Positions 1-64,000 of a stretch of 64,000 nt of DNA are shown one piece after another (position 1 is the stretch's first letter; each line of letters starts with the position of its first letter). The notes below the pieces were generated by a model. It searched no databases. It was given only the letters and a program-made list of their open reading frames with translations, and was not told where the DNA came from. Source of the stretch: Bradyrhizobium sp. CCBAU 53340 (GTDB taxonomy: Bacteria > Pseudomonadota > Alphaproteobacteria > Rhizobiales > Xanthobacteraceae); NCBI RefSeq assembly GCF_015291645.1, contig NZ_CP030055.1, positions 6,944,001-7,008,000 of the forward strand, read 5' to 3'. A program made the position numbers and the translations under genes.

Positions 1-369
1 GCCAGCGTGCTGAGCAAGACGCTTGCGGCGAAGCCGGTGTCGCAGAGCTTCAATCCCGCCACCGGCAAGCTCAAGCTCGTGTTCAAGCGGCCGAACCAGG
101 ATTTCCCCGCGCTCGAGCTCACCGACACGATCGAGGTCGCGGGCCTCATCTCCGCCGACAAGCCAGGACCATCAGACAAGCTGATGGTCTGGATCGGCAG
201 CCCTTCGACAACCACTGCCGACGAGAGCACCGGCGCAAAGCTCAACGTGTCGGACGAGGCGACGGCCGACGAGGAAGGCGACCAGCCCGACGACAACGGC
301 TCGATCGAGGCACTCGCCAAAGAGCTGAAGGGCCAGCGCTGGGACGCCGACAAGTCGGTGTGGAAGTAG
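1..369 (+). CDS. C-terminal part of an unrecognised protein (cut by window start)
   Basis: The frame is open from the first base and ends at a TAG at 367-369, so the gene almost certainly begins upstream of the window. About 122 residues are visible. The first part looks like a beta-rich domain (a TGKLKLVFKRP stretch, then LELTDTIEVAGLI). It is followed by an acidic linker rich in Asp and Glu (around residues 78-97) and a short C-terminal segment ending in DADKSVWK. I recognise no family motif and assign no function. The GTG at base 7 is simply the first possible start inside the window and has no ribosome-binding support. Confidence 0.6.
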   Translation, partial: ASVLSKTLAAKPVSQSFNPATGKLKLVFKRPNQDFPALELTDTIEVAGLISADKPGPSDKLMVWIGSPSTTTADESTGAKLNVSDEATADEEGDQPDDNGSIEALAKELKGQRWDADKSVWK

Positions 370-509
370 GGCTCTCGTGCCCCGGACGCAGCGCGCCAGC
401 GCTGCAGAGCCGGGGCCCAGAGGCCACACGGTCGCTCGCGGGTAGACTCTGGGTCCCAGCTCTGCGGCGCATCGCTTATGCGCTACGCCTTGTTCGGGAC
501 ACGAAAGAC

Positions 510-908
510 CTAATTCCCGTTCTCGCGGAAGCGCAGCTGCTTCGGGCCGATCAGCGTGAGAACGTCACCCTGGCGCTTCCAGGTCTCGACGGCGGCGAGC
601 GCGGCGACGAGTTCGTCGTCGGCCTGGGCCTTGGCCGGCGGACAGGAGCGATCCTGGATCTGGCCGGGCACGAAGATCACGGTGTTGCCGGCGACCGAGA
701 ACTGGCCCTTGCCGCCCTTGCACCAGAGCTCGAGCACGACCTGGCCATTGTCGCCGATCTCGAGGTTCGGGATCCGCTTCGAGCCGGGCTGCGGCACGGC
801 CTCCAGCGTCATCTCGGTGCCGAAGGGAAAGCCCTCTTCCGCGCGTGCGCCGGCGGACATTGCAAGCAACGCAGCCGCGGCACACACCATCTGCTTCAAC
901 GACACCAT
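510..908 (-). CDS. Exported META/HslJ-like domain protein
   Basis: This 132-residue protein has a typical Sec signal peptide (MVSLKQMVCAAAALLAMSAGARA), so it is probably periplasmic. The mature part follows the META/HslJ pattern: a Cys in a glycine-rich turn (LWCKGGKGQF), an RSCPP segment, a helix (LVAALAAVETW) and the closing GDVLTLIGPKQLRFR strand. Family members are linked to heat-shock or stress resistance and to outer-membrane homeostasis, but no biochemical role is established. I chose the ATG at 908 because GAGAGG lies 7 bases upstream. An ATG at 929 would only add seven residues ahead of the signal peptide. It appears monocistronic, with a strong terminator lying between it and the permease gene. 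Confidence 0.75.
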   Translation of the reverse strand: MVSLKQMVCAAAALLAMSAGARAEEGFPFGTEMTLEAVPQPGSKRIPNLEIGDNGQVVLELWCKGGKGQFSVAGNTVIFVPGQIQDRSCPPAKAQADDELVAALAAVETWKRQGDVLTLIGPKQLRFRENGN

Positions 909-990
909 GAAACCTCTCGACCGACCCAATTTGCCGGGTCTTCTATAAGACGACAGGGGCTTTGAGAAGGTTCGTCGATTTCAACACGCA

Positions 991-1024
991 AAAATCCCCG
1001 CGGGGACAATCCCGCGGGGATTTT
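991..1024. terminator. Bidirectional-looking stem-loop terminator
   Basis: A 14-bp perfect inverted repeat (AAAATCCCCGCGGG at 991-1004 and CCCGCGGGGATTTT at 1011-1024) flanks a 6-base loop. It lies 20 bases downstream of the permease stop on the minus strand and upstream of the META-domain gene. The A/T-rich ends give a U tract in either direction. Confidence 0.85.
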
Positions 1025-1043
1025 GCATCGAAGCCGGGCCTCG

Positions 1044-2708
1044 CTACTTCAGGACGAGCTCCGTGAACGGATAGACATAGGCCTGCAACGTCACGAACAC
1101 GCCGACGAGGCAGGCCAGCACGATCGAGTGTCGGAACACGAAGCGCAGGATGGTGCCTTCGTGGCCGTACCAATTGGTCGCGGTGGAGGCGACGACGATC
1201 GATTGCGCGTCGATCATCTTGCCCATCACACCGCCGGACGAGTTCGCCGCCGCCATCAGGATCGGCGACAGGCCGAGCTGCTGCGAGGTGATCTTCTGGA
1301 GGTTGCCGAACAGGATGTTCGACGACGTGTCCGATCCGGTCAGCGCCACGCCCAACCAGCCGAGCAGCGTGCCGAAGAAGGGATAGAGCACGCCGGTTGC
1401 GGCAAAGGCGAGGCCCAGCGTCGCATCGACGCCGGACAGGCGCGTCAGCGTGCCGATCGCAAGCATCGCCGAGATCGTGATCAACGAGATCGCGCAGAGC
1501 CGGATGGTGCGGCCATATTCAGCCAGCAGCCGGACCGGACCGACGCCCATCAGGACGCCGGAAATGATCGCCGCAATCAGCATGCCGGTGCCGGTGAAGG
1601 ACAGATAGGTGAAGCCGAACACCGCCGCCTCCTTGGTCGGCGCGGGCGCCACCGGCGGCATCTTGTTGATCATCTGGTGCAGCTCGGGAACGGCGTAGTT
1701 CCAGGTGAAGATACCATTCGCCCAGTTCTTGAAGGCACCGTTGCCCCAGATCAGCATCACGACACAGACGATGAACCACGGCAGCAAGGCGCTGAGGAGC
1801 TCACCCTGCGTCAGCGGCGTCTTGTCGAGCGGCTTTGCCGTGGCCATGGTCGCCGCCGATTTATCGTGTCCGCGCAGCGCTGGCGAGAGCCACAGCTGTT
1901 TCGGCCGCCAGACCTTCAGGAACAGGATCAGCGCACCCATCGAGATCAGCGACGCACCAATGTCGACGATCCAGGGATTGACGTAGTTCGAGATCACGAA
2001 TTGCGGCACCGCGAACGACACGCCGGTGACGAGGATCGCCGGCCAGACGTCCTTCATACCCCTCCAGCCAGCGAAGGCCCACACCACCCAGAACGGCACG
2101 ATCAGCGAGAACACCGGCAGCTGCCGTCCGACCATCGCACCGAGGATGTAGGGATCAAGTCCGGTCACCGATGCGAGGCCCTGGATCGGCGTGCCCAGCG
2201 CGCCGTAGGCGACAGGCGCAGTGTTGGCGATCAGCGACAGGCCGGAAGCTGCAAGCGGCGAGAAGCCGAGGCCGATCAGCACGGCGCCGGTGATCGCCAC
2301 CGGCGTGCCGAAGCCGGACGCGCCCTCGAAGAAGGCGCCGAACGAAAACGCGATCAGCAGCAATTGCAGCCGCCGGTCCTCGGTGACACCGCCGACCGCG
2401 CGCTTCAACAGTTCGAACCGCCCGGTCGTCACCGTCACCTGGTAGAGGAAGATGACGTTGAGGACGATCCAGCCGATCGGGAAGAAGCCGGTCACGATGC
2501 CAAGGATCGAGGCGCGGATCGACATGTTCACCGGCATGGTGAAGACGAAGATCGTGATCAGGTTGGTCACGATCACCGCGATGATGGCTGCGATGTGCGC
2601 CTGAACGCGCCCGCTTGCGATCAGGACGAGCAACGTGACGACGGGCACTGCCGCCGCGATCGTCGACAGCACCGGGCTGTGCAACGGGTCGTAGATTTGA
2701 TTCCACAT
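1044..2708 (-). CDS. lldP: L-lactate/glycolate permease, LldP family
   Basis: This 554-residue polytopic inner-membrane protein has about 12-14 hydrophobic helices and matches the lactate permease family (usual length about 550). Family-typical stretches include FGAFFEGASGFGTPVAITGA around residues 123-142, NTAPVAYGALGTPI, and the C-terminal GSDTSSNILFGNLQ and NSSGGVMGKMIDAQSI. The family imports L-lactate, D-lactate or glycolate by proton symport. The glycolate oxidase genes 4-10 kb away make glycolate plausible, but the sequence does not decide the substrate. The start at 2708 has GGAGGAAG a few bases upstream. It is transcribed alone, divergently from the ABC exporter gene. Confidence 0.9.
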   Translation of the reverse strand: MWNQIYDPLHSPVLSTIAAAVPVVTLLVLIASGRVQAHIAAIIAVIVTNLITIFVFTMPVNMSIRASILGIVTGFFPIGWIVLNVIFLYQVTVTTGRFELLKRAVGGVTEDRRLQLLLIAFSFGAFFEGASGFGTPVAITGAVLIGLGFSPLAASGLSLIANTAPVAYGALGTPIQGLASVTGLDPYILGAMVGRQLPVFSLIVPFWVVWAFAGWRGMKDVWPAILVTGVSFAVPQFVISNYVNPWIVDIGASLISMGALILFLKVWRPKQLWLSPALRGHDKSAATMATAKPLDKTPLTQGELLSALLPWFIVCVVMLIWGNGAFKNWANGIFTWNYAVPELHQMINKMPPVAPAPTKEAAVFGFTYLSFTGTGMLIAAIISGVLMGVGPVRLLAEYGRTIRLCAISLITISAMLAIGTLTRLSGVDATLGLAFAATGVLYPFFGTLLGWLGVALTGSDTSSNILFGNLQKITSQQLGLSPILMAAANSSGGVMGKMIDAQSIVVASTATNWYGHEGTILRFVFRHSIVLACLVGVFVTLQAYVYPFTELVLK

Positions 2709-3023
2709 AGTCTTCCTCCCCCACGCATGTGTGCGGCAGGCGGCCCGCGTGGACAGCCGATCCTGCTTGACGCTGGAAACGATAACCCCCGAAGGGGACG
2801 CGAATTCCTCGCGAATGCGGCGGTTCCCGACTGCTCACAAGCTCGCGAAATCCCGGAGGCCCCCACCCCGCGCCGTTGAAGCCCATGCTAGGGTTGCTGA
2901 CCCGGACAAGCCAACGCAAATTGCAGATCTTGCGACTTTAGTCTAAGCGCGCTCATTTCCGCCCTTGCCGCAACGGTTTGGCTCCAGGCATTAGCGCACA
3001 GCCCCACCAGGAGATCCCGCTCT
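2709..3023. other. Divergent intergenic region between permease and ABC exporter
   Basis: This is a 315-base gap between two outward-facing genes, so it must hold both promoters. No convincing promoter pair, operator palindrome or small gene stands out. The only clear signal is the CAGGAG ribosome-binding site at 3008-3013 for the downstream GTG start. Confidence 0.5.
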
Positions 3024-4787
3024 GTGAACAACCTCCGCGCCACGCTCGCGATTGTCTGGCGAATCGCCGGCCCGTATTTCCGATCGGACGACAAATGGGC
3101 CGGTCGCGGCCTGCTCGCCGTCGTCATCACACTGGAGCTGGCGCTGGTCGCGATCAATGTGATGCTCAATCAGTGGCAGAACCGGTTCTACAGCGCGCTC
3201 CAGGCCTACGATCTGAATGAGTTCGTCATGCAGGTCTGGATATTCCTCGGTCTTGCCTTCGCTTATGTCGCGGTGGCCGTTTACAAGCTCTATCTGAACC
3301 AATGGCTGCAGATCCGCTGGCGCCGATGGTTGACGCAACACTATCTCGGCGAATGGCTCGAGGGCGCCACGCATTACCGCATGCAGTTGAAGGGCGATGC
3401 GGCCGACAACCCCGACCAGCGTCTGACCGAGGACGTCACGAACTTCGTCGAGCAAACGCTCGTCCTCGGCCTTGGCCTGCTGTCGTCGATCGTGACGCTG
3501 GCTTCGTTCATCGTCATTCTCTGGGGTCTGTCCAACAAGGCTCCCCTACACATCTACGGCACCGACATCGTCGTCCCGGGCTTTCTGGTCTGGTGTGCGC
3601 TTGCCTACGCGCTCCTCGGCACAGCACTGACGCACTGGATCGGTACACCACTGATCAATCTCTATTTCGAGAAGCAGCGCTACGAGGCCGACTTCCGCTT
3701 CAATCTGATCCGAGTGCGCGAAAATTCTGAGCAGATTGCACTCTTGAAAGGAGAGGGTGCGGAGCGAGGTCATCTCCTGCAGCGCTTCGGCTCCGTCATC
3801 GGCAACTGGTATGCGATCATGAGCCGGACCAAGCGCCTCACCGCCTTCACGGCGAGTTACGGTCAGGCTGCGACGATCTTTCCCTACGTGGTGGTGGCGC
3901 CCGCCTACTTTGCCAAGAGCATCCAGCTCGGCGACATGATGCAGACGGGTTCGGCCTTTGGCCAAGTGCAGGATGCGCTGTCCTTTTTCGTTACGTACTA
4001 TCGGCAGATCGCAGAATGGCGTGCCATTGTCGCCCGCCTCGACGGGTTCGAGATGTCGGTTGCCACGGCGGCAAACCTGCCGGCGCATGAAGCAACGATC
4101 GAGCTCAAGGCGGCAGGCGGCAGCCGCAATATCGGCCTCGAGAAACTTTGCGTGTATCTCCCCAACGGCACGCCGCTGGTCGCAGCCGACGGCTTCACCA
4201 TCCAGGCGCCGGAACGCGTGCTCGTGACCGGCCCATCCGGCTCGGGCAAATCGACGCTATTCCGCGCCATCGCCGGCATCTGGCCGTTCGGCACCGGCGT
4301 CATCGAGGTTCCCGCCCAGGCGAAACTGATGATGCTGCCGCAACGTCCCTATTTCCCGGTCGGTGCGCTGGGTAACGCCGTAATCTATCCCGCAGCACCC
4401 GGTGCATTCCAGGCGACGCAGATTCGGGACGCGATCATCGCGGTCGGCCTGCCTGACCTCGCCGAACGGCTCAGCGAAGATAGCCATTGGAACCGGATGC
4501 TGTCGCTCGGTGAGCAGCAGCGCCTGGGGCTCGCTCGCGCGCTGCTGCACGCACCCGACTATCTTTTCCTGGACGAGGCCACCGCCTCACTCGACGAACC
4601 ATCCGAGGCCCGGCTCTACCGCCTGCTGGCGGAGAGGCTGCCACAAGCCACCATCGTTTCGATCGGCCATCGCTCGACGCTCGACGCCTTCCACACCCGG
4701 AAGGTGACTATGGTGGAGGACGGAGCCATCCACATCCTGGCCAAGGGCAGCGCGGCGGCCGAGCCGGAGCCGAGCACGGCGCGCTAA
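3024..4787 (+). CDS. SbmA/BacA-like ABC transporter, fused permease-ATPase
   Basis: This 587-residue half-transporter has an N-terminal SbmA/BacA-type membrane domain (residues 1 to about 340, about six helices, with the family-typical MLNQWQNRFYSALQAYD and LYLNQWLQIRWRRWLTQHYL). A C-terminal ABC ATPase follows: Walker A GPSGSGKS near residue 402, signature LSLGEQQR near 492, Walker B YLFLDEATAS near 511. This matches the YddA/ABCD architecture. BacA-related proteins in rhizobia affect peptide uptake and very-long-chain fatty acid modification of lipid A. Those with a fused ATPase, like this one, are paralogues whose substrate is usually unknown. The start is GTG at 3024, with CAGGAG about 10 bases upstream. 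Confidence 0.88.
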   Translation: MNNLRATLAIVWRIAGPYFRSDDKWAGRGLLAVVITLELALVAINVMLNQWQNRFYSALQAYDLNEFVMQVWIFLGLAFAYVAVAVYKLYLNQWLQIRWRRWLTQHYLGEWLEGATHYRMQLKGDAADNPDQRLTEDVTNFVEQTLVLGLGLLSSIVTLASFIVILWGLSNKAPLHIYGTDIVVPGFLVWCALAYALLGTALTHWIGTPLINLYFEKQRYEADFRFNLIRVRENSEQIALLKGEGAERGHLLQRFGSVIGNWYAIMSRTKRLTAFTASYGQAATIFPYVVVAPAYFAKSIQLGDMMQTGSAFGQVQDALSFFVTYYRQIAEWRAIVARLDGFEMSVATAANLPAHEATIELKAAGGSRNIGLEKLCVYLPNGTPLVAADGFTIQAPERVLVTGPSGSGKSTLFRAIAGIWPFGTGVIEVPAQAKLMMLPQRPYFPVGALGNAVIYPAAPGAFQATQIRDAIIAVGLPDLAERLSEDSHWNRMLSLGEQQRLGLARALLHAPDYLFLDEATASLDEPSEARLYRLLAERLPQATIVSIGHRSTLDAFHTRKVTMVEDGAIHILAKGSAAAEPEPSTAR

Positions 4788-4788
4788 A

Positions 4789-4866
4789 GCGTGATCCGGA
4801 AAAGTGCGAAGCGGTTTTCCCTCGCGACAAACGCGGAACGCGTTTGCGCGGAGATCATGCTCAAAC
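4789..4866. repeat. Rhizobiales-type dispersed intergenic repeat
   Basis: The gap after the ABC exporter begins AAAGCGTGATCCGGAAAAGTG and includes a palindrome (CAAACGCG at 4829-4836, GAA, CGCGTTTG at 4840-4847). From memory this matches a repeat scattered between genes in Bradyrhizobium and Rhodopseudomonas. A related element with the GCGAACCGGTATCCACCTCG module lies near 13.4 kb in this window. No coding potential is seen. Confidence 0.6.
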
Positions 4867-4873
4867 AACAACC

Positions 4874-4914
4874 TAAAGCGCGATGATGATTCATCCTAAT
4901 CTCATCGCGCTTTA
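4874..4914. terminator. Stem-loop after ABC exporter gene
   Basis: TAAAGCGCGATGA (4874-4886) pairs perfectly with TCATCGCGCTTTA (4902-4914) around a 15-base loop. It lies within the repeat-bearing gap. It could end plus-strand transcription, or it may simply be part of the repeat element. Confidence 0.5.
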
Positions 4915-4962
4915 AGGCGCTGGATGATGCTCTGCATCGCTGAGCGCTCAGCTTCAAAACAA

Positions 4963-4990
4963 AAGGGCGGCAGATTGCTCTGCCGCCCTT
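4963..4990 (-). terminator. Rho-independent terminator of the porin gene
   Basis: AAGGGCGGCAGA (4963-4974) and TCTGCCGCCCTT (4979-4990) form a perfect 12-bp stem with a 4-base loop. On the minus strand a T-rich tail (TTTTGTTTTG) follows, 22 bases beyond the porin stop codon. Confidence 0.9.
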
Positions 4991-5012
4991 GTTAGTCGTC
5001 TCGGGACAAGAC

Positions 5013-6014
5013 TTACTTCAGGTTGGTCATCGCCGTCAGGTCGAAGGACAGCTTGGCGATACCGGCCGCGCCGCACCAGTTGGAGCCGGCGCCGCCCGGG
5101 TTGATCGCGGTCACGTTGGTGGTGCCGGTGGCATTGAAGGCGCTGGTGAAGGCGTTGCAATCACCCTTGTTCAGGTCGGTGTCGGAGTAACGCAGGTCCA
5201 GCGTGAACACCTTGTAGGTGAAGCCGACGCCGACGTTCCAGGTGTTGTAGCTCTTGTAGGGAATGCCGTTGGCGTAGATCGTTCCCGGGAGGCCATAGAA
5301 GGCATCCGAGGTGCCGAGCCACTGACGGCCGAACTCACCCGACACGTACATGCCGACGCCGGAAGCACCGAAGGTCGTGCTCGGTGCGATCCACTTCGCG
5401 GTCACCGACGCGTAGTCGCCCCAGGCACCCGAGTTCAGGAAGTTCGGCGAGTAGTACTCGTTCACGCCGACCGACCAGTTGTCGTTGATGGTGTAGTTCA
5501 CCTTGCCGTAAACTTCGAAGAAGCTGACGTCCTTCTTCATGACGTTGCCGTCGGCGAGGAAGATGGTCGTGGTGCTGACGGGGCAAACGCCGCCGCCGGG
5601 GATGCCGCCGGTGAGCACGTTGTCGGCGCAGCTGCCGCCCGGATACAGGTAGCCCCAGACGCCGATATCGAACGCGAAGGCGCCGAAGGTCGGGCGGATA
5701 CCGCCGTAGACGTCGACTTCAGCCGCGGCGCGGTTGGCGAAGGAGATGCTCTCCGCGGACACGCCGGCGTAGAGCTGGAGATCCTTGTTGATGTTGTAGC
5801 GGGGCTCGAAATAGGCGGCCACCGACGGCTTGTGGTTCGACTGGGTCACGCCGCGGAAGATGTAGTCGCTCATGATCGCGCCGCCGAAGGCGATATCCCA
5901 GGGATCGAAGGCGGGCGCCGGGGGAGCCTTCAGGGCCTTCAAGGGCATGTCTGCCGCGAAAGCCGAACCCGTCACCATTGCCAGCGCCGTTGCCAACAAA
6001 GTTACTTTCTTCAT
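5013..6014 (-). CDS. TorF-like (gcw_chp family) outer-membrane porin
   Basis: This 333-residue exported protein has a clean signal peptide (MKKVTLLATALAMVTGSAFA) and a short Pro/Ala linker. The rest is an aromatic- and glycine-rich beta-barrel sequence. The family signature is visible: GGAIMSDYIFRGVTQSNHKP early, LYAGVSAESI, the GVNEYYSPNF strand, and a closing FTLDLRYSDTDLN plus LSFDLTAMTNLK. This agrees with the proteobacterial gcw_chp/TorF family of putative porins, which have no firmly assigned substrate. The start at 6014 is chosen because the signal peptide begins there and GGGGATC lies just upstream. The frame continues 40 codons further but without signal character. It is monocistronic with its own terminator. 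Confidence 0.85.
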   Translation of the reverse strand: MKKVTLLATALAMVTGSAFAADMPLKALKAPPAPAFDPWDIAFGGAIMSDYIFRGVTQSNHKPSVAAYFEPRYNINKDLQLYAGVSAESISFANRAAAEVDVYGGIRPTFGAFAFDIGVWGYLYPGGSCADNVLTGGIPGGGVCPVSTTTIFLADGNVMKKDVSFFEVYGKVNYTINDNWSVGVNEYYSPNFLNSGAWGDYASVTAKWIAPSTTFGASGVGMYVSGEFGRQWLGTSDAFYGLPGTIYANGIPYKSYNTWNVGVGFTYKVFTLDLRYSDTDLNKGDCNAFTSAFNATGTTNVTAINPGGAGSNWCGAAGIAKLSFDLTAMTNLK

Positions 6015-6342
6015 TTGATCCCCATCACCAGTTCTAAAACCCCGGTCGAGCTCCGGACCCCCCGGGTGCCCGACCTGAATTGCAAATTTCGTTACTGCGG
6101 CAATCTGGCTGGCGGAACGCAAAGCGAGAAGCAAAAAACACGGGCATCTGCCGACTTTTTGGGCGTTCTCACGATTCCGCGAAAGGTTGTCAGCCGGTGT
6201 TGCATCTCGATCACATTATTTTCACGCCAAAGTGCATAGCGGGTCCCGGGAGACTACGTAGGCCGACCGCCCCGTGGCCCCCGCGCTACGAATCAGCTGA
6301 CTCAAAAAAGAGCAGCCCTCCGCCCGCTGCGGGTAGCGATGC
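6015..6342. other. Upstream region of the porin gene
   Basis: About 330 bases lie between the porin start and the terminator of the histone-like gene. It must contain the porin promoter on the minus strand. I see no convincing gene, tRNA or palindrome in it. Confidence 0.5.
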
Positions 6343-6373
6343 AAAAAGGCCGCAGCATCACCGCTGCGGCCTT
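6343..6373 (-). terminator. Terminator of the histone H1-like gene
   Basis: AAGGCCGCAGC (6346-6356) and GCTGCGGCCTT (6363-6373) form an 11-bp stem with a 6-base loop. On the minus strand it is followed by TTTTTGC. It sits about 90 bases beyond the stop of the Lys/Ala-rich protein gene. Confidence 0.85.
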
Positions 6374-6423
6374 CCTGTGATCGATGAGGCCAAGGCAGCA
6401 GACCCTGCCTCTGGTCCAGTCGT

Positions 6424-6456
6424 GATCCAGCCTTGATCCAGCCTTGATCCAGCCTT
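6424..6456. repeat. 11-bp tandem repeat, three copies
   Basis: GATCCAGCCTT occurs three times head to tail (6424-6434, 6435-6445, 6446-6456), immediately after the stop codon of the histone-like gene and before its terminator. A short tandem array like this is prone to copy-number change. Confidence 0.9.
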
Positions 6457-6462
6457 TGGGGC

Positions 6463-6813
6463 CTAACCTTGCCCCTCGGCCGGTGTCGGCTCCGCAGAAG
6501 ACGAAGGCATCGCCCAGCTTGTCTCGGCAGCAGGCTCGGGAGCCGGCGCAGCCGCGGGAGCCGCCGGCTTCGGCGCGGGAGCTGCCTTCGCCTTCTTCGG
6601 AGCCGCTTTCTTCGCAGTCTTCTTGGCGGCCTTCTTGGGCGCCGCCTTCTTGGCCGCCTTCTTCGGCGCGGCCTTCTTGGCAGATTTCTTCGCTGACTTC
6701 TTGGCAGACTTCTTTGCGGACTTCTTGGCCGCCTTCTTCGTCGCCTTCTTTGCGCTTACGGCCTTCTTGGCCTTTTTGGCCTTCTTGCTTTTCTTCTTGC
6801 TCGCTTTCGCCAT
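6463..6813 (-). CDS. Histone H1-like Lys/Ala-rich DNA-binding protein
   Basis: This 116-residue protein is almost entirely Lys and Ala, built from KKSA, KKAAP and KKAAK units over residues 5-80. A Pro/Ala tail and a short acidic end (AEPTPAEGQG) follow. The composition matches bacterial H1-like proteins (AlgP, HctA-like, alphaproteobacterial KAAP proteins), which bind DNA nonspecifically and may compact the nucleoid. The start at 6813 (MAKASKKK) has AGGAGG 8 bases upstream. An in-frame ATG at 6840 lacks this support. The coding DNA is itself repetitive (GCCTTCTTGG-type units on the plus strand), so copy number may vary between strains. It stands alone with its own terminator. Confidence 0.85.
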   Translation of the reverse strand: MAKASKKKSKKAKKAKKAVSAKKATKKAAKKSAKKSAKKSAKKSAKKAAPKKAAKKAAPKKAAKKTAKKAAPKKAKAAPAPKPAAPAAAPAPEPAAETSWAMPSSSAEPTPAEGQG

Positions 6814-6883
6814 CGTGGTCCTCCTGTTGCCGCCGAACAATGGTCGATCGGGCGCCCTTCTGCCGTCACCTCAAGGCGAAAGC

Positions 6884-8206
6884 TCAGCGCGACGCATCCA
6901 ATGCCGGCCGCGACCCGCCCGTAGCCCAATCGAGAAGCTCAATCGTGTGTACGACCGGAACTGACGTGCCACTGGCAATCTGCACCATGCAGCCGATATT
7001 GCCCGCGGCAATCATGTCCGGCTTGACGCTCGCGATGTTGGCGACCTTGCGATCGCGCAACCGGCCCGCAAGCTCGGGCTGGAGAATGTTGTAGGTCCCC
7101 GCCGAACCGCAACACAAATGGCTCTCGGGCACATCTTTCACCACGAATCCATTCTTGGAAAGCAATTCTTTCGGAAGGCCCGTGATTTTCTGTCCGTGCT
7201 GCAACGAGCACGCAGAGTGATAGGCGACGACGATGTCGTCCCGCTGCGTGCTCGGCGCAAGGCCAAGACCAGCGACGTATTCGGTGATGTCCTTCGCCAG
7301 CGCCGACACGTTCGCCGCATCGGCCGCGAACGCTTTGTCCTCGCGCAGCAGATAGCCGTAGTCCTTGACGACAGTGCCACAGCCGGACGTCGTCACCAGG
7401 ATGGCGTCGAGCCCCTCGCCGGCGACCTCTTTTTGCCACGCCGTGACGTTGGCACGCGCCCGCGCCAGCGCATCTTCGTCATGACCAAGATGATGGGTGA
7501 GCGCGCCGCAGCATTGCTCGTCCTTGACGAGGACGACCTCGATGCCGTGGCGGGTGAGAAGGCTGATGGCGGCCTGGTTGATGCGCGGTGCCAGCACCTG
7601 CTGGGCGCAGCCCTGGAGCAGCGCGACCCGGCCACGCTTCTTGCCGAGCGCTGCGAATACGCTGCCCGGCAGCGCACCCGGCGCCGGCAGCCGGTCCGGC
7701 GCCAGCGCCAGCATCGCCTTGAGGCGCTCGATCAGGCCTGGCGTGGCCGAGGGCCGCGGGGTTGGCAGGAAGACAGCAAGCGGCCGGGCCAGCTGCGCCA
7801 GCCGCATGCTGATGCGAAACCATTGCGGGTCCGGTAGCACGAAGGCGAGCACCCGGCGCAGCATCCGCTCGACGAGCGGCCGCTCGTAGCGCTGCTCGAT
7901 CCTGACCCGGGCCTGGTCGACGAGGTGCATGTAGTTCACGCCGGAGGGGCAGGTGGTCATGCAGGACAGGCACGACAGGCAGCGATCGATATGCTTGACC
8001 ACGTCGGCGGACGGCGCCTGGTCCTTCTCCAGCATCTCCTTGATCAGATAGATCCGGCCGCGCGGGCTATCGAGCTCGTCACCGAGCAACACATAGGTCG
8101 GACAGGTCGCGGTGCAGAAGCCGCAATGGACGCAGGCGCGCAGGATCTTGTCGGCCTCCGCGATGTCGGGATCGGCCAGCTGGGCGAGTGAGAATTCGGT
8201 CTTCAT
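6884..8206 (-). CDS. glcF: Glycolate oxidase iron-sulfur subunit GlcF
   Basis: This 440-residue protein carries two 4Fe-4S ferredoxin motifs, CVHCGFCTATCP near residue 25 and CLSCLSCMTTCPSG near 76. Two CCG-type domains follow with the cysteine pairs QCCGALTHHLGH and LCCGSAGTYN. This is the standard GlcF layout, in which electrons from the flavin subunits pass through the clusters to the quinone pool. Its ATG overlaps the glcE stop by four bases (ATGA type), so the two are translationally coupled. glcD lies 3 kb upstream, separated by an opposite-strand gene. Confidence 0.93.
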   Translation of the reverse strand: MKTEFSLAQLADPDIAEADKILRACVHCGFCTATCPTYVLLGDELDSPRGRIYLIKEMLEKDQAPSADVVKHIDRCLSCLSCMTTCPSGVNYMHLVDQARVRIEQRYERPLVERMLRRVLAFVLPDPQWFRISMRLAQLARPLAVFLPTPRPSATPGLIERLKAMLALAPDRLPAPGALPGSVFAALGKKRGRVALLQGCAQQVLAPRINQAAISLLTRHGIEVVLVKDEQCCGALTHHLGHDEDALARARANVTAWQKEVAGEGLDAILVTTSGCGTVVKDYGYLLREDKAFAADAANVSALAKDITEYVAGLGLAPSTQRDDIVVAYHSACSLQHGQKITGLPKELLSKNGFVVKDVPESHLCCGSAGTYNILQPELAGRLRDRKVANIASVKPDMIAAGNIGCMVQIASGTSVPVVHTIELLDWATGGSRPALDASR

Positions 8207-9441
8207 GCCGTAGCGCCCCGCCTCAAGCGTCCCCGGTTCAAGATCGACTTCGGATCGAAACTAGCGCGGACCCGTTCGCTGAGGGCGGCGATTCCAGGCG
8301 ATTGAGGATGGAACACGTCGACATCGCGCCTGACGTCTTCAGTCGCCCGGATCAGCGTGGCATGCCCGCCGGCGGCCTCCGCACTCTGACGAACCGCCGG
8401 AGCATGCGCATCGTCCTTCGGCGGCAGCGCCGCCCAGATCAGGCCGCCGCCCCAATCGTAGACGACCTCGCCGCCGGTCTGGCGGGCCAATTGCGTGCCG
8501 AGCGCCGAGCCCGAGGCTGGCGGGCAGACGATCCGCCATACCGGCCAGGCGCCAAGCGCGCCGCTCGCCGCAAACGGCAGCACGTCGCGGATGGTGGCCC
8601 ATAGCGTGGCGGAGACCGCATCCTCGATCAGGTCTGCGGCTCCGAACGGCGCCAGCAATTCGCGTAAGGAGCCGGCGCGGTGGCTGGCCGAGGCGGTGAT
8701 GCCCTCGAGCCGCAGCACCGTCAGCGGCTCGCCCTGGCCGGCAATGTCGCCAAGCCCATCGGTCCCGGCCCGGACAGCCGATTTCGGCAGATGGGCGGCG
8801 GCGGACACGTCGAAGGGCGAGCCGAGGGCCGCGGTCATCGCCTTGTTGGCGGCGGCATCGTCGAGGCCGCGCAGCAGCACCGTCCGCTCCGCTTCCGGCT
8901 TTGGCATCACCTTGAGCGTCACCTCGGTCATCACCGAAAGCGTGCCCCAGGACCCCGAAAGCAGCTTGCAGAGGTCGTAGCCGGTGACGTTCTTCACCAC
9001 CTTGCCGCCAGTCTTGAAGCTGTCGCCAAAGCCGGAGACGGCATGCGCCCCCAGGAGATGGTCGCGCGCCCCGCCTGCCCTGATCCGGCGCGGGCCGGCC
9101 AGGCCCGCCGCGATCATGCCGCCGATCGTGCCTGATACGGGCGTGCCGAGCAGCCGTGCGGTGCTCATTGGCTCGAAAGCGAACTGCTGGTTCTTGGCAT
9201 CGATCAGCGACAGCACGTCGGCGAGCGGCGCGCCGGCCTGCAGCGTGACGATCAATTCATTGGGCTCGTAGGAGGTGACGGCATTGAGCGCGGAGACGTC
9301 GAGCACGGCGTTGGTCGCCATGGCGTGCCCGATGCTGCGCTTGCTGCCATGGCCGACGATCTCGAGCGGCTGCTCATTGGCAATCGCCGCACGCACCACC
9401 TCTTCGACGTCTTTGGCGTCTCTGACCCTGAGCGTATCCAC
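8203..9441 (-). CDS. glcE: Glycolate oxidase FAD-binding subunit GlcE
   Basis: This 412-residue protein has an N-terminal FAD_binding_4 domain. Visible features are VVRAAIANEQPLEIVGHGSK, a TPVSGTIGGMIAAGLAGPRR flavin-contact region around residues 100-120, and GKVVKNVTGYDLCKL, typical of GlcE. It forms the glycolate dehydrogenase with GlcD and GlcF, oxidising glycolate to glyoxylate at the membrane. The start is GTG at 9441, with no strong ribosome-binding site visible. The 234-base gap upstream holds a 26-bp perfect palindrome, and the next gene upstream (an ABM-domain protein) is divergent. The glcEF pair therefore needs its own promoter, separate from glcD. Confidence 0.92.
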   Translation of the reverse strand: MDTLRVRDAKDVEEVVRAAIANEQPLEIVGHGSKRSIGHAMATNAVLDVSALNAVTSYEPNELIVTLQAGAPLADVLSLIDAKNQQFAFEPMSTARLLGTPVSGTIGGMIAAGLAGPRRIRAGGARDHLLGAHAVSGFGDSFKTGGKVVKNVTGYDLCKLLSGSWGTLSVMTEVTLKVMPKPEAERTVLLRGLDDAAANKAMTAALGSPFDVSAAAHLPKSAVRAGTDGLGDIAGQGEPLTVLRLEGITASASHRAGSLRELLAPFGAADLIEDAVSATLWATIRDVLPFAASGALGAWPVWRIVCPPASGSALGTQLARQTGGEVVYDWGGGLIWAALPPKDDAHAPAVRQSAEAAGGHATLIRATEDVRRDVDVFHPQSPGIAALSERVRASFDPKSILNRGRLRRGATA

Positions 9442-9537
9442 GGGAGAAGGCGGTAGCGAAATTCGCAGCCAAAATCAAATCTGACGTGAGCTCGCGACCA
9501 CGGCCGGTGCGTCGAAGATCCGGCGCGAAGCTACATC

Positions 9538-9563
9538 AACGCTTCGATTGCAATCGAAGCGTT
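9538..9563. promoter_or_regulatory. 26-bp perfect palindrome, candidate operator
   Basis: AACGCTTCGATTG (9538-9550) is followed directly by its exact reverse complement (9551-9563), with no spacer. It lies between the divergent glcE (start 9441) and ABM-domain gene (start 9676), where an operator could control both. The bound regulator is unknown. Confidence 0.6.
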
Positions 9564-9675
9564 CACGACATCGACACTTCGATCATCGGCGAACCAAAGC
9601 CGGCGGGCCGTCGCTACAAATCTGCGTCGATCGCGATCAAGACCACCGCATGGGGACAAACAAGGAGGAAGGACC

Positions 9676-10011
9676 ATGAACCATTATGCAGTACAGAAAT
9701 CGATCAGCGACGCCGTCGACGGCGGCGGCCTGCTGGTGGTCGCGCAATGGGAAGCGAAGCCGGGCGAGGCCGACAAGATCGCCGACATCCTCGACCGCTT
9801 CCTGCCGGAGGCGCAGCGCGAGGAGGGTGTCAAGCTGTTCCTGATCTCGCGGGCGAAGGACAATCCGGCCCAGTTCCTGTTCTACGAACTGTTCCGCGAC
9901 GAAGCCGCTTTCAAGGCGCATCAGGAAAGCACGCACTTCAAGGCCTACATCGCCGGCCAGGCGCTGCCGTTGCTGGCAAAGCGCGAGCGCGCGCAATACG
10001 GGCTGCTTTAA
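9676..10011 (+). CDS. ABM-domain (antibiotic biosynthesis monooxygenase-like) protein
   Basis: This 111-residue protein fits one dimeric alpha+beta barrel of the ABM superfamily. It has LLVVAQWEAKPGEADKIADI at the first strand and helix, KLFLISRAKDN, the family-typical FLFYELFRDEAAFKAHQEST, and HFKAYIAGQALPLL. Members are quinol or small-aromatic oxygenases, heme-degrading enzymes or LsrG-type isomerases, and the sequence alone does not choose between them. An excellent ribosome-binding site (AAGGAGGAAGG) lies just before the ATG. The gene interrupts the minus-strand glc genes and is divergent from glcE across the 26-bp palindrome. Confidence 0.85.
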   Translation: MNHYAVQKSISDAVDGGGLLVVAQWEAKPGEADKIADILDRFLPEAQREEGVKLFLISRAKDNPAQFLFYELFRDEAAFKAHQESTHFKAYIAGQALPLLAKRERAQYGLL

Positions 10012-10064
10012 CGTAGCATCCAGAAAGCGGACGGCGCGGCCTCACCGTGCCGTTCTGCTCTGCA

Positions 10065-11231
10065 TCATTCCGGATGAGGCCCCGCCTGCCAATCGCCGCC
10101 TCTTACGCGCTGTCGAACCGAAACGTGACCGTCGACCTTCCGAGTGTGGATTTCGGCGAGGACTTCGCCCGACACGGCGTCCACATAGACAGCCCAAGAG
10201 GAGAGCGATCCGACTTTGTCCTGGTTGCCAACGATCTGGATCTCCCAGAGATGCGGATGGTCGTTGAACGACCTCAGAGCCATGGCTCCCGAGCGCCCTC
10301 CGTCAAATCCGCTGGGAATGGGCAGGTCTGCCATGATCGCCGCAATATCCGGACTGTCGAGCCACTTTTCCGGCAGCTGGATCGCTTTCATGAGATGGTC
10401 CGTCACATAAGACGGTGCTGAATCTGCGCTGAACAACAACCGGCCGTCATCCATGAGGACAGCCTGCACGGTGTCACCGCTGTCACCGTAGCGCCATTGT
10501 GCCCGCCAGACGCCGCGACCGTCGGGGATCGCGAATCCGTAAGTGTGCACGCTCGTCAGGCTCCAGGGCGGCTTGAATTGCGCCATGAACGGGGTGATGA
10601 GGTTCAGGGCCTCGCGCGCGCTCGGAGCGGGGTCTGGGAATGAGATCTTCCGATTTGGGGGAAGCTGAAATCGCACCGCCGTGCTGGCCGGCTTGGTGCC
10701 GAGCTTGCGCCCGTGCCGATCGAGAAGGTCCTGCGTATCGTTCTGCGCCAGGTCGGGGGACAGCCATTGGTAGGCGGGAAGGCCGAGCAACTCGCCGAAC
10801 CGATAGGCCGGCTGCGCGCGCATCGCTTCGCCCTTGTCGAAGGGACGAAGCAACGGCTCGAGCGCCTCCGTTGCGACAAAGGGAGCGAGTGCGGGAGGGT
10901 CGAATTGGTCGCGTTCGACCACCGGCTGCGGGTCCCACCAGCACGCAAACTGCACCAGCGGCTCTTCCTTGCGAGCGAGCGCGAAGCTCCAGCCATGATC
11001 CTCAGCGTAGCAATAATACAGGACCGCAAGGCCGGTCAGCTTGGCAAGATAATCCGCGAAGCGCGCTTCGCCCGCACTTCGATACGTCGCTAAGCCAGCG
11101 TACGGCACGAAGGTCAGCCATCCGTTCGCCGGCCCAAAGACGACGCCGCTAGCCTTGGCCAGGCGCAGCAGTTTCGGCACATCAATGCCTTCGCCGACGC
11201 GAATATGATAGCTGACGCTGAATTCGCTCAT
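10065..11231 (-). CDS. Unrecognised 388-residue protein downstream of glcD
   Basis: I recognise no family with confidence. The protein is 388 residues, without a signal peptide or membrane segments. Notable stretches are YYCYAEDHGWSFALARKEEP in the first third, PPWSLTSVHTYGFAIPDG in the middle, and a C-terminal WAVYVDAVSGEVLAEIHTR. The last segment resembles the strand pair of PepSY-type domains, a weak comparison. It starts six bases after the glcD stop, so it is almost certainly cotranscribed with glcD. A role connected with hydroxy-acid oxidation is therefore possible, but only by context. Confidence 0.75.
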   Translation of the reverse strand: MSEFSVSYHIRVGEGIDVPKLLRLAKASGVVFGPANGWLTFVPYAGLATYRSAGEARFADYLAKLTGLAVLYYCYAEDHGWSFALARKEEPLVQFACWWDPQPVVERDQFDPPALAPFVATEALEPLLRPFDKGEAMRAQPAYRFGELLGLPAYQWLSPDLAQNDTQDLLDRHGRKLGTKPASTAVRFQLPPNRKISFPDPAPSAREALNLITPFMAQFKPPWSLTSVHTYGFAIPDGRGVWRAQWRYGDSGDTVQAVLMDDGRLLFSADSAPSYVTDHLMKAIQLPEKWLDSPDIAAIMADLPIPSGFDGGRSGAMALRSFNDHPHLWEIQIVGNQDKVGSLSSWAVYVDAVSGEVLAEIHTRKVDGHVSVRQRVRGGDWQAGPHPE

Positions 11232-11237
11232 CGCACG

Positions 11238-12731
11238 CTAGAACCGCGGAATATCCGGAAACGCCAGCTTGCCGGCATGGACATGCATGCGGCCGAGTTC
11301 GGCACAGCGGTGCAGGGTCGGAAACACCTTTCCGGGGTTGAGCAGGCCCTGCGCGTCGAACGCGCATTTCAGCCGTTGCTGCTGGTTGAGATCGATCTCG
11401 GTGAACATGTCGGGCATCAGGTCGCGCTTCTCAATACCGACGCCGTGCTCGCCCGTCAGCACGCCGCCGAACTCGACGCAGGCGCGCAGGATGTCGGCGC
11501 CGAAGGCTTCGGCGCGCTCGATCTCGCCCGGCTTGTTGGCGTCGTAGAGGATCAGCGGATGCAGATTGCCGTCGCCGGCGTGGAACACGTTGGCGCAGCC
11601 GAGCTGATATTTTTCCGAGAGCTCGCGGATGCGCGCCAGCGCCTTCGGCAGCGCGCCGCGCGGAATCGTGCCGTCCATGCAGAGATAGTCGGGCGAGATG
11701 CGGCCGACGGCCGGAAAGGCGGCCTTGCGGCCGGCCCAGAACAGGTTGCGCTCGGCCTCCGAATTCGAGGTCTGCAGCGTCACCGAGCCACAGCCTCTTG
11801 CGATGCTCTCGACCCGGGTGATCAGCTCGTCCACCTCGATCTTGGGGCCGTCGAGCTCAATGATCAGTAACGCCTCGACATCGAGCGGATAGCCGGCATG
11901 GACGAAGGCTTCGGCGGCGTGGATCGCCGGCTTGTCCATCATCTCCATGCCGCCGGGAATGATGCCCGCGCCGATGATGCGCGCGACGCATTCGCCGGCT
12001 GCCTCGACCTGTGCAAAGCCGACCATCAGCGCGCGCGCCGTCTCCGGCTTCTGCAGGATGCGCACCGTGATCTCGGTGATGACGCCAAGCAGGCCCTCCG
12101 AGCCGGTGATGACGCCCATCAAATCGTAACCGGGATTCTCTGCGGATTTGCCGCCGATGCGCAGGATCTCGCCGCTCATCAGCACGATCTCGCAACCGAG
12201 CACATTGTTGGTGGTCATGCCGTATTTCAGGCAGTGCACGCCGCCGGAATTTTCCGCGACATTGCCGCCGATCGAGCAGGCGATCTGCGAGGACGGATCG
12301 GGCGCGTAATAGAAGCCGGCATGGGCGACCGCCTGGCTGATGGCGAGGTTGGTGACGCCGGGCTCGGTGACGACGACCCGATTGTCGAAATCGATCTCGC
12401 GGATGCGCTTGAACTTGCCGAGCCCGAGCAGCACGCCGTCCTCGAGCGGCAGCGCGCCGCCGGACAGCGACGTGCCGGACCCGCGCGGCACCACCTTGAT
12501 ACCCTGCGCGGCACAATATTTCAGGACCAGCGAGACCTGCTCGGTCGTGTCGGGCAGCACCACGACCATCGGCGGCTGCCGATAGGCGGTCAGGCCGTCT
12601 GATTCATAGGCCCGCATCTCGGCAGGCGTATCGATCACGCCCTCGCCCGGCACGATTGCGCGCAATGCAGCAACGATCTCCGCACGGCGCGCGAGCACCG
12701 CCTGATCGCTCGCAGGCATCATGATGGCCAT
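11238..12731 (-). CDS. glcD: Glycolate oxidase catalytic subunit GlcD
   Basis: This 497-residue FAD-linked oxidase has an N-terminal FAD_binding_4 domain with VVPRGSGTSLSGGALP around residues 78-93. It also has the CSIGGNVAENSGGVHCLKYG segment and a C-terminal FAD-oxidase domain with NVFHAGDGNLHPLI and LTGEHGVGIEKRD. These are diagnostic of GlcD and of the related D-lactate dehydrogenases. It should oxidise glycolate (possibly also D-lactate) to the 2-oxo acid, together with GlcE and GlcF. The ATG at 12731 has GAAGG about 9 bases upstream. It diverges from the cytochrome c gene across a 229-base gap. Confidence 0.92.
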   Translation of the reverse strand: MAIMMPASDQAVLARRAEIVAALRAIVPGEGVIDTPAEMRAYESDGLTAYRQPPMVVVLPDTTEQVSLVLKYCAAQGIKVVPRGSGTSLSGGALPLEDGVLLGLGKFKRIREIDFDNRVVVTEPGVTNLAISQAVAHAGFYYAPDPSSQIACSIGGNVAENSGGVHCLKYGMTTNNVLGCEIVLMSGEILRIGGKSAENPGYDLMGVITGSEGLLGVITEITVRILQKPETARALMVGFAQVEAAGECVARIIGAGIIPGGMEMMDKPAIHAAEAFVHAGYPLDVEALLIIELDGPKIEVDELITRVESIARGCGSVTLQTSNSEAERNLFWAGRKAAFPAVGRISPDYLCMDGTIPRGALPKALARIRELSEKYQLGCANVFHAGDGNLHPLILYDANKPGEIERAEAFGADILRACVEFGGVLTGEHGVGIEKRDLMPDMFTEIDLNQQQRLKCAFDAQGLLNPGKVFPTLHRCAELGRMHVHAGKLAFPDIPRF

Positions 12732-12960
12732 ATTAAGAAACCTTCGTCCGGCATTGAAAATTGTTCCGCCAAATCAATCATGCCTGCCCATATTTGAACA
12801 GGTCCTCCAAAGGTCGCATTGCTTTGTTGCAGCGCAAGTTCTCTCTGGGGCAAGTCTGTTATCGCAAAACCTGCCAAGGTTTCCCGGCTTGTCCACTTGC
12901 ACCGGACCTGCCAAAACCGACGACACTCAATCTGACCCGGGAAGAGACGAAGAGCACCCC

Positions 12961-13356
12961 ATGAAAAAATTGACTTTCGGCGCGCTGATTGCCCTCGCCA
13001 TGATGGCCGCAGCCTCCTCCGCAATGGCGCAGGACGCCGCCGCGGGCAAGACGTCGTTCAACAAGTGCCTGGCCTGCCACGCGATCGGCGAAGGCGCCAA
13101 GAATAAGGTTGGCCCCGAGCTCAACGGTCTGGACGGCCGCAAGTCCGGGACCGCGCCGGACTACAATTATTCCGATGCGAACAAGAATTCCGGCATCACC
13201 TGGAACGAGGCGCAGTTCAAGGAATACATCAAGGACCCGAAGGCCAAGATCCCCGGCACCAAGATGGCGTTCGCCGGCATCAAGAACGAGACCGAGGTCA
13301 ACAACCTCTGGACCTATGTCTCCCAGTTCGACAAGGACGGGAAGGTCAAGCAGTAA
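12961..13356 (+). CDS. Periplasmic class I cytochrome c (c2/c550-like)
   Basis: This 131-residue protein has a signal peptide (MKKLTFGALIALAMMAAASSAMA). It has one covalent heme site, CLACH at residues 36-40, and a probable axial Met in GTKMAF (about residue 102). Around these are VGPELNGLDGRKSGTAPDYNYS and the NLWTYVSQF C-terminal helix, typical of alphaproteobacterial cytochrome c2/c550. It is a soluble electron carrier between the bc1 complex and terminal oxidases or reductases. The start ATG at 12961 follows GGGAAGAGACGAAG. The gene is monocistronic, ends at a stem-loop within a dispersed repeat, and diverges from glcD. Confidence 0.9.
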   Translation: MKKLTFGALIALAMMAAASSAMAQDAAAGKTSFNKCLACHAIGEGAKNKVGPELNGLDGRKSGTAPDYNYSDANKNSGITWNEAQFKEYIKDPKAKIPGTKMAFAGIKNETEVNNLWTYVSQFDKDGKVKQ

Positions 13357-13375
13357 ACGGGTGAACGGCGCCGCT

Positions 13376-13480
13376 AAAGCTTCGGTTCCGATTGAATCAG
13401 AACCGAAGCCTTGGCTTTTTGCTTTGACGCGCTTTCTTCACGCGAACCGGTATCCACCTCGCTCGAAAACGCTTCAGTCG
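13376..13480. repeat. Dispersed intergenic repeat with stem-loop after cytochrome c
   Basis: GCTTCGGTTC (13379-13388) pairs with GAACCGAAGC (13400-13409). A TTGGCTTTTTG tail follows, which can end the cytochrome c transcript. After it comes a GCGAACCGGTATCCACCTCG module and CGAAAACGCTT. From memory this is a common intergenic element of Bradyrhizobium and relatives, related to the one at 4.8 kb. Confidence 0.65.
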
Positions 13481-13488
13481 GCGGCCGC

Positions 13489-14430
13489 CTACGCCGGGGC
13501 GATGTGACCGATCATCGCCTCGATCTCCGTCTTCACGAGATCCGGCACGGCGTTCTGCACCATGTGGCCGAGATCGGGCAGCACGATCAGCTTTGCATTC
13601 GGCACCGTCGTGGCGAACGGGCGCGCGTGGATGTCGGTCTTCACCGTCTTGTCCGGCGCGCCGGCAATGATCGTGACGGGCACCCTGATCTCGCCGTAGC
13701 GCGCGGCCTGCGCGGCCACCGACGCCTTCAGTGTCACCAGATCAAAGGCATTGGCGATGAATTCGCGCGGACGCAGCAGCAGCGGCGTCGCGGACTCCTT
13801 CACGAACCCATCAGGCATGGTCTGCGGCAGGAAGACGTTGCGGGCCCCGGACTCCGTGACGAAATAGCCCAGCGGCAACGTGATCGTGTAGGCGAGCAGC
13901 GGACCGATCACCGGCATTGCGATGACCTCGTTGTAGCGGCCGACGCCGCCCCGCCAGGGATGAGTCACCGGCGCCAGCATCACGAGGCCGGCGACGCGGC
14001 TCGCATGATCGAGCGCCAGGCGTGCGCCGAGCGCGCCGCTCCAGGAATGCACGACGAAGACCGCACGAGCGACCCCGAGCTGGTCGAGCGCCGCGTCGAT
14101 CATCCGCGCCTGGATGTCCGGCGTCGAATCCTGTCGCCGCGCGCGTGTGCTCCAGCCATGGCCCGGACGGTCGATCAGGATGACGCGATGTTGGCTGGCC
14201 AGGAGGTCGCCCAGCGGCCGGCGCATCGCTTCAAGGTTGGAGCTCGCACCGTGCAGCATCACGATCGGCAGGCCAGCGTCGCGCGGGCCGATGTCGACGA
14301 CGTGGAGCGTTGCGCCCTCGACCTCGACCATCCGGCCCTGCGGTGGGTAGGCGCGTTGCACGGCGACAATTCCGGCCTGCGTGACCAGCGCCAGCAACAC
14401 CAGCGCCGTCACGGCTGACATCACGATCAT
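13489..14430 (-). CDS. Membrane-anchored alpha/beta hydrolase
   Basis: This protein of about 313 residues has one N-terminal hydrophobic segment (AVTALVLLALVTQAGIVAV), probably an uncleaved anchor, followed by an alpha/beta hydrolase fold. Visible are the oxyanion-hole motif VMLHGASSNLEAM, the DRPGHGWS loop, the nucleophile elbow VHSWSGA, a probable acid in IAGAPDKTV and the catalytic His in LPDLGHMVQ. The substrate cannot be read from sequence. The start is uncertain: ATG at 14430 lacks a clear ribosome-binding site, a GTG at 14457 in frame is an alternative, and the frame is open to 14598. Confidence 0.8.
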   Translation of the reverse strand: MIVMSAVTALVLLALVTQAGIVAVQRAYPPQGRMVEVEGATLHVVDIGPRDAGLPIVMLHGASSNLEAMRRPLGDLLASQHRVILIDRPGHGWSTRARRQDSTPDIQARMIDAALDQLGVARAVFVVHSWSGALGARLALDHASRVAGLVMLAPVTHPWRGGVGRYNEVIAMPVIGPLLAYTITLPLGYFVTESGARNVFLPQTMPDGFVKESATPLLLRPREFIANAFDLVTLKASVAAQAARYGEIRVPVTIIAGAPDKTVKTDIHARPFATTVPNAKLIVLPDLGHMVQNAVPDLVKTEIEAMIGHIAPA

Positions 14431-14760
14431 GAAGAGAGTCCGGGTGATCCAGGGCACATCGCAGTTACGGGTGGCGCGGGCGGCAGTTTCGCGCAAGCGC
14501 GCTCGGCGCTTCCACAGGAAATGCCACCCCTGTGGATATGTGCACAATTGGGAAATCCAAAAACTCAACAAAATCAATGATCGAGCGCGATGGTACACAA
14601 GCCTCGGACCAGCTTCATGCAGCCGTCATCGCAGCTTCCATATAATCGCCACGGTCGGTTCCGCCATCTAGACGCGGATGGGCGCCGATCCCTCCTCGCA
14701 GCCTCAGGGGATGCGGGAAAGACCGGCAGGATGTCCTGGTTTGAACCGGAGGATTTTTCG
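14431..14760. other. Divergent gap between hydrolase and small gene
   Basis: About 330 bases separate two divergent genes. A TATAAT hexamer at 14641-14646 is the only promoter-like element I see, without an obvious matching -35. Nothing in the gap looks coding except possible 5' extensions of the flanking frames. Confidence 0.4.
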
Positions 14761-14943
14761 ATGAGCTTCAGATCGAATGACACCGCAATCGACGAGATCG
14801 TCGCAAGCTGCAACGGCGACTTGCGCGGAGCCGTGCGGGCGCTGCTCCTGATCAACGAGCACCTCGAGAGCGAGCTCGCAAAGGCCTATGCGGCCGCCGC
14901 CGACCGCGGTCTCGCCGAACGCGGCACCAGCGTCCTGCACTAG
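14761..14943 (+). CDS. Small hypothetical protein, 60 residues
   Basis: This is a 60-residue helical, soluble protein with the core IDEIVASCNGDLRGAVRALL followed by INEHLESELAKAYAAA. I know no function for it. The ATG at 14761 has GGAGG 9 bases upstream, which makes it a better start than the in-frame ATG at 14590. Its stop overlaps the last four bases of the convergent gene on the other strand. Confidence 0.7.
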   Translation: MSFRSNDTAIDEIVASCNGDLRGAVRALLLINEHLESELAKAYAAAADRGLAERGTSVLH

Positions 14944-15200
14944 CCCGCCTCGTCCTCGGCCTTTTCCTCGTCGGGCGTGAGCGCTGGACAGGCGCGGATG
15001 GTCGAGCGGGCAAGCTTGGCGTCGTCCTTGGATTTGTAGGGACCGTCGCCGAACCAGATGTCGCCATAGATGACCGGATTGCTGGTCACGATGTCGCATT
15101 TGCCGGTGGCGCGATTGCCGACCACCCAGAACAGTCCGTCGGCGAGGCTCAGCGTTCCCGACGCCAACAGCAAGCTACCAGCAAAGATCAGACGCTTCAT
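14940..15200 (-). CDS. Small exported hypothetical protein
   Basis: This 86-residue protein has a signal peptide (MKRLIFAGSLLLASGTLSLA). Its mature part contains a Cys pair (GKCDIV and RACPAL) that could form a disulfide and an aromatic stretch DIWFGDGPYKSKDDA. It resembles short secreted proteins common in Bradyrhizobium, with no assigned role. ATG at 15200 is preferred over 15218 because AGGAG lies about 9 bases before it. Confidence 0.7.
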   Translation of the reverse strand: MKRLIFAGSLLLASGTLSLADGLFWVVGNRATGKCDIVTSNPVIYGDIWFGDGPYKSKDDAKLARSTIRACPALTPDEEKAEDEAG

Positions 15201-15325
15201 GGCTTTCGCTCCTGCCATGCAGGTAGGCCTGCCGCGGCCGCGACAATAGTGCTGGCGCCATGGTGGTTCCGATCGTGGTTAATCGGCAGGCGCTGCAATC
15301 GCTCGGGAAATGATCAACTTGTCCG

Positions 15326-15964
15326 CTAGATGTCGCGGCCTTCGATCTTCTCGGTCAGAGACTTCACCCGGTCGGGGATATTCTCCAGGTGCGGATTGAC
15401 GGCAAGCGCCTTGCGGTAGGCCTCGAGCGCGCGCTTCTCGTCACCGACATCCTGCATGATCATGCCGAGGCCTGCGAGCGCGCCGAAATGACGGGGCTCG
15501 CGGACCAGCACCTCGCGGATGTCGGCGAGCGAGCGGCCATAGTCGTTCTGTATGTAATAGAGCGCGGCGCGCCGATTCCAGGCCTCGAGATAGTCGGGCC
15601 GGAGCTTGATGACGGAATCCAGAATCTTGATCGCGACGTCGATCTTCTGCGCATCGACCGCGGCCTTGGCCCGCGCCATCAGAAGCGCTGCGGTGTCGCT
15701 CGGGGTCTGCAGCCAGATCGCCCAGATCCGCGCCTCGACATGCTTGGCGCTGGCATCGTCGGGGGCGGCCTTCAGCGCGCCAAACAGGAAATCGAGATTC
15801 TTGGCGCGGTCGGCCTTGGGCAGCTTGGCCGGCGCCTCGGGCAGCTTCTTCTGCTGCTTCGCCGGTGGAGCCGGACCATCCTGCGCCAGCGCCGGCGCGA
15901 GGCCTGCGGCTCCCAAAACCAGAGCCAGGCACAGCGTACGCGCGATAAGGAATCTCACGGTCAT
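15326..15964 (-). CDS. Exported tetratricopeptide-repeat protein
   Basis: This 212-residue protein has a signal peptide (residues 1-27, ending ALA-Q) and a Pro/Lys-rich linker. At least three TPR-like helical hairpins follow (IDVAIKILDSVIKLRPDY, YGRSLADIREVLVREPRH, EKRALEAYRKALAVNPHL). It probably acts as a periplasmic scaffold for protein interactions, with the partner unknown. It stands alone between convergent and minus-strand neighbours. Confidence 0.82.
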   Translation of the reverse strand: MTVRFLIARTLCLALVLGAAGLAPALAQDGPAPPAKQQKKLPEAPAKLPKADRAKNLDFLFGALKAAPDDASAKHVEARIWAIWLQTPSDTAALLMARAKAAVDAQKIDVAIKILDSVIKLRPDYLEAWNRRAALYYIQNDYGRSLADIREVLVREPRHFGALAGLGMIMQDVGDEKRALEAYRKALAVNPHLENIPDRVKSLTEKIEGRDI

Positions 15965-16083
15965 CGTGAAAGTCTAAACGCGCAAAGCCGCCCTTGCAAA
16001 GCAAAGGCGGCGTCAAACTCGTGTGAGACCGTGGTCTTGCGGGAACGCGCGACGGCGCGGCCGGGGCAGATCAGCCGCTCGGC

Positions 16084-16209
16084 TCAGCCCTGGCGAGCCT
16101 TGAAGCGGCGCTGCACCTTGTTGATCACATAGACCCGGCCCTTGCGGCGGACCAGGCGGTTGGCGCGATGGCGACCGCGCAGCGACTTCAGCGAGTTACG
16201 GACCTTCAT
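16084..16209 (-). CDS. rpmJ: 50S ribosomal protein L36
   Basis: This 41-residue, very basic protein begins [18 protein letters not shown] and ends [12 protein letters not shown]. That is the cysteine-free (zinc-independent) form of L36 usual in Alphaproteobacteria. AGGA lies about 9 bases before the ATG. The same frame runs further upstream to 16491, but that extension has no L36 character. It is an isolated gene, as rpmJ often is in this class. Confidence 0.93.
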
Positions 16210-16550
16210 GGCAGAATCCTGAACGTTCGAAAGGCCGTGTTCGGCACTACCGTTTCGGCACGCGCGAATGTGGCAAAATGAGACCTTTCCCGCTGGCGGA
16301 CCGGCCGCCCGGGATGTGGCGGTTCTTAAGGCATGGCGGGAGGTCATGTCAATGTTAACTGGCCGGTTCCCAACGAGCAAATCGCGAAAACAACCCCATG
16401 CACAGTAGATGAGGCCGGATCGGTCCGATTCGGCACGTCCGAGGCTAAGCCCGGCAAAGACGTGTGCGCGCTGCGGTTTCCCCACCAGCAACGCCTTGCC
16501 AAATTCGTTATATCATATAATCAATTCGGCAACCCGTCGGGAGGACACCC
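16210..16550. other. Divergent gap between rpmJ and amidohydrolase
   Basis: This 341-base gap should carry the rpmJ promoter on the minus strand and the amidohydrolase promoter on the plus strand. Next to the amidohydrolase it has an unusually A/T-rich stretch with a short palindrome (16508-16520, listed separately). No small gene is convincing here. Confidence 0.5.
16508..16520. promoter_or_regulatory. Short AT-rich palindrome before amidohydrolase
   Basis: TTATAT, C, ATATAA is a perfect palindrome about 31 bases before the amidohydrolase start, embedded in otherwise GC-rich DNA. AT-rich palindromes of this kind are typical of GntR-family operators, or it may be part of a -10 element. Neither is proven. 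Confidence 0.35.
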
Positions 16551-17435
16551 ATGCCGAAGCTGAAGCTGCCTGATATCGACAAAGTCGTCGCCATCGACAT
16601 CCACACCCATGCCGAGGAGCCCTGCGGCTGCCATCCCGACGATGGCTACGACGATTTCCAGGCGCAGATGGCCGAGTATTTCAAGTCGCCCAACAAGCAT
16701 CCGCCGACCGTGCCGGAGACCGCGGCCTATTACCGCGCCAAGAACATCGCCGCCGTGATCTTCCCCGTCGATGCCGAGCGCGAGACCGGCTTCCGCCGCT
16801 ACAACAATTACGAGATGATCGAGGCCGCCTCCGACCATCTCGACGTCCTCATCCCCTTCGCCTCGATCGACCCGCACAAGGGCAAGCTCGGCGCGCGCGA
16901 GGCGCGCAAGCTGATCGAGGAATACGGCGTGCGCGGCTTCAAATTCCACCCGACCATGCAGGGCTTCTACGCCAACGACCGCATGGCCTACCCGCTCTAC
17001 GAAGAAATCAACAATGGCGGCGCGATCGCGCTATTCCACACCGGCCAGACCGGCGTCGGCTCGGGCATGCCCGGCGGCATGGGCATGCGGCTGAAATATT
17101 CCAACCCGATGTACATGGACGACGTCGCGGCCGACTTCCCCGACCTCAAGATCATCCTCGCCCACCCCTCCTTCCCCTGGCAGGAAGAGGCGCTGTCGGT
17201 CGCGACCCACAAGCCGAACGTCTATATCGACCTCTCCGGCTGGTCGCCGAAATATTTCCCGCCGATCCTGGTGCGCTACATCAACTCGATCCTGCAGGAC
17301 AAGATGCTGTTCGGCTCGGACTGGCCCGTGATCACGCCGGACCGCTGGCTGTCGGATTTTTCCAAGATCGAGATCCGCGACGAGATCCGGCCGAAGGTGT
17401 TGAAGGCCAACGCGCGGAAGATTCTGGGGATCTAA
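16551..17435 (+). CDS. Metal-dependent amidohydrolase (amidohydrolase_2/ACMSD-like)
   Basis: This 294-residue TIM-barrel hydrolase has the N-terminal metal motif DIHTH (H18 and H20), then GFKFHPTMQGF, LFHTGQTG, ILAHPSFPW and the metal-binding Asp in LFGSDWPVI. This is the amidohydrolase_2 family, which includes ACMSD-type decarboxylases and 4-oxalomesaconate or lactone hydrolases acting on aromatic-degradation intermediates. Length and motifs are complete. GGGAGG lies 6-11 bases before the ATG. The gene is monocistronic, and the substrate is unknown. Confidence 0.85.
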   Translation: MPKLKLPDIDKVVAIDIHTHAEEPCGCHPDDGYDDFQAQMAEYFKSPNKHPPTVPETAAYYRAKNIAAVIFPVDAERETGFRRYNNYEMIEAASDHLDVLIPFASIDPHKGKLGAREARKLIEEYGVRGFKFHPTMQGFYANDRMAYPLYEEINNGGAIALFHTGQTGVGSGMPGGMGMRLKYSNPMYMDDVAADFPDLKIILAHPSFPWQEEALSVATHKPNVYIDLSGWSPKYFPPILVRYINSILQDKMLFGSDWPVITPDRWLSDFSKIEIRDEIRPKVLKANARKILGI

Positions 17436-17466
17436 CGCGTGTCGGCGCGCGACGCCATCGTTGTCG

Positions 17467-17814
17467 CTAATTTCGCGGCGATGGCTGCGGCGACGGCATC
17501 GCGGCAGGTTGCTGCGACGCCGGAGCAGAAGGTTGCTGCTGCGGTGCTGTGAGCGGCTGCGGATCGCCGCCACCGTGCGGGACGCACGTCCCGACGTTGC
17601 TGAGCAGCCGTTTGGCTTCGATATCGCGGGCTTTCTTGTAATCCCTGCGCCGGTCGATCCTTGCCGCAGCCGTACGATCCCACGCATCGAACGCGTCAGC
17701 GTAGTGCTGCCGCATCTGCTCCTCGGCAGAGAGGCAGTCACTGAACTTGTCGAACACAAGATCGGTGTTGACCGGTGAGACGCCACCTACCAGGACGACC
17801 AACATCCACTTCAT
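17467..17814 (-). CDS. Small hypothetical protein with Pro/Gln-rich tail
   Basis: This 115-residue protein has a hydrophobic start (MKWMLVVLVGGV), possibly a short signal. A charged helix with FSDCLSAEEQMRQHY follows, and then a low-complexity tail of Pro, Gln, Ser and Ala over the last 35 residues. No family is recognised. It is convergent with the amidohydrolase gene, and the ribosome-binding site is weak. Confidence 0.55.
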   Translation of the reverse strand: MKWMLVVLVGGVSPVNTDLVFDKFSDCLSAEEQMRQHYADAFDAWDRTAAARIDRRRDYKKARDIEAKRLLSNVGTCVPHGGGDPQPLTAPQQQPSAPASQQPAAMPSPQPSPRN

Positions 17815-18047
17815 CGCGCCCGCCTATGTTCGTGCCCGCTAACGGGAACGGAAAGGCGCCGGCAAAGTTCCGAGCGGAGCAGAGGCGCTGGCGATTATGC
17901 GCAGGGGCAATTGCGATGGGAGAGCACGTCCCCCATGGCCATCGTTCGAGACGCCCGCCGGTGGCGGGCCCTCAGGATCAGGACCGAGTGTACGGCCGTC
18001 GCTTTGACGCGCGCCGATGCGGCTTGGCTTCATCCTGAGAGCCTGAC

Positions 18048-18317
18048 TCAAAAAGCAGAGCTAGATCCCCATATCCGCCTCAGTCCGCAGGCGGTGAGCC
18101 AGGCCAGAACGAGGGGAAGGATCACGATGACGGCGATCGCACCCCGATGGACCACGAAGAAGACAGTAGCGCCCGCACATGTCGGGTCAGCCGTGAAAGA
18201 GCAATAAAGCTTCCAGGCCGCGAGCCAGGTTTCGTTCCAGGATGCGAGCAGACCACTCGCGACCACCCAAATCACTGACGCCAACAGGCCGAGACGTTGC
18301 CAGCGCTTGATTTGCAT
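18048..18317 (-). CDS. Small two-helix membrane protein
   Basis: This 89-residue protein has two predicted membrane segments: LGLLASVIWVVASGLLASW near the start and GAIAVIVILPLVLAWLTACG near the end. Between them is a short exposed loop with two Cys (LYCSFTADPTC). AGGGAG lies about 8 bases before the ATG. Similar short membrane proteins occur in Bradyrhizobium, with no known function. Confidence 0.65.
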   Translation of the reverse strand: MQIKRWQRLGLLASVIWVVASGLLASWNETWLAAWKLYCSFTADPTCAGATVFFVVHRGAIAVIVILPLVLAWLTACGLRRIWGSSSAF

Positions 18318-18454
18318 GCTCTCGCTCCCTGGCGCCGCTCGCCCGTTGTGGCCGAGGACAAGCCGGCCAGATATATCCGGTCAGCATGGAGGATGGGTAG
18401 AGCAATGCGATCCCATCGCTTGGTATCGGCTCTGTAGGCAGGTGCCGAGCCTCG

Positions 18455-19993
18455 CTACTGCAGCACGTCGGAAATCGTTAGCGGTCGCTCCGGCTCGACA
18501 TCCGATCTGTTCCACCAGCCGCCGCCCAGCGCCTGGAACAGCGCAACCGTATCGGCGTAGCGCGCCGCGCGGGCCTGCACGAGGCTCACCAGCGCCTGCT
18601 GATAGGTCTGTTGCGCGTTGAGCAGCGAGATGTAGTTGATATCGCCGAGCTCCAGGCGGTGCCTCGAGATTTCGAGGCTTTTGGCCGCCGCCTTCTCGGA
18701 GGCCGCGGCTTTTTGCAGAGCGACCGCGTCGGCCTGGATTGCGCGCAAGCTGTCGGCGACATTCTGGAACGCGGTGATCACCGTCGAGCGATACTGCGCA
18801 TCGGCCTGGTCAAAAGTCGCCTTCGCCGCGAGCTCGCGATGCAGCAGCGTGCCGCCATGGAAGATCGGCTGCGTGGCGACGCCGGCGACGTTCCAGAAAT
18901 TGTTGCCCGGCGTAAACATCTGATCGACTGCAATTGCGGTGCTGCCGGCGCTTGCGCTTAACGTGATGTTCGGCAGTCGGTTGGCTATGGCGACGCCGAT
19001 CTGCGCGCTCGCGGCATGAAGGTTGGCTTCCGCCGCGCGAATGTCGGGCCGCTGCTCGACGAGCCGCGACGGCAGACTGACCGGCAAGTCGCGCGGCAGC
19101 CGCAGGCCCGACAGCACGAATTGCTCCGACAGAGCCTGGCTCGGAAAGCCGCCGATCAACGCGGCGATGAGGTCGCGCTGTTGCGCGAGCTGCTTGCGCA
19201 ATGGCGGTAGCGCCTGCTCGGACTGCGCCAACGCAGCTTCCTGCGCCACCACATCGGCGTCGGCAACAGCGCCGAGGCCGCGCTGCTTGCGCAGCAGGTC
19301 ACGAATGTCGGTCTCGATCTTGATGATGCTTTGCGTCGCCGCGATCTGGCCGCGCAACGAGGCTTCCTGCACCGCAGCTCCGGCAAGATTCGAAGTCAGC
19401 GTGAGGTATGTCGCCTCCAGCGCAAAGCGTTGCGAGTCCGCCTGCGCGGCAAGCGCCTCGATCGAGCGGCGTGTGCCGCCGAACACGTCGGGGGAATAGG
19501 AGACATTGAGCTGAGTGGTGAAGAGATTGAAGGTCGGCGCGCCGGCGCCAACGTCGGACGGGCTGCCGATCGCCGGCAACTGTCTGATGCCGCCGACGTT
19601 GGCATCGACCGTCGGAAACAGCGCGCCCTGCTGGGCATAAACGTTCTCTCGGGCGACGCGGAGCGCTGCCTGCGCCGCCTGGAGGTCGGCATTGGCCGCC
19701 AGCGCCCTCTCGACCAGTGTGTTCAGCGCGCGGGAATGAAACAACGTCCACCATTGGCCCGGCAGATCGCGCGTCGAGTCGAATCGCTGCGCCGCTCCGG
19801 AACCAGCGCTGGCCGCGGCGGTGCTCGTGAGCGGCTCCGGCGTGTAGCCGGTCACATCGGGCGGCGGAGGGGTGACGAAATCAGGTCCGACGGCGCAATC
19901 GGCGAGCAGCAGTGCAAGCGCCAGCGCCGACACTGCCTTGCCCGCCGCGCGTCGCGCACAATACCTTCCGATGAGCGCACGCCCTCGCATCAT
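18455..19993 (-). CDS. NodT-family outer-membrane efflux lipoprotein
   Basis: This 512-residue protein has a lipoprotein signal (LALLLADC, lipid on that Cys) followed by GPDFVTPP, typical of NodT/OprM-type channel proteins. Two outer-membrane-efflux repeats follow, containing NADLQAAQAALRVARENVYA, LRGQIAATQSIIKIETDIRD and YRSTVITAFQNVADSLRAIQ. It should form the trimeric outer-membrane duct of the RND pump encoded just upstream. The gene starts seven bases after the pump stop, so the two are in one operon. It is the last gene of the cluster. Confidence 0.9.
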   Translation of the reverse strand: MMRGRALIGRYCARRAAGKAVSALALALLLADCAVGPDFVTPPPPDVTGYTPEPLTSTAAASAGSGAAQRFDSTRDLPGQWWTLFHSRALNTLVERALAANADLQAAQAALRVARENVYAQQGALFPTVDANVGGIRQLPAIGSPSDVGAGAPTFNLFTTQLNVSYSPDVFGGTRRSIEALAAQADSQRFALEATYLTLTSNLAGAAVQEASLRGQIAATQSIIKIETDIRDLLRKQRGLGAVADADVVAQEAALAQSEQALPPLRKQLAQQRDLIAALIGGFPSQALSEQFVLSGLRLPRDLPVSLPSRLVEQRPDIRAAEANLHAASAQIGVAIANRLPNITLSASAGSTAIAVDQMFTPGNNFWNVAGVATQPIFHGGTLLHRELAAKATFDQADAQYRSTVITAFQNVADSLRAIQADAVALQKAAASEKAAAKSLEISRHRLELGDINYISLLNAQQTYQQALVSLVQARAARYADTVALFQALGGGWWNRSDVEPERPLTISDVLQ

Positions 19994-20000
19994 GAATTGC

Positions 20001-23000
20001 TCAACTCTCGTTAAGGGCAGCGCGGCTCGCTGCCTCCGCGGCGCGGCGTTCGGCGCGTCGCTCGATCGCGAAATACAGTGTCGGAATGATGAACAGCGTC
20101 AGCAGGGTCGCCGGAACAAGGCCGCCGGCGACCACGGTGGCGAGGCTGCGCTGCACGTCACTGCCGACGCCGGCGGCGAGCGCCGCCGGCAGCATGCCGG
20201 CGGTCGCGACCGCGGCCGTCATCAGCACCGGCCGCAATCGCTCGCTCGCGCCGGTCACAACCGCATCTCCCAGAGACAGCCCCTGCTCGCGCATGCGATT
20301 GAGGTTCGCGACCATGATGACGCCGTTCATGACCGCGACCCCGAACAGCGCGATGAAGCCGACACCGGAGGCGACGTTCAGCGTCGTGCCGGTGAGATGC
20401 AGGGCCAAAAGTCCGCCGAGCGTCGCCAGCGGCACCACACAGATCACCAGCAACACCTGCCGCAATACTCCGAACTCGGCATAGAGCAGCACCATCATGG
20501 CGCCGAGCACCATGCCGAGGATCAGGCGGAAATGCGCCTCGGCGCGCTGCTCGCCCTCGAACTGCCCGCCCCAGACGATGCGGTATTTGGACCGGTCGAA
20601 CGACACCTTCTGGTCGATGTCGCGGCCGAGCTCTTTCACCAGCGCGATGGGATCGCGGTTGCGGTAGTTGAATTTCACGAGGAGATATCGCTGATCCATC
20701 TCGCGATTGATCATGCTCTCGCCGGTCTGGAAGCCGATGTCGGCAATTTGCGACAGCGGAATGAGCGCGCCATCGCTGGAGGTGAGCACGAGGCTCTTGA
20801 TTGCCTCGGGACTCTCGCGCGCATCCGGGCTAAAGCGAACGCTGACGTCGTAGTGCCGTTCGCCGATGAAGACTTGCGTGACCGCGCCGCCGCCGATGCC
20901 GGTCGAGATCAGGTTGGCTACGTCGCCGACATTGATGCCGAAACGCGCCGCAGCCTCCCGGTTCACCTTGATCGAGATCTGCGGCAGCGGCGTGTACTGG
21001 TCGATCGAGGCGTCGCTGACACCTGGCGTCTGGTTCAGAACGCCGATGATGTCCTTGCCGATCCGCTTCAGCTCGCCGAAATCCTCGCCGAAGACTTTCA
21101 CGGCGAGCGAGGAATGCGGGTCAAACACCTTGTCCAGCACGCTGTCGATGATTGGCTGGCTGACCGCAATTTCGAAGCCGGGCTCCTGGTCGAGCCGCGC
21201 CTTGATGTGGCGAACCAGCTCGGCCTTGGTTTCGCCGGCCGGCCAGCTCCTGTAGTCGCGCAGGCCGATCGCAGCCTCCATATGCGACGGCGTCCATGGG
21301 TCGGTGCCGTCGTCATTGCGGCCGATATGGCTGACGATATACGCGACCTCGGGGAAGCCGTTCACGATGCGGCGCAGGTCGGCGACCATGTCGGTCGCCT
21401 TGCGCAGCGAGATACCCGGCGGCAGCTCGGCATGCAGCCACAGCGCGCCCTCGTCGAGCTCCGGCAAAAATTCGCGCCAGACGGTGGACCCCAGGATGAC
21501 GATTGCTGCGGCCGCGGCGGCGCTGAGCGCGTAAACGATCCGCGGACGCGCCAGCGAGCCCTGCAACGCGCCGCGATAGCGCTGCTCGAGCCGCTGCAAG
21601 ACCATGTTGTGGAACAGGCGGCGCGGCCGGCGCCACGCGAGATAGGCAAGGCCCGGCGCGACCAGCAGCGCGAACGCCAGTGCACCGAACTGCGTGTAGC
21701 CGACCGCGTAAGCCAGCGGATAAAACAGCTTTGCCTCGATCCGTTGCAACGCGAATAGCGGCAAATAGGTGGTGATGATCACCGCGGTGGCAAAGAAGAT
21801 CGGCCGCGCCACCTGCCGCGCGGCGTCGCGCACGTCGGCCTCGCTGAGCGGCTGCTCCGGCCGCGCCTCGCGGCGGCGCAGGATCGCTTCCACCATCACG
21901 ATCGAACCGTCCACGATGATGCCGAAGTCAATCGCCCCGAGCGACAGCAAATTCGCCGAGATGCCGGTGTGGCGCATCAAGATGAACGCGACGACCATCG
22001 CGAACGGAATGGTGGTGCCGACAATCAAGGCGCTGCGCGGGCTGCCGAGAAACAGGATCAGGATCACCAGCACCAGCGCGATGCCGGTCACCACCGTCGT
22101 CGCGACCTTCTCGACCGTGGCATTGACCAGCTCCGAGCGATCGAGATAAGGCACGATCTGCACGCCATCGCCCTTCAGTCGCGCATTGAGCTCCTCGATC
22201 TTCGCGTGTACGCCTTGCAGCACGCGCGACGGGTTTTCGCCACGCAGCAGCAGCACGGTGCCTTCGACGACGTCGTTGAGGCCGTCCTTACCGACAATGC
22301 CGTGGCGCTCCTGGTTGGCGAGCTTCAGCTTTCCGAGATCGCGCACAAAGATCGGCGTGCCGTTGTGCTGTGTGACGACGATGTTGCCGAGATCGTCCAG
22401 CGTCTGCACCAGGCCGATGCCACGAATGACATAGCCGAGCTCGCCGCGGTTCAGCACGCTGCCGCCGGCGCTGGCGCTGTTGGCCGAGATCGCGTCGGTG
22501 ACATTCTTGAGCGACAGGTTGAAGCGGACGAGCTGTTGCGGGTCGAGCTCGAGCTGGAATTGCGTGGTGACGCCGCCGAAGCTCGAAACGTCTGCGCCCC
22601 CCGGCACCTGCTTGATGGCGGGGATCACGGTCCACTGCTCGATCTCGGATAGCTCCCGCAGGTTCTTGGTGTCGGACTGAAGGATGTAATAGAGGATCTG
22701 GCCCGTCGGCGACGACAGCGGATCGAGACCCGGGGTCAATCCCGACGGCAAGGTCGCGTCCTGGATCCGCTCCATGATCCGTTGCCGTGACCAATAGTCT
22801 TCTATGCCATCGCGAAACACCAGCGTGATCAGCGACAATCCGAATGTCGAGCGCGAACGCATCATGGCAAGCCCCGGGGTGCCATTGAGCTCGCGCTCGA
22901 GCGGAATGGTGACCTGCTGCTCGACCTCCTCGGCGGCAAGACCCGTCGCCTGGGTCACCACCTGCGAGGCGGTGTCGGCAACGTCGGGATAGGCTTCGAC

Positions 23001-23105
23001 CGGCAACTGGGTCCAGCAGTAGGCGCCGTAGATCGCGACGATGATGCAGATCATCGCGACGACAAGACGCTTTTCGAGCGCCAGCGTGACCAGCCGGTCA
23101 ATCAC
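20001..23105 (-). CDS. Heavy-metal RND efflux pump (CzcA/CusA family)
   Basis: This 1034-residue pump belongs to the heavy-metal efflux subfamily, with about 12 membrane helices and two large periplasmic loops. Diagnostic stretches are PVEAYPDVADTASQVVTQAT near the N-terminus, the helix-4 motif DFGIIVDGSIVMVEA, and FGVAVMNGVIMVANLNRMRE in the second half. It exports a divalent or monovalent metal ion by proton antiport. The exact metal (Co/Zn/Cd/Ni or Cu/Ag) is not settled. I chose the GTG at 23105: AAGGAGGAG lies 11 bases upstream, it overlaps the adaptor stop by eight bases, and the product then begins with a normal first helix. The frame is open further (to 23237) inside the adaptor gene. 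Confidence 0.9.
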   Translation of the reverse strand: MIDRLVTLALEKRLVVAMICIIVAIYGAYCWTQLPVEAYPDVADTASQVVTQATGLAAEEVEQQVTIPLERELNGTPGLAMMRSRSTFGLSLITLVFRDGIEDYWSRQRIMERIQDATLPSGLTPGLDPLSSPTGQILYYILQSDTKNLRELSEIEQWTVIPAIKQVPGGADVSSFGGVTTQFQLELDPQQLVRFNLSLKNVTDAISANSASAGGSVLNRGELGYVIRGIGLVQTLDDLGNIVVTQHNGTPIFVRDLGKLKLANQERHGIVGKDGLNDVVEGTVLLLRGENPSRVLQGVHAKIEELNARLKGDGVQIVPYLDRSELVNATVEKVATTVVTGIALVLVILILFLGSPRSALIVGTTIPFAMVVAFILMRHTGISANLLSLGAIDFGIIVDGSIVMVEAILRRREARPEQPLSEADVRDAARQVARPIFFATAVIITTYLPLFALQRIEAKLFYPLAYAVGYTQFGALAFALLVAPGLAYLAWRRPRRLFHNMVLQRLEQRYRGALQGSLARPRIVYALSAAAAAAIVILGSTVWREFLPELDEGALWLHAELPPGISLRKATDMVADLRRIVNGFPEVAYIVSHIGRNDDGTDPWTPSHMEAAIGLRDYRSWPAGETKAELVRHIKARLDQEPGFEIAVSQPIIDSVLDKVFDPHSSLAVKVFGEDFGELKRIGKDIIGVLNQTPGVSDASIDQYTPLPQISIKVNREAAARFGINVGDVANLISTGIGGGAVTQVFIGERHYDVSVRFSPDARESPEAIKSLVLTSSDGALIPLSQIADIGFQTGESMINREMDQRYLLVKFNYRNRDPIALVKELGRDIDQKVSFDRSKYRIVWGGQFEGEQRAEAHFRLILGMVLGAMMVLLYAEFGVLRQVLLVICVVPLATLGGLLALHLTGTTLNVASGVGFIALFGVAVMNGVIMVANLNRMREQGLSLGDAVVTGASERLRPVLMTAAVATAGMLPAALAAGVGSDVQRSLATVVAGGLVPATLLTLFIIPTLYFAIERRAERRAAEAASRAALNES

Positions 23106-24324
23106 CGAGCAGCACTCCTCCTTTGACCACGATGCGATCGCCAGGCTTGATGCCTTTCGCAATGAACGCCTGCTCACCCTGCTGGAACGCGATATCGACG
23201 GTGCGCGGCTCGAACTGCCACGGGGAGGTCTCGACATAGACCTGCGTCAAGTCGTCCTTGAGCAAGAGCGCGCTGGTTGGCGCGATCGCGAGCGTCCGGC
23301 TGCCGGCGTGGAATGTTGCGGTCGCAAACATTCCCGGTCGCAGCCGGCCGTCGGAATTGTCGAAGGCGATGCGGACCTTCGAGCGCCGGGTGTCAGCATC
23401 GAGCACGTCGCTGACGAACAGCACATTACCGTGCCTGATTTCGTCGGGGTAAGCGACGAGCCGGACGTCGACCGGCTGGCCTTTGACGATCTGTGCGATG
23501 TCCTTCTCCGGCACGTTTGCCGTGACCCAGACGCTGGAGAGATCGGAAACCGTCAGCAGGGCCTGGGTCGAGTCGTTCCAATAGGCACCGGGCGCAACGC
23601 CGAGATCAGTCACGCTGCCGTCCATCGGCGCCACCACGGTCACGGTGCGCGACTTGTTCGGCGTCTCGGGATCGATGCCGATCTGTTTCAAGTGCGCGGT
23701 GGCGCGCTGGTCCTCGACCTCCGCGGTCGCGTAGTCGGTTTCGGCTTGCTGCAAATCCTTCTCGGCAGCGCCGCCGATCTTGGACAGGCCGCGCTGGCGG
23801 TCGCGGTTCTTCTGCGCCAATGCCAGCAGGGCCTTGGCGCGATCGTAGTCCGAATAGGCCGCGGCGAGATCAGGCGAGTCGATCACGAACAGCGGCTGGC
23901 CGGCCTTGACCTGCTCGCCGAGCGTGACCTTCAGCTGGGTGACGCGGCCGGCCAGCGGCGGCGCCACCTTGATCAGACGGGCCGGATTGACTTCGACCAC
24001 GGCGGGCAGCGCAAGATCACGAGGAACCTCGCGCGCGACGACGGATGCGATCGCGAGCTTGCCCCGCACTGGCGAACCATCGGGTACCGCGACGGCGTCA
24101 CCCGAGTGGATCAGCGCGGCCGGTTTCACGGTCGCGTCGGGACGGCCGGGGGTACCGCCGACGAAGCGATAGAGGGCGACGCCGATCAACAGCACCACCA
24201 CCAGCGCAGCGATACCTTTTGCGCGCGACGGTGCAGCGGCTACGCGATCGCGGCCGGCGGGTTCCGCTGTGGCCGGAAACGAATCGTTTGGGCCAGCGGG
24301 CTTGGAATGGGAATCGACGAGCAT
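23098..24324 (-). CDS. RND efflux periplasmic adaptor (CzcB/CusB-like)
   Basis: This 408-residue protein has a cytoplasmic N-terminal tail, one membrane anchor (IAALVVVLLIGVALYRFV, about residues 38-55) and the membrane-fusion fold. That fold has a lipoyl half-motif VAPPLAGRVTQLKV, a coiled-coil hairpin (YDRAKALLALAQKNRDRQRG to AEKDLQQAETDYATAEVE), and a second lipoyl half VVAPMDGSVTDLGV. A beta-barrel with DVRLVAYPDEIRHG completes it. It connects the pump to the outer-membrane channel. Its stop overlaps the pump start by eight bases, which indicates tight coupling. Confidence 0.9.
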   Translation of the reverse strand: MLVDSHSKPAGPNDSFPATAEPAGRDRVAAAPSRAKGIAALVVVLLIGVALYRFVGGTPGRPDATVKPAALIHSGDAVAVPDGSPVRGKLAIASVVAREVPRDLALPAVVEVNPARLIKVAPPLAGRVTQLKVTLGEQVKAGQPLFVIDSPDLAAAYSDYDRAKALLALAQKNRDRQRGLSKIGGAAEKDLQQAETDYATAEVEDQRATAHLKQIGIDPETPNKSRTVTVVAPMDGSVTDLGVAPGAYWNDSTQALLTVSDLSSVWVTANVPEKDIAQIVKGQPVDVRLVAYPDEIRHGNVLFVSDVLDADTRRSKVRIAFDNSDGRLRPGMFATATFHAGSRTLAIAPTSALLLKDDLTQVYVETSPWQFEPRTVDIAFQQGEQAFIAKGIKPGDRIVVKGGVLLGD

Positions 24325-24448
24325 GTGGCGTCTCGTCCGAATGGAACTTGGAAAGGCACGCGCAAACGAAAGCGTTTGACGCGAAGCCGGCTCAATCGTC
24401 TTGGGAAGCGCGTTTTGACAGCAAACGCCGCAAGGCGCGGCTCCGCCT

Positions 24449-24808
24449 TCAGGCGACGGGCGGGCCGCGGGCCTGGAATGACGCTGGCGGCTCGGCCCCC
24501 GCGGACAGCTCGAGGCGTGGCTGCAGGACCAGGAAATCGACCGCGAGCGGCAGGGGCAGCTCCGGGGCGACCGATGGCGCCGATATGGCGCTGAGCTGGA
24601 TCAGCGCGCAGGTCGGACAATCGATATCCGCGAGTCCGTTATGGTTCGGACCTTGCGGCGCCGTGCTGTCCGACTGTGAGGTTTGCACTGCAAAGGCGAG
24701 CGCGGCGGACGGTGCGTGTACGTGGCCGAACGTCAGCATGAGCTGCAGCGTCAGCGCGATCAGCGCGAGACGACCACCAAACTGCCTGTTGGTTCGGAAC
24801 CAGCGCAT
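24449..24808 (-). CDS. DUF2946-like small protein of a metal-efflux operon
   Basis: This 119-residue protein has an N-terminal hydrophobic segment (LALIALTLQLMLTFGHVHAP) that ends with two histidines, then a DCPTCALI motif. This His plus CxxC arrangement is what I know from DUF2946 proteins beside copper and heavy-metal efflux genes. Metal binding in the periplasm is plausible but unproven. It is the first gene of the cluster, 124 bases ahead of the adaptor gene. AGGGG precedes the ATG. Confidence 0.7.
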   Translation of the reverse strand: MRWFRTNRQFGGRLALIALTLQLMLTFGHVHAPSAALAFAVQTSQSDSTAPQGPNHNGLADIDCPTCALIQLSAISAPSVAPELPLPLAVDFLVLQPRLELSAGAEPPASFQARGPPVA

Positions 24809-25210
24809 CGACCGCCTGTGATCCCCTTAGAGATTGACGCCCCCGGGCGCGTGCAGGCGATTAGCTTGGGCAGGCTTTTCGGTTGCTGTCAATCTCCGTC
24901 CCCAATTGCGCTCACGATTTGGCGCGCTTATTTGCGGGTTTGGCACGGAGTCCATGGTACAAAACGGCAAGGTCTTCGGAATGTCCGAGGTGGGCCCAAG
25001 AGCTGATGTCAGCAGCTTGATCGCTCGAAGTCAGTTCATCCCTTTGAGGCAGACATATGAGTCGGTATCATCGAGGGCCGTCAGAGGCACCAACCAAGAG
25101 CGGAAACTTTGAGAGCAAGGTTCTGACCAGAAATCCTTTGGTCGCCTGACGTTTATGCGCACTCCCCAAAGCAGAGGTCTTGTAACCCCAACGGCCCGAA
25201 AGGACAGCCC
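24809..25210. other. Gap between metal-efflux operon and dehalogenase
   Basis: This 402-base divergent gap should hold the promoter of the metal-efflux operon and that of the dehalogenase. A plus-strand frame (24834-25112) crosses it but has neither a ribosome-binding site nor a family match. No metal-regulator palindrome is obvious. Confidence 0.45.
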
Positions 25211-25951
25211 ATGAGCATCAAAGCCGTCGTGTTCGACGCCTACGGGACGCTCTACGACATCCAGTCGGTCGCTGAGATCACCGAGGATGCGTTTCCGGGC
25301 TATGGCGAGATCATCACGCAGGTCTGGCGGATCAAGCAGCTCGAATACAGCTGGCTGCGCTCGCTGATGCGGCGCTACCAGGATTTTGCGGCCGTGACGC
25401 GCGACTCGCTGGCCTATACGCTGCGCGTGCTCGGGCTTGCCTATGAGACCGACGCATTCGAGCGCGTGATCGAGAAGTACCTGCATCTCGATCTCTATCC
25501 GGATGCGACCACCGCGCTCGCGGCCTTGAGGCCGCGAAAGCTTGCCATCCTGTCCAATGGCAGCCCGGACATGCTGAACGCGCTAGTGCGCAATTCCGGC
25601 CTCGATCGCCTGCTCGATGCCACCATCAGCGTCGATGCGAAGAAGGTCTTCAAGCCGAGCCCGGAGGCCTATAAGCTGATCGGCGAAGTGCTCGGCACTG
25701 CGCCTGAGGAGGTACTGTTCGTCTCCTCCAATCCTTGGGACGTCGCCGGCGCAAAATCATTTGGGCTCAACGTCGCCTGGATCGAGCGGGTGACGCCGGA
25801 GGCGATGGCGCTGGCTTGCGTCGAGAACGAACTCGTGGCACCGCTGACGATGTTCAGGGCGATCCGCACCCAGATGGACGAGCTCGGCCTTGCGCCGGAT
25901 TATCGGGTTCGTTCGCTATCGGAGCTGCCCGCCGTTGCCGCCCGCCCGTAA
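25211..25951 (+). CDS. L-2-haloacid dehalogenase-type HAD hydrolase
   Basis: This 246-residue protein fits the type II haloacid dehalogenase group. The nucleophile Asp9 sits in VVFDAYGTLYD, the Arg of VWRIKQLEYSWLR follows, then Ser in ILSNGSPDML, Lys in KVFKPSPEAYKL, and Asn/Asp in FVSSNPWDVAGAKSFG. These are the residues that distinguish L-2-haloacid dehalogenases from general HAD phosphatases. The reaction would convert L-2-haloacids to D-2-hydroxy acids by hydrolysis. AAAGGACAG lies ahead of the ATG. It is probably cotranscribed with the YbaK-like gene 21 bases downstream. Confidence 0.87.
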   Translation: MSIKAVVFDAYGTLYDIQSVAEITEDAFPGYGEIITQVWRIKQLEYSWLRSLMRRYQDFAAVTRDSLAYTLRVLGLAYETDAFERVIEKYLHLDLYPDATTALAALRPRKLAILSNGSPDMLNALVRNSGLDRLLDATISVDAKKVFKPSPEAYKLIGEVLGTAPEEVLFVSSNPWDVAGAKSFGLNVAWIERVTPEAMALACVENELVAPLTMFRAIRTQMDELGLAPDYRVRSLSELPAVAARP

Positions 25952-25972
25952 GTCCTCGATGAGCCAACTGGA

Positions 25973-26440
25973 ATGAGCCTGGAATCCGTTCGCGCCTTTT
26001 TCGCCGAGAAAGCCCCCGACATCTCTGTCATGGAATCCCCGATCAGCTCGGCGACCGTGACGCTGGCCGCCGAAGCCTATGGCGTCGAGCCCGGCATGAT
26101 CGCCAAGACTCTGTCCTTGCGCGTCGGCGAGCGCGTGATCCTGATCGTCGCCGCCGGCACCTCGCGCATGGACAACAGGAAGGTGAAGGCGCAGTTCGGC
26201 GGCAAGCCGAAGATGCTGGGGCTGGAAGAGGTCGCCGACATCACCGGCCACGAGGTCGGCGGCGTCTGCCCGTTCGGGCTGAAATCGCCGCTGCCGGTCT
26301 ATTGCGACATGTCGCTGAAGGCGTTCGAGGTCGTGGTGCCGGCCGCGGGGTCGACCCACAGCGCCGTCCGCATCACACCGGATCGGATGGCTGAGCTGAC
26401 CTCGGCCGAATGGGTCGATGTCTGCGAGCACAAATCCTAG
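25973..26440 (+). CDS. YbaK/EbsC-family aminoacyl-tRNA deacylase
   Basis: This 155-residue single-domain protein has the YbaK/ProX fold. It has TVTLAAEAYGVEPGMIAKTL with the conserved Lys, LIVAAGTSRMDNRKVKAQFG, the GVCPFGLKSPLPVYCDMSL signature and a GSTHSAVRITPDRM strand. Such proteins hydrolyse mischarged tRNAs such as Cys- or Ala-tRNA(Pro) in trans. Which tRNA this one edits is not readable. It lies 21 bases after the dehalogenase stop, and the pairing has no obvious functional logic. Confidence 0.88.
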   Translation: MSLESVRAFFAEKAPDISVMESPISSATVTLAAEAYGVEPGMIAKTLSLRVGERVILIVAAGTSRMDNRKVKAQFGGKPKMLGLEEVADITGHEVGGVCPFGLKSPLPVYCDMSLKAFEVVVPAAGSTHSAVRITPDRMAELTSAEWVDVCEHKS

Positions 26441-26446
26441 ACGACG

Positions 26447-26791
26447 CTAGTCATCGTCGTCATAAGGCCGCGGCTGCACCTGTTGGGGCGGCGGCGCATT
26501 GTTATAGCGCGGCGCGGCATGGTTGCGGGGGACCTGCTGCTGCGGCGGCATCTGGTTGTTGGACTGGAACACCGCACGGCACCCGCTGGAGAGCTGCGGT
26601 GTGTTCTCTCGCAGACAGGCGGTGATGCGGCTCACATCCGGAATCTGGTCGCTGCACAGGCGCCAGACGTCGGGCGTGCAGGCCATCTGCTGCTCCATGG
26701 TTCCGCGATATTCTTCGGCGAATGCTGCGCTCTGCGCGGCGATGCCGCCGATCGCAAGCGCCACACCCAGCGCAATCCGCTCTGTTCGCAT
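26447..26791 (-). CDS. Exported cysteine-rich-repeat protein
   Basis: This 114-residue protein has a signal peptide (MRTERIALGVALAIGGIAA to QSAAFA). One cysteine-rich motif follows (ACTPDVWRLCSDQIP to ITACLRENTPQLSSGC), typical of the bacterial Cys-rich repeat family related to the GLG1 module. The tail is Pro/Gln/Asn-rich and ends in four Asp. The function is unknown. ATG at 26791 has GAAGGA upstream and gives a proper signal peptide, while the ATG at 26833 does not. It is convergent with the YbaK gene. Confidence 0.78.
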   Translation of the reverse strand: MRTERIALGVALAIGGIAAQSAAFAEEYRGTMEQQMACTPDVWRLCSDQIPDVSRITACLRENTPQLSSGCRAVFQSNNQMPPQQQVPRNHAAPRYNNAPPPQQVQPRPYDDDD

Positions 26792-26830
26792 GATCGTGAT
26801 CCTTCCCGAGTCGGGGGAATTCTTCTCAAT

Positions 26831-26999
26831 CAATGAGGCGGGAGCCGGTTCTGAACCAACAACAAAATGTGAAAGCTCCTCTGGAACCTATTGAACCTGC
26901 CGATATTCTTGACCGCCGCAATCAGCCGCGCGCTGTCGGCCGCCACGACGTCCGAGAACGCCGGCGCATCCTGATCGGCGACGAGACTGCAGTCGTCAT
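26831..26999 (-). pseudogene. Possible frameshifted small gene
   Basis: On the minus strand an ATG at 26999 has GGAGG six bases upstream and reads MTTAVSSPI in one frame. That frame then ends within 25 codons (stop near 26922). A second frame, offset and overlapping at about 26975, has no start codon but good GC-rich third positions. It reads DQDAPAFSDVVAADSARLIA and then AVKNIGRFNRF, ending at 26831. Joining them with a one-base shift gives a protein of about 56 residues. This is either a frameshifted gene or a sequencing error. I know no family for it. Confidence 0.35.
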
Positions 27000-27110
27000 C
27001 GCGTCCTCCATATGATCGACACGGACAAGCCGTTCACGAAGCGTTAGCCATGTTCGCCCCGGCGCGGAACGCTTCCCTGCCCCCTCCGTTGGCCCACCAA
27101 GGAGTGCGCC

Positions 27111-27368
27111 ATGGGACAACTCGCGACCATCGACGTCGCCCTGGACGAGATGCTGGTGAATCTTGCAGCGATCGTCCTGCGGCTATCAAAACCCGAAATC
27201 ACGCGAACGCCGGAGGCGCGGCGCGCCCTGACGCAATCCGTGCATCAATATGCGGTGTGCGCGGCGCGCTCGACCGACCCGCGCGTACATGAGTTGAAGT
27301 CGCAGTTGGAGAAGACGCTCAAGCCGAGCCTGCGCATCGTCGCGATCGACGGGGTGATGGTGTCGTAG
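27111..27368 (+). CDS. Small hypothetical protein, 85 residues
   Basis: This soluble, mostly helical 85-residue protein has no recognised domain. It includes LDEMLVNLAAIVLRLSKPEI, a stretch with ALTQSVHQYAVCAARS, and an ending LRIVAIDGVMVS. AAGGAG sits 8 bases before the ATG, which supports translation. It stands alone, followed immediately by a dispersed repeat. Confidence 0.6.
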   Translation: MGQLATIDVALDEMLVNLAAIVLRLSKPEITRTPEARRALTQSVHQYAVCAARSTDPRVHELKSQLEKTLKPSLRIVAIDGVMVS

Positions 27369-27378
27369 GCGGGTCCAT

Positions 27379-27493
27379 GTCATTGCGAGGAGCTCGCGAC
27401 AAAATTGCGGAGCAATTTTGCGCTGATGCGACGAAGCAATCCAGAATCCCTCCGCGGAGATATTCTGGATTGCTTCGCTGCGCTCGCAATGAC
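27379..27493. repeat. GTCATTGCGAG-type dispersed cruciform repeat
   Basis: GTCATTGCGAG (27379-27389) pairs with CTCGCAATGAC (27483-27493) at the outer ends. Inside are two nested hairpins: AAAATTGC/GCAATTTT (27401-27408 with 27412-27419), and a 15-bp stem GAAGCAATCCAGAAT/ATTCTGGATTGCTTC (27433-27447 with 27462-27476). From memory this type of element is abundant between genes in Bradyrhizobium. It lies between the two convergent genes and may also stop transcription. Confidence 0.8.
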
Positions 27494-27525
27494 GAGCCGA
27501 CGGAGCCGTGCCCACCTTACCAATG

Positions 27526-28461
27526 CTACCCCGCCTTCCCGCCCTTCTTCGGCCGCCGCTTGCAGGTACCCGGCAACTTCGCTGCGAGAAAATCGCTGAG
27601 CGCTTCGACGCGCGCGGGGCGCGGGCCGCCGGGTGGAGTGACGAGGTGCACGGCGCCTTCGGCCTGCTTCCAGTCTTTCAGGATCACTTCGACGGCGCCG
27701 GAGGAGATGGCCTCGCCGACGATGAATTCGGGCAGCTCGGCGATGCCGAGGCCCGATAGCAGCGAGGGCATCACGGCTTCGCCATTGTTGACGCGGAGCT
27801 GGCCGCCGGGCCGAACGCTGGCCTGCTCACCGGCGGAATTGGTGTAGTGCCAGACATTGGGCGTCGAGAGATAGGCGTAAGCGAAGCATTTGTGCTCGGC
27901 CAGATGCATCGGATGCGTCGGCCGGCCGTGCTTCTTGAGATAGGACGGCGCCGCCACCGTGAAGCGCGGCATGGTGAAGAGCCGGCGCGCGATCAGCGAG
28001 GAATCCGGCAGCCGCGCGATCCGCACCGCCATGTCAAAACCTTCGCCGATCAGATCGACAGTCGCATCGCTCAAATGAAGATCGACCGAGACCTCCGGAT
28101 AGGTCTCGAAAAACTCCGGCAGCAGCGGCGCCACCGCCTTGATCCCGAACGTCATGGGCACCGCGAGCCGCACCAGGCCGCGTGGCGCGACCGACTGCGC
28201 CAGTGCCTCGTTCTCGGCCGCTTCACCATCGGCGAGCAGGCGCGTGGCGCGATCGGCGAGCTTGTGGCCGGCGTCGGTCAGCGCGAGGCGGCGCGAGGTG
28301 CGGTTGAACAGCCGGGCGCCGAGACGCTCCTCCAGCCGCGTGACCGCCTTCGACACCGTCGCCTTGGACATCGCGAGCTCGCTCGCAGCTCCCGCAAACG
28401 ACCGCAATTCCACGACTTTTGCGAAGATCGCGAGCGCCTCGAAGTCGGGGAGTTTGGCCAT
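27526..28461 (-). CDS. LysR-family transcriptional regulator
   Basis: This 311-residue protein has an N-terminal winged HTH (FAKVVELRSFAGAASELAMS to KATVSKAVTRLEERLGARLF, residues 12-52) and a LysR substrate-binding domain (FEPQ-type layout with VSVDLHLSDATVDLIGEGFD and GEAVMPSLLSGLGIAELPEF). It belongs to the LysR subgroup often encoded divergently from pirin or quinone-reductase genes. Here it is divergent from the pirin gene with a 107-base gap. It probably controls the pirin and wrbA genes. It ends in a basic tail (KRRPKKGGKAG). Confidence 0.88.
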   Translation of the reverse strand: MAKLPDFEALAIFAKVVELRSFAGAASELAMSKATVSKAVTRLEERLGARLFNRTSRRLALTDAGHKLADRATRLLADGEAAENEALAQSVAPRGLVRLAVPMTFGIKAVAPLLPEFFETYPEVSVDLHLSDATVDLIGEGFDMAVRIARLPDSSLIARRLFTMPRFTVAAPSYLKKHGRPTHPMHLAEHKCFAYAYLSTPNVWHYTNSAGEQASVRPGGQLRVNNGEAVMPSLLSGLGIAELPEFIVGEAISSGAVEVILKDWKQAEGAVHLVTPPGGPRPARVEALSDFLAAKLPGTCKRRPKKGGKAG

Positions 28462-28568
28462 GGGTCGATCCGTAGGGTCACTTCAGGAAACAATGCGTTT
28501 CAACAGTTTCTATTTCTATACCACAGGCGGAGGCTTATCCAAGCGCCATCAACCAAGGAATGACGCAA

Positions 28569-29267
28569 ATGATCGAACTCAGACCTTTCAACGAGCTTGG
28601 CGGCGCCGATCACGGCTGGCTGAAGGCAAAACATCATTTCTCCTTCGCCAGTCACTATGACCCGAACAACATGGGCCACGGCGCGTTGCGGGTGTGGAAC
28701 GACGACGAGATCGCGCCGAACACCGGCTTTCCCGCCCATCCCCACGCCAACATGGAGATCATCACCTATGTGCGCGAAGGCGCGATCACCCATCAGGACA
28801 GTCTCGGCAACAAGGGCCGTACTGAGGCGGGCGACGTGCAGGTGATGAGTGCCGGCAACGGCATCCGCCACTCCGAGTACAATCTGGAGCCGACCAGGAC
28901 CCGGATCTTCCAGATCTGGATCGAGCCGACGTCGCGCGGTGGTCAGCCGACCTGGGGCTCGAAGCCGTTTCCGAAGGCGGACCGCTCCGGCAAGCTCGTC
29001 ACCATCGCAAGCGGCATCGCAGGCGATACCGACGCGTTGCCGATCCGCGCCGATGCGCGGGTGCTCGCCACCACGCTGAAGGCCGGCGAGAGCGCAGAGT
29101 ACGAGCCGCAGAAGGCGCGGCACCTCTATCTCGTCCCGGCGGCAGGCGCAGTCGAGATCAACGGCGTGCGCGTCAATGCACGCGACGGCGCCGCGATCCG
29201 CGACGAGGAAAAACTGAGGATCACGGCGCTGGAAGACTCCGAGCTCGTGCTCGTCGACGCCGCGTAA
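28569..29267 (+). CDS. Pirin-family protein (YhhW-type)
   Basis: This 232-residue bicupin protein starts MIELRPFNELGGADHGWLKA. It has the pirin signature GFPAHPHANMEIITYV with the metal-binding histidines, GNGIRHSEYN, and a C-terminal cupin with ARHLYLVPAAGAVEINGVRV. YhhW-type pirins have quercetinase (dioxygenase) activity, and others act as redox cofactors of regulators. The start at 28569 is preferred over 28560 because AAGGA directly abuts the earlier ATG but is nine bases from this one. It is divergent from the LysR gene and precedes wrbA by 141 bases. Confidence 0.88.
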   Translation: MIELRPFNELGGADHGWLKAKHHFSFASHYDPNNMGHGALRVWNDDEIAPNTGFPAHPHANMEIITYVREGAITHQDSLGNKGRTEAGDVQVMSAGNGIRHSEYNLEPTRTRIFQIWIEPTSRGGQPTWGSKPFPKADRSGKLVTIASGIAGDTDALPIRADARVLATTLKAGESAEYEPQKARHLYLVPAAGAVEINGVRVNARDGAAIRDEEKLRITALEDSELVLVDAA

Positions 29268-29281
29268 CGACACCTCAACTC

Positions 29282-29358
29282 GTCATGCCGGCCTTGAGCC
29301 GGGCATCCATCGCCTTCGTAAGACGCGCGACGGATTGCCGGTCAAGCCCGGCAATGAC
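29282..29358. repeat. GTCATGCC-type dispersed palindromic repeat
   Basis: The element begins GTCATGCCGGCCTTGAGCC and ends GGTCAAGCCCGGCAATGAC, so its two ends are imperfect inverted copies. It resembles the elements at 60398-60498 and 61450-61489. It lies between the pirin gene and wrbA. Confidence 0.7.
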
Positions 29359-29408
29359 AGCGAACAAGACAACTCAACCCGGCAAATCTGCATCCAACGG
29401 AGACCACC

Positions 29409-30008
29409 ATGACCAAAGTTCTCGTCCTCTATTATTCCGCCTATGGCCATATCGAAGCGATGGCCAATGCCGTCGCTGAAGGCGCGCGCGAGGCCGGCGC
29501 CAGCGTCGACATCAAGCGCGTGCCTGAGCTGGTGCCGGCCGAAGTCGCAAAGGCCTCCCACTACAAGGTCGACCAGGCAGCACCAATTGCCAAGATCGAA
29601 GACCTCGCCAATTACGACGCGATCATCGTCGGCACCGGCACGCGCTTCGGCCGCATGGCCTCGCAGATGGCGAACTTCCTCGACCAGGCCGGCGGGCTCT
29701 GGGCCAAGGGCGCGTTGCACGGCAAGGTGGGCGGCGCCTTCACCTCGACCGCGACCCAGCATGGCGGGCAGGAAACGACGCTGTTCTCGATCATCACCAA
29801 CCTGCTGCATTTCGGCATGGTCGTGGTCGGCATGAACTACGGCTTCGCCGGCCAGATGAAGCTCGACGAGGTCACCGGCGGTGCGCCCTACGGCGCCACC
29901 ACGATCACCGGCGGCGACGGCAGCCGCCAGCCCAGCGCCAACGAGCTCGCCGGAGCGCGCTATCAGGGCCGCCAGATCGCCGAGACCGCGAAAAAGCTGC
30001 ACGGCTAA
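29409..30008 (+). CDS. wrbA: NAD(P)H:quinone oxidoreductase WrbA
   Basis: This 199-residue flavodoxin-fold protein has the FMN phosphate loop ([20 protein letters not shown], residues 8-27), [38 protein letters not shown] and [20 protein letters not shown]. All are WrbA hallmarks, and the length is standard (about 199). It reduces quinones by two electrons to limit oxidative stress and acts as a tetramer. CGGAGA lies ahead of the ATG. It is likely coexpressed with the pirin gene under the divergent LysR regulator, although a repeat separates the two. Confidence 0.93.
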
Positions 30009-30034
30009 ATTCACGGCTGACCTAGACGCGACCC

Positions 30035-30064
30035 GGGCGGCATTTTCTCAAGGGAATGCCGCCC
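30035..30064 (+). terminator. Stem-loop after wrbA
   Basis: GGGCGGCATT (30035-30044) pairs with AATGCCGCCC (30055-30064) around a 10-base loop, 26 bases past the wrbA stop. The following sequence (CTTCTCC) has only a weak U tract. Confidence 0.65.
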
Positions 30065-30120
30065 CTTCTCCGGGAGCAGAAACCCCAGGACTTAACGACA
30101 CGCGGGACTCAGGCCTAATT

Positions 30121-31266
30121 CTAGCGCGCGCCCTTGCCCATCGCCCGCGCCGCCAAGGCGGCGAGCCGCGGATAGCGGCGCAAGCCCTGCGCAGCATGAT
30201 CGCGCAAGACGAAGGGCAGCCCACGCCAGGACAGGGCGACGCTGGCGTCGGTCAGCGGCACCGGCTCGGCGCCGAAGCGGTGCTTGTAGTCGTGGTTGCC
30301 GATGCTGAGATCAAAGCGCCGCACGCCCTGCGCATGCAACGCCGCCATGGTGCGCTCGGTCACGAGCAGACCCGGCGAGCAATTTGCCCACGGCTTGCCA
30401 GCATGGCCGATCCGCAGCAGGTAATAGGTCGCGCCATATCTAACGCCGAGCGTGGTGGCGACGATGCCCTCGTCGCAGACCAGCGCGGAGATCACCGCAT
30501 AGCCTTCCGCAACACCTTGGCGGGCCACCTCGCGGTAGAAGTGGGCGTGAGCCCCGTCGTTGAGGACGAACCGCGAGCCGAGCTGCCGCATACGCTCCTG
30601 CTGCTGCAGGTCCATCACGTCGAGAAGTTCATGCGCACGAGCAACGTCGGTCGCGAGCTCGAACCGTGCGCCGGCGTGCCGGCTGAACACGCGCCAGCAG
30701 CGCGGCATCTGCATGCGCTTGATCGACGCCTGATAGGCAGCATAATCGTCGCCGATCAGCACGAGATTGCCGTTGAGCGAGCAGGAGCCGAGCCGGCCGA
30801 GCGACACCAGCGGGTTCGGCCTCGCGCCGACATAGGCCGGCATCTTCTTGAGGCGCAGCAGGTCGAAACGATCAGGCAAGGTGCGCAAGGCATCGACCAG
30901 CGCGGCGCCGATCGCCTGTGCGCTGGCCGCATCGAAACTCTCGTCACGGGCGAGGATCGGCGCGTTGTTGTCGGAGACACCGAGATCGGCAAACTCGACG
31001 ACGCGGATACCGCGCCGCGTATGGGTAAACATCGGCACCATCGCGATGTCGCTGCCGGTCGTCGCATCGGTGATGACGGCGATCAGCGGCGCGACGGCAT
31101 GAAAGGCCTCGTACCAGGCGCCGAGCCAGTAACCATGTTGGAACGCGGTGCGACGGCCGTCGTTCAGGCGCAACGCGGCCTGCCGCCAGTCGCGCAAGAA
31201 ATCAATCGAGATCCCCGCCGTGCTGGACACGCGACCGTCTAACTGCTCGACGCTGAGAAACGCCAT
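30121..31266 (-). CDS. FemAB/GNAT-like acyltransferase of polysaccharide block
   Basis: This 381-residue cytosolic protein has the CelD/BcsL-type GNAT fold. It has FQHGYWLGAWYEAFHAVAPL near residue 43, IAMVPMFTHTRRGIRVVEFA, the LLDVMDLQQQERMRQLG helix, and a C-terminal GNAT half with GIVATTLGVRYGATYYLLRI and RFDLSIGNHDYKHRFGAEPV. Proteins of this type are common in exopolysaccharide clusters and may acylate or aminoacylate the polymer or its lipid-linked precursor. The acyl donor is unknown. It is the last gene of a minus-strand group with the ExoQ-like and glycosyltransferase genes. Confidence 0.78.
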   Translation of the reverse strand: MAFLSVEQLDGRVSSTAGISIDFLRDWRQAALRLNDGRRTAFQHGYWLGAWYEAFHAVAPLIAVITDATTGSDIAMVPMFTHTRRGIRVVEFADLGVSDNNAPILARDESFDAASAQAIGAALVDALRTLPDRFDLLRLKKMPAYVGARPNPLVSLGRLGSCSLNGNLVLIGDDYAAYQASIKRMQMPRCWRVFSRHAGARFELATDVARAHELLDVMDLQQQERMRQLGSRFVLNDGAHAHFYREVARQGVAEGYAVISALVCDEGIVATTLGVRYGATYYLLRIGHAGKPWANCSPGLLVTERTMAALHAQGVRRFDLSIGNHDYKHRFGAEPVPLTDASVALSWRGLPFVLRDHAAQGLRRYPRLAALAARAMGKGAR

Positions 31267-31399
31267 TTGCTGGGCATACGATTACTGAACATGTCCAGAT
31301 AGATTATGTTTTGCCGCAGACCACAAGTTATGTCGCCGCTTATCGTTAAATCGATACCGTCCTGTCGCACGCATGGTCTCCCGCCCCGCGACCGCGTGG

Positions 31400-32752
31400 T
31401 CAGCGGCGAGGTTCCATTTCTGCGACGCATTGGAACCTGGCCAGGAAATGCAGGCCGGCGACCGCGAGGGCGAACATGAACCAGACCGGATTCTGCCGTT
31501 CGAGCAGGAAGGTCTCGGTCGTCCCGAAATACAGGCCGAACAGCCAGATGGTCAGGAACAGCTTGCCCAGCGCGTTGCTGCGATTGTGCGCCTGGGTCTC
31601 CTGGAAATTGCGCAGCGGCGCCCAGACGAAGATGAGAACGACCAGCAGCAGGCCCGGCAGGCCGATGGTGACGGCGAGGTCGAGATAGCTGTTGTGGCTG
31701 TGAGCCGCAGTCACCGCCCATTCGGAGCCCTTGGCGGTCTGCCGCTCCGTCACGTCGTCCCAGAAAGCAGCATAGCCGTGCCCGGTCATCGGCTTTTCCG
31801 CCACGGCGGCGAGCGCGAATTCCCAGATGTCGGAACGGCCGGTGAAGGTGGGATCGATCGGAAGCATCCGCGTGATGCTGCCGAGCACCGGGCTCATGAC
31901 GCTGCCGACCGTCAGCAGGTTCATCACGATCAGCGGCGCGAAGCAGATGATCCGCTTCAGCCACAGGCTTCGCGTGACGTAGACCAGCGAGGCCAGGGCA
32001 TAGATGGAAAGGCACAGCACCGACGAGGTCTTGCCGCCGGTGAAGATCAGGAAGATGCCGGCCAGTATGGCGATCGCGGGCCCCATCACGAAGGAGCCGG
32101 CGGCGGAAAGGTAAATGCCGACATAGACCAGGATGGTCATCACCGGCGACGCCACGTTCTTGTGGCCAAAACTGCCGCGCCAATCGCCGGCGAGCTGCGG
32201 CTCGGTGATGTCGAGCGCGCTGTGGATCGAATATTGCGGGGCGAGGATGACACCGAGATAGCATACAACCAGCAGCAGGAGCGCGGCGACGCCGAGGCAG
32301 AGGTTGAAGCTTCGCTGCGTCGGCGGTAGCAGCAGCAGGATCACCGCGAGCGAGGTCACGCTCGCCGCGAGCACGAAGCGCTGGATCGAGACATCGCGGC
32401 TCTCCGACAGAACGACATTGATCAGCATCCAGCCGACGAGGCAAAGATGCAGGGGCGTCACCAGCGTCTTCAGCGAGGGCGCATCGGTGGCAAGCACGAA
32501 CAGCACGCCAACCGCAGCGAGCAGGCCGAACGTGACGTAGTTCAGCGCCATGCGCCCGCCGACGACATTGGCGACGTCCTCGCTGCGCAGGTCGGGAAAC
32601 GGATCGAGCGTGATCATGACCAGCAGCACGGCCGCCACCGCGATCAGGCAGCGCGCCACCTGCACGACGTTGAGCCCGGCAAGCTCCCCGCGCAGCGCAT
32701 GGCCGAACGAGCGGGCCTCGACGTCGGTCATGTCTGCGGCGCTGCGATCCAT
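31400..32752 (-). CDS. ExoQ/O-antigen ligase-like polymerase
   Basis: This 450-residue inner-membrane protein has about 11-12 helices and one large periplasmic loop in its second half. It carries the Wzy/WaaL family region FTGRSDIWEFALAAVAEKP, followed by MTGHGYAAFW, SHNSYLDLAVTIGLPGL and the GSFGHKNVASP segment (a conserved GHKN site). This pattern is typical of ExoQ-type polysaccharide polymerases. The ATG at 32752 lies 40 bases after the upstream glycosyltransferase stop, so they are probably cotranscribed. Confidence 0.82.
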   Translation of the reverse strand: MDRSAADMTDVEARSFGHALRGELAGLNVVQVARCLIAVAAVLLVMITLDPFPDLRSEDVANVVGGRMALNYVTFGLLAAVGVLFVLATDAPSLKTLVTPLHLCLVGWMLINVVLSESRDVSIQRFVLAASVTSLAVILLLLPPTQRSFNLCLGVAALLLLVVCYLGVILAPQYSIHSALDITEPQLAGDWRGSFGHKNVASPVMTILVYVGIYLSAAGSFVMGPAIAILAGIFLIFTGGKTSSVLCLSIYALASLVYVTRSLWLKRIICFAPLIVMNLLTVGSVMSPVLGSITRMLPIDPTFTGRSDIWEFALAAVAEKPMTGHGYAAFWDDVTERQTAKGSEWAVTAAHSHNSYLDLAVTIGLPGLLLVVLIFVWAPLRNFQETQAHNRSNALGKLFLTIWLFGLYFGTTETFLLERQNPVWFMFALAVAGLHFLARFQCVAEMEPRR

Positions 32753-32792
32753 GCCTCGAGGCCATACGGGACGATGGGGGACCCCGACAGGT

Positions 32793-33866
32793 CTAGCCCA
32801 TCCCCGTTAACCATCCGTCAACCAGCATGCCGGCGGCGGCAGGAACCTGGCTCTGTCGCGCGACGCTGCGCGCGATCTCGTAATATTGCAGCGCGCGCTG
32901 CTCCAGCGTGAGATTGTCCAGGATATAGCTGCGCGGATCGAATTTGCCGGCGGTGCAGCCGGCCCAGAAATCAGACCAGCGGTCCTCGAAGCCGGCGCGG
33001 TCGGTGAATTTGAGCCCGCAGCGATCATCCCAATAGGGCACCGATGACACCGGCTCGAACTGCACCCGGTGCGGATAATAGTCGGGATCCGGCCAGGGGC
33101 CGCCAGGATCCCAGGCAAACACCGGCACGCCGCAGGACAGCGCCTGCTGATAGGCAATGCCCTGGCTCTCGTTCTGGCACAGGAAGATCATCGCGCGCGA
33201 GCGCGCCAGCGCAGCCTGGTAATCCTCCTCCTTGTAGCTGCCGTAACGCAGCTCGGTGAACGAGCGGCCTTCCCTAATCAATCGCGCGCGAACCGGCTCG
33301 ACCAGCTCGGACACGTGGCGGTCGCGGTCCCAGCTCACCTTGTCGTAGAGCAGGACGTCGATGGTCTTGTCGCGCGGTCGCGACGGCGCCCACAGATCGG
33401 TATCGATGCCCACGGGCCAGGCTTCCGTGTCAGGCCAATGCGGCCGGTACATCTCGGCGTACCAGTCGCCGGGCACCAGGAATTTCTTGACCGGGAGGCG
33501 CTTGAACAGGTCGGGATCGTCGAGCGGATGGTTATACGCGGCAACGCCGAGCAGGATCGGATTCTTCCATGCGAACTTGTCCAGCAGGAAGGCGCGGCCG
33601 ATGATGCACGCCACCTCTTCCGGATGCTCCGCGATATAGCGGTAATCATTGACGCGGTAGCGGATGCCGAGCCGGTCGAGGCCTGCGCACAGATTGAGGA
33701 ACACGCGGAGCTGACCGCTCATGCGCGGCTCGCCGAACAGCATCCTGCGCGCCATGCGCCGCAGATGGCGGTCGCCGGGAAACCAGCGATCGTCCTTGTC
33801 CTCGTAGAAAAGGTTGAGGACCATGTCGTCGGGATCGTAATCGAATGTCTTTGCGGGCACTTGCAT
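32793..33866 (-). CDS. Glycosyltransferase (GT-B, family 1-like)
   Basis: This 357-residue soluble protein resembles CgeB-like or GT4-type transferases. It has an N-terminal half with RVFLNLCAGLDRLGIRYRVN. The C-terminal half, from DVLLYDKVSWDRDRH onward, contains FLCQNESQGIAYQQALSCGV, PVFAWDPGG. The ES-GIAYQQALSCGVPV stretch corresponds to the sugar-nucleotide-binding E-x7-E-like region. Donor and acceptor are unknown. It is the first gene of the minus-strand group and divergent from the family 2 glycosyltransferase gene. Confidence 0.75.
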   Translation of the reverse strand: MQVPAKTFDYDPDDMVLNLFYEDKDDRWFPGDRHLRRMARRMLFGEPRMSGQLRVFLNLCAGLDRLGIRYRVNDYRYIAEHPEEVACIIGRAFLLDKFAWKNPILLGVAAYNHPLDDPDLFKRLPVKKFLVPGDWYAEMYRPHWPDTEAWPVGIDTDLWAPSRPRDKTIDVLLYDKVSWDRDRHVSELVEPVRARLIREGRSFTELRYGSYKEEDYQAALARSRAMIFLCQNESQGIAYQQALSCGVPVFAWDPGGPWPDPDYYPHRVQFEPVSSVPYWDDRCGLKFTDRAGFEDRWSDFWAGCTAGKFDPRSYILDNLTLEQRALQYYEIARSVARQSQVPAAAGMLVDGWLTGMG

Positions 33867-34011
33867 CCATCCGCGGCATCAAGGCCCGCATTCTCGCATG
33901 CGACCGGCCACTGCACCTCTCGAAAGCTGCGACAGACTTAACGCCGCAGGGTTTAACGCTAATCTACGAAACCGCCAGCGAGACGGCCTTCGCAACAACG
34001 ATTTGATCGTT

Positions 34012-35055
34012 ATGCCTGTATCATTCGCGGCGACCTCACGACGCCGCCCGGTTAACGAAACCTTAAAGACGACGAGCCATCGCTTGACCCTCGCCGACGC
34101 CACGCTCGAAGCACCGACCGCAGCGCCTGCGGCGACGGATGCGCGTGCGACGATGTCCTGGGTGTCGGTCATCATCCCAGCGAAGAATGCCGCTTCCTAT
34201 GTCGGCGAGACCATCGCAAGCGCGCTGGCGCAAGATGGCGTCACCGAGGTGATCGTCGTCGACGACGGATCGACCGATGACACCGTGGCCATCGTACGCT
34301 CCAACCACGATCCCCGCCTGCGCCTTGCGACGAATGACGCTTCCGGCGTATCGGCCGCGCGAAACCTCGGCGCACGAGGCGCGCGCGGGAACTGGTTGAT
34401 GTTTCTCGACGCCGATGACCGCCTGCGGCCCGATGCGGTGGCGGCGCTGCTGGCGGCGGCAAAGGCCGCGCCGCACGTGGTGCTGGTCTATGGCGACTAC
34501 AACACGATCGACAGCGCGGGCCGGACGATCGGCCGCCGCGGTCTGCTGAAGGGACGCCTCAAGCCCTCCGGCCACGTGCTGGGGCGGCTTGCCAGCGGCA
34601 ATTTCATCGTCAACGGCGGCATCATGCTCATCAGCGCCGACGCCTTCCGCGCGATCGGCGGCTTCGACGTCTCGCTCCGCTATTGCGAGGACTGGCATTG
34701 CTGGTGCCGGCTCGCCGCAACAGGCGCGTTCGCCTATGTGCCAAAGCTTCTGCTCGACTATCGCCTGCACACGGCCAACACGATGAATGCAGCGCTGCGG
34801 ACGCCGCAGGATTTCTTCCCGGCGGTCGCGCGCGTATTCGGCGACGAGCTGATCCTCGGCAGGCTGCCATCAGGCGCAGCGCCCCGATTGCGTCAGGCGG
34901 CTGAAGTCCATCTCGTGACCTATGCGGCGACGCAGGCGGTCCGCTTCGGAAGATATCGCGAGGCGCTTTCCTATCTCGGCATGGTCGGACGGCGCTCGCT
35001 CAGGGCGATGCCGCGATCCGCGGTCAAGGTCGCGCTGTCCTGTTTCGGCATCTAG
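34012..35055 (+). CDS. Family 2 glycosyltransferase
   Basis: This protein of about 347 residues has a GT-A fold with VSVIIPAKNAASYVGETIAS, TEVIVVDDGSTDDT, GVSAARNLGARGARG and the DXD-type LMFLDADDRL. It also has the acceptor-side FRAIGGFDVSLRYCEDWHCW (ED motif). A C-terminal helical region lacks obvious membrane spans. It would add a sugar to a lipid-linked glycan on the cytosolic face. The start is unclear: the ATG at 34012 has no good ribosome-binding site, the frame is open back to 33898, and an internal ATG (MSWVSVII) would still give the whole domain. Confidence 0.8.
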   Translation: MPVSFAATSRRRPVNETLKTTSHRLTLADATLEAPTAAPAATDARATMSWVSVIIPAKNAASYVGETIASALAQDGVTEVIVVDDGSTDDTVAIVRSNHDPRLRLATNDASGVSAARNLGARGARGNWLMFLDADDRLRPDAVAALLAAAKAAPHVVLVYGDYNTIDSAGRTIGRRGLLKGRLKPSGHVLGRLASGNFIVNGGIMLISADAFRAIGGFDVSLRYCEDWHCWCRLAATGAFAYVPKLLLDYRLHTANTMNAALRTPQDFFPAVARVFGDELILGRLPSGAAPRLRQAAEVHLVTYAATQAVRFGRYREALSYLGMVGRRSLRAMPRSAVKVALSCFGI

Positions 35056-35062
35056 CCGTGCG

Positions 35063-36091
35063 TCAGGAGGCGATCTTCGAGGCCTCATAGGGCTTCGGGT
35101 CGAAGCCGAACGCCGCCAGCGCGGAGCCGACGGCCACCAGCACGGGGTGCATCGCCACGACGGCTTTCGACGACGTCAGCAGACCAGCCGAACGCAGCAG
35201 CGACAGCGGCAACCGTCCGAGCATCTGTGCAAACACCCGCGCCCGTCCCGCCGCGCCCGATGCGGCCTTGATCTGCACACGATAGTTGATGGCGCCGATA
35301 CGCAGGCTCCGCTTGACGATCCAGCCGAGACTGGTCCGGCTTTGCGGCACCGTCTCGGTGATGACCGCCTCCGCGGTCCAGTGGAAGATCATGCCGGCGT
35401 CACGGCAGCGCGTGAAGAAATCGCAATCGCCGCCGCCGAGGAAGTTGAAGCGCAGATCGAATGCGGGACTGCCGAGCCGGTCGAACGCCGCGCGCGTGAT
35501 CAGGCAATTGCCGCAACCATAGATCATCGGCACCGCACCGGTATAGTCATAGGCAGGACAGAAGGCAGGATGGCGCGCGAGCCACGGCTGGCTGTCGTCG
35601 TCGAAATCAGGCTGCACCGGCCCGCCGACCACGTCGGCCCCGGTCGCTTCCGCGGTACGAACCATCAGCTCGAGCCAGTCGGGCGAAGCGATCTCATCAT
35701 CGTCGATCATCAGGAAGCGGGTCGCGGCAGGAAACAGCGCCTGCGCCGTCTCGAAGGCAGCATTGATTGCCTGGCAATTGCCCTGCCGCTTCTCGACAAT
35801 GCAGATACCCTGGAGCCTGCCGGCATCGAGATATTCGGCGGCAACAGGTGCGCTCGCGCGCCCTGCCGCATCGTTCTCGACCATCACCACCGCGAACGAG
35901 CGAGGCGTGCGCTGGTTGACGAGCGAATCCAGCGTCAGCCGCAGATGGTCGGGGCGGCGGAAGCAGGGAATGCAGACGACGATACCGACCGAGAGGTCGA
36001 TGACGCGCGAGCTCGCCGCGATCTCCCTGAAGGGATCGCGTACGGCATCTGAGATCCGCGCGGCGGACAGGTCGGTCGGGATCAGCGTCAT
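35063..36091 (-). CDS. Family 2 glycosyltransferase
   Basis: This 342-residue GT-A transferase has IVVCIPCFRRPDHLRLTLDS, the DXD-like site FLMIDDDEIASPDWLELMV, VVGGPVQPDF, GCGNCLITRAAFDRLG and FNFLGGGDCDFFTRCRDAG. This resembles ExoM/ExoO-type rhizobial EPS transferases. A Cys-rich patch (VVCIPCF and CGNC) is unusual but lies outside the catalytic motif. It is convergent with the other family 2 gene, with a seven-base gap, and has a long upstream region of its own. Confidence 0.83.
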   Translation of the reverse strand: MTLIPTDLSAARISDAVRDPFREIAASSRVIDLSVGIVVCIPCFRRPDHLRLTLDSLVNQRTPRSFAVVMVENDAAGRASAPVAAEYLDAGRLQGICIVEKRQGNCQAINAAFETAQALFPAATRFLMIDDDEIASPDWLELMVRTAEATGADVVGGPVQPDFDDDSQPWLARHPAFCPAYDYTGAVPMIYGCGNCLITRAAFDRLGSPAFDLRFNFLGGGDCDFFTRCRDAGMIFHWTAEAVITETVPQSRTSLGWIVKRSLRIGAINYRVQIKAASGAAGRARVFAQMLGRLPLSLLRSAGLLTSSKAVVAMHPVLVAVGSALAAFGFDPKPYEASKIAS

Positions 36092-36496
36092 GACGTTCTA
36101 GATGTCCGAGATTGATTGAGAAAGCCCTGCGCCGACCGCATTCATCGACGCCGTCCCGCGACGGCACAACCCGTCAGGACAAGTCCGTCCCAGAATGAGC
36201 AACCAGCCAAGGCGCCGGATGCGCGCCCCGCTGCCGCTGTGTCGCAATACAGACCCATCGCCACGCGTTTAACCGCTTTCCCGTATTTTTCCCGTGTCGT
36301 CCTACGCATGTGGTACTGCAATTTGCAGTCCATCACCCGCGAACAACCCGACATGGACAATGCTGTAGTTAACGCATGGCCGCATTAACCCCGCCGTAAG
36401 CACCACGACCGGTGACACGACGCGGCATCGGTTTTGCTATTCGGGCATGAGAGCCTCCTCTTGTAATTTAGGTCGAACAAGCGCGGTCCAAGAAAA
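36092..36496. other. Divergent regulatory gap in the polysaccharide block
   Basis: About 405 bases separate the minus-strand glycosyltransferase from the plus-strand methyltransferase. The gap holds a palindrome at 36315-36329 and A/T-rich stretches near 36290 and 36450. Two short frames cross it but lack ribosome-binding sites and family similarity, so I call no gene. Confidence 0.5.
36315..36329. promoter_or_regulatory. 15-bp palindrome, candidate operator
   Basis: ACTGCAA, T, TTGCAGT is a perfect inverted repeat in the divergent promoter region of the polysaccharide genes, about 170 bases before the methyltransferase start. The size suits a dimeric HTH regulator, but none is encoded nearby. 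Confidence 0.4.
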
Positions 36497-37282
36497 ATGA
36501 ACAAGTCAGCCACGATCGATTTCGCAACGGCTTCCAATATTCCCGTGCAAACTCAGGCCCTACTCCAGCTTGTCCCCGGCGAAGCCCGCGACAGCCTGCT
36601 CGGCATTCACGAGGTGCTGCGCCACGAGTTGCCGCAAGGCCGGCTTGCGATCTACGAGGCCGGTGGCGGCTCTTCGAGCTTCCTGCCGACGGACGTGCTC
36701 GGCCGCAGTCACGTCACCGTCGTCGACATCGACGAAGACCAGGTCCGCAATAACACCTACGCCGACGAGGCGATCCTCGGCGACGTGCAGACCTATCGCT
36801 TCGGCCCCGAAACCTTCGACATCGTGATCTGCTACAACGTGATCGAGCACCTGCCCGACGTCGAGGCGGCGCTGCTGAACTTCCGCGACGCGCTCAAGCG
36901 CGGCGGAATGATCCTGATCGGCGCACCGAACCCGCACTCGCTGTCCGGCGTCGTCACCAAGTACTCGCCGCACTGGTTTCATGTCTGGTTCTACCGGAAG
37001 ATCCGCGGCATCAAGAACGCCGGCCTGCCCGGCGAACCGCCATTCCCGACCTTCTTCCATCCGCTGGTGACGCTGCCAAGGCTCGAAGCCTTCGCAGCCG
37101 CCCATGGTCTGGAGACGATCTACCGCCGTGAGGTCGAGAGCCCGCGCTATCCCGAGATGCGCCAGCGCAAGCCGCTGCTCGCCGCCCTCGTCGACGCCGG
37201 CGCCGCGCTGATCAACGCCGTGCTGCCTGGGGGCACCGACGTCCGCCGCGGCGACTATCACGTCATCCTGCGAAAGCGCTGA
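36497..37282 (+). CDS. SAM-dependent methyltransferase, class I
   Basis: This 261-residue protein has Rossmann-type motif I as IYEAGGGSSSFLP, the acidic loop VTVVDIDEDQ, and the post-motif DIVICYNVIEHLPDVEAALL typical of Methyltransf_11/25 enzymes. GGMILIGAPNPHSLSG is motif III. Its place in a polysaccharide block suggests methylation of a sugar or lipid carrier, which is inferred from context only. The ribosome-binding site is weak (CAAGAAAA before the ATG). The next gene starts 297 bases later. Confidence 0.82.
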   Translation: MNKSATIDFATASNIPVQTQALLQLVPGEARDSLLGIHEVLRHELPQGRLAIYEAGGGSSSFLPTDVLGRSHVTVVDIDEDQVRNNTYADEAILGDVQTYRFGPETFDIVICYNVIEHLPDVEAALLNFRDALKRGGMILIGAPNPHSLSGVVTKYSPHWFHVWFYRKIRGIKNAGLPGEPPFPTFFHPLVTLPRLEAFAAAHGLETIYRREVESPRYPEMRQRKPLLAALVDAGAALINAVLPGGTDVRRGDYHVILRKR

Positions 37283-37579
37283 CGGTCATGCCCGCGCCGG
37301 CCCGCTGCCACGCTGCGAGGCCGCACGTGCGCGCGCCGCGAGGCGCGTACGGTAACGAACCGTTAATCATCGAGGCAATGCTGCGGCCGAAGCGTCACAA
37401 CGACGCGCCAGATCGCAGCTCGCGCTTAAACGCTTTGTTTGCCATTTCGGTGAATAGTCCCTCAATGAGTATGGTTAATTTTCCCTGTTGCGTTGATTGC
37501 GCGCCTATACCCCTGGTGCGAGGCGTAGAGCGAAGAGTAACCCCTCAGCCCGCGGCCGTTGGAATGAAAGCTGGGGACT

Positions 37580-39877
37580 ATGCTTGACTATAGCCAGCCG
37601 ATAGACCGGGCCAAGTCTCCGACCGGTTCGGAGGCCTCGCAACGGAGATCCGAGGCCAGCTTCAACGTGCTGGAGCTCGTCAACCTGCTGTGGCGGCGCA
37701 AGATCGCGATTGCCTCCGCGGCCCTGATCGGCGCGTGCCTTGCCGTTGCCGTCGGCAAGAGCCTGACACCCCGCTACACCGCCACCGCCCAGCTCTATGT
37801 CGACCCCCGCGAGCTTCAGCTGGTCGATCGCGAGCTCACACCGCGCGCGCAGGACGTCTCCGGCATGTCCATGGTGGTGGAGAGCCAGGCGCGCCTGATC
37901 ACCTCCAACAGCGTGCTGCTGCAGGTGATCCAGCAGGCGGGTCTCGACAAGGATCCGGAATTCGGCGGCAGCGACGGCAAGACCCTGACCTCGTCCCTGC
38001 TCGGCCTGATCGGCCTCCAGCTCCGCGCGCCCTCGGCCACCGAGGCCAAGGAGGTGCAGCTCGCCGCACTCGATGCGCTGAACAAGCACATCACGATCCG
38101 CAAGACCGAGAAGAGCTTCATCGTCGACATCGAGGTCTGGTCGATTGATCCGGCGAAGGCGGCGATGCTCGCCAACACGCTCACCAATGTCTACCTCACG
38201 GAGTCCCGCAACTCGCAGGCGCTGGCGGCACGTCGCGCGACCAGCGAATTGTCCGGCCGGCTGAAGGAGCTGCGCGAGCGCCTGCGCAACGCCGAAACCG
38301 CGCTTGCCACCTACAAGGCGCAGAACAATTTCGTCGGCACCCAGGACTCGCTGATCTCCGATCAGCAGCTCTCCTCCAGCAACCAGCGGCTGTCCGCGGC
38401 CCGCGCGGCGACGATGGACGCACAGGCCCGGCTCGACCAGATCGAGGCGAACAAGCGGACCGCGGCGGATGCAGGCGCGATCCCCGAAGCACTGCAATCG
38501 CCGACGATCGCAAACCTGCGGGCGCAATATGCCGATGCCCGCAAGAAATATGCCGAGCAGACCGCCGAGCTCGGCCCTCGGCATCCGGCGTTGCGCCAGA
38601 CCGAAAAGCAGGTCGAGGATCTCAAGCGCACCATCAACGAGGAGATCGAGCGCTTCGCGCTGTCCGCCAAGAACGATCTGACGCGCGCCCGCGACTACGA
38701 GGCCTCGCTCAACCGGGCGCTGGAAGTGCAGAAGCGACAGAGCGTGCAGCTCAGCCAGGCCGCCGTGCGCCTGCGCGAGCTCGAGCGCGAGGCCGACGCC
38801 AGCCGCGACGTCTACCAATCCTTCCTCAAGCGCTCGCGCGAGACCGAGGAGCAGGAGACCCTGAACACCTCGGCGGCCCGCGTCATCGGCGAGGCGACGG
38901 TGCCCCAGCGCCGCTCGTTCCCGCCGGGAATGAGCCTGTTCGCAATGATCGGCTTCGTCTTCGGCGCGCTTGCCGCAGCCTGCTGGTTCGTCGCGGCGGA
39001 GCATCTGTTCAACGGCGCGTCCACTCCCGAGCCGAGCCGCCGCGCGCGTACGCCCTCGCCCGACGTCCCCCAGCCTCAGCCGGAATCCGCAACGCCTTCA
39101 CCTGCGCCTGCGCTTGCGCTGGTCGAGAAGCCGCTGATCGCCCGTCTGCAGGAGGCCGATGTGATCCGCACGCTCGGCGCCATTCTTGCCACCGGCAGCG
39201 GCGTCGATCTGACCCGGATCGGCTGGCCGACGCTCCGGCCCGGATTTCCGCTGACGACGCTGCTCAACGCCTTGCGCGACATGCGCGCGGCGATGGCCCG
39301 CCGCGCCGGCGGCAAGACCATGCCGGTGATGGCCCTGGTCGGCACCGGCGACACCGCCGGACGCAGCGTGGCCGCGTTGAATTTCGCGCTTGCAGCGGCA
39401 CGTGACGGCAGCCGTGTGCTGATGATCGATGCCGACCATCAGGCGCACACGCTTTCCAGCAGGATCAATCGTCCCGGCAAGAGCGAGCCGAGCAAGCGTG
39501 GCTGGCTCTCGATCGGCAACAAGACCGTGCGCGAGATCAAGACCGTCAACGGCATCTCGATTCTTCCGATAACCGAGAGCGATGCCGGCAAGGCCTCTGA
39601 TGCCATCCGCAAGTCGATCGCGCAGGCGCGCGCGGCCGGCGGCTACGACCTCGCCATTCTCGACGGTCCCGCGATGCCGCTCTCAGCCGCCGGCCGCAAG
39701 CTGCTCGATGCCACCGATGCGCTGGTGGCGGTGCTGCCGACCAGCCTCGACATCAACGACAGCATGGAAGAGATCCTGGCCGCGCTTGGCGGCACCGGAA
39801 GCAAGCTCGTCGGCGTCGTGCTTGACGAGCTCACCCCTGCAACCCAAACGCGCCAGCGAGGCAAACAATATGCTTGA
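37580..39877 (+). CDS. GumC/ExoP-like polysaccharide chain-length protein, degenerate kinase
   Basis: This 765-residue protein has an N-terminal Wzz domain (LVNLLWRRKIAIASAALIG, first membrane helix about 38-58) and a long periplasmic coiled-coil region (residues 200-420). The GNVR-like LELEREADASRDVYQSFLKR-type segment precedes a second helix (about 451-473). A cytosolic P-loop domain follows. In that domain Walker A reads GTGDTAGRS near residue 587, with Arg where the catalytic Lys should be. Walker A' (RVLMIDADH) and Walker B (DLAILDGPA) are kept. The C-terminal tyrosine cluster of BY-kinases is absent. It probably controls polymer length and export but may not autophosphorylate. GGGGA precedes the ATG, and its end overlaps the next gene by eight bases. 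Confidence 0.87.
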   Translation: MLDYSQPIDRAKSPTGSEASQRRSEASFNVLELVNLLWRRKIAIASAALIGACLAVAVGKSLTPRYTATAQLYVDPRELQLVDRELTPRAQDVSGMSMVVESQARLITSNSVLLQVIQQAGLDKDPEFGGSDGKTLTSSLLGLIGLQLRAPSATEAKEVQLAALDALNKHITIRKTEKSFIVDIEVWSIDPAKAAMLANTLTNVYLTESRNSQALAARRATSELSGRLKELRERLRNAETALATYKAQNNFVGTQDSLISDQQLSSSNQRLSAARAATMDAQARLDQIEANKRTAADAGAIPEALQSPTIANLRAQYADARKKYAEQTAELGPRHPALRQTEKQVEDLKRTINEEIERFALSAKNDLTRARDYEASLNRALEVQKRQSVQLSQAAVRLRELEREADASRDVYQSFLKRSRETEEQETLNTSAARVIGEATVPQRRSFPPGMSLFAMIGFVFGALAAACWFVAAEHLFNGASTPEPSRRARTPSPDVPQPQPESATPSPAPALALVEKPLIARLQEADVIRTLGAILATGSGVDLTRIGWPTLRPGFPLTTLLNALRDMRAAMARRAGGKTMPVMALVGTGDTAGRSVAALNFALAAARDGSRVLMIDADHQAHTLSSRINRPGKSEPSKRGWLSIGNKTVREIKTVNGISILPITESDAGKASDAIRKSIAQARAAGGYDLAILDGPAMPLSAAGRKLLDATDALVAVLPTSLDINDSMEEILAALGGTGSKLVGVVLDELTPATQTRQRGKQYA

Positions 39878-40676
39878 GCGCCGCCTCAATCTGGAAGGCC
39901 GGGCCGCGACCGCCGAGGTGCCACGGATCACCGTCGGCGGCCTCCGCATGGCTGCACTCGACCTGGAAGCGACCGCCGATTTCATGATCGAAGCGACCGA
40001 TCCGAGCCACCGCATCAGCCGTCCGCTGTACCTGACCTCGGCCAATGGCGAAGTGCTGGCGCGCTGTTCGACCGAGCCGCAAACCGATCGCCTGTTCCGC
40101 GCCGCCGATCTGATCAATGCCGACGGCCAGCCGCTGGTGGCGGCGTCAAGGCTGCAGTCCTGGTTTCCACTGCCGGAGCGCGTCGCGACCACGGACCTGT
40201 TCCATGTCGTCGCGCGCAAGGCGGAAGCTTCCGGCCGCAGCTTCTACATGTTCGGCGCCAGCGAGGAAGAGAACGCTGCGGCGGTCGGACGTGTCCGGAA
40301 CTTGTACCCGAAGCTCAGGATCGTCGGGCATAGCCACGGCTATCTGCGTGGCGAGGCACTGCGGGCCAAGGTCGAGGAAATCAACGCGCTCGCACCGGAT
40401 TTTCTATGGGTCGCGCTCGGCGTGCCCAGCGAGCAGGCCTTCGTCGAGGAGTTCACGCCACTATTGACCAATGTCGGCGTTATCAAGACCTCGGGCGGCC
40501 TGTTCAATTTCCTGTCGGGCAGCCGTTCGCGCGCGCCACGATGGATGCAGAAGATCGGACTTGAATGGGCCTGGCGCATCTGGCTCGAGCCGCGCCGCCT
40601 GTTCTGGCGTTATTTGACCACCAACCCCCGCGCGATCTATCTTCTCTTCAGCCGGAACCGGCCATTTAATCGCTGA
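39870..40676 (+). CDS. WecG/TagA/CpsF-family glycosyltransferase
   Basis: This 268-residue GT26-family enzyme has YLTSANGEVLARCSTEPQ, NADGQPLVAASRL (the conserved NADG), FYMFGASEEENAAAV, PDFLWVALGVPSEQAFVEEF and KTSGGLFNFLSGSRSRAPRW. All correspond to conserved blocks of the family, which transfers ManNAcA, ManNAc, Glc or related sugars to lipid-linked acceptors. The start ATG at 39870 lies inside the last codons of the chain-length gene (eight-base overlap), with GCGAGG upstream. The two are translationally coupled. Confidence 0.87.
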   Translation: MLERRLNLEGRAATAEVPRITVGGLRMAALDLEATADFMIEATDPSHRISRPLYLTSANGEVLARCSTEPQTDRLFRAADLINADGQPLVAASRLQSWFPLPERVATTDLFHVVARKAEASGRSFYMFGASEEENAAAVGRVRNLYPKLRIVGHSHGYLRGEALRAKVEEINALAPDFLWVALGVPSEQAFVEEFTPLLTNVGVIKTSGGLFNFLSGSRSRAPRWMQKIGLEWAWRIWLEPRRLFWRYLTTNPRAIYLLFSRNRPFNR

Positions 40677-40693
40677 GAAGAGTAGAAAACGAC

Positions 40694-41686
40694 ATGACTG
40701 ATCGACCGACCGTCCTCGTCACAGGGGGCGCGGGCTATATTGGCTCGCACGCCTGCCGCGCCCTGGCCGCCGCCGGCTATCGGCCCGTCGTTTATGACAA
40801 TCTTTCGACAGGCCATCGCAATTTCGTGTCGGGGGAACTGGTTACGGGCGATCTGCTGGATGGCGCGACACTGGCGCGTGCCTTTGCCGATCACAGGGTT
40901 GCGGCAGTGATGCATTTCGCGGCAGCAAGCCTCGTCGGCGAGTCCATGACCGACCCGCAGAAATATTACATCAACAACGTGCAGGGAACGCTGTCGCTGC
41001 TCCAGGCGATGCGCAATGCCGGCTGCCATCGCATCGTGTTCTCCTCGACCGGCGCCGTCTATGGCAATGCCGATTCCAAGGCGCTGCCCGAGGATTTCCC
41101 CTGCGCGCCGATCAACCCCTACGGCGCCTCGAAATGGATGATAGAGCGCATGCTCGCTGACTACCGCGCAGCTTACGGCTTTGGCGCATTCTGCCTGCGC
41201 TATTTCAATGCCAGCGGCGCGGATCCGGCCGGCGGCATCGGCGAATTGCGCGACAACGAAACTCATCTCATTCCACGGGCCATGATGGCCTTGCAGGGTC
41301 ATGTCGAGTTCGCCGTGTTCGGCGACGATTACGACACGCCCGACGGCACCGCGATCCGCGACTACATCCACGTCACCGATCTTGCCGCAGCGCATGTCGC
41401 GGCCCTGAAGCTCCTCGAAACCGGACATGCCGGCGGCAGCTTCAATCTCGGCACCGGCTCGGGCTTCTCGGTGCGCGAGATCCTCACCGCCATCAGGCAG
41501 GAGACCGGGCGAGAGGTGCCGCACACCGTCAAGGCGCGCCGCGCCGGCGATCCGACCTACCTCGTTGCCGATCCCTCGGCGGCGCGAAAGGTGCTGGACT
41601 TCGTGCCGCGCTATTCCGACCTGCAGACCGTGATCCTGACCGCCTGGGCCTGGCACCAGAAGGCGCATCCGCTCAAGCTCCGTTAA
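40694..41686 (+). CDS. galE: UDP-glucose 4-epimerase
   Basis: This 330-residue extended SDR enzyme has the NAD-binding GGAGYIGSH (residues 11-19). The catalytic pair is Ser/Thr in VFSSTGAVYG and Tyr/Lys in NPYGASKWMIERML (YxxxK). RYFNASGADPAGGIGE and AIRDYIHVTDLAAAHV are also GalE hallmarks. It interconverts UDP-glucose and UDP-galactose, supplying galactose donors for the polymer. In rhizobia this gene is often called exoB. It starts 17 bases after the WecG-like stop and ends the plus-strand group. Confidence 0.92.
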   Translation: MTDRPTVLVTGGAGYIGSHACRALAAAGYRPVVYDNLSTGHRNFVSGELVTGDLLDGATLARAFADHRVAAVMHFAAASLVGESMTDPQKYYINNVQGTLSLLQAMRNAGCHRIVFSSTGAVYGNADSKALPEDFPCAPINPYGASKWMIERMLADYRAAYGFGAFCLRYFNASGADPAGGIGELRDNETHLIPRAMMALQGHVEFAVFGDDYDTPDGTAIRDYIHVTDLAAAHVAALKLLETGHAGGSFNLGTGSGFSVREILTAIRQETGREVPHTVKARRAGDPTYLVADPSAARKVLDFVPRYSDLQTVILTAWAWHQKAHPLKLR

Positions 41687-41914
41687 GCAACTGTAACGCC
41701 CCTGTCTTGCCGGCCGCGCTCCCGAGCGGCTAGAATGGATACTCGCTGCCGCCGTCGGCGCTTCGCCGACGGCCGCATTCCGGGCATGGCCGACGATGAT
41801 GTCGGCATGCATGGCTCCGCCGACTGCGCGAGCCGATCTTTTCCGAGCGTCAAGGCCACGACCACATCCGCGCGTCGGCCCGTCATATCGCGCGGATCCA
41901 GGGAGTATCGACGC

Positions 41915-42268
41915 ATGCATCAGGCCGCACGCCTGACGTTCGAGCGCGTAATGGATGAGTTCGTTCGCTGGCATGTCGTGCCCGAGAGCGAGCGCTCGCC
42001 TGCGCCGGCCTGGTGGTGGGGACCCGCCATGGCGGTGGTCGACGACCGCGAGCCATTGAGCGCGACATTGAGTAAAAATTGGCGTGGCGCGCTGGGCCTC
42101 GGCGACGACGCAAGCTTCGCCGACGCCGCCTGCATGGTTCTCTCGCTGTTCGTCGAGCAGACCTCGCTGACGGGACCCCAGGATTTTCCGAGCAAAGCGG
42201 AGGCCGCCGATCACGACGTCCGCGAACTGCACCCGCTGCCGTCAGACGACAGCGCTTTTCAGCCGTAG
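41915..42268 (+). CDS. Hypothetical protein, 117 residues
   Basis: This 117-residue soluble protein has no recognised domain. It is notable for a Trp cluster (PAPAWWWGPAMAVVDD). The ATG at 41915 has AGGGAG about 10 bases upstream. The frame is open back to 41735, but the extension is Arg-rich and not protein-like. Its 3' end overlaps the convergent GGDEF/EAL gene by 27 bases. Confidence 0.6.
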   Translation: MHQAARLTFERVMDEFVRWHVVPESERSPAPAWWWGPAMAVVDDREPLSATLSKNWRGALGLGDDASFADAACMVLSLFVEQTSLTGPQDFPSKAEAADHDVRELHPLPSDDSAFQP

Positions 42269-45200
42269 CGCGACGGCTTCGTCCGCGGCCGGGTCCGTCT
42301 CCGGCTGCAGCGGCGGCGCGACCGGCAGCTCCATCGGGCGCAGCAGCTCGGCCATCTGCTTTGCCGGCAGCGGCTTGGAAATCAGGAAGCCCTGCATCTC
42401 GTCACAGCCATGGGTGCGCAGGAATGCCTCCTGCTCGGCATTCTCGACGCCCTCGGCGACCACGGTCATGCCGAGTGCCTTGCCCATGCTGATGATGGCC
42501 TGCGCGATCGCCTGGTCCTCCGAATCCTGCGGCAGGTCGCGCACGAAGGAGCGGTCGATCTTGATCGTGTCGATCGGGAAATGCTTCATCAGCGACATCG
42601 ACGAATAGCCGGTGCCGAAATCGTCGATGGCAAGACGGATGCCGCGGCTCTGAATGGCGTCGAGCACCTTCAGCGCACGACCGACATTGCGCATCATCAT
42701 GCTCTCGGTGACCTCGAGCTGGAGCAGCACCGGTGACATGCCGGAGGCCGCCAGCGCCTCGTCGACGTCCTGCAATAGATGCTCGTCGGCGAATTGCCGC
42801 GGCGACAGGTTCACCGCCATCGACAACGGCAACAGGCCGCGGCGCTGCCAGGCCATGGCCTGCGCGCAGGCCTCCTTCAGCACCCAGCGGCCGATCGGTA
42901 CGATCAGACCGGTCTCTTCCGCGAGCGGAATGAACTGCGCCGGCGAGACGTTGCCGAGATCGGGATGGTTCCAGCGCAGGAGCGCCTCCACGCCGGTGAT
43001 CTGGCCGGTCTCCATGTCGACCTTGGGCTGGTAGTTCAGCGAGAACTGGTCGCGCTCCAGTGCACGGCGCAGCGCGCTTTCGAGCGACAGCCGCTCGATC
43101 GACTGCGTCTTCACTTCCTTGGAGAAGAAGCGATAGCCGTTCTTGCCGTCTTCCTTGGCGAGGTACATCGCCATGTCGGCATTCTTGGTCAGCGTCTGCA
43201 CGTCGGCGCCGTTGGCCGGATACATCGCGATGCCGATCGAGGCCGTGGTGTGGCACTCGTGGCCGGCGAGCTCCATGGGCTCGGCGAGCGCCGCGAGCAG
43301 TCCGGTGGCGATGCGCTGGACGTCGTCGATCTCGCCGCATTGGTCGAGGATCACCACGAACTCGTCGCCGCCGAGACGCGCCACCACGTCGCTTGTGCGC
43401 AGCGCCTTGCGCAGGCGAGCGGCGACCTCGAGCAGCAGCAGATCGCCGGCCTCGTGGCCGAGCGAATCATTGATGACCTTGAAGCGGTCGAGATCGATGA
43501 ACAGGACTGCAAACTTGTGATCGCCGCGTTGCGCCGTGCCGATAGCCTCGCGCAGCAGGCCGTTGAAGGTCTCGCGGTTCGGCAGATTGGTCAGGCTGTC
43601 GTGGGACGCGAGATACTCGATGCGCTCGTCGGCCTTGTTCTTCTCGTCGGCGCGGTCGAAGTTCTCCATCGCAAAGGAGACGTTGGCCGCAAGACGACGC
43701 AACAGCTCGACGAACTCCCCCGTGAAGGTGTCGAGCTCGGTCGACATGTAGATCATGACGCCCACGGACTCGTCATGCGTGATCAGCGGAAACGCCGCGC
43801 CGGAGCGCGCGCCGTCGCTGCGGACGATGGCCTGGAATGCGCTCACCCTGCTATCATTGACATAGTCGTTGCTGACGCAGGGCTGGCGGGAGCGGAACGC
43901 CGTGCCGCTCATGCCGCGGCCTTCGGGCCGGTTGGCATCGATGGAGAGACGAACGTTCCTCGTGGTCTCGGCCGACGGTCCCGCGGCCGCGACGATCTCG
44001 AGCTGATCGCTGTCGGCCTTGGCGAGGGCAATGGTCGTCGAGGTGAACTTGCCGCCGGTGGATGCCGCCTGGCACACCAGCTCGAACAACTCGGGGCGCG
44101 ACTTGGCACGCATGATCGCTTCGTTGGTGGCGCTCAGCGCCGCGAACATGCGCGTCAGGCGCTCCTTCTGCGCCTCGGTCCGCGACCGTTCCTCGGCACG
44201 GTCGAAATTGTCGAGCGCAAAGGAGACGTTCTCCGCGAGGCGTCCCAGCAGCTGGATGAGATCCGGTGTGAAGGTGCCTTCATCCGGCGAGAGGAACAGC
44301 AGGACGCCGATGGCATCGGTGCCATTCTTCAAAAGCGGAAAGCAGCCGCCTGATTTCGTGCCCTGATCGTGCGCGATTCGGCGCCAGTGCTTCGCACGAA
44401 CGTCGGTGAGCAACTCGTTCGCGACGCTGGGGGCCTTGGTCCGGAACGCGGTGCCGACGAGGCCCCGCCCCTCGACCTCATCCGCGGACGTCGCGAAGCG
44501 CCATTGGCCGACGTGGTGGCGGCATTCGCCCTTGGTGACGGCGATGTCGAGACGCTGCCCGGTCGGATCGACCATGGCGATCGTGGCCGACGAGAACGTG
44601 CCGCCGAGAACGGCCGCGTCGCACACCGCTTCGAACAGCTCGGCGCGGGTCTTCACGCGCATGATGGCTTCGTTGGTCGCGCTTAGCGCCTCCAGCATGC
44701 CGCGCAGACGATTGCGCTGCATCTCGGCCTTCGCCTTCTCGTCCGCCCGATCGAAATTCTCGAGCGCGAAGGCGACGTTGGCCTGGAGCCGCTGCAGCAG
44801 CTCGACGAATTCCGGCGTGAACGTGCCGAGCTCCGGCGAGTTGAAGAGAAACACCCCTTCGATACGGTCGCCGTTGAACAGCGGCAGCGCCGCGGAGGAT
44901 CCGATGCCGTTGCGGCGGGCATTGTCCTGCCAGGGCTTGGTCCGCTCGTCGGCCAGCACGTCATTGCTGATGCAGGGCCGGCGCGTGCGGAAGGCCGTTC
45001 CCGTCAGCCCGCGCCCTTCGGGCACCTGATCGGAGATGGAGAACTTGAAGCCGCGGATCGTCTCCGCGTTGGGTCCATAGCAGGCCGTGACGCGGAGCAG
45101 CCCGGCATGGTGATCGACCAGCGCGATGGCGGCCGTCGTGAACTTGGCGCCCTTCGCTGTCGCCTCGCAGACGAGATCGAACAGCTCGGCCCGCGAGTGC

Positions 45201-46357
45201 GCGCGCAGGATCGCCTCGTTGGTAGCGCTCAGCGCCGCGTACATGCGCGCGAGGCGATCCTCCTCCTCGGCAATCCGGGCCTTCTCGGCCTCACGATCGA
45301 AATTGTCGATCGCAAAGCAGACGTTCTCGGCGATGCGCAGCATCAGCGCGACGATTTCGTCGTCCTTCGCCCAGGACCGGCTGAGAAAGGACAGGATGAC
45401 GCCAATGCTTTCGCCGCGGCTGACCAGGGGCGCCACAACGCAGGCCGCAACACCCGTGTTGACGTTGATCCGCTCCCACGGCGTCCCCTTGGTGTGGCTC
45501 GCGAGATCGCGTTCGACATGCGGCTTCTGCGAACGAAAGACCTGGCCGGAGATACCCCGGCCATAGGGATTGTCGGGATCGACCGAATAGCGGGTCTGGG
45601 TTACGAGCTCCATGTTTTGACCGGTACCCGCGACGGGCGTCAGCCAATGGGAGTCCGGCTCCTTCAGCAGAACGAAGGTCGCCAGCGACTTCCCGCCATG
45701 CACCGAGGCGTCGCACACCAGTTGATACAGCTCCTGCACGGTTTTCGCACGCAAGATGGCTTCGTTGGTCGCGCTGAGCGCGCCGAACATGCGGTTGAGC
45801 CGCCGCGTCGCACGTTCGCTGGTGTGCCGCGCGGTCTCGCGCGCGAAATTCTCCAACGCATAGGAAATATTGGCCGACATGCGCTCGAACAGCGAGACCA
45901 TTTGCTCGCTGAGCGAGCCAACCTCGCTGCGGGTCACGTAGAGCACGCCGACGCCGTTGCCATTGCAGAACAGCGGCACTGCCGCAGCTGCGCCAATGTT
46001 GGCCTTCGCGGCGCCCTCGCGCCAGGCCAGCGAACGCGGATCGTTCAGATAGTCGTTGCTGACGCAGAGTTTCCGGTTGCGAAATGCCTCGCCGCCGACG
46101 CCCATGCCTTCGGGCGTTCCGGCTTCGACGGTGATCTCGATCGCACGCAGCCGCGCAACATCGTCGCCGCAACCGGCCGCAAAGCGCAGATGCCGGCCGT
46201 CCGGTCCCACCAGGAATACGGCCACGGCCAAAAAGTCCCCGCTCGAAAACCCGGCGTCGCAGACCTTCTGGTACAGCTCATCCGGCGATTTCGCGTAGAG
46301 GATCGCTTCATTGATGGCGCTCAACGCCGCAAAGGTGCGCGCGAGTGTCGTCGGCAC
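42242..46357 (-). CDS. Five-GAF GGDEF-EAL cyclic-di-GMP enzyme
   Basis: This is a very large protein (1371 residues from the GTG at 46357). Five GAF domains lie head to tail, each opening with a close variant of ALSATNEAI and spaced about 183 residues apart (near residues 6, 190, 372, 556 and 738). A GGDEF domain follows with GGDEF near 995 and an intact inhibitory site RTSD five residues before it. The EAL domain has EALLRW near 1124, NLSPRQF, DDFGTGYSS and AEGVEN. Both enzymatic halves keep their catalytic residues, so it could make and degrade c-di-GMP. No membrane helix is seen. The start at 46357 has GGGAG upstream, while the GTG at 46399 does not. It is monocistronic. Confidence 0.92.
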   Translation of the reverse strand: MPTTLARTFAALSAINEAILYAKSPDELYQKVCDAGFSSGDFLAVAVFLVGPDGRHLRFAAGCGDDVARLRAIEITVEAGTPEGMGVGGEAFRNRKLCVSNDYLNDPRSLAWREGAAKANIGAAAAVPLFCNGNGVGVLYVTRSEVGSLSEQMVSLFERMSANISYALENFARETARHTSERATRRLNRMFGALSATNEAILRAKTVQELYQLVCDASVHGGKSLATFVLLKEPDSHWLTPVAGTGQNMELVTQTRYSVDPDNPYGRGISGQVFRSQKPHVERDLASHTKGTPWERINVNTGVAACVVAPLVSRGESIGVILSFLSRSWAKDDEIVALMLRIAENVCFAIDNFDREAEKARIAEEEDRLARMYAALSATNEAILRAHSRAELFDLVCEATAKGAKFTTAAIALVDHHAGLLRVTACYGPNAETIRGFKFSISDQVPEGRGLTGTAFRTRRPCISNDVLADERTKPWQDNARRNGIGSSAALPLFNGDRIEGVFLFNSPELGTFTPEFVELLQRLQANVAFALENFDRADEKAKAEMQRNRLRGMLEALSATNEAIMRVKTRAELFEAVCDAAVLGGTFSSATIAMVDPTGQRLDIAVTKGECRHHVGQWRFATSADEVEGRGLVGTAFRTKAPSVANELLTDVRAKHWRRIAHDQGTKSGGCFPLLKNGTDAIGVLLFLSPDEGTFTPDLIQLLGRLAENVSFALDNFDRAEERSRTEAQKERLTRMFAALSATNEAIMRAKSRPELFELVCQAASTGGKFTSTTIALAKADSDQLEIVAAAGPSAETTRNVRLSIDANRPEGRGMSGTAFRSRQPCVSNDYVNDSRVSAFQAIVRSDGARSGAAFPLITHDESVGVMIYMSTELDTFTGEFVELLRRLAANVSFAMENFDRADEKNKADERIEYLASHDSLTNLPNRETFNGLLREAIGTAQRGDHKFAVLFIDLDRFKVINDSLGHEAGDLLLLEVAARLRKALRTSDVVARLGGDEFVVILDQCGEIDDVQRIATGLLAALAEPMELAGHECHTTASIGIAMYPANGADVQTLTKNADMAMYLAKEDGKNGYRFFSKEVKTQSIERLSLESALRRALERDQFSLNYQPKVDMETGQITGVEALLRWNHPDLGNVSPAQFIPLAEETGLIVPIGRWVLKEACAQAMAWQRRGLLPLSMAVNLSPRQFADEHLLQDVDEALAASGMSPVLLQLEVTESMMMRNVGRALKVLDAIQSRGIRLAIDDFGTGYSSMSLMKHFPIDTIKIDRSFVRDLPQDSEDQAIAQAIISMGKALGMTVVAEGVENAEQEAFLRTHGCDEMQGFLISKPLPAKQMAELLRPMELPVAPPLQPETDPAADEAVALRLKSAVV

Positions 46358-46653
46358 GATCTCAGCTCCCGGGCATTTCTGCCTTTTTTCCCGGGTCACG
46401 TTATGGGGGCGGATCGCCTAAGTGGTCGTTATTGCGCGCTGCAAACCGCCAATCAAAGTGAACGAGCTGCGAACACCGAGCGAGAAACTTCCGGGAATAC
46501 CGCTGCGCGGGAGGATGCTTCGACGAAAGGCGCGTTCTCTTTACGAATTTGCAGCCCTGTATTGGTTTACAGGAGATTGATATCGCAGCTCCGCTTTGAG
46601 ACGATGGCTTCCAACAAGCAGCCCGTGAAGGGCACGAAAGCCGAGGGAACGCC
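46358..46653. other. Divergent gap before the catabolic operon
   Basis: About 296 bases lie between the GGDEF/EAL gene and the LDH_2-type gene. It should contain promoters for both. I see no clear palindrome, terminator or gene. Confidence 0.4.
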
Positions 46654-47706
46654 ATGCCCGTCGTCAAGGCCGACCGCCTCACACGCGTCAGCGCTGCGCT
46701 GCTCCGCGCCGCCGGAGCCTCGGAGGAAGAAGCCGACGCGGTGGCCACCGGCTGCGTCAACGCCAATCTCGCCGGCCACGACTCCCACGGCGTCATTGCG
46801 GTTCCAACCTATATCGACCGCATCAAGGCCGGCCACATCGTCCCCGGTGCCATTTGGACCATCGAGCAGGAATCGCCGACCACGACCGTGATCGACGGTC
46901 ATTGGGGTTTCGGCTTCCACGTCAACGCCAAGGCGATGGCGCTGACGATCGAGAAGGCGAAGACGGCGAATGTCGCAGCCTGCACCGTGTTCCGGCAGAG
47001 CCATGTCGGACGCCTCGCGGCCTACCCGCTGATGGCGATGCGCGAGGGCATGATCGGGATTGCAACGGCGGATTCCGGCCGCTCGCCGAAGCACGTCGCG
47101 CCGTTTGGCGGCAAGGAAGCGCGGCTCGGCACCAATCCGATCTCGATCGCGGTGCCGTCCGATCTCGACACGCCATTCTATCTGGACATGGCGACCTCGG
47201 CCGTGGCCGCCGGCAAGATCCAGCTCGCGGTCGCCCGCGGCGAGGAGATCCCGACGGGGTGGATCATCGATGCTGAGGGCCGGCACACCACCGATCCCAC
47301 CCAATACCGCAGGGGCGGCGCATTGCTGCCGCTCGGCGGGACCGAGGGCTACAAGGGCAGCGGGCTCGCCGCGATGGTCGAGGTGCTCTGCGGCCTGCTC
47401 ACCGGCCTCGGCTTCGGCGTCGAGCCGACCGGGCGGCACAATGACGGGTGCTTCATGGCGGTGTTCAACGTCGCCGCCTTCCGCCCGCTGAAGGAGTTCA
47501 AGCGCGAGGTCGCGGAGTTCGCGCGCTATCTGAAATCGACGCCGCCGTCCGAGGGCAGCAAGGGCGTCTATTACCCCGGCGAGATCGAGGGCCTGCGCGA
47601 GCAGCAGCGCCTGCGCGACGGCATCGAGGTCGAGGATGCGACCTGGGAGAAGTTGCGTGCGCTGGCGCGCGACTACAGGCTCGACACCGTGCTCGATCTG
47701 TCCTGA
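46654..47706 (+). CDS. Malate/L-lactate dehydrogenase-family (LDH_2) oxidoreductase
   Basis: This 350-residue protein belongs to the LDH_2/MDH type-2 family (YlbC, ComC, Dpka-like). It has LAGHDSHGVIAVPTYIDRIK, NVAACTVFRQSHVGRLAAYP, GKEARLGTNPISIAVPS, FYLDMATSAVAAGKIQLA and LLPLGGTEGYKGSGLAAMVE. Members reduce 2-oxo acids or cyclic imines with NAD(P)H. The substrate of this one is unknown. GAGGGAA lies before the ATG. It is followed after 21 bases by a flavin monooxygenase and then an FAH-family hydrolase, so a catabolic operon is likely. Confidence 0.85.
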   Translation: MPVVKADRLTRVSAALLRAAGASEEEADAVATGCVNANLAGHDSHGVIAVPTYIDRIKAGHIVPGAIWTIEQESPTTTVIDGHWGFGFHVNAKAMALTIEKAKTANVAACTVFRQSHVGRLAAYPLMAMREGMIGIATADSGRSPKHVAPFGGKEARLGTNPISIAVPSDLDTPFYLDMATSAVAAGKIQLAVARGEEIPTGWIIDAEGRHTTDPTQYRRGGALLPLGGTEGYKGSGLAAMVEVLCGLLTGLGFGVEPTGRHNDGCFMAVFNVAAFRPLKEFKREVAEFARYLKSTPPSEGSKGVYYPGEIEGLREQQRLRDGIEVEDATWEKLRALARDYRLDTVLDLS

Positions 47707-47727
47707 GCCAATCCGGAGAACAGCAGC

Positions 47728-49095
47728 ATGAACAGGCAAATGGTCCTGGTCGGTTTCCTGCAGGCGCAGAACTGCACGAACTTGCCGAGCTCGTGGCGGC
47801 ATCCGGATTCGCGCAGCGACTCGATGTCGGCGGATTATTATCAGGAGATCGCGAGGATCCTCGAAGCCGGCAAGTTCCACATGGCGTTCTTCGACGATCG
47901 CCTGGCGATGCCGGACCGCTACGGCAACGACCACGCCCACACCGTCGAATACGGCATCCGCTGCGTGAAGATGGATCCGCTGATCGTGCTGACGACGATG
48001 GGTATGGTCACCGACAAGCTCGGGCTGGGAGCGACCTGCTCGACCACCTATTACGAACCGTTCGACGTCGCACGCCGCTTTGCCACGCTCGATCTGATGT
48101 CGGGGGGACGGGCGGGCTGGAACGTCGTCACCTCGCTCAACGACGGCGAGGCGCTGAACATGGGTCGCGACTCCCACCCCGAGCACGATTCCCGTTACGA
48201 CAAGGCCGACGAGTTCATGGAGGTCGTGCTCGGCCATTGGGACACCTGGGAAGACGGCGCGCTGATCATGGACAAAAAGAGCGGCCGCTTTGCCGACCCG
48301 ACCAAGGTGAAGCGGCTCGACCACAAGGGGCCGTCCTTCAAGTCCCGCGGACCATTCACCGTGCCGCGTTCGCAGCAGGGCCACCCCGTCATTATCCAGG
48401 CCGGCGCCTCCGGCCGTGGCCAGCGCTTTGCCGGGCGATGGGGCGAGGTGATTTTTACGGCCGCGCGCAATCTCCAGGGCGCCAAGGATGGCTATGCGGC
48501 CGTTCGCAATGAAGCCGCGAAAGCCGGCCGCGATCCGGAGCAGATGTTCCTCTGCAATCTGACGACGCCGGTCTGCGCCGCGACCAAAGCCGAGGCCGAG
48601 GACAAGATGGCGCTGATCAACAAGCTGCCGCTCGAGATCGACGCGCTGTCGCTGCTCGCCGAAGCGCTCAATTACGACTTCGCCTCCAAGGATCTCGACG
48701 AGCCGCTGACGACCGACGAGCTGAAGAGCATGCAGGGCATCCTCGGCATCCGCGACGGCGTGCTGAAGAATTCAGGCAAGAGCAATCCGAGCGCGCGCGA
48801 CTTCGTCACCTTCTCCGGCCGCGGCCAGGTGCACGACGCCATGGTCGGCGGCCCCAGGGAGATCGCGGACAAGTTGGAGGAGATGTTCGTCGAGCGCGGC
48901 TGCGACGGCTTTGTCATCGCCGCGACTTATGTGCCCGGTTCCTACGCCGATTTCGTGCAACACGTCGTGCCGGAATTGCAGCGGCGCGGCCTGTTCCAGA
49001 AGGAGTATCGCGGCAAGACGCTGCGGGAGAATCTCGGGCTGAAGCGGCCCGCGGCCGGCGCCTGGAAGGTGCGGCCGCGGGATGCCGCGGAATAA
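47728..49095 (+). CDS. LLM-class flavin-dependent monooxygenase (NtaA/SnaA/DszA type)
   Basis: This 455-residue enzyme of the bacterial luciferase-like superfamily carries MAFFDDRLAMPDRYGNDHAH, LSTTYYEPFDVARRFATLDL-type flavin-site residues, SGGRAGWNVVTSLNDGEALN and HPVIIQAGASGRGQRFAGRW. These are typical of the NtaA/DszA group, which needs FMNH2 from a separate reductase and oxidises nitrilotriacetate, dibenzothiophene sulfone or similar compounds. No flavin reductase is encoded beside it. It lies second in the operon, 21 bases after the previous gene. Confidence 0.88.
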   Translation: MNRQMVLVGFLQAQNCTNLPSSWRHPDSRSDSMSADYYQEIARILEAGKFHMAFFDDRLAMPDRYGNDHAHTVEYGIRCVKMDPLIVLTTMGMVTDKLGLGATCSTTYYEPFDVARRFATLDLMSGGRAGWNVVTSLNDGEALNMGRDSHPEHDSRYDKADEFMEVVLGHWDTWEDGALIMDKKSGRFADPTKVKRLDHKGPSFKSRGPFTVPRSQQGHPVIIQAGASGRGQRFAGRWGEVIFTAARNLQGAKDGYAAVRNEAAKAGRDPEQMFLCNLTTPVCAATKAEAEDKMALINKLPLEIDALSLLAEALNYDFASKDLDEPLTTDELKSMQGILGIRDGVLKNSGKSNPSARDFVTFSGRGQVHDAMVGGPREIADKLEEMFVERGCDGFVIAATYVPGSYADFVQHVVPELQRRGLFQKEYRGKTLRENLGLKRPAAGAWKVRPRDAAE

Positions 49096-49110
49096 CGACG
49101 AGGACACATC

Positions 49111-49896
49111 ATGCGCTGGCTGAAATTCACCGCCTCGGACAAGACGTCCTGGGGGATCGTCGAGGGCGACAAGGTGATCGCGGTCGATGGCGATCCCTTC
49201 GGCGAATGGCAGCGCACGTCGCGAACGCATCCGTTGGCCGAAGTCAAGATCGAGCTGCCGCTGATCCCCCGCACCTTCTATTGCGTCGGCCTGAACTACC
49301 TCAAGCATTTGAAGGAAGCCGCCGACAAGGCCGGCACGGTGCCGGCCGTGCCTGACAGGCCCGAAATCGGCTACCGCGCGCAGAACGCACTGATCGCGCA
49401 TGACGAGGACGTCGTGATCCCGGCCTTCGCGACGGAGAAGATTCACTACGAGGGCGAACTCGTCGTCGTCATCGGCAAGAAGGCGAAGCATCTCACCGAA
49501 GCGAACGCAATGGATTGCGTGTTCGGCTACACGATCGGCAACGACGTCAGCGAGCGCAGTTGGCAGAAGGCCGACCGCAGTCTGTGGCGCTCCAAGAATG
49601 CCGACACGTTCAAACCGATGGGCCCGTGGATCGAAACCGAGGCTGATCTCGCAACCATGGAGACGATCGTGCGGGTCAACGGCCGTGAGACCAACCGCTT
49701 CGCGACCAACGACATGATCTTTGGCGTGGTGCCGTTTTTGGTCGAGTTGTCCAGGTACTTTACGCTCTGGCCCGGCGACGTGATCTGGATGGGCACGGAC
49801 GGCGCATCGCCCGACATCAAGCACGGCGACGTCGTTGAGATCGACATCACCGGTGTCGGCACGCTTCGCAATCGATTTGTGCGGGAGGGACTGTGA
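49111..49896 (+). CDS. Fumarylacetoacetate hydrolase (FAH)-family protein
   Basis: This 261-residue protein has an N-terminal Rv2993c-like region and an FAH domain with the metal-binding Glu residues in KIHYEGELVVVIG, an Asp in IGNDVSERSWQK, and WMGTDGASPDIKHGD at the end. FAH-family members cleave C-C bonds of 2,4-diketones, decarboxylate or hydrate intermediates of aromatic meta-cleavage pathways. The reaction here is unknown. It lies 15 bases after the monooxygenase gene, with GAGGA before the ATG, and closes the operon. Confidence 0.87.
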   Translation: MRWLKFTASDKTSWGIVEGDKVIAVDGDPFGEWQRTSRTHPLAEVKIELPLIPRTFYCVGLNYLKHLKEAADKAGTVPAVPDRPEIGYRAQNALIAHDEDVVIPAFATEKIHYEGELVVVIGKKAKHLTEANAMDCVFGYTIGNDVSERSWQKADRSLWRSKNADTFKPMGPWIETEADLATMETIVRVNGRETNRFATNDMIFGVVPFLVELSRYFTLWPGDVIWMGTDGASPDIKHGDVVEIDITGVGTLRNRFVREGL

Positions 49897-49897
49897 A

Positions 49898-50818
49898 TCA
49901 ACCCGCGGTGCCCGAGCGGCTCTTCACATAGTCGATAAAGGCACGCAGCTTCGGCATGATCTGCCGATGGCCCGGATAATACAGGAACACGCCCGGTGTC
50001 ATCGGCGCGAATTGCTCCAGCACGGGGACGAGTCTCCCCGCCGCGATGGCGCTACTCGCCAGCGGAGCGGGCACTTGCGCAAGACCCACACCTTCGATCG
50101 CGGCTCCTAGCATGGTCGGGAAATCGTAGGCGATGAAAGGTCCCGACACCGCGATCTCGACCGAACGGCCACCGTCGACGAGCGACCACGATGCCAGCGC
50201 ACCGTTTGATCGCCGCAACCGCAGGCAGGCGTGCGCGCGGAGATCGTCCGGACGCTCGGGCCGGCCGCGACCGGCAAGGTAGGTCGGGGCCCCGACGACA
50301 ATGAGAGGAAACGGCTTCGTCAGCCGCACCGCAATCATGTCAGGGGTGATGAACTGGCCCATCCTGATGCCGGCATCGAATCCTCCGGCCGCGAGATCGA
50401 CCAGCTCTTCGCTTGCGGCAAGCTCCACCTCGATCTCCGGATAGGCCTGGCAGAACGAGGCGATCAGCGGCTCGAGCAGGATCGGCACCACCGAGCGCGG
50501 GACGGTAAGGCGCAGCAGCCCGGCCGGCCGCTGACCGAGCTCACGCGCAGCTCCGCTTGCCGCGACGAGCTCCTCAAAGGCCGGTCGTGCGCGCGCAAAA
50601 AATCTCTCGCCGGCTTCGGTCAGACCAACGCTGCGGGTGGTGCGGATGAAGAGCGCGGCGCCGACACGCGCCTCGAGTGCGCGAACTGCCTGGCTGATCG
50701 CCGAGGGCGTGACTCCCAATTCGGCAGCCGCCCGCCGGAAACTGCGATGCTGGGCGACGCTCAGAAACGCCTCGACACCGTCGAGCGCTCCCTGCCTGAC
50801 TGTGAAGTTCTGCTTCAT
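49898..50818 (-). CDS. LysR-family transcriptional regulator
   Basis: This 306-residue protein has a winged HTH (FLSVAQHRSFRRAAAELGVT to PSAISQAVRALEARVGAALF, residues 18-57) and a substrate-binding domain with YPEIEVELAASEELVDLAAG. It belongs to the large group of LysR proteins with the FRRAAAELGVTPSAISQ variant of the HTH. It is convergent with the FAH gene (one base apart) and divergent from the exported YCII-like gene (88-base gap). That gene is its most likely target. Confidence 0.88.
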   Translation of the reverse strand: MKQNFTVRQGALDGVEAFLSVAQHRSFRRAAAELGVTPSAISQAVRALEARVGAALFIRTTRSVGLTEAGERFFARARPAFEELVAASGAARELGQRPAGLLRLTVPRSVVPILLEPLIASFCQAYPEIEVELAASEELVDLAAGGFDAGIRMGQFITPDMIAVRLTKPFPLIVVGAPTYLAGRGRPERPDDLRAHACLRLRRSNGALASWSLVDGGRSVEIAVSGPFIAYDFPTMLGAAIEGVGLAQVPAPLASSAIAAGRLVPVLEQFAPMTPGVFLYYPGHRQIMPKLRAFIDYVKSRSGTAG

Positions 50819-50905
50819 AGCCCGTCAACATTATCGCGAATAGTCGCCCATGGAAAGGCGCCCTACATCCGGATTGCAAATGAGCCGCACCGGAGAAGCG
50901 AACCG

Positions 50906-51307
50906 ATGAAGGCAATCCGCAACGCCATCCTGACACTCGCCCTCACATTGACAGGTGTTACCGCCATGACCGAGCCATCCGCTGCCCAAGCACAAGCGCC
51001 ATCACCCACGACCACCGGGGTCGTGGTCATCCTCACCGCCAAGGCGGGCGTCACGCGTGAGCAAATCATGGCCGTCATGCCTGATGAAATCAGGCAGACC
51101 GTCCAGCTCTATCTCACTGGAAAAGTCCGTGAATGGTATTCGCGATCCGATGGGCGCGGCGCCGTCTTCCTGCTGGATGCCCGCAATGATGCCGAAGCGC
51201 ACGCGATCATGGATGCTTTGCCGCTCGCCAGGCAGGATCTGATCGACCACGAATACATCGCGGTCGGTCCGCTCATGCCACTCCGTCTGTTGATGGCCAA
51301 GCCCTAG
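50906..51307 (+). CDS. Exported dimeric alpha/beta-barrel (muconolactone isomerase-like) protein
   Basis: This 133-residue protein has a signal peptide (MKAIRNAILTLALTLTGVTA to PSAAQA). A single ferredoxin-like domain follows: GVVVILTAKAGVTREQIMAV, LTGKVREWYSRSDGRGAVFL, DARNDAEAHAIMDALPLARQ. It resembles muconolactone isomerase or YCII/EthD-type domains, although an exported version is unusual. The ATG at 50906 has CGGAGAAG upstream. It is divergent from the LysR gene and followed 51 bases later by a membrane protein gene. Confidence 0.72.
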   Translation: MKAIRNAILTLALTLTGVTAMTEPSAAQAQAPSPTTTGVVVILTAKAGVTREQIMAVMPDEIRQTVQLYLTGKVREWYSRSDGRGAVFLLDARNDAEAHAIMDALPLARQDLIDHEYIAVGPLMPLRLLMAKP

Positions 51308-51358
51308 CGGCCGCCGCCATCAGATCCAATTCGAACCTCAGCCGAAGGACGTCGCAAC

Positions 51359-51862
51359 GTGCCACCGGGCTTCAACCTTCCATTCGTCCTCAGTGTCGCA
51401 GGCGCCTTGCTGGCGAGCGCGGCGGTTGCCGTGCTCTATGTCTGGCCTGTTGTCCGCGCGATGCCACGCTATGACGCCCTTCGACTTCTCGCAGCGTTCC
51501 ATGCGTTCCGCTTCCTCGGAATGAATTTCATGGTCGCAGGCTTCGTGTCTGCGGATTTGAACCCTGATTTCGCCGGCGAAGTCGCGTGGGGAGATCTCAT
51601 CGCCGCCACGCTCGCGCTCATTTCCATGGCGGCACTATCCTGGCGGTGGTCGATCGCCGTTCCGATGGTCTGGATCTTCAACGTCTGGGGTACGCTTGAT
51701 CTCCTGAATGCGTATTATGTGGGCGCGACGAAGATTCAGAATCCCGGCCTGTTCGGCGCCGGCATTTATCTCCCGGCCCTCTATGTGCCTTTGCTGCTGG
51801 TCAGCCACGTGCTCGTCTTCATGCTTCTGCTGAGGGCGGGGTCGGAAGAAAAAACAGCGTGA
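51359..51862 (+). CDS. Hypothetical polytopic membrane protein
   Basis: This 167-residue protein has about four to five membrane segments: LPFVLSVAGALLASAAVAVL, AFHAFRFLGMNFMVAGFVSA, LIAATLALISMAALSW, and YVPLLLVSHVLVFMLLLRA. The family is not recognised. The start is GTG at 51359 with AAGGAC about 11 bases upstream. It is probably cotranscribed with the preceding exported protein gene under the divergent LysR regulator. Confidence 0.7.
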   Translation: MPPGFNLPFVLSVAGALLASAAVAVLYVWPVVRAMPRYDALRLLAAFHAFRFLGMNFMVAGFVSADLNPDFAGEVAWGDLIAATLALISMAALSWRWSIAVPMVWIFNVWGTLDLLNAYYVGATKIQNPGLFGAGIYLPALYVPLLLVSHVLVFMLLLRAGSEEKTA

Positions 51863-51887
51863 CGGTGCCTACGACACTTCCCGTATG

Positions 51888-52343
51888 TCAAAACGGCAGC
51901 GCCACGCCGGTCTTGATCTCCTTCAGCACCACGTTGCTGCGGACGTAGCGGATGCCGGGAATGCGGAACATGAACTCATCGAGGAAGCGGTTGTAGGCCG
52001 CCATGTCCTGCACGACGACGCGCAAATGGTAGTCGGCATCGCCCGTGGTCGCAAAGCACTCCAGCACCTCGCGGCGCGTGGTGACGCGCGAGACGAACTC
52101 GTCGACGAATTTGGCGTCGTGCCGCTCCAGCGAGACGTGAAGGATGGCCGACATGGCAAAGCCCGCCTGCTCACGTGCGATCAGCGCCACGTAGCCCTGG
52201 ATGACGCCGCTCTCCTCCAGCGCACGCACCCGACGCCAGCAGGCCGAGGTCGACATGCCGACCTCGTCGGCAAGCTGCTGGTTGGTGGCGCGGCCATCCT
52301 TCTGGAGATGGGCAAGTATCCGCGTATCCTGGTCCTCGATCAT
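51888..52343 (-). CDS. Lrp/AsnC-family regulator
   Basis: This 151-residue protein has an N-terminal HTH (ATNQQLADEVGMSTSACWRR, about residues 18-37) and the RAM ligand domain (AILHVSLERHDAKFVDEFVS, TTGDADYHLRVVVQDMAAYN). It is typical of local, amino-acid-responsive Lrp proteins. It is divergent from the indolepyruvate oxidoreductase gene with a 153-base gap holding two inverted repeats. It therefore likely controls that gene in response to an aromatic or branched-chain amino acid. Confidence 0.9.
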   Translation of the reverse strand: MIEDQDTRILAHLQKDGRATNQQLADEVGMSTSACWRRVRALEESGVIQGYVALIAREQAGFAMSAILHVSLERHDAKFVDEFVSRVTTRREVLECFATTGDADYHLRVVVQDMAAYNRFLDEFMFRIPGIRYVRSNVVLKEIKTGVALPF

Positions 52344-52375
52344 CGAAAGCCCTCAAATCGATCAATCCTACCAGA

Positions 52376-52440
52376 TTTGCGTCAATCTCGCAAAAATCTC
52401 CCGATTTCAGGCCGCCACCGGTAAAAATAGGTAAGACCTA
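52376..52440. promoter_or_regulatory. Candidate Lrp operator region
   Basis: Two inverted repeats lie in the gap between the divergent Lrp and oxidoreductase genes: TTTGCG (52376-52381), N7, CGCAAA (52389-52394), and TAGGT (52428-52432), AAG, ACCTA (52436-52440). Their position suits binding sites of the adjacent Lrp-type protein. Confidence 0.45.
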
Positions 52441-52496
52441 CCAGAGCCCCGGGCCTACCCTTCGCCTATCCGGCAGCATGCCGCGCGAGGTCCGCC

Positions 52497-55400
52497 ATGG
52501 ACGCCATTCCGTCACTCGACACCTACGAACTCTCCGACCGCTATGAGCGCGAGGAGGGCCGCGTCTTCCTCACGGGCACACAGGCCATCGTCCGCATCGC
52601 ACTCGACCAGATCAGACGCGACCGCGCCGCGGGGCTCAACACGGCCGGCTTCATCTCCGGCTATCGCGGCTCCCCTCTCGGCGGCATCGATCTCGAACTC
52701 TGGCGCATCAAGGATCAGCTCAAGCGAAACCGCATCGAATTCCTTCCCGCAGTGAACGAGGATCTCGCGGCCACCGCGGTGCTCGGCTCGCAGCAGGTCG
52801 AGACGCAAGGAGACCGTGAGGTCGATGGCGTGTTCGGGCTCTGGTACGGCAAGGGCCCCGGGGTCGATCGCTCCGGCGATGCGCTCAAGCATGGCAACGC
52901 CTATGGCTCCTCGCCGCATGGCGGCGTGCTGGTGGTCGCCGGAGACGATCATGGTTGCGTCTCCTCCTCGATGCCGCACCAGTCGGACGTCGCCTTCATG
53001 AGCTGGTTCATGCCGACGTTGCATCCGGCCAGCGTCGATGAATATCTTGAATTCGGCGAATATGGCTATGCGCTGAGCCGCTTCTCCGGCATGTGGGTCG
53101 GCTTCAAGGCGATCTCGGAGATCGTCGAGTCAGGCGCTTCGGTCGCGCTGCGTCCGCCGCGCGTCTTCCACGCGCCCGATTTCACGCCGCCGCCTGGTGG
53201 ACTGCACTATCGCTGGCCGGACCTGCCGGGCCCGCAGATCGAGGAGCGGCTGGAGGCAAAGAAGCACGCGGTCTACGCCTTCGCCAAGGCCAATCCGATC
53301 GATCGCCACATCTACGACATCCCGGGCGCCACCTACGGCATCGTTACCACAGGCAAGGCCCATCTCGACCTGATGGAAGCGCTGCGGTTGATGGGCCTCG
53401 ATGAAGCGGCCTGCCGCAGCATCGGCATCGATATCTACAAGGTCGGCATGGTCTGGCCGCTGGCCCTGCACGACGCGATGGACTTCGTGAAGGGCAAGCG
53501 CGAGATCCTCGTGGTCGAGGAGAAACGCGGCATCATCGAGAGCCAGTTCAAGGAATATTTTTACGACTATCCCGGCGCCAAGCCGGAGCGCATGGTCGGC
53601 AAGCATGACGAGACTGGCGCGCGGCTGATTTCGTGGATCGGCGAATTGTCGCCGCGCGCGCTCGCATCCGTGCTGGCGCGCCGGCTCGATCCGATGTTTC
53701 CAGGCCTCAATCTGGCCGCACGCGCGGCCGCCTTGCTGCCGGAGGCGGCGCGAACGATCAATGTCAGCGGCGCGACGCGCACGCCGTACTTTTGCTCGGG
53801 ATGCCCACACAATACCTCGACGAAAGTACCTGAGGGATCGAAGGCGCTGGCCGGCATCGGCTGTCATTTCATGGCGAGCTGGATGGACCGCGAGACCTCC
53901 TCGCTGATCCAGATGGGCGGCGAAGGCGTGAACTGGGCCGCCTCGTCGCGCTTTACCGGCCACAAGCACATCTTCCAGAATCTCGGCGAGGGCACCTATT
54001 ATCACTCCGGCTCGATGGCGATCCGGCAGGCGATCGCGGCCAAAGCGAACATCACCTACAAGATCCTGTTCAACGATGCCGTTGCCATGACCGGCGGCCA
54101 GCCGGTCGACGGCCCGGTCAGCGTGCAGGCCATCGCGCACAGCGTGCGAGCCGAAGGCGTGGCCCGCATCGCGCTGGTGTCGGACGCTCCGGAGCAATTC
54201 CTGCCCGCGGACCTGCCCAGCGGCGTCACCATCCATCCGCGCGAGGAGATGGATGCCGTCCAGCGCGAGCTGCGCGACGTCGCCGGCGTCTCGGTCCTGA
54301 TCTACCAGCAGACTTGCGCCACCGAGAAGCGCCGCCGGCGCAAGCGTGGACAGATGGCCGATCCCAAGCGCTTTGCCTATATCAACGACCTCGTCTGCGA
54401 AGGCTGCGGCGACTGCTCCGTCGAGTCCAACTGCCTCAGCGTCGAGCCGAAAGAGACGCCATTCGGCCGCAAGCGCCAGATCAACCTGTCGGCCTGCAAC
54501 AAGGATTTTTCCTGCCTCAACGGCTTCTGCCCGAGTTTCGTCACCGTCGAAGGCGCCACGCGCCGGAAGAAGAGCGCGAGCCAGATCGACGCGATCAGTC
54601 GGGCGGTCACGCTGCCTCTGCCCGTCGCTGCAACGCTCGATCGTCCCTACGACCTGCTCGTGACCGGTGTCGGCGGCACCGGCGTGATCACGGTCGGCGC
54701 ACTGATCGGCATGGCCGCGCATCTGGAGCGGTGCGGCGTCTCGGTGCTGGACTTCACCGGCTTTGCGCAGAAATTCGGTCCCGTGCTGAGCTACATCCGC
54801 CTGGCTGCGAGCCCTGAGGCGCTGCACCAGGTTCGCATCGACCAGGGCGCGGCCGACGCACTGATCGGCTGCGACCTCGTCGTCAGCTCCTCGCCGAAGG
54901 CGTCCGGCACCTATCGCCGCGGCACCCGCGCCGCCGTCAACACCGCGGAGATGCCGACCGGCGACGTCGTTCGCTTCCGCGACGCCGATCTCGCCTCCCC
55001 TGCCCGGCTGCGCGCGATCCGGCAGGTCATCGGCGACAACAATCTCGACACGATCAACGCCAATGCTCTTGCCGAGCGCCTGCTCGGCGATGCCGTCTAT
55101 GCCAACATCATCATGCTGGGCTTTGCCTGGCAGCGCGGGCTGGTACCGGTCTCATTGCAAGCGCTGCTGCGCGCGATCGAGCTCAATGGCGTTGCGGTCG
55201 AACGCAACAAGCAGGCTTTTGCCTGGGGCCGCATCGCCGCCGCCGATCCGGACTTCCTGCCGAAGACGGAAGACCCGCCAAAAGCCGAAACGCTTGATCA
55301 GGTCATCACCCGACGCGCGGATTTCCTCACGGCCTACCAGGACCAGGCTTACGCCGCCCGCTATCGGGCGCTCGTCGCGAAAGTCCGCAATGCCGAAGCC

Positions 55401-55928
55401 GGGCTCGAAAGCGAGGCGCTAACCGAGGCCGTCGCGCGCGCCTTGTTCAAGCTGATGGCCTACAAGGATGAATACGAGGTTGCGCGTCTGCACATGAGAA
55501 GCGGCTTCCTCGACGAATTGAAACGCGAATTCGAGGACGGTTTCAGCGTCAAATATCACCTCGCGCCGCCGTTCCTGCCTTCCGGCCGCGACGCGCGCGG
55601 CCGCCCGCGCAAGCGCGCCTTTGGCCAGTGGATCCAGATGCCGCTCGCGGTGCTGGCACGGTTGAAATGGCTACGCGGAACGCCGTTCGACCCGTTCGGC
55701 TACACGGCGGAACGACGCGCGGAGCGCGAGCTGATCGCCTGGTATGAGAGCTTGATCGAAATGATGCTCGTCCGGCTCGACACACCGAATCTGCCCAGCC
55801 TCATCGCGATCGCCCGAGCTCCTACGGAGATCCGCGGTTATGGCCCGGTGAAAGAGGCTGCAATTGCGAAGGTCAAGACCGACGTGGACACGTTGCTGGC
55901 TCGACCAGAAGCGGCCAAGGCGGCCTGA
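52497..55928 (+). CDS. Fused indolepyruvate ferredoxin oxidoreductase (IorAB-like)
   Basis: This 1143-residue protein is a single-chain 2-oxoacid:ferredoxin oxidoreductase. Its N-terminal pyrimidine-binding part has FISGYRGSPLGGIDLELWRI. The TPP-binding part has GEGTYYHSGSMAIRQA and FNDAVAMTGGQPVDGP (about residues 498-540). A cysteine cluster follows (CEGCGDCSVESNC from about 634). The C-terminal gamma domain has GVGGTGVITVGALIGM (about 724). This is the alphaproteobacterial IorAB fusion, which oxidatively decarboxylates aryl-pyruvates from aromatic amino acids to acyl-CoA. It starts after GAGGTCCGCC and is divergent from its probable Lrp regulator. Confidence 0.92.
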   Translation: MDAIPSLDTYELSDRYEREEGRVFLTGTQAIVRIALDQIRRDRAAGLNTAGFISGYRGSPLGGIDLELWRIKDQLKRNRIEFLPAVNEDLAATAVLGSQQVETQGDREVDGVFGLWYGKGPGVDRSGDALKHGNAYGSSPHGGVLVVAGDDHGCVSSSMPHQSDVAFMSWFMPTLHPASVDEYLEFGEYGYALSRFSGMWVGFKAISEIVESGASVALRPPRVFHAPDFTPPPGGLHYRWPDLPGPQIEERLEAKKHAVYAFAKANPIDRHIYDIPGATYGIVTTGKAHLDLMEALRLMGLDEAACRSIGIDIYKVGMVWPLALHDAMDFVKGKREILVVEEKRGIIESQFKEYFYDYPGAKPERMVGKHDETGARLISWIGELSPRALASVLARRLDPMFPGLNLAARAAALLPEAARTINVSGATRTPYFCSGCPHNTSTKVPEGSKALAGIGCHFMASWMDRETSSLIQMGGEGVNWAASSRFTGHKHIFQNLGEGTYYHSGSMAIRQAIAAKANITYKILFNDAVAMTGGQPVDGPVSVQAIAHSVRAEGVARIALVSDAPEQFLPADLPSGVTIHPREEMDAVQRELRDVAGVSVLIYQQTCATEKRRRRKRGQMADPKRFAYINDLVCEGCGDCSVESNCLSVEPKETPFGRKRQINLSACNKDFSCLNGFCPSFVTVEGATRRKKSASQIDAISRAVTLPLPVAATLDRPYDLLVTGVGGTGVITVGALIGMAAHLERCGVSVLDFTGFAQKFGPVLSYIRLAASPEALHQVRIDQGAADALIGCDLVVSSSPKASGTYRRGTRAAVNTAEMPTGDVVRFRDADLASPARLRAIRQVIGDNNLDTINANALAERLLGDAVYANIIMLGFAWQRGLVPVSLQALLRAIELNGVAVERNKQAFAWGRIAAADPDFLPKTEDPPKAETLDQVITRRADFLTAYQDQAYAARYRALVAKVRNAEAGLESEALTEAVARALFKLMAYKDEYEVARLHMRSGFLDELKREFEDGFSVKYHLAPPFLPSGRDARGRPRKRAFGQWIQMPLAVLARLKWLRGTPFDPFGYTAERRAERELIAWYESLIEMMLVRLDTPNLPSLIAIARAPTEIRGYGPVKEAAIAKVKTDVDTLLARPEAAKAA

Positions 55929-55944
55929 ACTGCCGCGCCAACCG

Positions 55945-56856
55945 TCAAGAATACGGATTTATCAGCTTCTGCTGCTCGGCGCTGTGCTGCACGAGCAGGT
56001 CGATGAAGATTCTGACTTTCGCCGACAGATGATGGCGGTGGGGATAGACCGCGTTCATCGACAGTTCGACCGTGCGGTATTCGGGCAGCAGACGAACCAG
56101 CCGCCCTGTTTCGAGGTCGTCGTGGATGAGAAATCCGGCCATCAGGCACACGGCCGCGCCCTCCAGTGCCACTTTGCGCAGCGCCTCCCCGCTGTTGGTG
56201 ACGAAGCTGCCCGAAATGCGCACCGAGGCTGGCACGCCCTTGCGATCGAGGAAGCGCCACTCGTCGCCGAACGGATAGTTCAGATGACGACCGCAATTGT
56301 GCGCGGAGAGCTCGTCAAGTTTCTGCACGCGACCGTGCTTCTCGAGATAGTCGTGCGAGCAGCACAGCACGTGACGCCAGGTGGCCAGGCTGCGGACGAT
56401 CAGGCTCGAATCCGGCGGCGGGACCATCCGCAGCGCCACGTCGTAGCCTTCCTCGATGAGGTCGATATCGGCCTCGCCCATGCGCAGATCGACTTTGAGC
56501 TCGGGATAGCTGGATAGGAGCTTTGCCACGACCGGCGCGACGAACGGCACCATATGCGTGGCAACATGGACGCGTAGCGTCCCGCGCGGGGCCGATTGCA
56601 ATTCGCTGGCGATATCGTCGGCCTGTTCGAGGTCGGCCAGGATCTGCGTGGCGCGATCGTAATAGGATTGACCGATCTCGGTGAGGCTCACCTTGCGCGT
56701 GGTGCGGTTCAGCAACCGCACCCCCAGCCGGTCCTCAAGTGCCTGGACATGGTTGCTCACCATGGTCGTCGACATGTTGAGCCGGCGGGCGGCGGCCGAG
56801 AATCCGCCGTTTTCAACCACCCGGACGAAGGCGCTGAGGCTGGTGAAGCGATCCAT
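55945..56856 (-). CDS. LysR-family transcriptional regulator
   Basis: This 303-residue protein has a winged HTH (FVRVVENGGFSAAARRLNMS to TTMVSNHVQALEDRLGVRLL, residues 10-49) and a ligand domain with YPELKVDLRMGEADIDLIEE and LATWRHVLCCSHDYLEKHG. It belongs to the CrgA/DmlR-like group. It is divergent from the EmrA-type gene, with an eight-base inverted repeat in the gap. It probably controls the efflux operon, while the inducer is unknown. Confidence 0.88.
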   Translation of the reverse strand: MDRFTSLSAFVRVVENGGFSAAARRLNMSTTMVSNHVQALEDRLGVRLLNRTTRKVSLTEIGQSYYDRATQILADLEQADDIASELQSAPRGTLRVHVATHMVPFVAPVVAKLLSSYPELKVDLRMGEADIDLIEEGYDVALRMVPPPDSSLIVRSLATWRHVLCCSHDYLEKHGRVQKLDELSAHNCGRHLNYPFGDEWRFLDRKGVPASVRISGSFVTNSGEALRKVALEGAAVCLMAGFLIHDDLETGRLVRLLPEYRTVELSMNAVYPHRHHLSAKVRIFIDLLVQHSAEQQKLINPYS

Positions 56857-56869
56857 GGTTCAGGCCTCG

Positions 56870-56892
56870 ATTATCCGCTCTGACCGGATAAT
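56870..56892. promoter_or_regulatory. Candidate LysR operator
   Basis: ATTATCCG (56870-56877), CTCTGAC, CGGATAAT (56885-56892) is a perfect inverted repeat just upstream of the LysR start. Two similar direct copies follow (CGGGATTATCGC at 56907-56918, CGGGATAACGC at 56925-56935). The layout suits a recognition site plus activation sites for a LysR protein. Confidence 0.55.
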
Positions 56893-56997
56893 GCTTCCAG
56901 CAATTCCGGGATTATCGCAAGCGCCGGGATAACGCATCTTAGCGGCGTGAACGGCGCCTGTTTCAAGCGAGGGCCGTTGGAAATTTGCGAGGACGCC

Positions 56998-58149
56998 ATG
57001 TCGAACGCCTCTTATGTTACTGAAAAACAAGATAAAATCAGCCTTCGCCCATCTCGCCAGGCGATCAAGCGGGCGGCCCTCGCGCTGGCGCTGACCCTCG
57101 GCGTCACTGTCGCCGGCGACTACGGCTACGATTACCTGACGACCGGCCGCTACCTGGAATCCACCGACGACGCCTATGTGAAGGCGGATTCCACCATCAT
57201 CGCGCCGAAGGTCTCCGGCTACATCGCCAAGGTGCTGGTAGGGGACAACGAGAAGGTCGGAGCGGGCCAAATGCTGGCCCGGATCGACGACCGTGATTTC
57301 AAGGCGGCGCTTGGTCAGGCCCGCGCCGACGTTGCCGCGGCCGAGGCTTCGGTCCGCAACCTCGACGCGCAGCTTGAGCTGCAACAGCCGGTTATCGAGC
57401 AGAGCACCGCCGACGTCGCGGCTGCCGACGCCAATCTGAAATTCGCGCAGGAAGAGCGCGCCCGCTACGACGACCTCATGAAGTCGGGCTCCGGCACGAT
57501 CCAGCGCGCGCAGCAGACCGATGCGGCGCTGCGTGCCAGCAACGCGCAATTGCAGCACGCCAGGTCGGGCCTGGTGGCCGCGCAGCGCAAGGTCGACGTG
57601 CTGACCACCCAGCGGGCGCAGGCCGCAGCGCAGCTCGATCGCGCGCGCGCCGTCGCGGACCAGGCCGAGCTGAACCTGTCCTATACCGAGATCACCGCGC
57701 CGGTCGACGGCACCGTCGGTGCCCGATCCTTGCGCATCGGCCAGTTCGTCCAAGCCGGCACGCAATTGATGGCGGTGGTGCCGCTCGATGCGGTCTATGT
57801 GGTGGCAAATTTCAAGGAGACACAGCTCACACATGTGCGCGCGGGCCAGCCGGTCGAGCTGCACGTCGATAGCTTTCGCAATCGCACGCTGCACGGCCAT
57901 GTCGACAGCCTGTCGCCGGCCAGTGGGCTGGAATTCGCCCTGCTGCCGCCCGACAATGCCACCGGCAATTTCACCAAGATCGTGCAGCGCGTGCCGGTGA
58001 AGATCGTGCTCGACGATTACAGTCTGACCGGGCTGCTGCGGCCCGGCATGTCGGCGGTTCCGACCATCGACACCAAGCAGGCCGTCGTGGCCGAGCGCGA
58101 GACCGCCAAGCGCGTCGCCGACAACACCGCGCGATCGAACGGCGGCTAA
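56998..58149 (+). CDS. EmrA/HlyD-family efflux adaptor
   Basis: This 383-residue protein has one N-terminal membrane anchor (AALALALTLGVTVAGDYGYD, about residues 25-44). The membrane-fusion layout follows: ESTDDAYVKADSTIIAPKVS, GYIAKVLVGDNEKVGAGQML, a long helical hairpin (residues 100-215), LSYTEITAPVDGTVGARSLR, and a beta-barrel with NFKETQLTHVRAGQPVELHV. This is the EmrA type that partners DHA2 transporters. The ATG at 56998 has GAGG upstream. The frame extends to 56947 without a ribosome-binding site. It is the first gene of a three-gene operon. Confidence 0.9.
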   Translation: MSNASYVTEKQDKISLRPSRQAIKRAALALALTLGVTVAGDYGYDYLTTGRYLESTDDAYVKADSTIIAPKVSGYIAKVLVGDNEKVGAGQMLARIDDRDFKAALGQARADVAAAEASVRNLDAQLELQQPVIEQSTADVAAADANLKFAQEERARYDDLMKSGSGTIQRAQQTDAALRASNAQLQHARSGLVAAQRKVDVLTTQRAQAAAQLDRARAVADQAELNLSYTEITAPVDGTVGARSLRIGQFVQAGTQLMAVVPLDAVYVVANFKETQLTHVRAGQPVELHVDSFRNRTLHGHVDSLSPASGLEFALLPPDNATGNFTKIVQRVPVKIVLDDYSLTGLLRPGMSAVPTIDTKQAVVAERETAKRVADNTARSNGG

Positions 58150-58268
58150 CGCCAGGAGGTTTGCCGGCGGGATTATCAAATCCTGCCGGACGATCCTTCC
58201 CGAACTTTCCTGATTATCGAACCCATCCGACTGCCGCATCCTGTCTCCGTAACCGAGACGAGGCTTCC

Positions 58269-59879
58269 ATGAGCACGCTCCAACCAACCGTCAACGCCGC
58301 CAACATCCCCGCTCCGGTTGCATCCTCTGTCACGCCCGCCGTCTCAGCCAAAACCTGGATCGCCGTGATCGGCGCCACGCTCGGCGCCTTCATGGCAGTC
58401 TTGAACATCCAGATCGTCAACGCTTCGCTCGCCGACATCCAGGGCGCGATCGGCGCCGGCATCGATGACGGCGGCTGGATCTCGACCTCTTATCTGATCG
58501 CCGAAATCGTGGTGATCCCGCTCTCCGGCTGGCTCGCACAGGTGTTTTCGATCCGGATCTATCTGCTCGCCAACGCGATCCTGTTTCTGGCTCTGTCCGC
58601 GGCCTGCGCGCTGGCGCAGGACCTGCCGCAGATGATCGTGCTGCGCGCGGTGCAGGGCTTTACCGGCGGCGTGTTGATCCCGATGGCGTTCACGCTGATC
58701 ATCACATTGCTGCCGCGTGCCAAGCAGCCGGTCGGCCTTGCGCTGTTCGCCCTGTCGGCGACGTTCGCGCCGGCGATCGGGCCGACCATCGGCGGCTATC
58801 TCACGGAGAATCTCGGCTGGCAGTACATCTTCTACGTCAACCTCGCGCCCGGGGCGATCATGGTCGGCATGCTCTGGTATGCGCTCGAGCCCAAGCCGAT
58901 GAAGCTGCCGCTGCTGCGCGAGGGCGACTGGGCCGGCATCATCGCCATGGCGATCGGTCTCTCTGCGCTCCAGACCGTGCTGGAAGAAGGCAACAAGGAC
59001 GACTGGTTCGGCTCGCCCTTTATCGTCAAGCTGTCCGTGATCGCAGCAGTCGCGCTGACGACCTTCCTGATCATCGAGCTCACGGTGAAGAAGCCGCTGC
59101 TCAACCTGCGCCTGCTGGTCCGCCGCAATTTCGGCTTCGGCATGCTCGCGAACTTCCTGCTCGGCGTCGCGTTGTATGGTTCGGTGTTCATCCTGCCGCA
59201 ATATCTGTCGCGCATCCAGGGCTACAATGCCGAGCAGATCGGCACGGTGCTGGCCTGGACCGGTCTGCCGCAGCTCGTGCTGATCCCGCTGGTGCCGCGC
59301 CTGATGCAACGTTTCGACGCACGAATCATGATCGGCATCGGCTTCGTGCTGTTCGCAGGCTCGAACTTCATGAACATCCTCATGACCAACGACTATGCCG
59401 CCGACCAGCTGTTGTGGCCGAACGTCGTCCGCGCCATCGGGCAGGCGCTAGTGATGGCGCCGCTGTCGGCAGTCGCGACATCCGGTATCGAGCCGGAGAA
59501 TGCGGGCTCGGCCTCCGGCCTGTTCAACATGATGCGCAATCTCGGCGGCGCCGTCGGCATCGCGCTGCTCCAGACCGTGCTGACCAAGCGCGAGCAGTAT
59601 CACTCGAACGTGCTGATGCAATCGGTCTCGGTGTTCGAGCAGGCCACCCGCTCGCGGCTGGAACAACTGACGCAATATTTCGTCAATCGCGGTGTGCTCG
59701 ACCGTGCGGACGCGTCGCATCGTGCCTATGTCGCGGTCGGCCATGTCGTGCAGAAGCAGGCTTACATCCTCGCCTTCAGCGACACCTTCTATCTGCTCGG
59801 CATGGCGCTGATCGTGGCCTTGATCGCAGTCCTTTTCCTGAAGAAGCCCGGCCATGTCTCGGCGGGTGAAGCCCACTGA
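58269..59879 (+). CDS. EmrB/QacA-type MFS efflux transporter (DHA2)
   Basis: This 536-residue transporter of 14 helices has the DHA2 features GAFMAVLNIQIVNASLADIQ in helix 1, GGWISTSYLIAEIVVIPLSG, the motif C-like region GLALFALSATFAPAIGPTIG, and GWQYIFYVNLAPGAIMVGML. It exports drugs or small aromatic and amphiphilic toxins by proton antiport through the EmrA adaptor. The ATG at 58269 follows GACGAGGC. The coding sequence starts 119 bases after the adaptor stop. Confidence 0.92.
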   Translation: MSTLQPTVNAANIPAPVASSVTPAVSAKTWIAVIGATLGAFMAVLNIQIVNASLADIQGAIGAGIDDGGWISTSYLIAEIVVIPLSGWLAQVFSIRIYLLANAILFLALSAACALAQDLPQMIVLRAVQGFTGGVLIPMAFTLIITLLPRAKQPVGLALFALSATFAPAIGPTIGGYLTENLGWQYIFYVNLAPGAIMVGMLWYALEPKPMKLPLLREGDWAGIIAMAIGLSALQTVLEEGNKDDWFGSPFIVKLSVIAAVALTTFLIIELTVKKPLLNLRLLVRRNFGFGMLANFLLGVALYGSVFILPQYLSRIQGYNAEQIGTVLAWTGLPQLVLIPLVPRLMQRFDARIMIGIGFVLFAGSNFMNILMTNDYAADQLLWPNVVRAIGQALVMAPLSAVATSGIEPENAGSASGLFNMMRNLGGAVGIALLQTVLTKREQYHSNVLMQSVSVFEQATRSRLEQLTQYFVNRGVLDRADASHRAYVAVGHVVQKQAYILAFSDTFYLLGMALIVALIAVLFLKKPGHVSAGEAH

Positions 59880-59906
59880 CCCCACCTAGAAGCAAGGAGA
59901 ACGACC

Positions 59907-60368
59907 ATGAAACCCCGCATGAATTTCTACCAGGCTGCCCCCGATACGATGAAGGCGCTGATGGCGCTGGAAGAGCAGATCCAGTCGACGGGTCTGGAGA
60001 AATCGCTGATCGAGCTCGTCAAGATCCGGGCCTCCCAAATCAACGGCTGCGCCTTCTGCATCAACATGCACACCGAGGACGCGCGCAAGCGCGGCGAGAC
60101 CGAGCAGCGCATCTATCTGCTCAATGCCTGGCGCGAATCCCCGCTCTATACCGATCGCGAGCGCGCCGCGCTGGCCTGGACGGAAGCCGTGACGCTGATC
60201 TCCGAGACGCACGCGCCCGACGATGTCTATGAAGATGTCCGTGCGCAGTTCTCGGATGCGGAGACGGTGAACCTGACCATGCTGATCGGCGCGATCAACG
60301 CCTGGAACAGGATCGCGATCGCATTCCGGGCGGTGCATCCGGTGAAGGTGAAGGCGTCGGTGGCATAG
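59907..60368 (+). CDS. AhpD-like carboxymuconolactone decarboxylase-family protein
   Basis: This 153-residue protein starts MKPRMNFYQAAPDTMKALMA and has the CxxC motif of AhpD-like peroxidases in QINGCAFCINMHTEDARKRG. It also has LLNAWRESPLYTDRERAALA and NLTMLIGAINAWNRIAIAFR. The CxxC and nearby His suggest thiol-based reduction of peroxides or alkyl electrophiles rather than muconolactone decarboxylation. AAGGAGAA precedes the ATG. It starts 27 bases after the transporter stop and is probably cotranscribed with it. Confidence 0.88.
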   Translation: MKPRMNFYQAAPDTMKALMALEEQIQSTGLEKSLIELVKIRASQINGCAFCINMHTEDARKRGETEQRIYLLNAWRESPLYTDRERAALAWTEAVTLISETHAPDDVYEDVRAQFSDAETVNLTMLIGAINAWNRIAIAFRAVHPVKVKASVA

Positions 60369-60397
60369 GGGGCGGCGTCGTCCCTACATCCACAACT

Positions 60398-60498
60398 GTC
60401 ATGCCCCGCGAAGGCGGGGCATCCAGTACGCCGCGGCCCATCGATAGAAACACAACCGTCTCGGAGTACTGGATCGCCCGGTCAAGCCGGGCGATGAC
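60398..60498. repeat. GTCATGCC-type dispersed palindromic repeat
   Basis: The element begins GTCATGCCCCGCGAAGGCG and ends GTCAAGCCGGGCGATGAC. Inside it is an inverted pair, CATCCAGTAC near 60420 and GTACTGGATC near 60470. It lies between two convergent genes. From memory this form is widespread in Bradyrhizobium intergenic DNA. Confidence 0.75.
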
Positions 60499-60513
60499 TG
60501 TGAAGAGCGCAGC

Positions 60514-61374
60514 TTAAACCGCCGTCGCCTTGGCGAACTCCACATAGATCTCGCGCAGGCGCGTCGCCATCGGGCCGGGCTTGCCGTCGCCGATCGCCTT
60601 GCCGTCGATTGCGACCACCGGCTGCACGAACGCCGAGGCCGAGGTAACGAAGGCCTCCTTGGCGGCAAGCGCTTCGGCGACTGTGAACAAACGCTCCTCG
60701 ACGCGGAGCTGACGTTCCTCCGCAAGCGCGATCACCGCCTTGCGGGTGCAACCCGGCAGGATCGCGTTCGAATTCTGTCGGGTGACGATGACGTCATCCT
60801 TGGTCAGAATGAACGCCGTGGAGGAGCCGCCCTCGGTGACGTAGCCGTCTTCCAGCATCCAGGCTTCGCTGGCACCTGCTTCCGCCGCGGCCTGCTTCGC
60901 CAGCACCTGCGCCAGCAGCGCGACGCTCTTGATGTCGCGACGCTCCCAGCGGATGTCGGGCACCGTGATCACATTGATGCCGGTCTTGGCGGAGGGAGCA
61001 TCGATGATGTCCTTCTCGGAGGTGAACATCACCAAGCTCGACTTGACGTCCCCTTGGGGGAATGGGAAGTCACGCCCCTTGTCGGCGCCGCGCGTCACCT
61101 GGAGATAGACGAGGCCGCTTTCGAGCTTGTTGCGGGCGATCAGCTCCTTCTGGATTTCGGTGATGCGCTCGATGGTTTCAGGCAGCTTCAGCTTGATCTC
61201 GCCGACCGAACGCTCCAGCCGCGCCAGATGCGAGGCGTTGTCGACCAGCTTGCCGCCCAGCACGGCCGAGACCTCGTAGATGCCATCGGCGAACAGGAAG
61301 CCGCGGTCGAGCACCGAGATCCTGGCTTCCGAGAGCGGGACGAATGAGCCGTTGACATAGGCGATCGAGTCCAA
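60514..61374 (-). CDS. D-amino-acid transaminase-like PLP enzyme (fold type IV)
   Basis: This 286-residue enzyme of the class IV aminotransferase family has ARISVLDRGFLFADGIYEVS, the PLP lysine in RRDIKSVALLAQ, ASEAWMLEDGYVTEGGSSTA (the glutamate that holds the cofactor) and LPGCTRKAVIAL. The pattern agrees best with D-amino-acid transaminase, which makes D-Ala and D-Glu. Branched-chain transaminases are longer. I chose a TTG start at 61374 because AGGAG lies seven bases before it. The ATG at 61395 overlaps that ribosome-binding site and has none of its own. It is downstream of the amino-acid ABC genes on the same strand. Confidence 0.85.
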   Translation of the reverse strand: MDSIAYVNGSFVPLSEARISVLDRGFLFADGIYEVSAVLGGKLVDNASHLARLERSVGEIKLKLPETIERITEIQKELIARNKLESGLVYLQVTRGADKGRDFPFPQGDVKSSLVMFTSEKDIIDAPSAKTGINVITVPDIRWERRDIKSVALLAQVLAKQAAAEAGASEAWMLEDGYVTEGGSSTAFILTKDDVIVTRQNSNAILPGCTRKAVIALAEERQLRVEERLFTVAEALAAKEAFVTSASAFVQPVVAIDGKAIGDGKPGPMATRLREIYVEFAKATAV

Positions 61375-61449
61375 GGCAGGTCTCCTGGCGGGCATAAGGG
61401 GATTTTGGATCTTATACGCCAGTTGGGGGACGCGATCACCCCACGTTTC

Positions 61450-61489
61450 GTCATTCCGGGGCGGCGCGAAGCGACGAGCCCGGAATGAC
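61450..61489. repeat. Short palindromic repeat
   Basis: GTCATTCCGGG (61450-61460) and CCCGGAATGAC (61479-61489) are a perfect 11-bp inverted repeat. It lies between the ABC ATPase stop and the transaminase start and resembles the ends of the other dispersed repeats. It can form a hairpin and could reduce read-through into the transaminase gene. Confidence 0.7.
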
Positions 61490-61497
61490 GGCAGTGG

Positions 61498-62229
61498 TCA
61501 GTGCGACAGAATCTTCGACAAGAACTTCTGCGCGCGGTCGCTGCGCGGCTTGCCGAAGAAGTCGTCCTTCGGTGCGTCCTCGACGATCTCGCCGCGGTCC
61601 ATGAAGATCACGCGGTTGGCGACCTTGCGGGCAAAGCCCATCTCGTGGGTCACGACCATCATGGTCATGCCCTCGCGGGCGAGGTCGACCATGACGTCGA
61701 GCACCTCGCTGACCATCTCCGGGTCGAGCGCCGAGGTCGGCTCGTCGAACAGCATCACGATCGGGTCCATGGCGAGCGCGCGGGCGATGGCGACGCGCTG
61801 CTGCTGGCCGCCGGACAGTTGCGCGGGGAATTTCTGCGCCTGCTCCTTCAGGCCGACGCGCTCCAAGAGCTGCATTCCCTTGGTGACCGATTTGTCGTGC
61901 CCCCGGCCCAGCACCTTCTCCTGCGCAAGGCAGAGATTGTCGATGATCTTCAGGTGCGGAAACAGCTCGAAGTGCTGGAACACCATGCCGACGCGCGAGC
62001 GCAGCTTCGGCAGATTGGTCTTGGGATCGTTGACCTTGGTGCCGTCGACCGAGATGTCGCCGCTCTGGAACGGCTCCAGCGCGTTGACGCATTTGATCAG
62101 CGTCGACTTGCCCGAGCCCGAGGGGCCGCAGACCACCACGACCTCACCCTTGGTGACGCTGGTGGTGCAATCCGTCAGCACCTGAAAGCTCGGAGTGTAC
62201 CATTTGTTGACGTGGCTGATTTCGATCAT
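61498..62229 (-). CDS. gltL: Amino-acid ABC transporter ATPase (GltL/GlnQ type)
   Basis: This 243-residue ATPase has Walker [10 protein letters not shown] (residues 35-43), the Q-loop [13 protein letters not shown], signature LSGGQQQR, Walker [14 protein letters not shown] and the H-loop [10 protein letters not shown]. It belongs to the polar amino-acid uptake family. It powers the two permeases encoded directly upstream, 12 bases away. Together with the binding protein the set resembles glutamate/aspartate GltIJKL. Confidence 0.9.
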
Positions 62230-62241
62230 GACCGATACGCT

Positions 62242-62934
62242 TTATCGAATGATGGCGATGCGCGACTGCAGGCGACGAACGCCGAAAGACGCGATACAGG
62301 AAATGGTGAAGTAGACGATTGCTGCGAACAGATACATCTCGACGAGACGTCCGTCGCGCTGTGCGACCTTGCTGGCGGCACCGAGGAAATCGGTGATCGA
62401 CAGCACGTAGACCAGCGAGGTGTCCTGGAACAGCACGATGGTCTGCGTGATCAGCACCGGCAGCATGTTGCGGAAGGCCTGCGGCAGCACGACGTAGCGC
62501 ATGGTCTGCGCGTAGGTCAGTCCGAGCGCGCTGGCCGCCGCCGGCTGCCCGCGCGAGATCGACTGGATGCCGGCGCGCATGATCTCCGAGAAGTACGCCG
62601 CCTCGAACATGATGAAGGTGATCAGCGAGGAGGCGAACGCGCCGACGCTGATCGGACGCGACGCCCCGGTCAGCCACTGCCCGATATAGGGCACCAGGAA
62701 GTAGAACCAGAAGATCACCAGCACCAGCGGCAGCGAACGCATGAAGTCGACATAGAGGCCGGCGATGCGTCCGAGGGTCTTGAGGCCGGAGAGCCGCATC
62801 AGGGCGAGCGCCGTGCCGAACACCAGGCCGCCGAATGCGGCGAGCCCCGTCAGCGTCAGCGTGAACGTCATGCCCTCGTAGAACAGATAGGGCAGTGCGC
62901 GGCGGATGACGTCGAAATCGAAATTGGCCAGCAT
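62242..62934 (-). CDS. gltK: Amino-acid ABC transporter permease (GltK type)
   Basis: This 230-residue inner-membrane protein has about five helices and the EAA motif region EIMRAGIQSISRGQPAAASA followed by LGLTYAQTMRYVVLPQAFRN, typical of polar amino-acid (HisMQ-type) permeases. It starts LANFDFDVIRRALPYL, matching the GltK subgroup. It lies three bases after the preceding permease stop and 12 bases before the ATPase, in one operon. Confidence 0.9.
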   Translation of the reverse strand: MLANFDFDVIRRALPYLFYEGMTFTLTLTGLAAFGGLVFGTALALMRLSGLKTLGRIAGLYVDFMRSLPLVLVIFWFYFLVPYIGQWLTGASRPISVGAFASSLITFIMFEAAYFSEIMRAGIQSISRGQPAAASALGLTYAQTMRYVVLPQAFRNMLPVLITQTIVLFQDTSLVYVLSITDFLGAASKVAQRDGRLVEMYLFAAIVYFTISCIASFGVRRLQSRIAIIR

Positions 62935-62937
62935 CGC

Positions 62938-63669
62938 TTACTTCCCCGTGATGTAGCCGGGGATCGCGACCCAGCGCTCGAGGAAGCGCATCGCGGTCAC
63001 GACGACGGCGTTGACGAGGAGGTAGAGGATGGTCGCTGCAGTGAAGGCCTCGAACACCTGGAACGAGAACTCCTGCATCGAGCGCGCCTGTCCGGTCAAT
63101 TCGAGCAGGCCGATGGTGATGGCGACCGCCGTGTTCTTGATGGTGTTGAGGAACTCGGAGGTCAGCGGCGGCAGGATGATGCGGAACGCCATCGGCAGCA
63201 GCACGTAGCGGTAGCCCTGCACGGTGGTCAGGCCGAGCGCGGTCGCCGCCATCTTCTGCCCGCGCGGCAGCGACGAGATGCCGGCCTGCAACTGCACGGC
63301 GACACGCGCCGACATGAAGAAGCCGATGCCGATCGCTGCCGTCCAGAACGGCGCGTTCGGCAATTGCTTCAGCCACAGGCCGGCGGCTCTCGGCAAGATC
63401 TCAGGCAGCACGAAGAACCACAGGAACAGCTGCACCAGCAGCGGCATGTTGCGGAAGAACTCGACCCAGCAGAAGCCGAACCAGGAGGCGCCCTTCGACG
63501 GCAGCGTACGCATCACGCCGACGATCGAGCCGGCGATCAGCGCGATGATCCAGGCGAGCACCGCGGTTTCGAGAGTCAGCGCCAGTCCCGACAGCAGCAT
63601 GTCGAGATAGCTGCCGGTCCCCATCGGGTTCGGCTGGAAGAAGATTCCCCAGTTCCAGTTATAATTCAC
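62938..63669 (-). CDS. gltJ: Amino-acid ABC transporter permease (GltJ type)
   Basis: This 243-residue permease starts MNYNWNWGIFFQPNPMGTGS, a GltJ-like beginning. It has about five helices and the EAA region GISSLPRGQKMAATALGLTT followed by VQGYRYVLLPMAFRIILPPL. I chose the GTG at 63669 because GGGGGAC precedes it and homologues begin at this point. The frame extends eight codons to 63693. A stem-loop lies between it and the binding-protein gene. Confidence 0.88.
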   Translation of the reverse strand: MNYNWNWGIFFQPNPMGTGSYLDMLLSGLALTLETAVLAWIIALIAGSIVGVMRTLPSKGASWFGFCWVEFFRNMPLLVQLFLWFFVLPEILPRAAGLWLKQLPNAPFWTAAIGIGFFMSARVAVQLQAGISSLPRGQKMAATALGLTTVQGYRYVLLPMAFRIILPPLTSEFLNTIKNTAVAITIGLLELTGQARSMQEFSFQVFEAFTAATILYLLVNAVVVTAMRFLERWVAIPGYITGK

Positions 63670-63718
63670 GTGTCCCCCGCGCGAACGCGCCAATTATGGA
63701 TGTCCCGGCGCTATGCAA

Positions 63719-63755
63719 ATGTCCGGCCACCCTGGTGTCAAGAGTGGCCGGACAT
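63719..63755 (-). terminator. Intra-operon stem-loop after the binding-protein gene
   Basis: ATGTCCGGCCAC (63719-63730) and GTGGCCGGACAT (63744-63755) form a perfect 12-bp stem, about 30 bases beyond the binding-protein stop and about 50 bases before the permease start. There is no strong U tract. Such structures stabilise the upstream mRNA and reduce read-through, so the binding protein exceeds the permease. Confidence 0.75.
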
Positions 63756-63784
63756 GATCCCGATCCAAAGATCGAGGTTTTACC

Positions 63785-64000
63785 TTACTTGTAGTCGTCC
63801 GGGTTCGGCGAGTCCGAAGGCTTGGCGAACTCGTGCTTCAGCTCTTCGGAGATCGGCGTGTTGAGGTTCAGGCCCTTCGGCGGGATCTTCTGCATGAACC
63901 ACTTGTCGTAGATCTTCTGGCCTTCACCGGAGGTGTAGAGCGCGGCCGTCGCCGCATCGACCACCTTCTTGAACGCCGCATCGTCCTTGCGCAGCATGAT
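63785..64000 (-). CDS. gltI: C-terminal part of amino-acid ABC solute-binding protein (GltI-like), cut by window end
   Basis: Only the last 72 codons are visible, and the gene continues beyond the window. The tail has MLRKDDAAFKKVVDAATAAL, then GEGQKIYDKWFMQKIPPKGL and NLNTPISEELKHEFAKPSD. This is the typical end of family 3 solute-binding proteins for glutamate/aspartate (KIYDKWF and PPKGLNLN are conserved). It is the first gene of the operon seen here, and the start and signal peptide lie outside. Confidence 0.88.
   Translation of the reverse strand: MMLRKDDAAFKKVVDAATAALYTSGEGQKIYDKWFMQKIPPKGLNLNTPISEELKHEFAKPSDSPNPDDYK

Follow-up and report, generated by a model that had tools for sequence, protein, structure and literature searches.

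GAF modules of a predicted c-di-GMP enzyme are probably exchanged one at a time between Bradyrhizobium species

Introduction

GAF domains are very common sensors, and the ligand of most of them is unknown. The window analysed here, a stretch of 64,000 nucleotides from Bradyrhizobium sp. CCBAU 53340, encodes a protein in which five GAF domains in series precede a GGDEF and an EAL domain. This raises the questions of how such an array arose, how it changes between species and what it may sense. The first-pass annotation had interpreted the five units as similar copies resulting from recent internal duplication and had proposed that they work as a multivalent sensor or as a graded counter. GAF-GGDEF-EAL proteins, tandem GAF domains and strain-specific alleles of quorum-sensing kinases are already known. 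Here, we compared the gene, its pockets and its flanks with those of its relatives in the genus and beyond.

Results

Domain layout of the five-GAF protein

The gene is located on the minus strand (42242..46399) and its open frame encodes 1385 amino acids. Translation from the second GTG, in frame at 46357, gives 1371 amino acids; the window's database entry (P0001) and many of the relatives listed are equally long. Pfam GAF_2 matched the protein five times (E 4e-81), and PF13185 and PF01590 matched five stretches each with 270.4 and 173.7 bits (cut-offs 28.6 and 22.4), placing the protein among the GAF proteins. The units, all on the minus strand, are GAF1 (45797..46342, residues 20-201), GAF2 (45251..45796, residues 202-383), GAF3 (44705..45250, residues 384-565), GAF4 (44156..44704, residues 566-748) and GAF5 (43610..44155, residues 749-930), with pockets of types A, D, C, J and B, respectively. 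Their opening motifs start at residues 25, 207, 389, 571 and 754, a spacing of 182-183 residues that agrees with the five units about 183 residues apart annotated before. The annotated near-identity of the openings was also borne out, four units having exactly ALSATNEAI and GAF1 having ALSAINEAI.

GAF5 is followed by the GGDEF domain (43139..43609, minus strand, residues 931-1087; Pfam E 3e-50), with GGDEF at residue 1010 and the I-site RTSD at residue 1001, and by the EAL domain (42371..43075, minus strand, residues 1109-1343; Pfam E 7e-80), in which all signature motifs (which we took to be EAL, N, E, DD, K, E and Q) are present. Both domains are intact, as annotated. In the 171 genus genes parsed, GG[DE]EF and the RxxD I-site were each found in 170, and the individual EAL motifs in 169-171. 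The motif exceptions were L223, without a GGDEF match, L128 and L137, without DDFG[TA]G[YF][SA], and L143, without E-[LIVM]-TE[ST]. Judged from the motifs, the two domains form a predicted diguanylate cyclase/phosphodiesterase pair, and the enzyme would be bifunctional.

The catalytic half aligned with two solved structures, PDB 5m3c ('Diguanylate cyclase'; window residues 932-1364, E 1.7e-132) and PDB 4rnh ('Motility regulator'; window residues 927-1352, E 1.2e-127); the signature motifs are kept, whereas the sensory half of the window protein is a GAF array. Among the best 25 of 30 NCBIfam families, no equivalog exceeded its cut-off and the GGDEF domain model alone passed; DibA reached 484 of 980 bits, DosP 394.9 of 857 and Tlr1612 384.5 of 1600. 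GAF3 gave a match to Autoind_bind (PF03472), a label also found on many of the relatives listed. With 24.4 bits against a cut-off of 23.0 the match is weak, and so is the case for a quorum-signal ligand of GAF3 derived from it.

Genomic context

The gene is convergent to galE (UDP-glucose 4-epimerase; 40694..41686, plus strand; NCBIfam TIGR01179, 404.6 bits, cut-off 262.3), which forms the edge of a polysaccharide block, and divergent to a malate/lactate/ureidoglycolate dehydrogenase-like gene (ldh; 46654..47706, plus strand), which scored below its equivalog cut-off and was used for the flank tree described below; otherwise both serve as context. The block also contains a WecG/TagA/CpsF glycosyltransferase over its cut-off and an exopolysaccharide-transport-like protein below it (181.5 of 411.7 bits). 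With galE and the glycosyltransferase over their cut-offs, the adjoining polysaccharide block of the first-pass annotation was recovered, on the other strand. Of 120 loci of relatives, 46 had galE close by, 51 had wecG and 47 had the transport gene; these counts do not show absence, as only about 3.5 kb was fetched on this side and 10 of the 120 loci were outgroups. On the opposite side of the same loci, ldh was found in 99 and a luxA-like gene in 104. The neighbour names luxA-like, fah and lysR are presumptive and were assigned by us.

The antisense frame of the gene was open over 1339 codons in G004 (L041) and over up to 1389 codons (G217) among the relatives listed, which is probably an effect of GC-rich codons.

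Array forms in the genus and beyond

Searching one genome per species, we found a close match to the gene in 234 of 265 Bradyrhizobium genomes. The other 31 (e.g. G006, G032, G061) had no close orthologue at the thresholds used, and the gene may be absent from part of the genus. A sample of 198 genomes of the family gave 19 matches at E 1e-150 or better, of which 11, counting the window's genome itself, belonged to Bradyrhizobium and 8 to other genera.

We parsed 181 genes, namely 171 genus genes (window included) from the 234 matching genomes and 10 outgroup loci from other genera. Unusual lengths, that is, arrays of other than five GAFs, were oversampled on purpose, so the counts of array forms are not frequencies: of the 166 genus genes in which the first unit was complete, 135 had five GAFs, 21 had four, 7 had three and 3 had six. 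Arrays of five are the norm in the genus, at 135 of the 166 complete ones. In the 10 outgroup loci the model recognised 0-3 units, and the best 120 of 1605 database relatives had five (90), six (25), seven (4) or eight (1) GAFs.

At 62% average linkage the pockets formed 39 clusters, 28 of which occurred in genus genes. Wherever the first unit of a parsed genus array was complete, it was of type A; the one exception was L143, whose first pocket formed its own cluster. The first module is nearly fixed, and the later positions are a mosaic of pocket types. The pocket tree, which has many unresolved forks, contained the classes A (first position), D/H/K/Q/Z (second position), C/O, N/E/J, F and a large class including most last units. 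One pocket type could occupy differing positions, B being found at 3, 4 and 5 and F at 2 and 4. In the window's clade, which comprises 103 genes with cores at least 84% identical, the four-unit forms were A-D-C-B without GAF4, A-D-E-B without GAF3 and A-C-E-B without GAF2, and the missing units were unit-exact (e.g. 1208 versus 1391 codons). As judged from these comparisons, modules are lost, added or replaced between species while the remaining gene stays much alike.

Several loci differed from this picture in other ways. Arrays of about 12 GAFs, which open frames of up to 2648 codons had seemed to offer, were rejected, as parsing gave five GAFs and a long stop-free stretch upstream. In the A-H-I-F-G loci (L079, L089, L092 and others) no stop interrupted the frame for as many as 1283 codons before GAF1, a stretch that carries ldh and the luxA-like gene on the opposite strand. 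In L134, which has six GAFs, four neighbouring pockets (F-V-W-X) are related, with a mean identity of 53-57% between types, a sign of older local expansion. A one-GAF version in a 700-codon frame was found on the conjugative plasmid of Neorhizobium sp. EC2-8 (L259; NZ_CP147998.1, match 6001-7950). Its GGDEF-EAL core is very similar (E 1.9e-265), and its 97% search coverage seems to arise because the single GAF matched more than one unit of the query. G449 and G361, from other genera of the family, each had two copies of the gene with short arrays, in open frames of 912 and 747 codons (L179 and L180) and of 1019 and 1073 codons (L181 and L182), respectively. The first GAF of L144 and L172 is cut at its N-terminus, the open frame covering it from model position 86 or 94, which may be due to a frameshift or an assembly error.

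The five units are old

Beyond their openings, the units of the window gene are not similar copies: they share only 33-55% of their residues, 50-65% of their bases and 42-57% of their third codon positions. In pairs sampled from 87 clade genes, the pocket identity of different GAFs was 0.326 within one protein and 0.326 between proteins, and the corresponding values were 0.610 and 0.610 for the head and 0.430 and 0.431 for the tail. Since different GAFs of one protein resemble each other as much as those of different proteins do, there is no sign of concerted evolution. Corresponding GAFs across proteins had identities of 0.758 (pocket), 0.839 (tail) and 0.906 (head), and the highest pocket identity within any protein was 66% (complete units, 181 parsed genes). 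On these three grounds, i.e. the 33-55% identity, the absent concerted evolution and the ceiling of 66%, recent duplication of the units was rejected. Relatives sharing the five-unit form with ancient divergence, the outcome that the first-pass annotation itself had named as speaking against its proposal, are largely what we found. Tandem Repeats Finder was neutral on duplication, its longest period (500) being shorter than a unit (546-549 bases). The similar openings are conserved helix sequence and no mark of recent origin.

The five pockets are different and each is conserved separately; therefore, separate inputs fit better than a counter for one ligand. Of the proposed modes of action, the multivalent sensor holds in outline, as a multi-input array before an intact GGDEF-EAL pair, and the graded counter of one ligand does not.

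GAF4 occurs as two anciently diverged alleles

In the 88 five-GAF genes of the clade, position 4 was occupied by type E in 62 (one of them with a cut first unit) and by type J in 26 (window included), the E and J pockets being about 40% identical. Compared with the window, the GAF4 pocket identity of the 87 five-GAF clade relatives was bimodal, with 62 genes at 30-50% and 25 at 60-90%. The other four pockets never fell below 59% (medians 81, 74, 76 and 81% for GAF1, GAF2, GAF3 and GAF5). Similarly, the DNA of the window gene and L162 was 73-99% identical per 26-codon bin, and 44-60% identical in four bins over residues 599-702.

The alpha/beta ligand core of GAF4 (44282..44611, minus strand, residues 597-706) is where J and E are near chance identity at third positions. 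The third-position distance of the GAF4 pocket was 0.590 between E and J and 0.426 within types, with 0.638 expected by chance (56 E and 26 J genes). In GAF1, GAF2, GAF3, GAF5, GGDEF and EAL, the E/J pairs were within 0.01 of same-type pairs, and in the GAF4-GAF5 linker the distance was 0.330 versus 0.294. Near-saturation of silent sites in GAF4 alone, in genes that are otherwise alike, therefore indicates replacement and not fast change in place. The ratio of first plus second to third position distance was 0.25 for E and 0.33 for J; therefore, both pockets are under constraint.

Left of GAF4 (residues 500-589), E/J pairs were 56-70% identical at third positions versus 78-88% in controls; this may mean that the tracts reach into GAF3 or that the controls are more closely related. 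The pair sets used here (20 E/J pairs, the closest disjoint ones, and 20 controls) differed in mean flank distance (0.079 versus 0.064), which makes the all-pairs comparison given above the better control. Some close pairs also dropped in GAF2 or GAF3 (e.g. L166/L204, GAF3 71%), and exchange need not be confined to GAF4. Among E genes, the Spearman correlation with the flanking genes was 0.14-0.22 for the GAF2, GAF3 and GAF4 pockets, 0.38 for GAF1 and GAF5 and 0.57 for EAL. The contrast was weaker among J genes (0.33-0.55, 0.41-0.64 and 0.59, respectively).

No association of nodC with the allele was detected (45 of 67 E, 15 of 26 J, p = 0.47), and a link of E and J to legume nodulation was rejected. 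Records named B. diazoefficiens carried J (P0028) or E (P0085, P0093, P0098); since their identities to the window differ (82 versus 75%), the shared name is not evidence of polymorphism within a species.

Both GAF4 alleles are predicted to have the GAF fold (pLDDT 88.6 for the J model and 89.8 for the E model; GAF4 was the unit modelled), and in both models the divergent part lies between the terminal helices. The best Foldseek matches were GAF or phytochrome structures: the Lcd1 GAF with cAMP (20% identity) and the PtsP GAF for J, and phytochromes, the Aquifex Nlh2 GAF and the Lcd1 GAF for E. Identities to the nearest solved folds were 8-25% over both lists. A ligand could not be taken from the nearest structure, as the matches are generic GAF folds only.

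The alleles do not follow the tree

To place the alleles on a tree, we used two neighbouring genes, ldh and the luxA-like gene. This flank tree had 96 rows, after 7 of the 103 clade genes without a usable luxA-like match had been dropped; 14 of the 96 rows had luxA without a usable ldh. Counts were made on the 87 rows with E or J, 9 rows having neither. The minimum number of E/J switches was 16 on the flank tree, 15 on the GAF1 tree, 14 on the GGDEF-EAL core tree and 11 on the GAF5 tree. The count falls towards the module and therefore has the order expected if short tracts move. A single clade of all J rows was rejected on the flanking-gene tree (p-AU 0.0002). Shuffled labels gave means of 22.5-22.8 (flank 22.5) and minima of 16 (flank, 300 shuffles) and 17 (other trees, 200 shuffles each). 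As the observed count equals the lowest of 300 shuffles on the flank tree and is below all 200 on each of the others, E and J are not random on the tree and vertical inheritance also matters. E and J look like old alleles that were redistributed between species and are in part still inherited vertically.

A replaced GAF4 with edges in the linker helices

On the flank tree, L216 stands among J genes but has E itself. Compared with L211, L228, L230 and L235, it is 93-97% identical in the GAF1, GAF2, GAF3 and GAF5 pockets, 96% in the core and 92-93% in the flank, and 52-54% in GAF4. Its likeness to these J relatives stops at residues 554-560 and resumes at about residue 722; in between, it is closer to other E genes. 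In the GAF4 model (residue 1 being protein residue 560), the right edge of the tract falls in the long C-terminal helix (153-190). By analogy, the left edge would be in the matching GAF3 helix, just before the N-terminal helix of GAF4 (2-22).

The nearest E pocket to that of L216 in our set was 89% identical; therefore, no recent donor was caught. Pairs with near-identical GAF4 in otherwise divergent genes numbered zero, and one such pair was found for GAF2. We searched 7 of the 265 genus genomes (three J and four E, L216's own included) for a second E or J pocket copy, and found none at E 0.001. In all seven, only modules of this gene were matched, and a silent copy that could have served as donor within the genome was rejected at this threshold. 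Other strains are therefore the likely source and would be the donors of the incoming GAF4.

Discussion

Our results make it fairly probable that the gene product is a soluble c-di-GMP enzyme with several inputs, and that its GAF modules are exchanged singly when homologous recombination takes place in the conserved linkers. In related proteins, coiled coils connect GAFs that stand in tandem, and PAS or GAF sensors are commonly separated from catalytic outputs by signalling helices (PMC1592074). In the window protein, five old GAF modules, each an alpha/beta core between conserved helices, are strung on linker helices leading into GGDEF-EAL. Putative ligand binding in one GAF would shift this helical stalk and with it the balance of c-di-GMP synthesis (GGDEF) and breakdown (EAL), and the output may plausibly act on the adjoining polysaccharide genes. 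Recombination between linkers would lose or add whole units. GAF4 would be replaced by incoming DNA carrying one of the two anciently diverged pockets, E or J, and as the core is swapped between conserved helices, the coupling would be kept and the input changed.

For the function, the main rival is that the internal GAFs are structural or dimerisation units without ligands, and that E/J and copy number drift neutrally. This would suit the generic nearest folds, from which no ligand could be assigned, and the persistence of three-GAF arrays, but every pocket is under constraint and two pocket alleles persist across many species, and we regard such a role as rather unlikely. For the pattern, the main rival is a six-GAF ancestor with E and J side by side, from which one of the two was removed, lineage by lineage, through unequal crossing-over. 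Unit-exact losses are indeed common in the set, L148 has six GAFs with E followed by an E-like unit b (56% identical to E, 36% to J), and E, J and the outside type N stand together on the pocket tree (support 80-94). However, none of the 103 clade genes carries both E and J, though at least 16 switches are needed, and L216 has E within near-identical J genes, for which loss alone would require repeated parallel losses; we consider this history distinctly improbable. It is very improbable that GAF4 changed fast in place, under positive or relaxed selection and without exchange: pockets are more variable than the helical frame everywhere, but silent positions are near chance in GAF4 alone and the two discrete classes recur in separate branches. 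A recent duplication yielding a graded or multivalent counter for one ligand, suggested by the very similar opening motifs, is hardly tenable given the low identity of the units, the pocket ceiling and the absent concerted evolution.

The probable exchange of single modules through the linkers sets the protein apart from known systems with a similar layout. Mammalian phosphodiesterases have two GAFs. The same number precedes the cyclic-nucleotide enzyme in cyanobacterial CyaB2 (PMC4411481). Like these, the window protein has GAFs in series before a cyclic-nucleotide enzyme, but its family has 3-8 of them, and modules are gained, lost and replaced between species. In the multi-GAF cyanobacteriochrome All2699, three GAFs stand in series on a signalling protein (PMC6696110). 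The GAF series is shared with the window protein, whereas bilin binding is a feature of cyanobacteriochromes. In one clonal complex of S. aureus, recombination appears to have transferred agrBDC, an event that is rare in this species (PMC8768832), and ComP pherotypes are strain-specific receptor types (PMC4408185). AgrC groups and ComP pherotypes have in common with GAF4 E/J that discrete types stand on a conserved output, the difference in specificity being putative for E and J. As in Agr and ComP, we found discrete alleles, a conserved output and spread by recombination, with differential loss remaining a rival. In contrast, AgrC and ComP receptors adjoin their own signal gene; for the window gene no such partner was recognised, and the part replaced is a cytosolic pocket. 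Among the matches listed from mainly open-access literature, covering titles and the starts of abstracts, no report was found of this gene, of GAF cassette exchange or of module exchange in a cytosolic c-di-GMP enzyme.

E and J presumably bind different ligands, and the module differences may let related strains listen to different signals. It is possible, if tentative, that GAF4 makes an intracellular second-messenger enzyme polymorphic in its specificity: selection would maintain the ancient E and J in the clade, these would travel between species as cassettes of one domain, close relatives would route different cytosolic signals to the same c-di-GMP output, and the array would be an evolving combinatorial sensor drawing on the 28 pocket clusters of the genus. 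Genes that are 93-97% identical in the other pockets and the core and differ in one GAF core represent a natural swap experiment. Such matched E/J pairs are useful for finding ligands and for studying how a distal GAF signals across a further GAF to GGDEF-EAL. Our results suggest that linker helices serve as recombination joints, through which the sensor keeps working while its input changes.
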